This document shows positions 1-34,957 of a stretch of 34,957 nucleotides of DNA, one piece after another. This DNA is from Verrucomicrobiales bacterium. Its GTDB lineage: Bacteria; Verrucomicrobiota; Verrucomicrobiia; Verrucomicrobiales; DEV007. The translations under genes were made by a program, and so were the position numbers. Numbering within the stretch: the first letter of the stretch is position 1; every line of letters begins with the position of its first letter. The DNA lies in the NCBI GenBank assembly GCA_029233965.1, contig JARGOP010000048.1, forward strand, positions 1-34,957. The letters are read 5' to 3'. A model generated the notes under the pieces. It saw only the letters and a list, made by a program, of their open reading frames with translations, had not been told where the DNA came from and searched no databases.

Positions 1-6
1 CGGATG

Positions 7-1356
7 TCAAACCGCTCCGTAGGCCAGCATCGCCTCGGCAACTTTCTTGAATCCTCCGATGTTCGATCCGTCGATGTAATCGACGCGATTGATTCCAATG
101 GTGCCTTCATCGATGCAACGCTGGTGAATGTTTTTCATGATATGCTGAAGGCGCTGATCGACTTCTTCGGCTGGCCATGAAATTCGCATCGCATTCTGGC
201 TCTGCTCGAGTCCGCTCACCGCGACACCGCCGGCATTGGAGGCTTTTCCCGGAGCGTGGAGGACGTGATTCTCGCGAAAGATTTTGATGGCATCGATCGT
301 GGTCGGCATATTGGCCCCTTCGCAGACCGCCATGACTCCGTTCTTGACGAGAGCTTTCGCTCCCGGTTCTCCAAGCTCGTTCTGGGTCGCGCAGGGCATT
401 GCCACATCGCAAGGGACGTTCCAGGGGCGTTCACCCCCATGAAATTCGGCATCGATGCTCTTGAATTCAGAAAGGCGGCCCCGGTGATCTTCTTTCAGTG
501 CCCGGATTGCCTCCCATCGCTCTTCGGTCAGTCCGTCTTTGATATAGATGAAACCGTTTGAATCGCTCAGAGTAACGACTTTAGCGCCAATCTGAATCAG
601 TTTCTGAGCGGCGTAGAGAGCGACATTTCCGCTGCCACTGACGGCGACGCGTTTCCCTTCGAGTGAATCGCCATGGTGCTTGAGCATGTCATCGCAGAAG
701 TAGACACAGCCCCATCCGGTGGCCTCTTTGCGAACCGCACTGCCCCCGAAGGAGAGGCCTTTTCCGGTGAGCACTCCGCTCCATCGGTTTTCGAGACGCA
801 TGTACTGTCCGAAGAGGTAGCTGACCTCACGGGCACCGACCCCGATGTCGCCCGCAGGGACGTCAATGTCTTCACCGATATGGCGATGGAGTTCAATCAT
901 CATGGACTGACAGAAACGCATGATCTCGTTCTGACTTTTCCCTTTGGGATTGAAGTTAGAGCCACCTTTTGCTCCTCCCATGGGAAGACCGGTGAGGCTG
1001 TTTTTGAAAATCTGTTCGAAGCCGAGAAATTTCAGGACGCTTTGGGTGACCGAGGGGTGAAAACGCAGGCCTCCTTTGTAGGGTCCGAGCGCATGATTGA
1101 ACTGGACCCGCCAGGCACGGTTGGCGCGGATTTCCTCTTCGTCAGTTTGCCAGGTAACCCGGAAGGTGATGATTCGGTCCGGCTCGGTGACCCGTTCGAG
1201 GATCTGTGCCTTGCGGTACTCGTCGTGCTGCAGATACCAGGGCATCACGGACGTGGCGACTTCGTAGACCGCCTGTTGGAATTCGGTCTCATGCGGGTTC
1301 CGCTTTTTGAGGCCCTGCATGAATTGATCGAGTTCTTTTTGCTCAGCGCTGGTCAT
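7..1356 (-). CDS. gdhA: NADP-type glutamate dehydrogenase, hexameric class
   Basis: Cytoplasmic enzyme that reductively aminates 2-oxoglutarate with ammonium to give glutamate. The 449-residue length is typical of the small hexameric class. The substrate and catalytic region is intact: KGGLRFHP near residues 94-101, and PMGGAKGG near 125-132 with the catalytic lysine at about 130. The Rossmann-fold motif SGSGNVA lies near residue 240, and the C-terminal SNAGGVAVSG segment is conserved. The start follows the usual acidic N-terminus of the family. NADP rather than NAD specificity is inferred from family resemblance only. The gene is complete, with its TGA stop at 7-9, very near the window edge. 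The next gene upstream is on the same strand 59 bp away, so a promoter of its own or readthrough from the AraC set are both possible. Confidence 0.96.
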   Translation of the reverse strand: MTSAEQKELDQFMQGLKKRNPHETEFQQAVYEVATSVMPWYLQHDEYRKAQILERVTEPDRIITFRVTWQTDEEEIRANRAWRVQFNHALGPYKGGLRFHPSVTQSVLKFLGFEQIFKNSLTGLPMGGAKGGSNFNPKGKSQNEIMRFCQSMMIELHRHIGEDIDVPAGDIGVGAREVSYLFGQYMRLENRWSGVLTGKGLSFGGSAVRKEATGWGCVYFCDDMLKHHGDSLEGKRVAVSGSGNVALYAAQKLIQIGAKVVTLSDSNGFIYIKDGLTEERWEAIRALKEDHRGRLSEFKSIDAEFHGGERPWNVPCDVAMPCATQNELGEPGAKALVKNGVMAVCEGANMPTTIDAIKIFRENHVLHAPGKASNAGGVAVSGLEQSQNAMRISWPAEEVDQRLQHIMKNIHQRCIDEGTIGINRVDYIDGSNIGGFKKVAEAMLAYGAV

Positions 1357-1415
1357 GTAAGTCGTGGATTAAATTTGGAAATTGTGAACAAATGAAACGG
1401 GAAACGACAAGAAAC

Positions 1416-2123
1416 TTACGGCGGGAAACGGGAACTTTTTCGTCGTTTCCAGGGCAGGAGGAGGAGCGAGAAGAGCAGAGCGGCGATAAGCGTCATCCAG
1501 AGAAGCCGGATTGGATAGGGCCCGAGGAAATCGATGAGGCTCGGCTGTCCCGGTTTTCCCTGCCCGACAAAGCCGTAGTTCCAGCCCGTGACCGCGTTCA
1601 GGAGGGCAAGCAGTGCCGTATAGAGGAAGGTGATCCCGATGGCGCTCTTCAGGTCGCTGAATTGAGGCCGGAACCGGTCCACGGCGAGAACCCAGGCGGC
1701 GGCAAGAGGAATGAAGAGGTGATAGAGCCAGAAGACCCAGAACCACGGGTGGGCCGGACCGACCGTGAGGAAGGGGGTCAGAAAGGCCCAGATGCAGAGC
1801 GCAAACGTCCAGAAGTAGAGCAACGACTGCGCGACTCTGGCGCGCAGTCCCACTGCCGCAACCGCGATAAGATTTGCGATGTTGCAAAAATGCAGAGGGA
1901 GGGATTGATCCATCCGGAAATAGCCGGGGTAAAACCAGAATCCGCAGGCGATGAGCCAGATGACAACGCTGCCGATGGAAAGAAAACGACGGCCTGATTT
2001 CAGCACTCCCGGGTTTGACCGGATGCGTCCCGCTGTCATCGCAAGTGCGAGGGGTGCCGCGAGGCAAACGATCAGAGCCAGAAAATGAGTGGCGGTGAAC
2101 GGTTTGAAGTTCTCCCAGTCCAT
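1416..2123 (-). CDS. TIGR02206-like (YwaF-type) integral membrane protein
   Basis: A 235-residue, strongly hydrophobic protein with about six predicted membrane helices. The N-terminal FKPFTATHFLAL segment, the HFCNIANLIAV helix and the tryptophan-rich middle resemble the TIGR02206/YwaF membrane family, whose biochemical role is not established. Its start lies 4 bp downstream of the stop of the DUF2071 gene, so the two are very probably co-transcribed with the AraC-type regulator further upstream. A membrane role is clear from sequence. The family name is from recognition of the overall pattern and was not tested by a search. Confidence 0.75.
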   Translation of the reverse strand: MDWENFKPFTATHFLALIVCLAAPLALAMTAGRIRSNPGVLKSGRRFLSIGSVVIWLIACGFWFYPGYFRMDQSLPLHFCNIANLIAVAAVGLRARVAQSLLYFWTFALCIWAFLTPFLTVGPAHPWFWVFWLYHLFIPLAAAWVLAVDRFRPQFSDLKSAIGITFLYTALLALLNAVTGWNYGFVGQGKPGQPSLIDFLGPYPIRLLWMTLIAALLFSLLLLPWKRRKSSRFPP

Positions 2124-2127
2124 CTCT

Positions 2128-2883
2128 TCAGGTCTTCACTGTTTTAATCCCGAAAATTTCAACCGTCACGCCCGGTGAGAAAGCTGAGTGAACGGGCGCA
2201 TCCCGGCCGACATCGAACCCCGCCTGCTTTACAGCCACGGGGTCAAAAGAAGTGACGGCGGCCTCGTGCACCGGATAGGGAGTGTGGTGGACCTGCCCGG
2301 ATAGAAGAATTTCCCGCTTGCGGTCATACGCAAAGAGAAGGTAGCGCTCGAGCAGGAAATACTCGAGCGAAGCTGGCCGCGGTTTCCTGACGGGGTTGCC
2401 GCCGCCATAGCTGAACCTGGAGACCTCATCCGGAGCGCCTCGCCGCCGGCACTCGTATTGAATCATCTCCGCTTCGCGCGATGCAACCATGTCAGCGCGA
2501 AAGTAGGGAAGATGGAAGAATCGCTTCGCGAGCTCAACGGCGAGTGACTGATTGGCATCCAGAGAGTAAAACCAGACGCCGGGATTACCGTGCCTGTCGT
2601 GAACGTAGGTCCTGACATTCATCTCCAGAAAGTTCGAGATACCCGGAACCGTGGGAAGAAAGCGCGGGCGGATGTCACACATGTAGAAGGGCACCAGTCC
2701 CACAAAGCACCTGCCCTCATGCAGGTCGACGGTGAGACCTTCGGGGAGCGTAGACTGGACTGTTTCCGGTGCGACCTCCCAGTGGAGGAAGAGAAGGTCT
2801 TTCCACTTCTGATACATCACCACCGGATCCGTTGGACGACGGCAGACGCGTTGCCGGTCGTCGAGGGTGGGTGATTTTATCAT
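2128..2883 (-). CDS. DUF2071 (YqjF-like) protein
   Basis: A 251-residue soluble protein. It shows the hallmarks of the DUF2071/YqjF family: an N-terminal W-x-x-L-L-F-L-H-W-E segment near residue 30, followed by L-P-E-G-L-T-V-D, then V-x-x-x-P-F and N-x-R-T-Y-V near residues 60-95, and a W-F-Y-S-L-D-A strand near 105. Members have a fold related to acetoacetate decarboxylase, but no reaction is assigned. It lies 9 bp downstream of the AraC-family gene and 4 bp upstream of the TIGR02206-like gene, so it is probably in the same operon and under that regulator. No signal peptide or membrane helix is seen. Confidence 0.85.
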   Translation of the reverse strand: MIKSPTLDDRQRVCRRPTDPVVMYQKWKDLLFLHWEVAPETVQSTLPEGLTVDLHEGRCFVGLVPFYMCDIRPRFLPTVPGISNFLEMNVRTYVHDRHGNPGVWFYSLDANQSLAVELAKRFFHLPYFRADMVASREAEMIQYECRRRGAPDEVSRFSYGGGNPVRKPRPASLEYFLLERYLLFAYDRKREILLSGQVHHTPYPVHEAAVTSFDPVAVKQAGFDVGRDAPVHSAFSPGVTVEIFGIKTVKT

Positions 2884-2892
2884 TTCAGATCG

Positions 2893-3717
2893 TCAATAGA
2901 GTTGTCCTTTACGATACGCCGCGGGAGAGATGCCGCGATGCTGTTTCAACATTCGGGAGAAGTAGTAACGATTCGGGAAGCCGCAATTTTCGGCGACCTG
3001 CTCGATCGATTGATCGGTATGGCGCAAGAGGTGACAGGCACGGTCGAGACGATAGTTCAGGAGCACGCTCATCGGTGCCATGCGGACCTGGGAGCGGAAG
3101 AGGTGATTCAGATTGCGGACGCTCACACCGGCGGAGCGGGCGGCATCGTCGGCGCTGATCTTGCGGGCAAGATTCGACTGGAGAAACTCCATGGCGCGCT
3201 CGACGCGTGAATCAAGTTTCTGGTCCGTCCACGCCGCATTCGGGAGTTTGGTCAGGGCATGAATGACGAGGCTCGCAGACTCCCAGTTGTAGGGCTCGCC
3301 TTTTGCGGTGGCGAGCGTGTCGATGAATCCTGAGGAAATGTCATCGACGTTCTGAGAATAGACACCGGGAACAGAAAGCAGGTCGGAGCGTCCGAGAATG
3401 AAGTGAACATACCACTTCGAAAACGGCTCAGGATTGTTCGAGCTGAATGAGGTGCGGGGAGGAATGAGGTAGAGCTTGCCGGGAACGAGTTCGGTTTCGG
3501 TGCCCTGGAATTCGACCACGGCTTTGCCTTCGACCGGGCAGTAGAGCCGCCAGTAGGGATCGAAAAGCCCCTTCAAATTCCAGCGCTGAAGCCGGATCTT
3601 CCGAGTCGCCAGAATCTCGAGTGACATGCCCGGAAGCATGACCTCTCTTTCGCCCTCCACCTCGTGGGGGGACCCGTCCGGGACCAGACTGAAAAACGAT
3701 TCCTTATTTGTGCTCAT
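2893..3717 (-). CDS. AraC-family transcriptional regulator
   Basis: About 274 residues. An N-terminal cupin-like sensor domain (residues about 25-120, including P-G-K-L-Y-L-I-P-P) precedes the C-terminal double helix-turn-helix (about 170-274). The second HTH carries the family signature CGFPNRYYFSRMLKQHRGIS. The reading frame stays open to 3885, but that would overlap the end of the PBP1A gene by 65 bp and has no family support. The ATG at 3717 starts a plausible protein and I use it. It sits at the head of a set with the DUF2071 and TIGR02206-like genes, so local regulation of these is likely; the effector is unknown. An 8-bp inverted repeat flanks the start region (see 3720-3774). Confidence 0.9.
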   Translation of the reverse strand: MSTNKESFFSLVPDGSPHEVEGEREVMLPGMSLEILATRKIRLQRWNLKGLFDPYWRLYCPVEGKAVVEFQGTETELVPGKLYLIPPRTSFSSNNPEPFSKWYVHFILGRSDLLSVPGVYSQNVDDISSGFIDTLATAKGEPYNWESASLVIHALTKLPNAAWTDQKLDSRVERAMEFLQSNLARKISADDAARSAGVSVRNLNHLFRSQVRMAPMSVLLNYRLDRACHLLRHTDQSIEQVAENCGFPNRYYFSRMLKQHRGISPAAYRKGQLY

Positions 3718-3719
3718 TT

Positions 3720-3774
3720 CCGCAATTGGCCGAAAATGACACACTGTATCGGAATGTCGAGACCTTAATTGCGG
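3720..3774. promoter_or_regulatory. Inverted repeat upstream of the AraC-family gene
   Basis: The 8-base arm CCGCAATT (3720-3727) is matched exactly by AATTGCGG (3767-3774), with 39 bases between the arms. The pair occupies the short space between the regulator start codon and the end of PBP1A, where the promoter of the regulator must lie. Such spaced half-sites could be an operator for autoregulation, or a long-range hairpin in the leader. This is seen in sequence; the function is inferred only. Confidence 0.35.
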
Positions 3775-3820
3775 TGGTTTCGCGGGATCCTTGTCATCCA
3801 GAGGTACAAAAAATGTATAC

Positions 3821-6085
3821 CTATCGTTGAGGGTCGCCGCCGAAAAGAAATCGGCCGATTCCCCGGAACGCCTTTCCAATCCCACTCTCCTCGGGAGGCG
3901 GTCTCATCTCCGGAGGAAGCTGTGCTCCAGCTTCACCGGGGACCGGAAATGCTTGAGGTAAGCCGCGGTTGTTGGTGAAAAGGCCGCCGCCATGCCCGCG
4001 GCAGGTTCCCCGGGGACGCATGTCAGGAGGAAGGAGCATTTGATACGGGTTGCGGGTGCGATTGCTCTGCAGGAGTCCGCACTCGCGGCAGAGCACGGTG
4101 TTGGTGGTTCCTTCGGGCGCGGGAATCCTCGCGGCGGGATAGTCTTTTTCGGCGCTCTTCATGACCTCGGTCCAGACGGGAAGGGCGAGAGTGCTTCCGT
4201 ATCCGCGATCCATGATTTTGGCGGGCTGATCGAGGCCGACCCACACACCGGTCGTGATTTTGTCAGTGTATCCCACGAACCACGCGTCGCGGTAGTCGTT
4301 CGTGGTGCCGGTTTTTCCTTTCGCGGGAGCGGTGTAACCCAGGCTTCGAGCGCTGCGCCCGGTTCCTTCATCCATCACTTTGGCGAGCATGTCGGAGGTC
4401 ACCCACGAGATCGACTCCGGAAAAATCGCGACTCCCGCAGGCTTTTCTTCGTAAAGAACGCGGCCATCGCGGTGCTCGATACGATCAATGAGGAAAGGAG
4501 TGTAGTTCACGCCTTTTGCACCGAGGGTCGAGAAGGCGCTCGTCAACGTGAAGGGAGTGGTGTCAAAGGCTCCGAGAAAAATGACGGGCGAATCCGGGAT
4601 CTCACCGAATTTCATGGAATAGGCCATGTTTCTCACATTCTGAAGTCCGGCAATCTGCCCGACACGCACCGACATCGTGTTCCGCGAGCGAATCAGTCCT
4701 ATCGCAGCGGGCTGGAGTCCGGTGAAGGTCCCGTCACTGTTTTGCGGAGACCAAACGGGCCCGCCTCCATGAGTGATGCGAATTGGATCGTCGCTGACAT
4801 ACACACCGGGGAGCATGCCGACACGGCGCATTGCTTCTGCGTAAATGAAGGGTTTGAAGGTGGATCCCGCCTGTCGGCGGGCTTTGTAGGCACGATTGAA
4901 AGAGCTGTCTCCAAACTTGCGGCCTCCGACGAGTGCCCGGATTGCTCCCGATGAATTGTCTAGGGTGACGACAGCGCCCTGAAGATATTTCGTGGTCTCA
5001 CCTTTCTTGTGCGCGGCGCGTTTGGGATGGCGGTAGCCCGGGCCGTTTTCGATCTTGGTGAGGTGGGAATCGAGGGCCTGCTCTGCGGTGGCCTGAAGAT
5101 TTGAATCCAGCGTGGTATAAACACGGAGACCGCCGAATTTGACTTCCTCTTCGCTCTCGAGATAGCGGGCGAGAAGATCAAAGATGGTCTGGAGAACATA
5201 GCTTCCCGTTGCGAGACGCTTGTCGGGTGGCCTGAGAGTGATTACTTCTGCTTTTGCTGCATTCGATTGTTCTTCTGTCAGGGTCCCGTCGGCAACCATG
5301 CGGGCGAGGACTTCGTCGCGGGTGTCTTCGGCGTTTTCGATGCTGCAGAAGGGGTTGAGGAGGCTGGGGCCGCGGATGATTCCCGCCAGCATCGCACCTT
5401 CCCCGGCGCTCAGTTCCGACGCGGGCTTCATGAAAAATCCCTGTGAGGCCCGTTCGATTCCGTAGAGGCCCGAACCGAAATAGATCCGGTTCATGTAAAA
5501 GCCGAGGATTTCGTCCTTTTCGAAATTGCGCTCGATCCGTTTCGCGATGGCGACCTCGAGGAGTTTTCGATTGAGCGTTTTCTCCCGCATTTCGAAGGCA
5601 TTGCGTGCGAGCTGCATCGTGAGGGTGGAGGCGCCCTGCTCCATGCCCCCGGATTTGAGGTTCGTGATCGCGGCACGGACGACGCCCCGATAGTCGACTC
5701 CGCGGTGCTCGTAAAAGCGACTGTCTTCGCGGGCTAGCAGCGCCTTGATGAAATGAGCAGAGACTTCGGACGCAGGAACGACGAGACGGTTTTCCCCGTG
5801 CCCGGAAACGTGCCCGAGCAATTCGCCTTCGCGATCATAGACGAGGGTTCGCTCCGGCACTTCGTCGAGTTTGTCGAGGTCGAAGGTGAGAGCCTTCGCG
5901 CCGTAGTAGACGCTGCCACCGATGTAGGTGATCGCGGCGAGGGCGATACCGAAGACAGAAAGTGAAAAGAGTCTGCGAAAGCAGCCGCCACGGCGCTTTC
6001 GTGATCTTTTTCCCGTGCCGCGCTCGTCGTGAAAGAGCGAGGCGAACGGGCCGGGGGACTGGGGTGAAGATTTCTTCCGACTCAT
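3821..6085 (-). CDS. Class A penicillin-binding protein (PBP1A type)
   Basis: A bifunctional peptidoglycan synthase of 754 residues. A basic N-terminus and one membrane anchor (about 40-62) are followed by a glycosyltransferase family 51 domain with catalytic Glu120 in EDSRF, then QGASTLTMQL and the RKLLEVAIA block. The transpeptidase domain has the three classic motifs: S408-T-F-K411, S467-R-N469 and K591-T-G593. After the transpeptidase come a periplasmic CxxC (666/669) and another cysteine at 695, then a Pro/Gly-rich tail. It builds glycan strands and cross-links them on the outer face of the inner membrane. I chose the first ATG because the basic cytoplasmic leader is normal for the family. 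A TACAAT hexamer lies 8 bases before the start; no convincing -35 was found. Confidence 0.95.
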   Translation of the reverse strand: MSRKKSSPQSPGPFASLFHDERGTGKRSRKRRGGCFRRLFSLSVFGIALAAITYIGGSVYYGAKALTFDLDKLDEVPERTLVYDREGELLGHVSGHGENRLVVPASEVSAHFIKALLAREDSRFYEHRGVDYRGVVRAAITNLKSGGMEQGASTLTMQLARNAFEMREKTLNRKLLEVAIAKRIERNFEKDEILGFYMNRIYFGSGLYGIERASQGFFMKPASELSAGEGAMLAGIIRGPSLLNPFCSIENAEDTRDEVLARMVADGTLTEEQSNAAKAEVITLRPPDKRLATGSYVLQTIFDLLARYLESEEEVKFGGLRVYTTLDSNLQATAEQALDSHLTKIENGPGYRHPKRAAHKKGETTKYLQGAVVTLDNSSGAIRALVGGRKFGDSSFNRAYKARRQAGSTFKPFIYAEAMRRVGMLPGVYVSDDPIRITHGGGPVWSPQNSDGTFTGLQPAAIGLIRSRNTMSVRVGQIAGLQNVRNMAYSMKFGEIPDSPVIFLGAFDTTPFTLTSAFSTLGAKGVNYTPFLIDRIEHRDGRVLYEEKPAGVAIFPESISWVTSDMLAKVMDEGTGRSARSLGYTAPAKGKTGTTNDYRDAWFVGYTDKITTGVWVGLDQPAKIMDRGYGSTLALPVWTEVMKSAEKDYPAARIPAPEGTTNTVLCRECGLLQSNRTRNPYQMLLPPDMRPRGTCRGHGGGLFTNNRGLPQAFPVPGEAGAQLPPEMRPPPEESGIGKAFRGIGRFLFGGDPQR

Positions 6086-6210
6086 GATCTGCGATTGTAA
6101 AGATAGGTTAAGTATTCCCTGAGGTCTACCGCTCTCTCGACACGGATGAGAGGGAAGTCCGGTGAAATAGGCTTTTCGCAGCGTGGAAAGTCCGATAGTC
6201 TGCGCGAGGT

Positions 6211-6552
6211 ATGAAAGAACTCTTTCGCGAACCGGACTTCACGACGATTGGGCATTATCAGTCCCTTCTGGAGACCTGCGGCATCAGGACCCATGTAAAG
6301 AACGAAACGGTCGCGCTCATGGGGGTGAGCGAAATTCCGATTCCCGACACTTTTCCCGCGCTCTGTGTGGTGAACAACGAAGACTTCGAACGCGCCTGGG
6401 AATTGATCCGTGAGCACCGGACGCGTAATGAGGCCCTGGTCGAATTTGAGCTGAGATGTGAAAAATGCGGTGAGGTGAGCCCGGGCAACTTTGACTCCTG
6501 CTGGTCCTGTGAGACCCCCTTGAAACCGGAGGAAGAAGCTGAGGAAAAATGA
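6211..6552 (+). CDS. DUF2007 protein with C-terminal zinc ribbon
   Basis: A 113-residue protein. The N-terminal half (about 1-68) has the DUF2007 pattern: a short helix ending in L-L-E-T-C-G-I, then a strand and V-x-x-E-D-F-E-R-A. This ferredoxin-like domain is thought to sense or bind something, but no ligand is known. The C-terminal part has C-E-K-C-G and C-W-S-C pairs about 13 residues apart, a likely zinc ribbon. Its TGA overlaps the next ATG in an ATGA junction, so translation is probably coupled to the GRDP-like gene. A minus-strand frame across the same bases is a shadow. Confidence 0.82.
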   Translation: MKELFREPDFTTIGHYQSLLETCGIRTHVKNETVALMGVSEIPIPDTFPALCVVNNEDFERAWELIREHRTRNEALVEFELRCEKCGEVSPGNFDSCWSCETPLKPEEEAEEK

Positions 6553-7268
6553 ATTCGCCCCTTTGGAGTGCCCTCGAGGCTTTCTCTTTCGACTCTCCCG
6601 GCGCCTCGTTCAGGTTCTCCGGGCGCCTGCGGCGGGAGAATGGATGGACCCTTGAGTTCACCAATCGCGTTCTCGAAGAGTATCGGCGGTTCCTGTATCT
6701 CTGTGTAGAGGCGGGGCATCCGGTGACGCCTTCGGATGCAGTCGATCAGGCATGGCACCTGCATCTTTGTTACACCCGATCCTACTGGGAGGATTTGTGT
6801 CGGGATACCATCGGACAGCCGATTCATCATGGACCGACACGGGGCGGAAAGGAAGAGGCGGAAAAGTTTGCCGATTGGTATGAGGCTACGATCCATTCCT
6901 ACACAACCCATTTTGGAAATCATCCTCCCGGTGACATCTGGCCGTCCGCCCCGGAACGATTTCGGCGTGCCGAATGGGTTCGAGTGGATAAGTCACGGAA
7001 TCTTCTCATCCCTGCGCATGCTTTTCGTCTCGCGCTTCTCTGTTCGGTCGTTGCCTTGACCACGGTTGGCTGCAAGATCGGTTCTGTTCAGGTCGCAACC
7101 GGTTTTGTCATCATTGCCATGATCTGCATCATAATTGCTCTCTTTTCCAGGCCGTGGAAAGGCGGCGGCGGCAAAGGCGGTGGAAGTTGTGGGGGTGGAG
7201 GAACAGGCGGTTGTGGTGGCGATCACAGTGGATGTGGCGGCGGGTGCGGCGGCGGATGTGGAAGCTAG
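6549..7268 (+). CDS. GRDP-like domain membrane protein with Gly/Cys-rich tail
   Basis: A 239-residue protein. The N-terminal part (about 35-130) has the GRDP-like (DUF1399) pattern: helical Y-R-R-F-L, then V-D-Q-A-W-H-L-H-L (65-73), a further T-R-S-Y-W helix, and H-H-G-P (93-96). Two hydrophobic segments lie near 153-174 and 182-200. The last 35 residues are almost all Gly and Cys, with five Cys set between Gly runs. Similar tails occur on TIGR04222-type membrane proteins. The function is unknown; the tail could bind metal, carry disulfides or be a low-complexity surface stretch. The start overlaps the DUF2007 stop by 4 bases. Domain recognition is from pattern only. Confidence 0.78.
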   Translation: MNSPLWSALEAFSFDSPGASFRFSGRLRRENGWTLEFTNRVLEEYRRFLYLCVEAGHPVTPSDAVDQAWHLHLCYTRSYWEDLCRDTIGQPIHHGPTRGGKEEAEKFADWYEATIHSYTTHFGNHPPGDIWPSAPERFRRAEWVRVDKSRNLLIPAHAFRLALLCSVVALTTVGCKIGSVQVATGFVIIAMICIIIALFSRPWKGGGGKGGGSCGGGGTGGCGGDHSGCGGGCGGGCGS

Positions 7269-7328
7269 TTCCCTCATTACGCTTTCCTGAATACTCGACA
7301 GGTTGAGGATTCCTGCGATTTTGCGCGC

Positions 7329-8891
7329 ATGAGGTTTTTTGTCTTCTTTACCGCCCTCTTTATCTGCCTGTTCTCAGTTCAAGCAGGAGAGCGTCCTAAC
7401 ATCGTCATCATGATGGTCGACGATCTCGGGTTCTCTGATTTTGGCTGCTATGGAAGCGAGATCGAAACGCCGCATATTGACGCGCTCGCAGAGAATGGCC
7501 TGAGATTCAGCCGCTTCTACAACACCGCAAAGTGTCATTCCTCCCGGGTCTCGCTGCTCTCCGGCCTCTATTGCGATCAGGCTGGGAGCGAGAGTCTGAA
7601 GCGCGCTGCGACGATTCCGGAAGTGCTGAAAAAGGCGGGTTACTCCACGGCGATGGTCGGGAAGTGGCACCTTGATCGTGAACCGACTGAGCGGGGATTC
7701 GAGAAATACTTTGGACACTTGTCAGGAGCGACGAATTTTTTCACCGGCGACAATACCTTCCGGCTCAACGGGGAGCCGTGGAACGACTTCGATGAAAACT
7801 TCTACACGACGGAAGTGTTCATCGACTACGCCGGGCAGTTTATCGGCGAGGCACTGGAGGAGTCTCCGGAGAAGCCTTTCTTTCTCTACATCGCCCACAA
7901 TGCGCCGCATTATCCGCTGCACGTCCTCGAGGAGGATTATCGGAAATACGAAAACCGCTATTCAGAGGGGTGGGATGTGATTCGTGAGCGCCGCTACCGG
8001 AAGCAGCTGGAGATGGGACTGATCCCGGAAGCGTGGGCGCTGAGTCCACGCCCTGAACTTGTCCCGGACTGGGAGGAAATGAGCGAAGAGGATCGGAAAT
8101 GGGACGAGCGGCGCATGGCTGCTTTTGCGGGGATGGTGGACCGCGTCGACCAGACGACGGGACGGCTCATCGGGTTTCTGAAAGCGAGAGGCGTCTACGA
8201 AAATACGCTCATTATGATTTGCTCTGACAATGGTGCCTGTCCCTTCGATCGAACCACCGGTGCGGAATTCGAGCCCTGGGATGCACGATCCTACTGGTGC
8301 TATGACACGGGTTGGTCTCATGTTGGCAACACTCCTTTCCGTCTCCACAAGCAGAACCAGCATGAGGGCGGGATCTCCTCTCCGATGATTGCCCACTGGC
8401 CTGCGGGAATCAAAGCGGAGTCAGGTTCGATCACGGATCAGCCGGCTCACCTGATCGATTTCATGGCAACCTGCCTGGAACTGGGTAATGCTGAGTATCC
8501 TGATGCACTGACTCTCGCGGACGGGACGGAAATTGAGGTCGATCCTCTTCGGGGAAAATCTCTCGTCCCCGTTTTCGCGGGGCAGGAAAGGGAAGCGCAC
8601 GAATTCCTCTACTTTAAATTCAGCGACAATCGTGCGATTCGAAAAGGCCCCTGGAAGCTCGTGACGCATCGGGCCAGTCAGTGGGAACTCTATGATATCG
8701 AGAAGGACGGGACCGAGTTGAACGATCTGGCCAGTGAGCATCCGGAGATTGTCGAAGAACTGTCCGCCTTGTGGCGTGAGACTGCGGTGAAGGTGGATCG
8801 CACTTCGACAAAGAAAGCAAGACCGGTGAGCGGCAAGACGCCTCCCCGCCTCATGAAAGACGGACGGCCCGAAAAGTCGAAAGGGGAATGA
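7329..8891 (+). CDS. Secreted arylsulfatase-family enzyme
   Basis: A formylglycine-dependent sulfatase of 520 residues with a signal peptide (cleavage near residue 19-20). The metal-binding DD (31-32) is present. The maturation motif C69-H-S-S-R73 followed by VSLLSG marks Cys69 as the residue to be oxidised to formylglycine by a sulfatase-modifying enzyme encoded elsewhere. GKWHL and the CSDNGA metal site follow. It removes sulfate from a sulfated carbohydrate or aryl ester in the periplasm or outside; the substrate cannot be read from sequence. The gene immediately downstream encodes another secreted protein and is probably co-transcribed. High numbers of sulfatases are typical of marine Verrucomicrobiota and Planctomycetota. 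Confidence 0.93.
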   Translation: MRFFVFFTALFICLFSVQAGERPNIVIMMVDDLGFSDFGCYGSEIETPHIDALAENGLRFSRFYNTAKCHSSRVSLLSGLYCDQAGSESLKRAATIPEVLKKAGYSTAMVGKWHLDREPTERGFEKYFGHLSGATNFFTGDNTFRLNGEPWNDFDENFYTTEVFIDYAGQFIGEALEESPEKPFFLYIAHNAPHYPLHVLEEDYRKYENRYSEGWDVIRERRYRKQLEMGLIPEAWALSPRPELVPDWEEMSEEDRKWDERRMAAFAGMVDRVDQTTGRLIGFLKARGVYENTLIMICSDNGACPFDRTTGAEFEPWDARSYWCYDTGWSHVGNTPFRLHKQNQHEGGISSPMIAHWPAGIKAESGSITDQPAHLIDFMATCLELGNAEYPDALTLADGTEIEVDPLRGKSLVPVFAGQEREAHEFLYFKFSDNRAIRKGPWKLVTHRASQWELYDIEKDGTELNDLASEHPEIVEELSALWRETAVKVDRTSTKKARPVSGKTPPRLMKDGRPEKSKGE

Positions 8892-8909
8892 TCCGTGGAG
8901 ACCCCGCAG

Positions 8910-9872
8910 ATGAAAGTCAGCGCCTTCTTCTTGGTCTCTGTGTTGGCCGCCTCTGCCTCTGCTGAACCGGACCGGACCCCGAACATCGGTCCGCGAGAGA
9001 AAAGGGACTTTCTTTTCGCAGAAAACGAAGTGGTCAGGGTCGGCATTGATCGCGAGATGGGGGCATCGCTCACGCATCTCTCCTGGGCCGGCTACCGGAA
9101 AAACACGGTGAACATTCATGACCCCGGTCGGCTCATTCAACAATCCTACTACGCCGGGCATCCTCTTGATCGCACGGCTGAGGGCCAAAGCCCGTCCTGG
9201 GTGCCATGGGCCTGGAACCCGATCCAGGGTGGTGGCGTCGGTTCCTGGGCGCGGGTCACCGTGTTTGAGAAAAAAGACGACGGGAATCTCTACGCCGAGA
9301 CGATTCCCAAGCTCTGGGACATGCCCGACGAAGAAGCCGCCGCCACGATGCGCCAATGGACGGGATTTGAGCCGGACATCCCGAATGCAGTCGTGGTGCA
9401 GTGCGAACTGGAATGCCGCCGCGAAGAGGGAGACCGCTGGGGACCTGCGGTTCCGCGACACCAGGAATTGCCGGCCCTGTATTTCACCCGCAATTTTTCA
9501 ATCTTTCGAAGCTATCTCGGCCGGGGCGAGTGGAGGGAAGAAGCTCACTCGATGGGACCGCCCTGGGGAAGATCCGAGCCGCCTCTCAAGGTCATGGCCT
9601 GCTTCAACCCACAGGGACAGGGGGTCGCAGTCTTCAGCCCAACCGCGACGGAGCACTGGAATTTCGGCCCGCACGGCCGGGGAAACAGTTCGGAGGCGAT
9701 GGACGCTTCCTGTGTCCATCTTGCGCCGATCGGCAAGGTGAAGCTCGGCCCGAAGTCGACCCTGCGGTATCGCTACTGGATCGTGGTGGGAGCGGAAGAC
9801 GAAATCGTCGCGGCGGTTGATGAGCTGATTGCCAGGTACAGGGAGGAAGAGTTCACGCTGACGAATCCGTGA
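8910..9872 (+). CDS. Secreted protein of unknown function next to the sulfatase
   Basis: About 320 residues with a clear signal peptide (MKVSAFFLVSVLAASASA). A GTG at 8895 in the same frame would add five residues, and both starts have a purine-rich stretch upstream; the ATG gives the more usual signal peptide. After the signal comes V-V-R-V-G-I-D-R-E-M-G-A-S-L, then I-H-D-P-G-R-L-I-Q-Q-S-Y-Y. This kind of opening is seen in proteins with a galactose-mutarotase-like beta-sandwich. It is tryptophan-rich, as sugar-binding proteins often are. It starts about 20 bp after the sulfatase stop, so a shared role on a sulfated glycan is likely. I cannot name a family with confidence. Confidence 0.72.
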   Translation: MKVSAFFLVSVLAASASAEPDRTPNIGPREKRDFLFAENEVVRVGIDREMGASLTHLSWAGYRKNTVNIHDPGRLIQQSYYAGHPLDRTAEGQSPSWVPWAWNPIQGGGVGSWARVTVFEKKDDGNLYAETIPKLWDMPDEEAAATMRQWTGFEPDIPNAVVVQCELECRREEGDRWGPAVPRHQELPALYFTRNFSIFRSYLGRGEWREEAHSMGPPWGRSEPPLKVMACFNPQGQGVAVFSPTATEHWNFGPHGRGNSSEAMDASCVHLAPIGKVKLGPKSTLRYRYWIVVGAEDEIVAAVDELIARYREEEFTLTNP

Positions 9873-9909
9873 CTCGCCCGGCAGGCCCTGCCATCGCCAA
9901 CTTGTAAAC

Positions 9910-9929
9910 CTTTACCCAACAGGGTGAAG
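9910..9929. terminator. Possible hairpin between convergent genes
   Basis: CTTTACCC and GGGTGAAG form an 8-bp stem with one G-U pair and a 4-base loop. They lie in the 79-bp gap between the secreted protein and the converging caspase-fold gene. There is no clear T-run on either side, so intrinsic termination is uncertain. Confidence 0.3.
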
Positions 9930-9951
9930 TCCTCAACCCAACCCCGTGGGA

Positions 9952-11406
9952 TCACCAGGAGTAGGCACCGCCATTGATCCTTTCAACCTTGCGGATGAGC
10001 CACAGGTTGTGGTTCTCGATATCGGAGAAATTCGGATCCGTTGCCGCCGGATTGCGGACGTAGTAGGGCTTCGAGGCAAAGTATTCCTGCAGGGCGCGGG
10101 AGGCGAATGGATAGCCGTGGCGCGCGTAAATTTCGTTTCGTGCGATCGAAAGCTCTGCCGGCGTCAGGCTTTGCAGCACGGAACGGGAAAGGGTGCGCTG
10201 CGAGGAATAGGCAAAAATATCGGGAAAGGCCGCGTTGTTCGACTGTTCTCCCGGCATGACCTTTTTGCTGCTGATAAAAGGCCCGCCGTGTTCAGTCTCG
10301 ATCTTGAGGATCAGTGCGGCATTTTTTGTTTCGAGAGCGGTCACGGACGGGTTCTTGAAGGCCGGGATCTTCTCATACCAGGAAAGGCTGCCGAAATACT
10401 CCTGCAGAAACGGGCTGCTGAAATCGAATCCGTAGCGGGCGAAGATTTCGTTCCGGGCGAGGTAGAGTTGCTGAAGTCCCATCGGTTCAAGTTCTTCCCT
10501 TGTGAGTTCGCGCAGGTTGGAATCAGGAATCACAAATTCAGTGAACGAGGAAGAGCGTGCCTCCGGCATCTCTGAACCTCCGATCCGTTTTCCGAGACTG
10601 TAGGCGAAAGGGGTCTGGGTCTGATACACCCCGGTCAACCCTGCCGCACGGATCGCTCCCTCGGTTTCCTCCGCGACCCGTTTTTTTGTTTCGGCAAAAA
10701 CCTGATCCCAGTTTGAGTAGCGCTGCATGTCGGACTCGAGATTGATCGTTAGATAACCACCGTTCGCGGTCCCCAGGGCTGCGAGACCGGGCTCGGCAGC
10801 GGTAATGTTGACAAACCCCTCATGTTCAAAAAGCAGTGAATAGAGGGTTTTCCACGGTTCCACTTTTTCGTCTCCTTCCGCGATGACAAACTCCGGGGGA
10901 TAGCTGGAACAGCAGTCCGTAATGAGAATTTTAAGCCGACAGGGAAGCGCTTCGATGGCATTGGCCCATTCATCCCGACTCAGGGATGACTCATCGACTA
11001 AATCGAGAAACTGCTCACCCTTGGTCGGGTCTGGAATCATTCCATGGCCGGAAAAGTGGACGTAAACCGTGTCATCTTCGCCGATGGATGCGGTAAACGC
11101 TTCAAACTGCGAGAGGATATTCTCCCGCGTCGCGTCTTTTCCTTCGATGGTGAGGCGATTCAGCTTCACCCCCCATGACTGCTCGGAAAAATACTGAGTG
11201 AAAATGTTATCGAGGATGAACTTGTCGGAGGTGACCCCGCTATTGATTGTCGCAGCATCCCCCTCGTAGGCGTTGCAGAAGACGCCAAAGACATGGATCG
11301 CCCGCTCAGCATGGGCTTCGCGTGTCAGTGAGGCGACGAGGACGGCTGCGATCAGGAATAAAAATCTTCCCCCGCAAAGATGGCGGGCGAGTTTGTCGAG
11401 GCTCAT
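9952..11406 (-). CDS. Secreted caspase-fold (C14-like) protein with two YARHG domains
   Basis: A 484-residue protein with a signal peptide (hydrophobic core about 14-27, cleavage near 33). Residues about 35-270 look like a caspase/metacaspase domain: the catalytic His121 is in HFSGHG, and the catalytic cysteine is the second Cys of D164-C-C166-S-S. Two copies of a YARHG domain follow: RNEIFARYGFDF (about 318-329) with LQEYFGSLSWY, and RNEIYARHGYPF (about 423-434) with LQEYFASKPYY. YARHG domains are extracytoplasmic modules of unknown ligand. The protein probably acts in the periplasm or is exported as a cysteine peptidase. Both catalytic residues are present, so activity is plausible. It is transcribed away from the 69-residue gene and no partner gene adjoins it. 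Confidence 0.85.
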   Translation of the reverse strand: MSLDKLARHLCGGRFLFLIAAVLVASLTREAHAERAIHVFGVFCNAYEGDAATINSGVTSDKFILDNIFTQYFSEQSWGVKLNRLTIEGKDATRENILSQFEAFTASIGEDDTVYVHFSGHGMIPDPTKGEQFLDLVDESSLSRDEWANAIEALPCRLKILITDCCSSYPPEFVIAEGDEKVEPWKTLYSLLFEHEGFVNITAAEPGLAALGTANGGYLTINLESDMQRYSNWDQVFAETKKRVAEETEGAIRAAGLTGVYQTQTPFAYSLGKRIGGSEMPEARSSSFTEFVIPDSNLRELTREELEPMGLQQLYLARNEIFARYGFDFSSPFLQEYFGSLSWYEKIPAFKNPSVTALETKNAALILKIETEHGGPFISSKKVMPGEQSNNAAFPDIFAYSSQRTLSRSVLQSLTPAELSIARNEIYARHGYPFASRALQEYFASKPYYVRNPAATDPNFSDIENHNLWLIRKVERINGGAYSW

Positions 11407-11491
11407 GACGTCAGTTTAGCAAAGGACATCTGAGGGAACCAGTCGCATTCTGTCACGGACATTCCCTTTATTGTTCGGCGTCAGGTCCTGC

Positions 11492-11506
11492 GTTTTGAGG
11501 CAAAAC
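11492..11506. promoter_or_regulatory. Palindrome upstream of the small basic protein promoter
   Basis: GTTTTG (11492-11497) and CAAAAC (11501-11506) are exact inverted repeats with a 3-base spacer. They lie 15 bases before the -35 box at 11522, in the divergent space shared with the caspase-fold gene. This is a reasonable operator position, but no regulator is known. Confidence 0.3.
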
Positions 11507-11521
11507 CGGGCGGAAATCCCG

Positions 11522-11550
11522 TTGACCGGGGCAGAGAAAGGGCTTATCAG
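11522..11550 (+). promoter_or_regulatory. Sigma-70-like promoter for the 69-residue basic protein
   Basis: TTGACC (11522-11527, five of six to the -35 consensus) and TATCAG (11545-11550, four of six to the -10) are separated by exactly 17 bases. The expected transcript would have a leader of about 70 bases, which includes a 6-bp hairpin (CTCCCC 11556-11561 with GGGGAG 11570-11575). Confidence 0.5.
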
Positions 11551-11629
11551 TCCCGCTCCCCGGTTCCAAGGGGAGAATTGAGCGCTTCAACCTCGATTTT
11601 TCAACAAGACTACGCACCGATTTTTACTC

Positions 11630-11839
11630 ATGGGAACGACATTAGAACGCAACAAGAACCGGACTCGTCCTAAGAAGGCCGCCGGCAGGAAGAACCGTCG
11701 TCGTCGTGATCAGAAGAAGCGTCTCATCGCTCTTGGTATGGACGAGAAAGTGGTCGCTCAGATGAACTCCCGCGATGTCCTCACCGCACTGAAGCACCCG
11801 AAAAAGGTGGAAGCTGCTGCAGCGGCGAAGGATTCCTGA
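11630..11839 (+). CDS. Small, highly basic protein of unknown function
   Basis: A 69-residue protein. Residues 7-31 are dominated by Arg and Lys (a run of four Arg near residues 23-26). A short helical segment, ALGMDEKVVAQMNSRDVLTA, follows, then an Ala-rich end. No signal peptide or membrane helix is present. The charge suggests binding to RNA, ribosome or DNA, but that is inference. Coding is supported by the well-placed promoter at 11522-11550, a perfect terminator just after the stop, and a clear start ATG. I do not recognise the family. A related small basic protein may be widespread in Verrucomicrobiota; this was not checked. Confidence 0.75.
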   Translation: MGTTLERNKNRTRPKKAAGRKNRRRRDQKKRLIALGMDEKVVAQMNSRDVLTALKHPKKVEAAAAAKDS

Positions 11840-11864
11840 GACTCAGGCCCGGATTTTTGAAGAA

Positions 11865-11892
11865 GGCAGTCGGCAACGGCTGCCTTTTTTTT
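11865..11892 (+). terminator. Intrinsic terminator after the small basic protein gene
   Basis: The stem arms GGCAGTCG (11865-11872) and CGGCTGCC (11877-11884) pair over 8 bp with one G-U pair. They enclose a GCAA tetraloop and are followed directly by eight T (11885-11892). It lies between convergent genes and is a textbook rho-independent terminator for the plus strand. Confidence 0.9.
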
Positions 11893-11938
11893 GTGGAGTG
11901 ACAGATCGCCGCAGGCGGCCCGCCCCGCGTTGAGTTGA

Positions 11939-12634
11939 CTATCTCTTCTGTGCCAGTGCTTTGTCGACCATCTTGACGAACAGGACCTTTCGTTCCTCGC
12001 TGCTGACTCCCTTGTCACGAATCACCCGGATTTCGTGAATGAGCCGGTTCCGGGTGTTTTCATCCAACTGGGAAAGCTTTCGGACGAGTTCCGGGGGAGC
12101 CGGGCCCCGATGGCCGTCACCGGAGATCCCTTCGCGATAATCTCTCTCGGGAACCGGGGCCTTCTTTTCCTGCAAATAGCCGCGTGGTCCGCCGCGTCCG
12201 AGTCCGCCTGTTTCCGGCTCGAACTGTTGTTCATCGTATTTGATGGCAAAGACCTCGCCTCCGGAGGTAGAGACCTTTGCAGTGATGGCGCGCAGGTCCC
12301 GGGGATTCCCTTCCAGCCCGACCAGCTTCCAACCTTTCTCATTTGCCCTCGCAGTGATCAGGTCCGTTTTGCCGGACTCCCGGTCCATCAGGACCACATA
12401 ATTCTCGTTCTCAATACGCACCGTCCCGGTGAGAATGTACGCCTCGGAAAGATTGAGGGAGCGGAGAAAGGGGGAGGCGGTGAGGATTCTGTCGAAGTCT
12501 CCGGACGCGACCGGTTGCGGCATTTTCTCCTGATCTCCGGTCTCCTGCGACGATGCCTTCGAGAGGAGGAGGCCACCGATCAAAGTCGCGAAAAGGAGCA
12601 AAGGCCCCGGCGCAGGTAGATGGTAGGATCTCAT
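11939..12634 (-). CDS. Secreted hypothetical protein
   Basis: A 231-residue protein with a hydrophobic N-terminal segment (about 8-25) that looks like a signal peptide or anchor. The middle (about 45-90) reads as a small beta-domain: F-L-R-S-L-N-L-S-E-A-Y-I-L-T-G, then N-Y-V-V-L-M-D-R-E-S-G-K-T. This is loosely like the periplasmic domains of secretion-pilot proteins, but I cannot assign a family. A charged, disordered Gly/Pro/Glu-rich linker (about 130-170) precedes a helical C-terminus rich in Arg and Lys. It converges on the terminator at 11865-11892. The function is unknown. Confidence 0.7.
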   Translation of the reverse strand: MRSYHLPAPGPLLLFATLIGGLLLSKASSQETGDQEKMPQPVASGDFDRILTASPFLRSLNLSEAYILTGTVRIENENYVVLMDRESGKTDLITARANEKGWKLVGLEGNPRDLRAITAKVSTSGGEVFAIKYDEQQFEPETGGLGRGGPRGYLQEKKAPVPERDYREGISGDGHRGPAPPELVRKLSQLDENTRNRLIHEIRVIRDKGVSSEERKVLFVKMVDKALAQKR

Positions 12635-12847
12635 GAAAAGGGAAAAACCGAATCTCTCCAGTCGAGGAAAGAATCGGTTTGAAAGCAGGCTTCGTCAATC
12701 CTGCATCCGATGGCAAATCGTTCAGGCGGGCTCGGGACACGATCCGGATTTGCAATGCCTCTCGGGGAAGTGAAGGCGTCGATCTCCCAAGGGAGTCCCT
12801 GGCGCAATTTCCAAAGATTCGCCGGGGAGGGAGTCCGTCGAACCCGG

Positions 12848-14821
12848 CTAGATCACGCGATCGTTCCCGCCATCCACCGGCACCTGGGCACCGGTCGTCT
12901 TTCCGAAAAGGGGACTCGCCATCGCCGCCACCATGTTGCCCACGTCTTTGGACTTGATCTCGGTCTTGAGCAGGTTCCGCGTCTTGTATTCCTCGACGGT
13001 CATGTTGTAGCGTTCAGCGGATCGCTTCAGGTTTTCCTCGGTCCAGAGCTTCGTGTCGAAGACGGCGTCCGGGTGAATGATGTTGCACCGCACGCCGAAG
13101 GGGGCGAGCTCGAGCGACGCGACGCGGCAGAGCTGGGTGAGCCCTGCTTTCGCGCAGGAGTAACTCGCCGCACCGGCCCCCGGAGCGTTCACATTGCGGG
13201 ATCCCACGAGGACGATGGCGGGGTCGATGCCATTTTTGAGGTAGGGAATCGTGTATTTGAGGAGCTTCTGGTGGCTCGTGAGATTGACGGCCATGGAGAG
13301 ATCCCAGTTCTTGCCTTCGAGATTTTCAAGGTAGGCACCTGCAGTGAAGATACCGGCGTTGCTCACGACAATATCGATGCCGCCGAACTGGCGCACGACA
13401 CCCTCGACGGCTTCGATGACTTTGGCGTCGTCGGTGAGGTTGGCGATGATTCCGATCCCACCGATCGATTCCATCTGGGCTTCGATTTCGGGACTGAGGT
13501 CGATCCCGATTACTTTCGCGCCCTGCTCGGCCAGTGACTGGGCACAGGCGAACCCGATGCCGGCCGCTGATCCGGTCACGATTGCGACTTTGCCCTGATG
13601 AACGGGCGCGCTGCCGCCCTTCCTGAGCTTGGCCTGCTCGAGTTCCCAGTATTCGATTTCGAAGAGTTTCCCGGCGGGGAGAGCTTTCCATCCGCCTTCG
13701 AAGGCCTCTTCGGCCTGAGTGATGGTGCGCCAGGTGCTGGTGGAGATGTCAGTGAGGACTCCGGCTTCCTTCTCGGTCGCGCCGAAGGCAATGATACCTT
13801 TGTCCTGCCAGACCGCCCAGCGGGGATCGGGAGCGAGCATCGTTTCACCCTGATTGTATTTCTCGAAATACTTCGCGTAGTCGGCGGCATATTTGTCGAG
13901 CGACTTATCGATGTCTTTTCCGATCACTGCCGGGACACGCTTGGTGCGGATCGTGTGATCGGGAGTGAGGGGGCCGCGGGTCGCGATTTTGGTGACGTCG
14001 GCGCGGCTCGCGAATCCTGCTGCCTCCGGCGACTGATCGAGGCAGGCGATCACGGGGACGCTACGGAGAGCGGAGACTTTGCCCCGAATTTCAGAGAGCG
14101 CGAGGAGGTCCTCTTCCGGTTTGGCGGTGGGGAAGGAAAAAGACTTTCCGAGCTTGCTGGAGAGGTAAATCTCCGCTTCGGTCACGAGTTGGATCATGAG
14201 TTCGTAGCTGGTCTTCGCATCGTCATGCATCGTGAAGATGCCGTGATTCATGAGGATCAAGCCGTCGAGCGTAAAGGGATCGATATTTTCCAGTGCTTTC
14301 GCGACCGCCTTGGCGAGATCGAAGCCGGGCATGACGTAGGGGATCACGACGACGCGGTCGCCATAGACTTCCTCGACGGCAGTGCGTCCGTGTTTGTGAT
14401 TCGTCAGGGCGACGACGGCATTGGCGTGGGTATGATCGACAAATTTCTGCGGGATTACCGCATGAAGGATCGCTTCGATGCTGGGATTCGGGGCGCTTGG
14501 CTCGAGCATCGCAGCGCGCTGCTGCTTCACCATCTCGGGATCGCTCAAGGTGTCGAGCTTCGCCATTTTCAAGAGTGCGTCCATACGGACAGGCGCGAAA
14601 CCGGCTGCTTCGATCGTGCCGAGATCCCATCCCGACCCTTTGACGTGAAGCACTTCGACCTTGTCTCCGAAAAAGTCTTTCTCCGTGGTCTTGACAGAGG
14701 TATTTCCACCACCGTGAAGAACAAGTTCAGGGTTCGCGCCGAGGAGTCGTGAGGTGTAAACACGCTTGCCAAGATCGCCTTTGAATTTCTTCGCGTCGGA
14801 GTTGGACCAGAGGGATTTCAT
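12848..14821 (-). CDS. Bifunctional rhamnulose-1-phosphate aldolase / short-chain dehydrogenase
   Basis: A 657-residue fusion. Residues about 1-400 are a class II aldolase (L-fuculose/rhamnulose-phosphate type), with L-H-G-G-G-N-T-S near residue 35 and metal-binding histidines in VDHTHANAV and MNHGIF. Residues from about 411 are a classical short-chain dehydrogenase with TGSAAGIG, SNAG and the catalytic YSCAK. Known members split rhamnulose-1-phosphate into dihydroxyacetone phosphate and lactaldehyde and then oxidise lactaldehyde. The open frame extends to 15001, but those 60 residues are Ser-rich and unlike the family; the ATG at 14821 gives the usual MKSLWSN start. No other rhamnose genes adjoin, so fucose-type substrates are also possible. 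Confidence 0.9.
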   Translation of the reverse strand: MKSLWSNSDAKKFKGDLGKRVYTSRLLGANPELVLHGGGNTSVKTTEKDFFGDKVEVLHVKGSGWDLGTIEAAGFAPVRMDALLKMAKLDTLSDPEMVKQQRAAMLEPSAPNPSIEAILHAVIPQKFVDHTHANAVVALTNHKHGRTAVEEVYGDRVVVIPYVMPGFDLAKAVAKALENIDPFTLDGLILMNHGIFTMHDDAKTSYELMIQLVTEAEIYLSSKLGKSFSFPTAKPEEDLLALSEIRGKVSALRSVPVIACLDQSPEAAGFASRADVTKIATRGPLTPDHTIRTKRVPAVIGKDIDKSLDKYAADYAKYFEKYNQGETMLAPDPRWAVWQDKGIIAFGATEKEAGVLTDISTSTWRTITQAEEAFEGGWKALPAGKLFEIEYWELEQAKLRKGGSAPVHQGKVAIVTGSAAGIGFACAQSLAEQGAKVIGIDLSPEIEAQMESIGGIGIIANLTDDAKVIEAVEGVVRQFGGIDIVVSNAGIFTAGAYLENLEGKNWDLSMAVNLTSHQKLLKYTIPYLKNGIDPAIVLVGSRNVNAPGAGAASYSCAKAGLTQLCRVASLELAPFGVRCNIIHPDAVFDTKLWTEENLKRSAERYNMTVEEYKTRNLLKTEIKSKDVGNMVAAMASPLFGKTTGAQVPVDGGNDRVI

Positions 14822-14960
14822 AGAGAAGTGGGATGGGGAAGATAGGTGGAAAGAGAAATCTGCTTCCTGCTCTGAATCCTCTTCCCGCTCGTGGTTATTT
14901 GCCGTCGTCGCAGCAGGGGAAGAGGAAAAAGAGTAGGAGTATGAAGAAGAGGTAAGGCCG

Positions 14961-15413
14961 TCAACTGTAAACCTTGTCCGGATCGTAGGACTGGTCCTCA
15001 ATCTCCTGTCCCAAGGCTACGGGGCTACCCGGCTCCTGTATATTTCTGTAAAAGCAAGATCGGTATCCTGCATGGCAGCATCCGGGTCCCTGTTGGCGGA
15101 CTTTGAGGACAAGAGCGTCCTGATCGCAGTCGGTCAGAATCTTCTCCACGATCTGGGTGTGACCTGAGGTGGCCCCTTTGTGCCAGATTTCCTGGCGGCT
15201 CCGCGAGTAGTAGACGGCCTCCCCGATCTCGAGGGTCTGCTTCAGAGAAGCTTCGTTCATGAAGGCGACCATGAGCACTTCATTGGTGTCGGCATCCTGG
15301 GCAATCGCGACGATGAGACCGTGATCGTCAAATTTCGGAGAAAAGGTGTGACCTTTCTCGACAAGCTTGCGATCTTCACGAGAGCCAAAGGTGATTTCTG
15401 ATGAGCTGGACAT
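14961..15413 (-). CDS. hisI: Phosphoribosyl-AMP cyclohydrolase
   Basis: Third step of histidine synthesis: opens the adenine ring of phosphoribosyl-AMP. At 150 residues it is the stand-alone HisI form without the HisE pyrophosphohydrolase. WHKGATSGH (near 77-85), the metal-binding D-C-D-Q-D (95-99) and the zinc site C-C-H-A-G-Y-R-S-C-F (112-121) are all intact. The open frame extends to 15551 and would overlap tmk; the ATG at 15413 is chosen because it gives a normal N-terminus. The gene is divergent from tmk, and no other his gene is next to it. Confidence 0.95.
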   Translation of the reverse strand: MSSSSEITFGSREDRKLVEKGHTFSPKFDDHGLIVAIAQDADTNEVLMVAFMNEASLKQTLEIGEAVYYSRSRQEIWHKGATSGHTQIVEKILTDCDQDALVLKVRQQGPGCCHAGYRSCFYRNIQEPGSPVALGQEIEDQSYDPDKVYS

Positions 15414-15471
15414 GATGAGTGGGGGAGTCAGTTTATTTTCAATTAGACAATCCTCTTCCAGCCATTCATAG

Positions 15472-16131
15472 ATGCAAAAGCCTTTGATGCAACGCGGGAA
15501 ATTTATCACATTTGAAGGATCTGAGGGGTGCGGTAAGTCCACCCAGATCAAGCGCTTCGTTTCTACTCTGGAAAGTCGGGGGATCGAAGTGATCCAGACG
15601 CGTGAGCCGGGCGGAACGGTGGTCGGAGAAAAAATCCGCCACCTTCTTCAGTTTGATCCCGAGGCTGCCGATCTTACGGACGAGAGTGAACTGCTCCTAT
15701 TCGCGGCGAGCCGGGCTCAGCTCGTTCGCAGGGTGATTGAGCCCTCTCTCGTCGCCGGTAACTGGGTCGTCGCGGATCGATTTCTCGATTCCACGGCGGT
15801 TTATCAGGGCGTGGCCCGAGGGCTCGATCTCGAGGCGGTCAAGGCGATCAATGGTTTTGCGGTCGGATCCACGATGCCGGATCTCACGATCCTTCTGGAT
15901 CTGGACGTCACGATCGGACATGCTCGTGCTGTTGCCGCAAGTGAGGGAAAGCAGGACCGGATGGAGGATCAGCCGATCCGCTTTTTCGAGCTTGTTCGAA
16001 AGGGCTACCTCGACCTCGCCATTGCCGAACCGGAGCGCATCGCCGTGATTGATGCTTCGAAGAGTATCGAAGAAGTGACTGCTGAGATCGATGCCATTTT
16101 TCACTCACGACTCGGGGAGATCGGGACATGA
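15472..16131 (+). CDS. tmk: Thymidylate kinase
   Basis: Phosphorylates dTMP to dTDP in the cytoplasm for DNA synthesis. The 219-residue length is standard. The P-loop GSEGCGKST lies near residues 17-25, followed by the REPGGT motif near 44, the DRF-x-D-S-T segment near 103-109 and the arginine-bearing lid near 160. Two in-frame ATG codons occur (15472 and 15487); the second would give MQRGKFITFEG, the more compact family start. The stop overlaps the next gene in an ATGA junction, a common tmk-holB arrangement. Confidence 0.95.
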   Translation: MQKPLMQRGKFITFEGSEGCGKSTQIKRFVSTLESRGIEVIQTREPGGTVVGEKIRHLLQFDPEAADLTDESELLLFAASRAQLVRRVIEPSLVAGNWVVADRFLDSTAVYQGVARGLDLEAVKAINGFAVGSTMPDLTILLDLDVTIGHARAVAASEGKQDRMEDQPIRFFELVRKGYLDLAIAEPERIAVIDASKSIEEVTAEIDAIFHSRLGEIGT

Positions 16132-17108
16132 GTTTTACCTTTGAAAAAGCGGTCGAGCTGATCGGGCAGGCGAAGGCGAATGGCCGCCTTGCGCACGCTT
16201 ATCTCATCACCGGACCGGTCGGCAGCGGCAAGGAGAGGCTCGCGATCGAGATGATCCGCATGGTCAATGCGGGCATTGATCCGGCGGTGACGACGTTGGA
16301 GGCCCTGCGATCCAGCACCATGGCGGTGATCAGTCCCGAATCAAAATCGCGGAGAATCACCGTGAAAGCGGTTCGGGCTCTGGAACATACCTTGCAGATG
16401 GCGGCGCCGGATGGATTCACGAAATTCGCAGTGATCAAAGATGCGGACTGTATGGGAGTCGAGGCGGAGAATGCATTTTTGAAAACGCTGGAGGAGCCCC
16501 CGGCCGACAGTCGGCTTCTGCTTCTCAGTTCACGCCCCGAGATGCTTCTCGATACGATCCTTTCCCGCTGCATTCCTGTGTCCCTGAGCGGAAATCCCGG
16601 GCCTGCGGTTGTAAGCGAATCAGCGAGACAATTTCTCGAGGGTCTGAAGCGACATGCCGAAAGCGGGAAAGGCGGGGTGTCCGGTGCTCTCGGTCTCATG
16701 TCGCGGTTTGCGGCGATCCTGAAGGAGGAAAAGACCACGATCGCAAAGCGGAATGACGAAGCGCTCAAGGCCGAGGTAACTCACTACCGGCAGACGACAG
16801 AGGGCGATTATCTGAAGCAAAGGGAAGAGTATTACAAAGCGCTCACGGAGGCGGAGTATCTGGAGCAGCGGAATCGCCTCATCGATTACCTCATGATGTG
16901 GTTCGGCGATGCCATGCGTCAGCAAAACGGGGGGGTGCACCTGGATTTACCGGAGTATGCGGATGCGACACGCCATCTCGCCGGAAAACTCTCCGTGGAT
17001 CAGCTTGGAAAGCGGATCGAAGCCGTCGAGAAGCTCCGTGCGAACCTGAATACGAATGTCTTTGAGGCGCTCGCTCTTGAGGTCGGATTCATTCGCGCTT
17101 TTGCGTGA
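16128..17108 (+). CDS. holB: DNA polymerase III delta' subunit
   Basis: Clamp-loader subunit of 326 residues. The N-terminal ATPase-like domain has HAYLITGPVGSGKERLA with an intact P-loop near residues 30-36. It also has the delta'-type LKTLEEPP near 117 and the S-R-C motif in TILSRCIPV. The C-terminal half (about 190-326) is helical, as in the collar domain. The zinc-binding cysteine cluster found in gamma/tau is absent, consistent with delta'. The start overlaps the tmk stop by 4 bases, so translation is likely coupled. It ends 6 bp from the converging mechanosensitive channel gene. Confidence 0.88.
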   Translation: MSFTFEKAVELIGQAKANGRLAHAYLITGPVGSGKERLAIEMIRMVNAGIDPAVTTLEALRSSTMAVISPESKSRRITVKAVRALEHTLQMAAPDGFTKFAVIKDADCMGVEAENAFLKTLEEPPADSRLLLLSSRPEMLLDTILSRCIPVSLSGNPGPAVVSESARQFLEGLKRHAESGKGGVSGALGLMSRFAAILKEEKTTIAKRNDEALKAEVTHYRQTTEGDYLKQREEYYKALTEAEYLEQRNRLIDYLMMWFGDAMRQQNGGVHLDLPEYADATRHLAGKLSVDQLGKRIEAVEKLRANLNTNVFEALALEVGFIRAFA

Positions 17109-17114
17109 CTGCCT

Positions 17115-17963
17115 TTAGGCACTCTCCCCGACCGGGGAATCGAGATGAACGTCCATCTGAGGATAGGGAATTGAAATGCCGGCCTCATCGAGCGCAAGCT
17201 TGATCCGCTCGGTCAGGTCGCATTTCGTTGCGAAATAGTCGGAAGTCTTTGTCCATGGTCTCACGAGAAGATCGACGCTGGATCCACCCAGCTCGCCGAC
17301 AGCGACGAGGGGGGCAGGGTCCTCGAGGACTCGTTCATCCGAGGTGACGAGTTCTTCGAGAATGCGTTTTGCCTCGCGAAGATCGTCATCGTAGCCGATC
17401 CCGATTACGAGATCAATGCGGCGGGTTTCTTTCGCCGTGACGTTGGTGATCACGCCACCATAGACGTCACCGTTCGGAATGATGACTTCCTTGTTGTCCG
17501 GGGTTCGGAGCTGGGTGCTGAAAATCTTGATCTCCTCGACGACACCCGCCGTGCCACCTGCTTCGATGAAGTCTCCCAACTTGAACGGGCGAAAGAGAAT
17601 CAGCATGACCCCGGAGGCGAAGTTCTGGAGGGAGTCTTTCAGGGCGAGACCGACAGCGAGTCCGGCCGCACCCAGCACGGCGATAAAGGAAGTGGTGTCG
17701 ACACCGAGTTGATCGAGAGCGGCAACGATCACGAGGATCATGAAGACCCAGCGGAGGATATTCTTCAGGAAATTGATCAGCATCGGATCCAGCACCGTTT
17801 TGCCGAGTGCTTTCCCGATCAGCTTGACGATCCACTTTGCAAGTGCAGCTCCGATGAGAAATATCGCGAGAGCGAAGAAGAAGTTGGTCGTCCACGGGAT
17901 CACAAACTGAACGAAGAGCTTGCCGGGGTCGAGTTGAGCAATGTCGAAATTTTCCAAATTCAT
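17115..17963 (-). CDS. Small-conductance mechanosensitive channel (MscS family)
   Basis: A 282-residue channel, close to the length of E. coli MscS. Three hydrophobic segments lie near 20-45, 60-85 and 90-120. The third is Ala/Gly-rich (AAGLAVGLALKDSLQNFASG), as in the pore-lining helix. The beta domain that follows (F-x-L-G-D-F-I-E then V-I-I-P-N-G) is typical. It would open under membrane tension and release solutes during hypo-osmotic shock. The open frame continues to 18071, but the ATG at 17963 gives a normal start and I prefer it. Confidence 0.92.
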   Translation of the reverse strand: MNLENFDIAQLDPGKLFVQFVIPWTTNFFFALAIFLIGAALAKWIVKLIGKALGKTVLDPMLINFLKNILRWVFMILVIVAALDQLGVDTTSFIAVLGAAGLAVGLALKDSLQNFASGVMLILFRPFKLGDFIEAGGTAGVVEEIKIFSTQLRTPDNKEVIIPNGDVYGGVITNVTAKETRRIDLVIGIGYDDDLREAKRILEELVTSDERVLEDPAPLVAVGELGGSSVDLLVRPWTKTSDYFATKCDLTERIKLALDEAGISIPYPQMDVHLDSPVGESA

Positions 17964-18075
17964 AACGTCCTGCAACGCGTTACGGGCCAAGCTGGAATCC
18001 GGATATATCGAGAGGAAATTACTTTTACAGGTCGTATCCCGGGGCCCGGTAGTGAGATGAGGAGACGGCAATGGA

Positions 18076-18351
18076 TCACAATGCGGTGGAATGTTTTCTC
18101 CTGAGAAAGATCGTCAAACCGATCGCCACAGCGGCCCAGGCAAAACTGAGGGCGAAGAGATCATCCGCTGCGCTGAGGTGTGGGAAGGAGTTTTCGAGAG
18201 GGCGCTTCCCTCTCAGGGTTGGGCTGACCTCAGTTTGTGCCCAGGTTAGAACCAGGTGAATGGCCCCGTAGAGCGGGAAGAGCCATCCGGCGGAAATGAT
18301 AAAAAGAACAGCTGATCTTACCGGGGGGACAAAAGGGAATCGATTACTCAT
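18076..18351 (-). CDS. Small two-helix membrane protein, unknown function
   Basis: A 91-residue protein with two predicted membrane helices (about 10-36 and 64-84) joined by a polar linker, and a basic C-terminal end. No family recognised. It lies 87 bp downstream of the SbtA-like gene on the same strand and upstream of the MscS gene. It is not a PII-like protein, so it is not the SbtB partner known for some SbtA transporters. Coding is supported by the hydrophobic pattern and the intergenic placement, but there is no clear ribosome binding site. Confidence 0.55.
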   Translation of the reverse strand: MSNRFPFVPPVRSAVLFIISAGWLFPLYGAIHLVLTWAQTEVSPTLRGKRPLENSFPHLSAADDLFALSFAWAAVAIGLTIFLRRKHSTAL

Positions 18352-18438
18352 GCAAAGACTCTGGAAGAGAAATGCTCCGGAGTTGTCAGCAATTTGTAAG
18401 AATGATGTCAGGAATTCTCAGTCAGGTTCCGGCCGCTT

Positions 18439-19402
18439 TTACACCCTGTTCGTGATCGCCCACCAGTAAACCGGGATACCCAGAATGATGTTGAGCGGGA
18501 AGGTGATTCCCATGCTCATCGTAAGATACTTGGCGGGGTTGGCCTCCGGCAGTGCGTCCTTCAGGATCGCGGGGGCGACAATGTAGGAGGCCGAGGCGCA
18601 GAGTATCGTAAGGAGAAGGGCGTCACCATGGTCGAATTCGAAGGCTTTGCTGATCAGAATCGCGACCACACCGTTGAAGACGGGCGCCAGGATCGCGAAG
18701 GGGATCAGAATCGGAGGGAAAGAATCGATCTCCTTGAACTTCTTCCCGACAAGCGTGCCCATGTAGAGGAGGAAGAAGACCAGCATCTCGGTGAACATGT
18801 CTCCCCCGATGAAGGTGGCGAGAGGGGATTTCTCCGTTCCCAGAGCGGTGAGCACATATCCGATGATCAGGCTGCCGACGAGAACGAGGAGGGTTCCGTC
18901 CGTGAGCGCCTCCTTGATCACCTCCTTCGTGGTCTTGTGACCGGTTCCATTAAGGGAGAGTTGCGCCATGATGATTGCGAAAATGATCGCAGGAGTTTCC
19001 ATGACGACGAGGGCGACCGTCATGGAACCGGCATAGGAAGCCCCGATTGAAGTCAGAAAACCGGCGGCCGTGATGTAGGTCAGGGTGCTGTTTGATCCAT
19101 ACGTCGCACCGATCGCGGCCGCGTCGGCGACTCCCAGCTTTTTTTTGGAGAAGGAGGAAGGAGTAAATCGGCACGATGGCGCTCATCGCGATGATGATTC
19201 CGATGATGAGGATTCCGTCTCCGAACAGGTTGGAGCCGTGGAGGCTGATGCCCCCTTTGAATCCGGTGGAGAGCATCAGGTAGATGCTGACGAATTTCAC
19301 GACGGATTCAGGAATCGAAAGATTCGAATTAAGCAGGATCGCGACGAAACCCAGAATGAAGAAAAGCACTCCGGGATTGCGGATGGTGGTGAGGATGTCC
19401 AT
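18439..19402 (-). pseudogene. SbtA-type sodium-dependent bicarbonate permease, frameshifted in an A8 tract
   Basis: Two overlapping minus-strand frames together make one SbtA-like transporter of about 320 residues. The first part (from the ATG at 19402) has L-S-I-P-E and S-T-G-F-K-G-G-I and several helices, up to FLLLQKK. The second (running to the TAA at 18439) begins in the other frame with L-G-V-A-D-A-A-A-I-G-A-T-Y-G, then the remaining helices. The join lies at eight A on the coding strand (19139-19146 as T on the plus strand); seven A would restore one uninterrupted frame. Causes could be a sequencing or assembly error in the homopolymer, a true mutation, phase variation or transcriptional slippage. 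The intact family takes up bicarbonate with sodium across the inner membrane. SbtA identity is from pattern. Confidence 0.8.
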
Positions 19403-19978
19403 AGCGAGGCGGTTGTGTTGAGTTGTTTGAGCCGGTCGTTGCCGTCCCGACCTGTTGATGGTGCCCTCTAGTGGAATTCTTCCTAGTATATCTTTCATGA
19501 AATAATGTTCGGAAAAACAGAATTGAGAATGGACTTCCTCGATGATCATCATCCCCGGCTACTTCCGTGCGATCGCGAATGAGGGCACCCCTCACCGACG
19601 CGGTCGAAAAGCCGGGCGTCGCCTCATGATCCGTGTGTTGCAAAACAGGCCCTCTGAGCGGAGGGACGCCGAAACAGGCGGGCACAGCAACCATCAGGTC
19701 GCGTTTGATCCCGTGCTATAACGCGAGGGAATCCGCCCGGTGATCGCGGCCGAGACTGACGACAGGGTGCAGACGCGTTTGTCGGCGGGGAGGGGCGCCG
19801 ATTGCTTTGTTGCCGCCTGTGATCCTTCCAGTCGAGTGGCCGCGAGGTCAGCTCACCGGCTTTATCGTTTCACTGAGATTCGGGAGAGCTTCGATGCGGT
19901 TTCCCCGGGTTAGAGGATTCTGAATCCGCTGGTTGAAGAATTGCCTCGAAAAACGAAGTGAAAGACTGAAGCGCGGTG
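19403..19978. other. 576-bp intergenic region without a convincing gene
   Basis: Frames here are short, broken and unlike any family I recognise. Near the SbtA-like start there is a TATACT hexamer on the minus strand (19485-19490), a possible -10 with a poor -35. The middle is GC-rich and contains a nested inverted repeat: GGCGTC (19615-19620) with GACGCC (19665-19670), and inside it CCCTC (19650-19654) with GAGGG (19661-19665). It may be a decayed gene or dispersed repeat, but I cannot prove either. Confidence 0.4.
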
Positions 19979-20854
19979 CTAGGGCGTCAACAGTCCCAGC
20001 TCGTTCATCCATTGTTCGGTTAGCATGGGCCACTGTTTGATCGGGCTGTCGATCTTGTCGAGACCGAAGCCGTGACGTCCCCCCGTAAAGATGTGCAGCT
20101 CGCAGGGGCGTTCCTTTCGCTGCATTTCGATGTAGAAGCGGGCACTTCCTTCGACGAACTTCCTGTCCTCGTCCGAGACCGCCATGAAAACCGGGGGCGT
20201 CGTTTCGTTGACTGTAATCCCGGGTGCAAGCTCGTCCGGATTGTCGGGATCGTTGAGGTAGGCAGGGTAGATAAGGACGCCGAAGTTGGGAACGCAGTTC
20301 GGCGTGTCGAAGGCCGGATCGGATTCGTAGTTCCGGGTTCCGTCAGAGGTCAAAGCCATGGTCGCGAGATTGCCGCCGGCGGAAAATCCCAAGACGCCGA
20401 GGCGCTCCGGATTAATGTTCCACTTGATCGCATTGGTCCGCATGATCCCGATTGCGCGTTGAACATCCTGCAGAGGAGCCTCATGAGGCTCCAGCCCTTC
20501 GCGTCGCGGAACGCGGTATTTGAGGAGACCGGCGGCGATGCCGATGGAGTTCAGCCATTCACAGACTTCGGTGCCCTCATGAGACATCGCAAGGATGTTG
20601 TAGCCCCCTCCCGGAAGCACGAGGACCGAGGCGCCGTTCGGTTCTTTGGCAGGGTACCAGGTCAGCGTGGGGGTGCTCACGTTGGAAAGAATCTCGATCT
20701 GGTATTCCCCCTTGAACTCGACGGACTCTTCAGGCAGCTCGAGATGATCTTCTCCGGGAACTCCTTTCGGCCAGAGGGGAATCGGGGCGAAGGGTTCAGC
20801 CATGCAGAGAGGAGTGAATACCAGAAGGGTGAGAAGAGAAAAGATGCATTTCAT
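19979..20854 (-). CDS. Secreted alpha/beta hydrolase (acetyl-esterase-like)
   Basis: A 291-residue protein with a signal peptide (cleavage near 19). The oxyanion region L-P-G-G-G-Y is near residues 80-85, and the nucleophile Ser158 is in G-F-S-A-G-G. The acid lies in the V-S-D-E-D-R stretch and the histidine in G-G-R-H-G-F-G. The layout matches BD-FAE/acetyl-xylan-esterase-like hydrolases, which are common among polysaccharide degraders. It probably removes acyl groups from a sugar or small ester in the periplasm; the substrate is not known. It ends near the non-coding stretch above the SbtA-like gene and starts 12 bp after bioF ends. Confidence 0.88.
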   Translation of the reverse strand: MKCIFSLLTLLVFTPLCMAEPFAPIPLWPKGVPGEDHLELPEESVEFKGEYQIEILSNVSTPTLTWYPAKEPNGASVLVLPGGGYNILAMSHEGTEVCEWLNSIGIAAGLLKYRVPRREGLEPHEAPLQDVQRAIGIMRTNAIKWNINPERLGVLGFSAGGNLATMALTSDGTRNYESDPAFDTPNCVPNFGVLIYPAYLNDPDNPDELAPGITVNETTPPVFMAVSDEDRKFVEGSARFYIEMQRKERPCELHIFTGGRHGFGLDKIDSPIKQWPMLTEQWMNELGLLTP

Positions 20855-20866
20855 CGGAAGGGGAGG

Positions 20867-22015
20867 CTAGCAGTCCGTGAGGAGACGGGCGAGCGCGTTT
20901 TTCAACGCGGTGACGTCCTCCTGCCGATGCGAGGCGGAAAGCGTGAAGCGCAAACGGGCCGTTCCCCGGGGAACGGTGGGGTAGCGAATCGCGGGCACGA
21001 GGAATCCCTCTTCCAGCAGCACCTGAGAGGCGTGCAGTGCGGCGTCATTCTCTCCCATGACTTGTGGGAAGATCGCACTCTCCGCATCAGGGGAAAAGAG
21101 GTGGATGTTTTTCCAGAGGGCTTCGCGCCGTCGAGTCCCTTCATCTCCCGTGATCAGATCAAGAGCATCCGAAATCGTGGCCGCGAGGGCGGGCGGGGGA
21201 GCGGTAGAGTAGATGAAACTGCGGGCGCGGTTGATGAGGAGATCGATGAGAGCGCGGCTCGCACAGACATACCCGCCGGAGAGCCCGACGGCTTTGCTGA
21301 AGGTTCCCATCTGCAGATCGACACGTGACTCCAACTGAAGTTCGGCCGCCAGTCCGCGCCCTTGAGGGCCAATTGTCCCGAAGGCATGGGCTTCATCGAG
21401 GAGGAGGAGCGCGTCGAACTCCTCCTTCAAGGTCACGATTTCCGCGAGCGGGGCGCGGTCTCCATCCATGCTGAAAACAGATTCCGTGACGATGACGATT
21501 CTGCTCTGGTCCGTCGCCTTCGAGGTGGCCCAAAGGAGATGATCCCGGAGCTTACTCAAGTCATTATGGGGATAAATCCGCATCGTCACCCCGGAGAGAC
21601 GCGCCCCGTCGATCAGGGAGGCATGACAGAGTTTGTCGAGAATGAGGTAGTCGTCTTTCCCGCACAGCGCCGGCAGGATCCCGGTCGCGGTCGCAAAGCC
21701 GGAGCTGAAGGTCAGGGCTGCTTCGGAGCGCTTCAGAGAAGCCATCTTTTCCTCAAGTTCGAGGTGGGGAGCCATCGTGCCGCAGATGAGACGGGACGCT
21801 CCGGAACCGGCGCCGTAAGTTTCAATGTGGCGTTGAAACGCTGACTTCAGCGCATCCGAGTTCGCGAGGCCAAGATAGTCGTTTGAAGAAAAATTCAGGC
21901 AGGCACCGGAATCGGTGAGCTCAATTGTTGCGTCTTGAGGAGAAGCAAGGCGTCGGAGATGACGTCGCAGTCCCTGCGCTTCGAGAGCTTTAAGTTCTTC
22001 TTCCGGCTCGCGCAT
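20867..22015 (-). CDS. bioF: 8-amino-7-oxononanoate synthase (bioF type)
   Basis: PLP enzyme that joins pimeloyl thioester and alanine in biotin synthesis. It is 382 residues long, the family norm. N-F-S-S-N-D-Y-L-G-L (41-50), L-D-E-A-H-A-F-G (206-213) and the PLP lysine K241 in GTFSKAVG are intact. Relatives such as glycine C-acetyltransferase share this fold, so the biotin role is likely but not proven by sequence. No other bio gene is nearby. The start overlaps the stop of the S41-like gene by one base (TGATG), so its translation is probably coupled to that gene. Confidence 0.88.
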   Translation of the reverse strand: MREPEEELKALEAQGLRRHLRRLASPQDATIELTDSGACLNFSSNDYLGLANSDALKSAFQRHIETYGAGSGASRLICGTMAPHLELEEKMASLKRSEAALTFSSGFATATGILPALCGKDDYLILDKLCHASLIDGARLSGVTMRIYPHNDLSKLRDHLLWATSKATDQSRIVIVTESVFSMDGDRAPLAEIVTLKEEFDALLLLDEAHAFGTIGPQGRGLAAELQLESRVDLQMGTFSKAVGLSGGYVCASRALIDLLINRARSFIYSTAPPPALAATISDALDLITGDEGTRRREALWKNIHLFSPDAESAIFPQVMGENDAALHASQVLLEEGFLVPAIRYPTVPRGTARLRFTLSASHRQEDVTALKNALARLLTDC

Positions 22016-23136
22016 CAGCGGCGGGTCTTGCGTCCGGATTCGAGGAAAGCGTTGGCGTTGAGAAGATCGACGGCCTGCTGGAGAGCACGATCCTGAAGTG
22101 GCGGCTTGTCCCAGGGAGTCTCTTTCCCGTTTGTCCGGAGGATGTAGTAGTCGATTTCCGGATCGATTCCTGCGACGAGGGCCGCTTCATTCATTCTCGG
22201 ACGTTGCTTTTGATACAGGAATTCAGTGAGCTTCTGATCCTTCTGCGTTGCATCAAAGATTGCGTGCTTCGACTTAACCGGGGTTGGCGTTTCGATATCG
22301 GGCGCGATGCCTTTGCGGAAGATTGAGGAATCGTCATCAAGGACAACCTCGGCAATGGCGTAGCGCATGATGCGATCCTCACCGATCGGAACATCACGGT
22401 ACTCGACGGTGAGGCCGGGGGTCGTCTCCCCGATGATGAGGGGGTTTGATTTCCGCTTCAGAACGGCGGCGATGATTTCACCGACATTTCCGGTCTCCCG
22501 GTCGACCAGCAGAATCAGATTTCGGGACCAGCTCGGCCCTGAAGACTTGGAGACAAAAAGAGTAGGGCGGTCCGCTCCCGGGCGCCGGATCTTGAAGAGT
22601 AGTTCGTTGGGCGGACGGAACCGGCTCAAAATCTCCGAAGCGATCGCAAACTCGGCGGTCGCTTGCGGGGAGCGGAGGTCAATAATGAGATCGGTGATCT
22701 CTTTCTCCGCGACGAATTCCTTCAAGGCTTCGTCCATTTCGGCGAGGCCCGCCTGATTGTAGCGCCCGAACCGCAGGTAGGCGGTGGAACGGTTGATCTT
22801 TTCAGCATGAAAGACAAAGCGCGAGTTACGATCCTGAATCGATTTTGCGGTCAGAAGCATCGCTCCGAAGTCGAGCCGACTGAGCATCCCCTGGAGCGCG
22901 GATCGATTCACTTCCAGAGAATCGAGTTCTTCCCCGTTGATGTAGTCGTCCGTAAGAAGTCGGAACGCTTCCTGGAGGCTCGCCTGATTCAGGGTGTCGA
23001 TCAGCTCGCTGAGCTTCTCCGGGTCGTCGGCTTCCGGAGCGGTCTCCGGTGGAGCCTCGACGGCAGGCGTTTCATCAATCGATGAGGCGAAGAGTGGGAG
23101 GAAGAGCAGGGTTAGCAGAAGACAGCGCATCATCAT
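22015..23136 (-). CDS. S41 (tail-specific protease) homologue lacking the catalytic Ser and Lys
   Basis: A 373-residue secreted protein with a signal peptide (cleavage near 19). The S41 core is recognisable: L-I-I-D-L-R near 150-155, L-I-L-L-V-D-R-E-T-G-N-V-G-E-I-I near 207-222, L-I-I-G-E-T-T-P-G near 233-241, and K-G-I-A-P-D-I near 275-281. In active members the second block reads T-A-S-A-S-E, with the nucleophile two residues before the last S. Here that position is Asn217. The catalytic Lys normally lies 25 residues later in G-E-x-T-F-G-K; here that position is Leu242. Both are missing, so it is probably not a protease. I see no PDZ-like segment. It lies 7 bp after thiD and overlaps bioF. 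Confidence 0.85.
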   Translation of the reverse strand: MMMRCLLLTLLFLPLFASSIDETPAVEAPPETAPEADDPEKLSELIDTLNQASLQEAFRLLTDDYINGEELDSLEVNRSALQGMLSRLDFGAMLLTAKSIQDRNSRFVFHAEKINRSTAYLRFGRYNQAGLAEMDEALKEFVAEKEITDLIIDLRSPQATAEFAIASEILSRFRPPNELLFKIRRPGADRPTLFVSKSSGPSWSRNLILLVDRETGNVGEIIAAVLKRKSNPLIIGETTPGLTVEYRDVPIGEDRIMRYAIAEVVLDDDSSIFRKGIAPDIETPTPVKSKHAIFDATQKDQKLTEFLYQKQRPRMNEAALVAGIDPEIDYYILRTNGKETPWDKPPLQDRALQQAVDLLNANAFLESGRKTRR

Positions 23137-23143
23137 AGCGGTT

Positions 23144-23965
23144 TTATTCTACGCCATCGGGGAAATGGTTCAATGCTGCGATCATGTCCCCGTTTCGGTG
23201 CCACTGATACTGTTGGCCGAGGCATCTTGTGAGGTAAGCGATGCCCTCTCCGACCGAGTCCTTAAGCGGCTTTTTCATGGCGAGGTTTGCACAGATCGCA
23301 GCAGAGAGGGTGCACCCGGTTCCGTGAGTGTCCGCGACGTCGATCCGGGGATGAGAGAAGGGGATCTGTTCTCCTTCGATCCAGGCGTAGTCAGTGATGA
23401 CGTCTCCCTCTGAGAAATGTCCCCCTTTGACGAGAAAGCTGCAGCCATAGAGTTCGGAAAGCTGGCGGGGAGCTGCGGCGAGCTCATCCGCGTTGCGAAC
23501 GGGGCGGCCGAGGAGCGCTTCGGCTTCGGGCAAATTCGGGGTCGCAATCCGGGCCAGTGAAAGAAGCCCCGCTTTCATCTTCTCCACCCCTGCATCGGAA
23601 AGAAGCTGAGAGTCAGCTGTCGCAAAGATAACGGGATCGATCACGAAGGGAATCTCAGGATGGCTTTTCGCAAAGTCCGCAGTGACCTCCACGTTTTCGG
23701 CATTGGCGAGCATTCCGGTCTTGGCGGCACCGATGGAGAAATGAGAGGCAACACTGTTAAGTTGGTGACCTAAGAGGGTTGCCTCCGTGGCGTCAAAGCG
23801 GGCCACTTCGCCGGGCACTTCGGCAACGGTGGCCGTCAGCGCATTGACCCCGTAGATCCGGTGAGCCGCGAAGGTCTTGAGGTCAGCCTGCATGCCGGCC
23901 CCGGATGAAGAATCGGAACCGGCAATGGTCAGAGCAACAGGTGGAGCAAGGTGCATGGTCATCAA
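23144..23965 (-). CDS. thiD: Hydroxymethylpyrimidine/phosphomethylpyrimidine kinase
   Basis: Phosphorylates the pyrimidine moiety of thiamine twice in the cytoplasm. At 273 residues it is a normal ThiD. It shows G-S-D-S-S-S-G-A-G-M-Q-A-D near residues 17-29, V-K-G-G-H-F, and the phosphate-binding D-T-H-G-T-G-C-T-L. Three methionines begin the frame (23965, 23962, 23956); I give the first. No TPP riboswitch was seen in the 82-bp space before it. It is the first gene of a run thiD, S41-like, bioF on the minus strand, divergent from avtA. Confidence 0.95.
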   Translation of the reverse strand: MMTMHLAPPVALTIAGSDSSSGAGMQADLKTFAAHRIYGVNALTATVAEVPGEVARFDATEATLLGHQLNSVASHFSIGAAKTGMLANAENVEVTADFAKSHPEIPFVIDPVIFATADSQLLSDAGVEKMKAGLLSLARIATPNLPEAEALLGRPVRNADELAAAPRQLSELYGCSFLVKGGHFSEGDVITDYAWIEGEQIPFSHPRIDVADTHGTGCTLSAAICANLAMKKPLKDSVGEGIAYLTRCLGQQYQWHRNGDMIAALNHFPDGVE

Positions 23966-24047
23966 TGGTAGAGGTTACGCCGCGAAATTCGACCCGAAAC
24001 CACGGAAGTGTTCTTGATCCAACGCGTTCTGTATCGACAATGCGGAT

Positions 24048-25331
24048 GTGAGTGAAGAAAGCCTCTATCCCAAATCTGTCTTCGGAAAGAAGCTGACGGA
24101 CCATTCCGGCATCACTGAGTTGATGGACGACCTTGGCGAGGCGCTCACGGCAGGGAGAGGGCGCATGCGCATGATGGGCGGGGGAAATCCTGCACACATA
24201 CCGGAGATGCAACTGATCTGGCGGGAGCGGATGCGGGAACTGGTTATCGATACTCCCGAAGAATTCGACCGGGTCATGGCCGACTATGATCAGCCCGCCG
24301 GGAGTCCCGCTTTTCGGGAAGCAGTCGCCGGATTTCTCTCGAAGGAATATGGCTGGGACCTTACGAAAGAGAATATTGCGGTGACGAACGGGGGGCAAAC
24401 CGCGTTTTTCTTTCTCCTCAATCGATTTGCGGGGAGGATGCCGGACGGGAGTGAGAGGAAAATTCTGCTTCCGTTAGTGCCTGAGTATATCGGCTACAGT
24501 GACCAGGGGGTTTCAGGCACGGGGATGTTCGACTCGCGGCGCCCGCTCATTGAGCTCACCGCAGACCACCGTTTTAAATATCGAATCGATTTCGATTCTC
24601 TGGAGGTGAATTCCGGGCACGGGGCGATCGCGGTCTCGAGACCAACGAACCCGAGTTCCAATGTGATCACCGATGAAGAGGTCGCCCGTCTGCGGGATCT
24701 CGCCGAAGCAAACGGGATACCGCTGATCATCGACAATGCCTACGGCCTTCCTTTCCCCGGCGTGATCTTTCACGACGTCGAGCTCGTTTGGGATAAAAAC
24801 ATAATCCTGACGATGAGTCTCAGTAAGTTAGGGCTTCCCGGCACTCGTACGGGTATCATCGTGGCCCGCGAGGAAATCATTCAGGAAGTTCGCTCCATGA
24901 CCGCTATCGTCGGGCTCGCGAACAACAATGTCGGACAGGCCCTCGCCCGTCCTTTGCTCGAATCGCATGAAATGAAGATGCTGGCGGAGAAGGTGATTCG
25001 TCCTTACTACCAGACGCGATCAGATCGTGCCCTCGCTCTCGCGCATCAGCACCTGCCATCCGACATCCCCTGGAGAGTCCATGAGAGCGAAGGGGCCTTT
25101 TTTCTCTGGTTCTGGTTCGACAAGCTTCCTATCAGTTGCAAAGAACTCTATCGGAGGCTGAAAGAAGCCAGCCTCATCGTTGTCCCGGGCGAATATTTCT
25201 TTTTCGGCCTTGAGACCGCAGATTGGGAGCACTCACGGCAGTGCGTTCGCGTGAGCTACACGCAACCGGAAGCGATTGTCGAAGACGGAATGCGGATCTT
25301 CGGCGAAGTGGTTCGCGAAGCCTACCGGTAG
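24048..25331 (+). CDS. avtA: Valine-pyruvate aminotransferase
   Basis: A class I/II PLP aminotransferase of 427 residues. The AvtA-type N-terminus (G-K-K-L-T, then G-I-x-x-L-M-D-D-L-G) and M-G-G-G-N-P-A-H-I-P near 43-52 are characteristic. P-T-N-P-S-S-N-V-I-T precedes D229-N-A-Y, and the PLP lysine is K260 in M-S-L-S-K-L-G. It moves the amino group between valine or alanine and 2-oxo acids. The start is GTG at 24048; no nearby ATG in frame gives the conserved N-terminus. Confidence 0.92.
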   Translation: MSEESLYPKSVFGKKLTDHSGITELMDDLGEALTAGRGRMRMMGGGNPAHIPEMQLIWRERMRELVIDTPEEFDRVMADYDQPAGSPAFREAVAGFLSKEYGWDLTKENIAVTNGGQTAFFFLLNRFAGRMPDGSERKILLPLVPEYIGYSDQGVSGTGMFDSRRPLIELTADHRFKYRIDFDSLEVNSGHGAIAVSRPTNPSSNVITDEEVARLRDLAEANGIPLIIDNAYGLPFPGVIFHDVELVWDKNIILTMSLSKLGLPGTRTGIIVAREEIIQEVRSMTAIVGLANNNVGQALARPLLESHEMKMLAEKVIRPYYQTRSDRALALAHQHLPSDIPWRVHESEGAFFLWFWFDKLPISCKELYRRLKEASLIVVPGEYFFFGLETADWEHSRQCVRVSYTQPEAIVEDGMRIFGEVVREAYR

Positions 25332-25413
25332 AGAAATCCGGGAGAGTTTCGGGGGAGGAGGGAAGAAGCCGAAAAATTCACAAGACTGTTGCAGATCCTA
25401 ACCTAATCCGTGA

Positions 25414-25475
25414 AATCCATGCCTACTAAATTTTCTGCATGGATTAAACATAGATTTTGAGGATAGACATGGATT
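25414..25475. repeat. Short inverted and direct repeats in the spacer after avtA
   Basis: AATCCATGC (25414-25422) is an exact inverted match to GCATGGATT (25437-25445), with 14 bases between them. A further copy CATGGATT occurs at 25468-25475. The stretch is AT-richer than the neighbouring genes. It resembles dispersed intergenic repeats seen in some environmental bacteria, but other copies cannot be checked here. Confidence 0.5.
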
Positions 25476-25493
25476 GCCTCGTTCCGGACTGCT

Positions 25494-25523
25494 TTTGTAA
25501 CGGTCTTGCGTTTGTAACGGTCT
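25494..25523. repeat. Tandem 13-bp direct repeat, possible operator
   Basis: TTTGTAACGGTCT occurs twice (25494-25506 and 25511-25523), with four bases between the copies (17-bp period). It lies 45 bp before the end of the lipoprotein gene, which reads towards it. It could be a binding site, or simply a local duplication. Confidence 0.45.
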
Positions 25524-25567
25524 CTCACGTTTCTCGCAACAGTTATCCGAGAGTTTGCTGAGAGGAG

Positions 25568-25993
25568 TCAGCCCTCGACGCGAACCGCCGTGGGCGTGCC
25601 GGACTCGTCGGTGGAGAAGCTCATCTTCAATTTCCAGTGCGTGGAAATCTTCTTGAGAAGCTCCCGACGGGACACATCGCTGCTCGAGAAGTTGAAAGCG
25701 GGGGCGCCGGTGGGAAGGTTCGAAGTTTCGTAGAAGATATCGTTCAGAGGGACCTGATCAAAGATCAGCGTCGGAGTCATGTGCTTGTAATCGACTTCAA
25801 AGCGCTCATCGAGCCATTTGTTCAGCGGCTCATAGTCAGTCTTCAGAAAGCCCGCAGCATTGATCGGACCGCTGTCAGCAGTCTGGGAAGGGGAGATGAC
25901 ATTGCCATTGTTTCCCGTCGTTTCGCAACCGACGAGTCCGAGAGAAACGACAACAGAAAAGGTAAACATCCAACTTTTCACGACTTTCATCAT
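25568..25993 (-). CDS. Lipoprotein with a secretin-N (STN)-like domain
   Basis: A 141-residue protein. The signal peptide ends in the lipobox L-V-G-C with the lipidated Cys at about residue 23. After a short linker, residues about 75-140 look like a small beta-alpha domain: T-L-I-F-D-Q-V-P-L-N-D-I-F, then F-N-F-S-S-S-D-V-S-R-R-E-L-L-K-K-I-S. This resembles the STN domain found at the start of secretins and TonB receptors. No secretin gene is near, so it stands alone. It is probably in the outer membrane or periplasm; the function is unknown. It is divergent from coaD. Confidence 0.75.
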   Translation of the reverse strand: MMKVVKSWMFTFSVVVSLGLVGCETTGNNGNVISPSQTADSGPINAAGFLKTDYEPLNKWLDERFEVDYKHMTPTLIFDQVPLNDIFYETSNLPTGAPAFNFSSSDVSRRELLKKISTHWKLKMSFSTDESGTPTAVRVEG

Positions 25994-26088
25994 CCAGATA
26001 CTAGCGGGAATTCATGAAATGTCTTTGAAAAATTTTGGAATATGGGACCATCAGACTCAAGAATAGGGGGGGAACCTCCCAAAGTTTT

Positions 26089-26577
26089 ATGAAGACCGCA
26101 ATCTATCCGGGCAGTTTTGACCCGATCCACAATGGCCATCTCGATGTTATCGAGAGAGCCAGCAAGCTCTGGGATCGCATGATCGTTGCGGTGGCGTTTA
26201 ATGCGGCCAAGGCAGGGTTGTTCACTCCTGCGGAGCGGGTCGAGTTGATCCGGGAATCGACGAGTCACCTGGAAAATGTCGAGGTGACTTCCTTCGAAGG
26301 TCTCCTCGTAAACTTCGTACGGGACAATAAGGCTGATGTCGTCGTCCGCGGTCTCCGGGCGGTTTCGGACTTCGAGTATGAATTTCAAATGGCTCTGATG
26401 AACCAGAGCCTCGACGAAAATCTGGAAACGGTCTTCCTCATGCCGAGCCAGGAGAATATATACTTAAGCTCCCGCATCGTGAAAGAAGTCGCGCGACTTC
26501 AAGGTGACATCGATCAGTTTGTGCCCACTTGCGTCAAAGCGGAGCTTTGCCGCAAGCTCGGGGAAGGAAGGGAGTAG
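26089..26577 (+). CDS. coaD: Phosphopantetheine adenylyltransferase
   Basis: Fourth step of coenzyme A synthesis: adds AMP to 4'-phosphopantetheine. It is 162 residues long, the family norm. The nucleotidyl-transferase signature P-G-S-F-D-P-I-H-N-G-H (6-16), V-V-R-G-L-R near 88-93 and S-S-R-I-V-K-E-V-A near 130 are intact. The frame opens at 26035, but the ATG at 26089 matches the family start (MKTAIYPGSFDP). Confidence 0.97.
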   Translation: MKTAIYPGSFDPIHNGHLDVIERASKLWDRMIVAVAFNAAKAGLFTPAERVELIRESTSHLENVEVTSFEGLLVNFVRDNKADVVVRGLRAVSDFEYEFQMALMNQSLDENLETVFLMPSQENIYLSSRIVKEVARLQGDIDQFVPTCVKAELCRKLGEGRE

Positions 26578-26606
26578 AGGAGGAGAAATTTAGAGCATGG
26601 AATCAG

Positions 26607-26623
26607 CACCGACAGAGTCGGTG
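26607..26623. terminator. Perfect hairpin between convergent coaD and topB
   Basis: CACCGAC (26607-26613) and GTCGGTG (26617-26623) form a 7-bp stem with a 3-base loop, and outer GAAATTT/AAATTTC arms extend the symmetry. There is no long T-run. The position in the 66-bp gap suits a bidirectional terminator. Confidence 0.45.
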
Positions 26624-26643
26624 GAAATTTCATTCTCAGCTTC

Positions 26644-29283
26644 TCAGCTACTTTCCTTTTTTGCGGCCGCCTTCTTCCCGGGCGCAGCTTTCTTCGCAGC
26701 CGTTTTCTTCTTCGCCGGTTCGCGGGGCGGGAACTCCCAACCAAGCATGCGCTTGCCTTTCGTGTTGCAGGTCAATGCAGCTTTGAAAGGACGGCCCTTC
26801 TTACTGATCCACTGTTCGATGACATCCGTTTTTCCCTCGGTGAAATACTTGAGAGCCTGCTCGCGCGGGATTTCGTATTTACACATCTCCTTCGAGAGGC
26901 GGGCTTTGCAGCCATCACCGCTGGCACGGCGATCACAAAGGTAGCTGTGAGGAGTGACGTAGATATCACCTTTCTCACAGAGCGGACATTTGCAAAGCTT
27001 GTTCTCCGCTTTGATTGCTTCGGCTTCCTCCTCCTCTTCGGGGGACTTCTCAAAAACAAAGGATGCCTTCAGGCCCGTCTTCTTGTCCTCCTGCAATTCG
27101 ATCGCGGCATCAAAGGGCTGCTTGAAGCGATTCACGAAGCCGGTGAGCGGCCCTACCAGTTTCGTGGTGAGAAGGGTTTTTGCCTCTTCCTCGGAAAGCG
27201 GGCGGCTCGCAATCACTTTCGGAAGAGCGAATTTACATTCCGGCTGCTTACATTTGTAGCGTCCGTCATCCTGACCCAGGGCAGAGGCTCCACAGACCGG
27301 GCATGCCACCGGGAACTCCGGCCATTCCCGCTCCAGAGCGGTCCGGGCATACTCTTTGGCCGTCTCGACGACCGTGCCGGTGAGCTCCTTGATCTCGTTC
27401 ATGAAGCTGGGGCGTTCCATTTTGCCCTGCTCCATTTGCTTCAGCTTGTATTCCCATTCGCCGGTCATTTCCGGAGAGGTGAGAATGCCGATCCTCATGT
27501 TGTTGAGCTGCTCGATGAGCCGCATTCCGCGAGTCGTCACGTAAATATCACGGCCATCACGGGTGATGTATTTGTCATTGATCAAACCCTCGATTGTCGA
27601 GGCCCGGGTCGCGGGGGTGCCGAGTCCACGCTCGGACATGGCGTCGCGCAGTTCTTCATCGTCGACGCGTTTGCCCGCAGTCTCCATCGCGGAGAGAAGC
27701 GTGCTCTCGTTGTATCGTGCGGGCGGGCGCGTCTGCTTATCGAGGCGCTCGACCTTCTTTGCTTCGGCACTTTCACCGGGAGCGACCGGAACGATCTCTT
27801 TGTCGGCACTGGCGGAGGATTTTTTGACCCGGCCCTCTTCGCCGTCATCGACAGGGGCGGGCGGGGGTGCGCCGACTTTTTTGCCGTAGACCGCAAGCCA
27901 GCCGGCTTCGACGAGGATTTTGCCGTCGGTCTTGAAGGCGTCTTCACCGATCCGGCTGATGCGGGTCGTGATCTCGAACTCGGCCTGCGGATAGAAGGTC
28001 GCAATGAAGCGACGGCTCACCATGTCGTAGAGCTTCTGCTCGGCCTCGTCGAGGTTAGCCGGGATCTGTCCGGTCGGAATGATTGCAAAGTGGTCACTGA
28101 CTTTGGCGCCGTTAAAGACACGCTTGTCCCTGCCGTTGACCCATGACTTCTCAATCACCTTGGCGGCGTGCCCGGGCATGTCGCCTATGGTGTAGCCTGA
28201 GGCTCCCGAAATCTTCTTCAGCGTTTCGATCGTTGTGGGAACGTAGTCGTCAGGCAGGTAGCGGGAGTCGGTTCGTGGATAAGTCAGCGCTTTGTGGCGC
28301 TCGTAGAGAGACTGCGCCAGCTGGAGGGTGCGGCGGGCGGAGAATCCGAAGCGTCCGTTCGCCTCGCGCTGAAGGCTCGTGAGATCGTAGAGCTGCGGCG
28401 AAATCTGCCTGGTTGGCTTTTTCTTTTCCTCAACCGCGGCTGTTTTCCCCTGACAGCGATCCACGATTGCCTGTGCCGTCGCTTGATCCCAGATCCGCTC
28501 GGCGCGGGCATGCGGCTTGTCCTCCACCTTTTTGTAGGTCTCGCTGAACCAGCGGCCGAGGTAGTCACCGGCCTTCACGCCGAAGGTAGCGTGAACCTCG
28601 AAGTAGTCTTCGCTGACGAACTGGTCGATTTCAGATTCGCGCTCGGCAAGGAGGGCCAGAGTCGGAGTCTGGACGCGACCGACGGGAGTCTTGTTGAACC
28701 CGCCGAACTTGCTGTTGAAGGCCGTCATTGCCCGGGTCGAGTTGATCCCGATGAGCCAGTCGGACTCCGAACGGCAGTAGGCCGCGTCGGAAAGAGGGCG
28801 CATCTCCTCGTCGCTGCGGAGGTTGCTGAAGGCCTCCTTGATTGCTCCATCGGTCATGGACTGCATCCAGAGTCGGCGGGTCGGCTTATCAATTCCGGCG
28901 AACTGAACGATGTAGCGGAAAATGAGTTCCCCTTCGCGGCCGGCATCACAGGCATTGATGAGTTCGGTCACATCCTTGCGCTTCATGAGGCGCTTGAGGA
29001 CATTGAGGCGGGACTTCGATCCCTTTTGCTCACTGGGTTCGAGCGCGAACTGATCGGGGACCACAGGGAGACAGTCAAACTTCCAGGGGAGGGTTTTTCC
29101 CTCGGCGGTCATGGGCAGAGCCTGTTGCACGAGGTGGCCGACGGCAGAGGAAATGATGTATCGATCGTTCTCGAAAAAATCCTCCTTCTTGTCGAATTTC
29201 CCGATCGCGGGGTCTTTTCCGAGAACCCGGGCGAGGTCGTTGGCGACACTCGGTTTCTCGGCGATGATTAGTGATTTCGACAT
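26644..29283 (-). CDS. topB: DNA topoisomerase III with Cys-rich C-terminus and Lys/Ala tail
   Basis: A type IA topoisomerase of 879 residues, much longer than E. coli TopB. The TOPRIM domain has I-A-E-K-P-S (with Glu9) and D113-A-G-R-E-G-E. The active-site Tyr335 lies in T-Y-P-R-T-D-S. After the core come two zinc-binding clusters: C-P-V-C with a later C-x-C and C, and C-P-L-C followed by two further Cys. A histone-like tail rich in Lys and Ala closes the protein (last 25 residues). It relaxes and decatenates DNA. It lies 72 bp downstream of dprA on the same strand and is probably co-transcribed. Confidence 0.95.
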   Translation of the reverse strand: MSKSLIIAEKPSVANDLARVLGKDPAIGKFDKKEDFFENDRYIISSAVGHLVQQALPMTAEGKTLPWKFDCLPVVPDQFALEPSEQKGSKSRLNVLKRLMKRKDVTELINACDAGREGELIFRYIVQFAGIDKPTRRLWMQSMTDGAIKEAFSNLRSDEEMRPLSDAAYCRSESDWLIGINSTRAMTAFNSKFGGFNKTPVGRVQTPTLALLAERESEIDQFVSEDYFEVHATFGVKAGDYLGRWFSETYKKVEDKPHARAERIWDQATAQAIVDRCQGKTAAVEEKKKPTRQISPQLYDLTSLQREANGRFGFSARRTLQLAQSLYERHKALTYPRTDSRYLPDDYVPTTIETLKKISGASGYTIGDMPGHAAKVIEKSWVNGRDKRVFNGAKVSDHFAIIPTGQIPANLDEAEQKLYDMVSRRFIATFYPQAEFEITTRISRIGEDAFKTDGKILVEAGWLAVYGKKVGAPPPAPVDDGEEGRVKKSSASADKEIVPVAPGESAEAKKVERLDKQTRPPARYNESTLLSAMETAGKRVDDEELRDAMSERGLGTPATRASTIEGLINDKYITRDGRDIYVTTRGMRLIEQLNNMRIGILTSPEMTGEWEYKLKQMEQGKMERPSFMNEIKELTGTVVETAKEYARTALEREWPEFPVACPVCGASALGQDDGRYKCKQPECKFALPKVIASRPLSEEEAKTLLTTKLVGPLTGFVNRFKQPFDAAIELQEDKKTGLKASFVFEKSPEEEEEAEAIKAENKLCKCPLCEKGDIYVTPHSYLCDRRASGDGCKARLSKEMCKYEIPREQALKYFTEGKTDVIEQWISKKGRPFKAALTCNTKGKRMLGWEFPPREPAKKKTAAKKAAPGKKAAAKKESS

Positions 29284-29355
29284 GGATAAGTGGGGGGAGG
29301 TGTGCGGCGGAAAGTGTCCCGGTCGTCAATGGAGTGGCCCGATTTCAACGTTCCG

Positions 29356-30471
29356 TCAAATCAGTTTCGTGAAGTATTTGCCCGGAAGCTGTTTAATCAG
29401 ACTCTTCATTTCGAGCTGGAGCAGGGTCGCGCTGACCACTCCGGCGGGAAGTGCGTGCGCCTCGGAAAGCGCATCAATCGTCGACTCTCCGGACTCCAAT
29501 GCGTCGAGTATGGTTCGCTCGTTTTCGTTCAATTCGGGAATCGGCCGGGCGATCCGGGCAGGGGCGACCGGAGGATCGAAATCGAGGGCGAGTGAGTTGA
29601 TTCCTGCGCCGAGATCATCGACGATGTCCTGCGCTGTGCAGACCAGGGTTGCTCCCGAGCGGATCAGCCGGTTGCAGCCTTCGGAAGTCGGGCGGTCGAT
29701 CGGTCCGGGTACGGCAAAGACGGTTCGTCCCTGTTCGAGCGCCTGGTTTGCGGTGATCATCGATCCGCTGCGCGCCGGTGCCTCGACGACGAGGAGTCCC
29801 TGTGACATTCCGGAAACAATTCGGTTCCGGAGGGGAAAGGATTGTTTGTCAGGAACGTAGAGGACGGGGAATTCCGAGATTACCGCCCCGTTTTCCGCAA
29901 TCCTGTCGGCGAGCGCCTGATTTTCGGGCGGGTAGACATTTCCGATCCCGGAACCGAGGACCGCGACAGTTCGGCCTTCGGCAGCAAGCGCCGCTTCGTG
30001 AGCCGCCGTGTCGATTCCTCTCGCAAGTCCGCTCACAATGCAGAAACCGGTGCGCGCGAGCTGAAAACTGAGCTTTCTGGCCTGTTCCCGGCCGTAGTGC
30101 GTCATGCGACGGGAGCCGACGACGCCAATCGCTGCCGAATCCGAAGGTCGGAGCTCGCCCTTTATATAAAGCAGGAAAGGAGGATCGTGGATTTCGCGGA
30201 GCGCCGGAGGGTATTCGTCGTCGTCCAGTGTGATCGCTCTGATCCCGTGCTTTTCCATGCGGCGCTGTTCCTCAGGCAGGTCGATGTGGCGTTCCCACTG
30301 GTGAATCTGCTCTGCCATCTCCCGCCCGATCCCGGGGACCTCCTGGAGATCCTGTGCCGATGCCGAGAGAATGCGATCCGGTTCCTGAAAATACTCCAGC
30401 ATCCGCCGAACCCGGATCGGCCCGATGCGGGGGAGTAAATTCAGCGCGAGAAATGCATCCTTCGAGTTCAT
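29356..30471 (-). CDS. dprA: DNA processing protein DprA
   Basis: A 371-residue protein that binds incoming single-stranded DNA and loads RecA during transformation. The helix-hairpin-helix-like start (L-P-R-I-G-P-I-R-V and V-P-G-I-G-R-E) precedes the Rossmann core, which has V-G-S-R-R-M-T-H-Y-G, S-G-L-A-R-G-I-D-T-A-A-H and L-G-S-G-I-G-N-V-Y-P. A winged-helix-like C-terminal domain follows. Natural competence is suggested but not shown, as no other com genes are in view. No ribosome binding site precedes the ATG (see 30481-30509). Confidence 0.95.
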   Translation of the reverse strand: MNSKDAFLALNLLPRIGPIRVRRMLEYFQEPDRILSASAQDLQEVPGIGREMAEQIHQWERHIDLPEEQRRMEKHGIRAITLDDDEYPPALREIHDPPFLLYIKGELRPSDSAAIGVVGSRRMTHYGREQARKLSFQLARTGFCIVSGLARGIDTAAHEAALAAEGRTVAVLGSGIGNVYPPENQALADRIAENGAVISEFPVLYVPDKQSFPLRNRIVSGMSQGLLVVEAPARSGSMITANQALEQGRTVFAVPGPIDRPTSEGCNRLIRSGATLVCTAQDIVDDLGAGINSLALDFDPPVAPARIARPIPELNENERTILDALESGESTIDALSEAHALPAGVVSATLLQLEMKSLIKQLPGKYFTKLI

Positions 30472-30480
30472 CGATAAATC

Positions 30481-30509
30481 TGGATACTTGAAAAAACCCG
30501 GAATGACAA
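30481..30509 (-). promoter_or_regulatory. Possible sigma-70-like promoter for dprA, leaderless
   Basis: On the minus strand TTGTCA (30504-30509, -35) and TATCCA (30481-30486, -10) are 17 bases apart. The -10 ends only 9 bases before the dprA ATG, so the message could be nearly leaderless. The -10 match is weak. Nearby there is also an inverted repeat, CTTGAAAA (30487-30494) with TTTTCAAG (30526-30533). Confidence 0.3.
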
Positions 30510-30617
30510 GTGTTCATTTGAGTTGTTTTCAAGAGTGTTAACTCCGGGGCCGCTCGTTTGCCTGATTTTGAATTAGCGGATCGAACTGATTCCGGCTAGG
30601 GTCGCACCACCTTCACG

Positions 30618-31784
30618 ATGGGAGAGAAATGGACACTCGAATCAGCCGCTGAGAAGAAAGCACCGGGTCTGCATCCGCTGGCCGGGTCCCGCTTGCGCGT
30701 CTTTCTGCAGCATTTTTTGTTCACCCCGGGATTTGATCCGCGGACTCGCTACCAGCGATTCATCGCCTGCGTGGCCCAGGTTGTCCGCTTCCCGCTTGCG
30801 CTGATTGAAAAGGTGAAATATGCGGGTGCCATCAACCGGCAGACGATGAAAACGCCGCCGATTTTTCTGATCGGGCACTGGAGGAGTGGCACGACCCATC
30901 TTCATAATCTCATGAGCCGGGATCCCCAGTTCGGGTATCTCAAGTTTACGGAAACGGCGCTCCCGCTCGATATGCTGGGGCCCAAGGTGCACATCATGCG
31001 CCGCATCATTGACCGGGCGCTCCCGGATGATCGCGGGTTCGACAAGGTCAAGCTCACGCTCGACGAACCGCAGGAGGAGGAGATGGCGCTTGGAAATCTG
31101 AATCCGATCGGCTATTACAGCATCTACTATTTTCCACAGGAGATGGCAAAACTGCGCGACGTGTCTCTCTTTTTCGAGGGATGCCCGGATTCAGCTGTGA
31201 AGCGTTTCAAAAAGAACTACTCGTTTCTCGTGAGGAAGCTCAACTACGCGAAACAGGGGCGTCAGTTGCTGTTTAAGAATCCGCCGTCAACGACCCGGAT
31301 GAAGATGATTCTCGAAATGTATCCGGATGCTCGATTTGTTCACATCGTTCGGAATCCCTGGGAAGTCTATTGCTCGACGAGGAGCCATTTTCCCCGCGTC
31401 TTCAATGCATTCGCGTGGCAGTCGTTTCAGAATGTCGATATTCCAGGCTACACTCTGGAAACCTACGAAAAGCTGATGCGACGCTATCTTGCCGATCGTG
31501 ACGAACTCAAGTTGCCGTCGAACCAGCTGGTCGAGACCACCTACGAAGCGATCACCGAAGACCCTCTGGGTGAAATCGGTCGGATCTACGATGAACTCGG
31601 ACTCGGCGGCAAAAAGGAGGGACTCTCCGAAATCAGTTCGTATCTCGACGGCCTGAAGGATTACCAGCGCAACGTTCACTACGTCAGTGAAGAGGAAGCG
31701 AAGGAAATTCGGGAGCGCTGGAAGTTTTCCTTCGATGCCTGGAACTACGAGACCGGGCCGCCTGAGGCGATTCAGGTCCGCTAA
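30618..31784 (+). CDS. Sulfotransferase-family protein
   Basis: A 388-residue protein that probably transfers sulfate from PAPS to a hydroxyl or amine. The 5'-phosphosulfate loop I-G-H-W-R-S-G-T-T-H-L-H-N (85-97) is clear. The 3'-phosphate motif V-R-N-P-W-E-V-Y-C-S-T-R-S (about 239-251) keeps the Arg and Ser. There is no obvious signal peptide. The stop and the start of lpxB overlap by one base (TAATG), so translation may be coupled. The substrate is unknown. It lies next to a lipid A gene, so an envelope glycolipid is a natural guess. Confidence 0.9.
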   Translation: MGEKWTLESAAEKKAPGLHPLAGSRLRVFLQHFLFTPGFDPRTRYQRFIACVAQVVRFPLALIEKVKYAGAINRQTMKTPPIFLIGHWRSGTTHLHNLMSRDPQFGYLKFTETALPLDMLGPKVHIMRRIIDRALPDDRGFDKVKLTLDEPQEEEMALGNLNPIGYYSIYYFPQEMAKLRDVSLFFEGCPDSAVKRFKKNYSFLVRKLNYAKQGRQLLFKNPPSTTRMKMILEMYPDARFVHIVRNPWEVYCSTRSHFPRVFNAFAWQSFQNVDIPGYTLETYEKLMRRYLADRDELKLPSNQLVETTYEAITEDPLGEIGRIYDELGLGGKKEGLSEISSYLDGLKDYQRNVHYVSEEEAKEIRERWKFSFDAWNYETGPPEAIQVR

Positions 31785-32938
31785 TGAAAACCTGTCACGC
31801 CAAGCAGTCTTTGAAATCTCTCGTCGTCATTGCCGGTGAAATCAGTGGAGACACTCACGGAGCCGAACTTCTCAGGGCGCTTCCGGGGACAGACGGGTGG
31901 AGTGTTTCCGGGCTCGGTGGGCCGAAGATGGCCGAATGGACCGGCACGATCGAAAACTGGCTCGACGAAGCGGCGGTCCTCGGTCTCCTGGAGGTTCTGA
32001 AGAAATACGGTTACTTCCGCGAAAAGATGGAGGAGACCGTCGCTCACATTCACGAAGTGAAGCCGGATGGTGTCCTCTTCATTGACTACCCGGGATTTAA
32101 TCTCCGTCTCGCAAAACGGCTCCGGGAGGAGGGCTACAAGGGGAAGCTGATTTACTACATCAGCCCTCAGGTATGGGCCTGGAAAAAGGGGCGTATCAAG
32201 GTCATGGCCAGACTTCTGGATCTCATGATCTGCATTTTCCCTTTCGAGAAACAGCTCTACGAAAAGAGTGGCCTCCCGACGGAGTTCGCGGGGCATCCTT
32301 TGATCGACGAAATGGCAGAGGTTCGCGATGAGGGGATCGTGAGAGATTCAAATCTCGTCGCGATGCTTCCCGGTTCGAGGGAGCGTGAAATCGCGAAGCT
32401 GTTTCCTCCGATGCTGGAGGCTGCCGCCGAACTGCTCGAGTCCCACCCCTCATTGATGTTTGCGACGACCGGGGCAACTCGGACTCTCACGGAGCGTCTC
32501 AGGGAGATGGTTGCTGCGGCCGGCCTTTCCGATGCGTTTTCCGTAGGTGAGTCAACGAGTCACCACATCATGCAGCAAGCCGGGGTCGGAGTGGTCGCGT
32601 CGGGCACGGCGACGCTCGAAGCAGCCTGCCTCGGGCTGCCCTATTGTCTGACCTACAAGGTGGCCTGGCTCACCGCGCAGGTCGCCAGACGCGTGATGTC
32701 GGTCGACTACCTCGGGATTGTCAATGTCATGGCGGATCGGGAAGTCGTGAAGGAACTGCTGCAAAACGATGCAAACGGGGCGGCAATTGCGGCCGAGTTG
32801 AACCGGCTTCTGGAAGATACCGCGGCCCGTGAAGCGATCAGGCGCGAGATCGCCGAAGTCGTGGCGATGCTGGGGGGCGGGGGAGCGCACGAAAAGGCTG
32901 CTCAATCAGTAGCAGCTGCATTGGAGGTCACAGCGTAA
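31784..32938 (+). CDS. lpxB: Lipid-A-disaccharide synthase
   Basis: Joins UDP-diacylglucosamine and lipid X to form the disaccharide of lipid A at the inner membrane. It is 384 residues long. The family motifs G-E-I-S-G-D-T-H-G (18-26), I-S-P-Q-V-W-A-W-K-K-G-R near 125 and S-G-T-A-T-L-E-A-A-C near 270 are intact, and the C-terminal A-D-R-E-V-V-K-E-L-L-Q is conserved. The start overlaps the sulfotransferase stop by one base. It shows that the organism makes lipid A. Confidence 0.95.
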   Translation: MKTCHAKQSLKSLVVIAGEISGDTHGAELLRALPGTDGWSVSGLGGPKMAEWTGTIENWLDEAAVLGLLEVLKKYGYFREKMEETVAHIHEVKPDGVLFIDYPGFNLRLAKRLREEGYKGKLIYYISPQVWAWKKGRIKVMARLLDLMICIFPFEKQLYEKSGLPTEFAGHPLIDEMAEVRDEGIVRDSNLVAMLPGSREREIAKLFPPMLEAAAELLESHPSLMFATTGATRTLTERLREMVAAAGLSDAFSVGESTSHHIMQQAGVGVVASGTATLEAACLGLPYCLTYKVAWLTAQVARRVMSVDYLGIVNVMADREVVKELLQNDANGAAIAAELNRLLEDTAAREAIRREIAEVVAMLGGGGAHEKAAQSVAAALEVTA

Positions 32939-32947
32939 TTCACGACG

Positions 32948-33985
32948 ATGAAAGAAGGTGCTTTGATTCGATTTTTGATTGTTGCTCTGCCGACCGGCTT
33001 GCTGTTCCTCGGCGTCGCGGCGATGCTGAAGACGCATCTCTCGACTCCTGAAATACCGATCGACCCCAACGAAGAATCCCGTCTCGACGCGGCTGCCCTG
33101 AACCGGAAACCGGTGAACCGCGTGGATATCGAACGCTACCTGACCACGTTGACCGAACAGATCGGAGAACGTCACGTTGGCAAACCGGAAAATCTCGAAA
33201 AGGCCGCCGTCTGGATCGAGTCCTCTCTCGGGGGCGGGAATATCGGTTACCCGGTCGAGCGACATGTTCACGATGCGGATGGAGTCGAAGTGCGGAATTT
33301 GATTGCGGAGCTTCCCGGGAAGTCACGCCGGGACGAAATCATCATTGTCGGAGCCCATTACGACACGATCCCGAACTGTCCGGGCGCCAATGACAACGGG
33401 ACGGGGATCGCCGCGCTCATGAGTCTGGCTCAGGCAATGGCGGGCGATCAGCAGGAACGGACAATCCGCTTCGTGGCCTTCGTGAATGAAGAGCCCCCGT
33501 ATTTTCAGACGGACCGCATGGGCAGCCGGGTCTACGCGGCCCGCAGTCGAAGCCGTCGCGAGAATATTGTCGCGATGATGGCGCTTGAAACGATCGGGTA
33601 TTTTTCCAAAGAGGAAAACAGCCAGAAGGTTCCCGAAGGCCTTGAGGAATCTTTCCCGACGACGGGAGACTTTCTCGCCTTCGTCGGCAACGAGCACTCA
33701 CGCTATTTTGCCGATTCCGCGCGTGCCGCGTTTGAGAGAGCGAGTGGAATCCCTGCGATCGGAGGCGCTTTTCCCCCTGAAGTCCCCGGCGTGGGATGGT
33801 CCGATCACTGGTCGTTTTGGCAGGAAGGCTACAAAGCGATCATGGTGACTGACACCGCGCCCTACCGGTATCCTCACTATCACAAATCCACTGACACGAT
33901 CGATAAACTCGATCTGGAGATGCTGGTGAAGGTGATCGAGGGACTGGAGGAGGTCGTCAAAACCTGGGCGAATCCGGGGGAGTAA
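32948..33985 (+). CDS. Membrane-anchored M28-family zinc peptidase
   Basis: A 345-residue protein with one N-terminal membrane segment (about 8-27), so the catalytic part is extracytoplasmic. Zinc-binding residues are present: His137 in G-A-H-Y-D, Asp149 in A-N-D-N-G, Glu181/Glu182 in V-N-E-E-P, Glu214, and a C-terminal histidine in H-Y-H-K-S-T-D. It is probably an aminopeptidase or related amidohydrolase acting in the periplasm. It starts 9 bp after lpxB and is likely in the same transcript. The substrate is not known. Confidence 0.92.
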   Translation: MKEGALIRFLIVALPTGLLFLGVAAMLKTHLSTPEIPIDPNEESRLDAAALNRKPVNRVDIERYLTTLTEQIGERHVGKPENLEKAAVWIESSLGGGNIGYPVERHVHDADGVEVRNLIAELPGKSRRDEIIIVGAHYDTIPNCPGANDNGTGIAALMSLAQAMAGDQQERTIRFVAFVNEEPPYFQTDRMGSRVYAARSRSRRENIVAMMALETIGYFSKEENSQKVPEGLEESFPTTGDFLAFVGNEHSRYFADSARAAFERASGIPAIGGAFPPEVPGVGWSDHWSFWQEGYKAIMVTDTAPYRYPHYHKSTDTIDKLDLEMLVKVIEGLEEVVKTWANPGE

Positions 33986-34052
33986 GGGGCGTTGGACTGA
34001 GTGATCCGGTCGCTTCACAGAAAGCTCTCAAACCAAAGATTTCCAATTCCCG

Positions 34053-34424
34053 CTACAGCGCCGGAATCTGCCCCTGTGCTTCGCTCAGGAACCCGGCGAT
34101 CCCGTTTTCCTTGTCACAGAGAATGACTTTGGGATCGACCGGTTTTTCGGTGAGTTCAAAGCCCATGATGATGACTTTCTCGCCCGCGTTGATGAGATGA
34201 GCGGCGGCGCCATTGATCTCGATGGCACCGGATCCCCGCTCGCCTTCGATAACGTAGGTTTCCAGTCGCGCCCCGGTCGTCGCGCTGACGACGAGCACTT
34301 TCTCACCGATCCAGAGACCGACTGCATCGACGAGATTCCGGTCGATAGTGATGCTCCCGACATAGTCGACATTCGCCTCGGTGACCGTGGCCAGGTGGAT
34401 CTTGGATCTGAGCAGACTCCGCAT
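34053..34424 (-). CDS. panD: Aspartate 1-decarboxylase proenzyme
   Basis: Makes beta-alanine for pantothenate and CoA. It is 123 residues long. The self-cleavage site Gly23-Ser24 sits in Y-V-G-S-I-T-I-D, giving the pyruvoyl group after processing. N-G-A-A-A-H and V-I-I-M-G-F-E near the C-terminus are conserved. The open frame reaches 34466, but the ATG at 34424 gives the usual M-R-S-L-L-R-S-K-I-H start. Confidence 0.96.
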   Translation of the reverse strand: MRSLLRSKIHLATVTEANVDYVGSITIDRNLVDAVGLWIGEKVLVVSATTGARLETYVIEGERGSGAIEINGAAAHLINAGEKVIIMGFELTEKPVDPKVILCDKENGIAGFLSEAQGQIPAL

Positions 34425-34602
34425 GAGAAATGGGCGCAAGGTTTCGCAGAATTTCAGGAAATGCAAGGCATCACTCGGCTAATGAAATGAACAGGATTAC
34501 CAGTCGATGCCATTTCCATGACGACGGTGGGGTGATTGGAGGGGGATGAAAAGACAAAATGAGGGTTGAGCAATTGGCGGCGGCATTGAAACATACGGGC
34601 GA

Positions 34603-34957
34603 ATGTCATTAGCGAAAGTTTCGAAATATTTGAGAGGGTTCTTTAAATTCATATTTCGGATGATCGCGTCTCCGCGTTTTCATTGGGCTATTGTTGCTCT
34701 CTTTATTCTCAAATCGAACTGGAATATCTGGGAAAACTACGAGTGGCCAATGGGAGATGAGGCCTAGCACTATTCCTCAGGCTACAGAGCATTGCTTGAT
34801 CTCAGTTCCCTCTCAATGGCGTGGTCTCCTTTAAACTCAATGTACTTTGGGGCATTTGGTCTCCTCACCGGTAATCCGTTTCTCGCGACCTTCTTCCACC
34901 GCATGGTGATTGTCGTCGCCGTGACTTTGGTCTATTTCGGGATTTTGAGAAAGTTAG
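34603..34957 (+). pseudogene. Start of a GT-C-like membrane protein with an in-frame TAG
   Basis: From the ATG at 34603 the frame reads 54 residues: a basic start, a membrane helix (about H27-L36) and N-Y-E-W-P-M-G-D-E-A. A TAG stop follows at 34765-34767. The same frame then continues open for 63 codons to the window edge with H-Y-S-S-G-Y-R-A-L, A-W-S-P-L-N-S and A-T-F-F-H-R, then another helix. The acidic D-E after the first helix, together with W-S-P-L and H-R, resembles PMT/ArnT-type glycosyltransferases. One base change from CAG would explain the stop. It could be a pseudogene, a sequencing error, or readthrough. The rest lies outside the window. The region is AT-richer than its surroundings. 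Confidence 0.6.

Follow-up and report, generated by a model that had tools for sequence, protein, structure and literature searches.

A predicted exported caspase-like (C14) protein bearing two tandem YARHG domains, conserved within Verrucomicrobiales

The window analysed here, a 34,957-nucleotide stretch of a Verrucomicrobiales contig, carries a gene on its minus strand (positions 9952–11406) for a protein of 484 residues, delineated by its open reading frame, by Pfam matches and by comparison with its orthologues. From the N-terminus, the protein comprises a Sec-type signal peptide, a caspase-like peptidase domain of family C14 and two YARHG domains. An overlapping reading frame on the plus strand (9946–10575) is taken to be antisense. 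Upstream of the gene, and on the opposite strand, lies a small and very basic open reading frame of 69 residues (11630–11839, plus strand) that is also present in L021; elsewhere in the window, positions 6549–7268 (plus strand) encode a protein with a Gly/Cys-rich C-terminal tail and no Pfam match, which is conserved in L022.

In the signal peptide (residues 1–33; 11308–11406, minus strand), AHA|E comes after a hydrophobic stretch, and cleavage is predicted between AHA (residues 31–33) and ER. Both Ala31 and Ala33 of this A-x-A site are invariant across the six orthologues aligned, and inspection of the sequence revealed no lipobox Cys. Under a hydropathy rule with a cut-off of 2.0, the signal peptide scores 3.41, compared with at most 1.12 for five cytoplasmic controls. 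At the level of sequence, the signal peptide of the original prediction is upheld. The remainder of the 484-residue chain contains neither a transmembrane segment nor a cytoplasmic output domain. Export of the kind predicted would also give the YARHG domains the extracytoplasmic location expected of them.

The original prediction further held that prokaryotic caspase homologues are mostly discussed as cytoplasmic, such that an exported one would be unusual, and this view does not survive comparison with the rest of the order. A PF00656 search found C14 domains in 49 of 113 genomes, and all 31 of the C14 genes examined, mostly the best-scoring match per genome, have a signal-peptide-like N-terminus (30 by the hydropathy rule, which is crude, and one by eye). 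The genome under study has two other C14 genes that look exported, one with an FGE-sulfatase domain and one with a Cds6 C-terminal domain. Judged from their N-termini, exported prokaryotic C14 proteins are common, and they appear to be the rule in Verrucomicrobiales. A survey published in 2012 had likewise found transmembrane helices in 104 of 671 prokaryotic caspase homologues, the N-terminal ones being likely signal peptides, and described likely extracellular members, for which fratricide was among the roles suggested (PMC3501461). That suggestion, together with the abundance and, in places, clustering of exported C14 genes in the family, would suit a general secreted protease, deployed for nutrition or against neighbouring cells, with the YARHG domains binding foreign envelopes or particles. 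However, the signal peptide is the only secretion signal seen, and the neighbourhoods of the orthologues have no recurrent immunity-like gene; we regard such a role as rather improbable.

The C14 domain spans residues 34–273 (10588–11307, minus strand), with a p20-like core (approximately residues 34–170) and a p10-like part (approximately 195–273). Its Pfam match to Peptidase_C14 (PF00656) scores 34 bits (E = 3.1e-8) against a curated cut-off of 21.4, so that one outcome that would have counted against the original prediction, no C14 match at all, was not seen. The domain is nonetheless strongly diverged, sharing 17–23% identity with non-orthologous C14 domains, and its 34 bits contrast with the 127–141 bits reached by the genome's other two C14 genes. 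Because the score is low, the relationship was checked by further methods. Alignment with hhalign of six orthologous domains against thirteen canonical C14 domains from the same order gave a probability of 97.9% (E = 4.8e-13), superposing SGHG on AGHG and DCCS on DCCR, and thereby placing His121 (SGHG; 11044–11046, minus strand) and Cys166 (TDCC-S; 10909–10911, minus strand) on the C14 catalytic columns, at the very positions originally proposed. Both residues are invariant in 13 orthologues and in 25 aligned C14 domains, as are Asp164, which lies two residues before the catalytic Cys (10915–10917, minus strand), and Asp61 (11224–11226, minus strand). Across those 25 domains, 19 of them non-orthologous, the nine invariant columns are Tyr47, Asp61, Gly120-His121-Gly122, Asp164, Cys166, and Gln264 and Pro266 of the p10-like Q-x-P motif. 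The divergence from canonical C14 domains (34 versus 127–141 bits) could be that of a catalytically dead caspase fold serving as a binding or scaffold protein; against this, His121, Cys166 and Asp164 are retained in 13 of 13 orthologues, and we consider it very improbable.

A model of residues 34–273, built from this 25-domain alignment, has a mean pLDDT of 71.9, with most blocks of the p20 core at 77–96 and the p20–p10 linker (approximately residues 175–227) below 50. The model adopts the caspase–haemoglobinase fold characteristic of C14, confidently in the p20 core and less so in the linker. Its top Foldseek matches are the MALT1 paracaspase and metacaspases, and superposition with VIA-align gave an rmsd of 3.7–3.9 over 195–203 residues, with a Z-score of 13.5 to metacaspase-4 over 203 residues. 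In this caspase-like model, the His and Cys align with the catalytic dyad, as the original prediction would lead one to expect. A model of the whole chain, based on six sequences, was of poor quality (pLDDT 56) and too weak to indicate the domain arrangement. Taken together, sequence and model identify the domain as a real caspase relative, with both dyad and fold well predicted. A disulphide between the invariant Cys44 and Cys156 was also considered, and was rejected because Cys156 is replaced by Ala in two orthologues.

Among the closest known counterparts are the metacaspases, paracaspases and orthocaspases of MEROPS C14B, which share the caspase fold, the His in SGHG, the Cys in D-x-C and the Asp two residues before it. 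In contrast to these, the present protein is exported, by prediction, and has a C-terminal YARHG pair and a family-specific AEGxxxxxPW loop after the Cys; it is only approximately 10–20% identical to the solved members. In metacaspase-type (C14B) enzymes, the acidic residue two positions before the catalytic Cys would be expected to line the S1 pocket. For an acidic pocket that would accept Arg or Lys at P1, Asp164 is the invariant candidate, whereas Asp61, a possible second acid, depends on the alignment, being shifted by one residue in the hhalign and HMM alignments, two of the three compared.

Weak matches also connect the domain with defence-associated caspases: the PADLOC 'caspase' model scores 28 bits, and the NCBIfam model for the EACC1-associated caspase (NF047832) scores 29.4 bits, far below its cut-off of 140. 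These scores do not support assignment to a defence system, and the signal peptide speaks against a cytoplasmic caspase of cell death or phage defence. Moreover, no NACHT, TIR or EACC1 partners were found, nor were any defence genes recognized beside the gene, and we give this reading hardly any credence. Searches of viral contigs found nothing related to the full-length protein or to the C14 domain by itself, and plasmids yielded matches to the YARHG part only. Separately, 21 IMG/VR contigs (L054–L074) encode C14 domains, some of which resemble cytoplasmic caspase-family proteins.

The two YARHG domains occupy residues 290–370 (10297–10539, minus strand) and 398–476 (9979–10215, minus strand), the latter showing the highest conservation in the whole chain. 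Each exceeds the PF13308 cut-off of 27 bits, at 63.2 and 66 bits, respectively (E = 3.2e-36 for the two stretches), in agreement with the two copies originally proposed at residues 296–369 and 396–476. The second resembles in sequence the YARHG domain of Legionella lpg2210 (PDB code: 4g2a; DUF4424-YARHG), which differs in having a single YARHG domain, attached to a β-sandwich domain (DUF4424) and not to a protease. In a tree, the first and second copies fall in separate clades, implying that the pair was already present in the ancestor of the subfamily. YARHG has been proposed both to anchor extracellular peptidases (PMC3848476) and to bind peptidoglycan (PMC3355149), with outer-membrane lipid as another proposed neighbour of the binding site, and the literature that we found on YARHG reports no ligand. 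In the same genome, a Trypsin_2 protease that looks exported ends in a YARHG domain (L007:694–1767), which fits a general role for YARHG in placing proteases; YARHG-matching open reading frames of approximately 360 residues are found repeatedly in the genus, and are possibly the same protein.

A scan of public genomes retrieved five orthologues with 55–73% identity, all from Verrucomicrobiales assemblies. Among 75 genomes of the family, near-complete copies occur in 11 others, all of the same genus, some of them in pieces at contig ends, whereas a class-wide sample of 384 genomes gave a near-complete copy in only one other genome. Both C14 and YARHG were matched by Pfam in six of six orthologues scanned, and 13 of 13, all from Verrucomicrobiales, keep both YARHG copies, their core R-N-E residues, and His121, Cys166, Asp164 and Asp61. 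Mean pairwise identity across the 13 is 0.59–0.63 for C14, 0.61 for the first YARHG domain and 0.68 for the second, falling to 0.26 for the nearly unconstrained inter-domain linker (residues 274–292). Where dS could be estimated, dN/dS is 0.05–0.14 in the domains and approximately 1 in the linker, dS being saturated in several comparisons. With dN far below dS, the sequences indicate purifying selection on all domains; since orthologues at 54–73% identity also keep all parts, the gene is not a chance assembly. The protein is therefore correctly read, real, conserved and of a known kind.

This pattern of conservation, with both YARHG copies retained and the intervening linker not, would also suit a sensor, in which the pair is not an anchor and an extracytoplasmic ligand switches the protease on, as has been proposed for YARHG-kinase and YARHG-zinc-ribbon proteins. 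YARHG does occur alongside signalling domains, and one of its pockets has been suggested to accommodate a ligand (PMC3848476, PMC3355149). Nevertheless, a chain that lacks both a cytoplasmic output domain and any membrane-spanning segment beyond the signal peptide offers only the exported enzyme itself, and we think a sensor unlikely, albeit deserving of consideration.

The gene neighbourhood was rejected as a functional clue. Only near relatives share a block that includes aldolase/SDR and sulfatase genes, and although sulfatases adjoin some other orthologues as well, the genome (G000; 4.8 Mb) has approximately 154 sulfatase (PF00884) matches, so that such adjacency would often be expected by chance. 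Three genomes have a WD40-C14 gene either adjacent to the orthologue or at most a few kb away (L020:185–4962, L102:3910–7011 and L105:7087–10080); L020 additionally contains genes for a C14-FGE protein and an M15 peptidase.

The original prediction had also regarded the union of an exported caspase with YARHG as unusual. The same architecture was, however, published in 2012 for Bradyrhizobium A5ECX2, with a signal peptide, C14 and a tandem C-terminal YARHG pair (Coggill & Bateman, PMC3355149). By this published description, the two proteins are alike in domain order, one being alphaproteobacterial and the other verrucomicrobial. Within the same bacterial family, Pfam identifies C14 with three YARHG domains in L107, and C14, a spacer and one YARHG domain in L108, whereas the products of L109:1155–4478 and L111:2254–4842 (both minus strand) are long, match C14 or show C14-like motifs, and end in a YARHG-like region, according to sequence reading and search matches. 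All four share C14 and C-terminal YARHG with the present protein, and differ in their more canonical C14 domains and in having three YARHG domains, a spacer before one, or a long N-terminal region. In a tree of C14 domains, L108 falls among the canonical members. A single origin for the fusions in L107, L108 and the subfamily of the window was rejected (p-AU = 0.014, with the caveat of long branches), implying that the combination arose at least twice. The L107 locus (G669:C50:262000–281500) packs several C14 genes with signal peptides into 20 kb; the product of one ends in an FGE-type region, and that of another has three YARHG domains.

We consider it probable that the protein is a caspase-superfamily cysteine protease (C14, metacaspase/paracaspase-like) that is exported, cuts after Arg or Lys and is held at the envelope by its YARHG pair. 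The Sec system would carry it across the membrane via the predicted signal peptide, to act in the periplasm or at the cell surface. There, the C14 domain, equipped with His121, Cys166 and Asp164, should cleave after Arg or Lys, an activity and a specificity that we infer from Asp164 and from resemblance to the C14B branch. By analogy with other YARHG proteins, the pair most likely binds an envelope component near the peptidoglycan or outer-membrane lipid, which would keep the protease next to its substrates; these may be envelope or captured proteins, to be matured or degraded. The functions first suggested, processing of an envelope partner or ligand binding via YARHG, are plausible as predictions.

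What is new here is modest, namely, a conserved, diverged C14 subfamily that always carries the YARHG pair, and its distribution, along with the repeated pairing of C14 with YARHG within one bacterial family. More tentatively, this may be a distinct, vertically conserved Verrucomicrobiales subfamily of exported, Arg/Lys-specific C14B enzymes anchored in the envelope by their tandem YARHG pair, as one instance of a wider strategy, evolved repeatedly, whereby YARHG retains different proteases at that site. To our knowledge, exported bacterial caspase relatives have rarely been assayed, and both halves of the protein are understudied. It adds a test case rather than a new principle: a soluble, conserved subfamily that retains both the dyad and the tandem pair would make a convenient protein with which to identify the binding partner of YARHG and to ask whether envelope proteins are processed by exported C14 enzymes.

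Follow-up and report, generated by a model that had tools for sequence, protein, structure and literature searches.

BT_0416 of Bacteroides thetaiotaomicron catalyzes the PAPS-dependent conversion of cholesterol to cholesterol sulfate (PMC9417993), LpsS of Sinorhizobium meliloti is a bacterial LPS-modifying sulfotransferase of the Stf0 family (PMC12445080), and in Mycobacterium tuberculosis sulfomenaquinone is formed by CYP128, which hydroxylates menaquinone, and Stf3, which sulfates it (PMC7404182). The sulfotransferase (ST) described here lies next to lpxB in a window (the whole stretch of DNA that was analysed) of 34,957 nt from a Verrucomicrobiales bacterium (GCA_029233965.1, contig JARGOP010000048.1; genome G000 in our sample). 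ST belongs to the Sulfotransfer_3 family, whereas LpsS, compared by its published description, is classed as an Stf0 enzyme. Stf3, likewise compared by its published description, differs in acting on menaquinone and in having no lpxB.

A sulfotransferase of Bacteroides finegoldii is 31.7% identical to ST over residues 47-377, and its genes are ordered SLC13 permease-cysC-cysD-cysN-ST. The published BT_0412 to BT_0416 layout fits this locus (PMC9417993), the likeness to BT_0416 being one of layout only; the neighbours there are genes of PAPS synthesis, whereas the neighbour of ST in the window is lpxB. Among the matches listed, literature titles on lpxB with sulfotransferase and on "sulfated lipid A" dealt with other subjects only, and no title named a route with LpxB2, a P450 and a sulfotransferase.

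At E 0.01 the only PDB sequence matches to ST were 2zq5, 2z6v and, in third place, 4gox. The AlphaFold model of ST (pLDDT 85.9) was structurally closest to M. avium Stf9 (2z6v, Z 26.4 over 339 residues) and mycobacterial Stf1 (2zq5, Z 23.0 over 299 residues), which have the same fold at 14% and 17% identity, respectively, and whose PDB molecule names do not state an acceptor. The sulfotransferase domains of olefin synthase and curacin (4gox, 4gbm) also share this fold, but are domains within polyketide synthases, where they add sulfate to a hydroxyl group of a polyketide chain that is lipid-like. An earlier note on this DNA had suggested a structural comparison with known lipid sulfotransferases. 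The closest folds were those of bacterial sulfotransferases, but the fold is also that of tyrosylprotein and heparan sulfotransferases, and therefore does not by itself set the acceptor.

The features of the locus are given in Table 1. ST matched only Sulfotransfer_3, Sulfotransfer_1 and Sulfotransfer_4 in a Pfam scan at E 0.001. From the sulfotransferase literature, we take residues G86-T93 to be the PSB loop, and R245 and S253 to be the 3'-phosphate site. Residues 136-151 of the model had a pLDDT below 50, and this segment ran into the DEPQEEEM motif. APS kinase (PF01583), the putative source of PAPS, was found in 30 of the 33 genomes of the genus, including G000, and in all 23 of the good ones; this common enzyme is no specific sign of sulfation and is present also in 11 of 14 control genomes. 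As for the lipid A pathway, LpxB was found in 30 of the 33 genus genomes and LpxK (PF02606) in 32, G000 among them. A sulfate standing in for the 4'-phosphate was thereby ruled out, since the 4'-kinase that it would have to replace is not missing.

Table 1. Features of the ST-lpxB locus, with positions in the window. Invariance refers to 24 aligned ST relatives, each at least 44% identical.
Feature	Position	Strand	Evidence
topB (DNA topoisomerase III), outer flank of conserved block	26644..29283	-	NF006032
dprA, divergent flank	29356..30471	-	PF02481, TIGR00732
Sulfotransferase (ST), Sulfotransfer_3 family, 388 aa	30618..31784	+	PF13469, 103.4 bits (cut-off 27), residues 81-329
PAPS 5'-phosphosulfate-binding loop IGHWRSGTT, residues 85-93	30870..30896	+	G86-T93 invariant (24/24), including R89-S90-G91-T92-T93
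DEPQEEEM motif, residues 149-156, candidate catalytic/acceptor segment by flexible loop (putative role)	31062..31085	+	invariant (24/24)
3'-phosphate-binding segment RNPWEVYCS, residues 245-253	31350..31376	+	R245 and S253 invariant (24/24)
lpxB, lipid-A-disaccharide synthase, 384 aa	31784..32938	+	TIGR00215 equivalog, 234.2 bits (cut-off 190.25); PF02684
M28-family peptidase, third gene of putative ST-lpxB-M28 unit	32948..33985	+	PF04389
panD (aspartate decarboxylase), downstream flank	34053..34466	-	PF02261

The earlier note had started from the observation that the stop codon of ST and the start codon of lpxB share one base. This holds literally at 31784, where the last A of the TAA stop doubles as the first base of an ATG, but the use of this ATG is doubtful. 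In an alignment of the junction from seven genomes it occurred in the window only: none of the six others had a start codon at this position, not even the one closest to the window (ST 91% identical). What is conserved is a start at codon 10 or close to it, which is TTG 31811 in the window and TTG (four), GTG (one) or ATG (one) in the other six. Since the ATG at 31784 is unique to the window and the codon-10 start is conserved, the one-base overlap is probably an annotation artefact due to a wrongly called start, and the true start of lpxB is likely to be TTG 31811, about 26 nt past the ST stop. Judged from ORF positions, the spacing among linked loci ranged from a possible 4-nt overlap (G145, G002 and G152) up to 613 nt (G132), so that tight coupling of ST and lpxB is possible in some relatives, though not general. 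No terminator-like site was found between ST and lpxB, a scan for sigma-70-type promoters gave no match, and no inverted repeats were detected in three junction stretches. The putatively secreted sulfatase that had been mentioned as present in the window and unlinked to the pair was confirmed as a sulfatase gene (PF00884, 7329-8891, about 22 kb away); the region 7329-9872 holds this gene followed by a 325-aa ORF that had no Pfam match at E 1e-5.

Conservation was counted in a sample of 141 genomes of the order, with ST relatives taken at E <= 1e-20. Where greedy ORF picking had mis-picked genes (e.g. lpxB of locus L148) and the positions differed, those from tblastn were used. ST relatives were present in 40 of these genomes and lpxB in 137, and the two genes were adjacent only in the genus of the window (none of the 19 ST-bearing genomes outside it). 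Within the genus, 22 of the 33 genomes had the pair, including G148, in which ST is partial at a contig end; seven had ST elsewhere only, one of which (G115) yielded no lpxB; and in four, with completeness of 52-77%, ST was not found. The linked genomes span LpxB identities of 53-100% to the window. This recurrence is more than chance, and the pair is not limited to the genome of the window, a limitation that would have counted against the earlier proposal.

The linkage is not specific to ST and lpxB, because the M28 peptidase and dprA, neighbours with no known role in lipid A synthesis, are likewise conserved. The block topB-dprA / ST-lpxB-M28 / panD was kept as a whole across the genus. The M28 gene follows lpxB in 21 linked loci out of 22. 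For dprA, 19 loci could be judged and three could not; the gene lies upstream in 15 of the 19 and was not found in G058, G002, G145 and G083, of which the last two extend no more than about 1 kb beyond ST on that side. Among 15 loci of the family that have no ST, lpxB was preceded by a Gfo/Idh gene in all 15, usually with lpxI (13/15), and followed by the M28 gene in seven, which indicates that M28 lay beside lpxB before ST did. Adjacency alone is therefore weak evidence for a common pathway, as block synteny explains part of the conservation.

The pairing might thus be no more than passive synteny in a slowly rearranging block, an explanation compatible with lipid A as well as with another lipid as the acceptor. 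Conservation of the whole block speaks for it, as does the same block without ST in four congeners (G068, G075, G081 and G086). On the other hand, G002 and G058 have lost dprA and kept the pair, and in G145 the pair is present with neither a dprA nor an M28 match beside it (only some 1 kb of sequence precedes ST there). The linkage seems to have outlived its flanks at least once (G145), yet ordinary synteny accounts for a large part of the conservation; as a full account of the pairing, passive synteny is considered rather unlikely. The suggestion that coupling reflects a shared pathway accordingly kept some of its force through the recurrence of the pair and its retention in G145, and lost some through the doubtful overlap and the likewise conserved neighbours.

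The lpxB tree was built from 43 of 45 rows, L116 and L148 having been dropped by the length filter. The linked state was spread across the genus in this tree, and loci without ST nested among the linked ones at two points, a pattern suggestive of an early gain of ST followed by at least two losses; many branches had only moderate support. G145 sat on a long branch apart from the main linked group, together with G151 and G023, and a single gain of ST is therefore not certain.

The ST tree contained 63 rows, the partial ST of G148 being left out. The 22 lpxB-linked rows, which represent 21 of the 22 linked genus genomes and L071, from a named relative outside the 33, formed one group together with two other rows (support 98/96). 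The two unlinked members (L081 and L083) are second copies in G089 and G152, located in clusters of polyketide synthase (PKS), desaturase and MMPL genes; both genomes also keep an lpxB-linked copy. The linked group is hence not confined to lipid A loci, and its acceptor need not be lipid A.

Gene contexts were labelled by ourselves, and many neighbours lack identification. By these labels, 24 of the 41 ST rows that are not beside lpxB1 adjoin lipid-type genes, namely PKS/NRPS, desaturase-family, MMPL, GT21-type glycosyltransferase, a fusion of fatty-acyl ligase with a BioF/serine-palmitoyltransferase-like domain, or P450/lpxB2. The remaining 17 have no recognised lipid-type neighbour; one of them sits with PAPS genes, and the Aureibacter relative, around which no lipid cluster was seen, also belongs here. 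Relatives in Azospirillum and Gloeothece have an acyltransferase/glycosyltransferase pair as neighbours and polyketide synthases in the vicinity. ST relatives occurred in 20 plasmid records, and in none of the four inspected was the gene beside lpxB. ST has its binding motifs intact in a genome with APS kinase, and numerous relatives adjoin polyketide/fatty-acyl or glycosyltransferase genes. It is predicted to be a cytosolic, PAPS-dependent Sulfotransfer_3 enzyme that likely acts on a lipid.

Several of these neighbourhoods were of interest in their own right. L083 and L183 combine genes of the PKS, fatty acid desaturase and MMPL transporter families with a sulfotransferase gene; a sulfated polyketide lipid may be synthesised and exported by these clusters. 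In L136 and L137 a serine-palmitoyltransferase/BioF-like domain (below the cut-offs of those models) is joined to a fatty-acyl-AMP ligase near PKS genes and a sulfotransferase gene, and their product may be a sulfated sphingoid-like lipid. A run of crtI-crtI-acyltransferase-GT2-sulfotransferase genes on an Azospirillum oryzae plasmid (L200, 2946-9074) is a candidate pathway to a sulfated glyco-carotenoid. In L107 a bacteriorhodopsin-like gene (PF01036) adjoins an ST paralogue (2608-3540 and 3738-4889).

The genome of the window contains a second lpxB (lpxB2), 29% identical to the first and scoring 262.3 bits with TIGR00215. It is followed by two Lip_A_acyltrans genes, a P450 gene and a PMT_2 gene (L194, contig C57, 104-6053). 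In G142 a run of lpxB2, two acyltransferase genes and a P450 gene converges on a second sulfotransferase gene, ST2 (L179, contig C1, 7349-13040). In G000, ST2 lies on a separate contig (L138, C132, 2821-4339), convergent with a 104-aa P450 end piece, and the physical link between lpxB2 and ST2 is therefore broken or unassembled in this genome. The gene set is a candidate pathway to a hydroxylated, sulfated LpxB-type glycolipid. That it forms a widespread system was unsupported: among 387 genomes of the phylum, from which G142, the genome of the query, is evidently absent, ST2 matched in two at E 1e-60 (G000, 45% identity; G315, 34%) and lpxB2 in one at E 1e-80 (G000). Contamination of the lpxB2 and ST2 contigs is possible, the assemblies being listed at 2.61% and 5%. 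This second module gives independent, modest support for a link between LpxB glycolipids and sulfation. A third lpxB of G142 (L180, contig C51, 6415-8505) lies directly after lpxI and may be contamination (assembly listed at 5%).

The explanation we favour, with a probability of roughly 0.4, is that the lpxB-linked ST sulfates a lipid A intermediate or its acyl chain; co-transcription, activity and acceptor are all inferred in this model. A single origin in the genus ancestor is probable for the lpxB-linked form, as is its transcription together with the lpxB and M28 peptidase genes. With PAPS supplied through APS kinase, ST would work on the cytoplasmic side of the inner membrane and pass the sulfo group to a hydroxyl that belongs either to a lipid A intermediate or to one of the acyl chains of lipid A, and the product would be an optional, more acidic outer-membrane glycolipid. 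A wider proposal is that the genus makes a sulfated lipid A or LpxB-derived glycolipid through the lpxB-operon enzyme and that the genome of the window has, in addition, an LpxB2 route (LpxB2, two LpxL-type acyltransferases and a P450) with hydroxylation of the glycolipid by the P450 and its sulfation by a second sulfotransferase, analogous to CYP128/Stf3; this is doubtful at present.

Lipid A is a plausible acceptor, placed slightly ahead of another membrane lipid. It is conceivable, at somewhat less than even odds, that ST sulfates a GT21-type glycolipid, a hydroxylated or polyketide-derived lipid or a quinone, and that the lpxB locus is a mere landing or expression site. The seven genus genomes with only an unlinked ST point in this direction, as their STs come from two other clades, one of them coupled to a GT21-type glycosyltransferase, and no member of either clade was seen in the 22 linked genomes, a pattern that resembles functional replacement of the lpxB-linked ST. 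In five of the seven (G068, G075, G081, G086 and G115) a GT21-type gene, whose similarity to HpnI is below the cut-off of the HpnI model, directly precedes the ST paralogue, and all 23 good genus genomes contain a GT21-type gene, so that a GT21 glycolipid has to be taken seriously as the acceptor. Further ST paralogues have PKS/NRPS, MMPL and desaturase-family genes as neighbours, and BT_0416 acts on cholesterol (PMC9417993). The apparent replacement, however, amounts to few independent events, and the pair was retained in G145. Moreover, G058, G061, G071 and G002 are linked and gave no MMPL or desaturase matches like those of the PKS clusters; the product of such clusters is therefore not a general acceptor, and the idea that ST serves a PKS/MMPL/desaturase cluster in trans was unsupported. 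In the genus as a whole, MMPL matches of at least 38% identity over most of the protein occurred in six of 33 genomes (any match at E 1e-20, 15/33), and desaturase-family matches in 11 of 33; the four linked genomes just named had neither kind at that threshold. A polysaccharide, a peptide or a small molecule in place of a lipid appears improbable as the acceptor. The fold common to tyrosylprotein and heparan sulfotransferases and the 17 rows that have no recognised lipid-type neighbour would fit such an acceptor, but many ST relatives and their neighbours indicate lipids, and no polysaccharide cluster was recognised among the neighbours identified by Pfam, many neighbours lacking identification.

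A GT21-type gene was located directly upstream of ST in L103, L104, L105, L108 and L101 (the last labelled "other" in the ST tree and counted here as GT21 since such a gene adjoins), and in L103, L104 and L108 the two ORFs as called overlap by 4 nt. These pairs, in genus members without an lpxB-linked ST, are a candidate sulfatide-like pathway.

If lipid A is sulfated in this genus, the fixed sulfate would give the outer membrane negative charge by a non-phosphate route, which would bear on the binding of divalent cations, resistance to antimicrobial peptides and the recognition of environmental Verrucomicrobiota. Even with another lipid as the acceptor, a sulfolipid made by an enzyme of the lpxB locus in most members of the genus would be new to us. 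Sulfated lipid A, or another sulfated membrane lipid, in these uncultured Verrucomicrobiales is an unproven possibility that can be tested by mass spectrometry.
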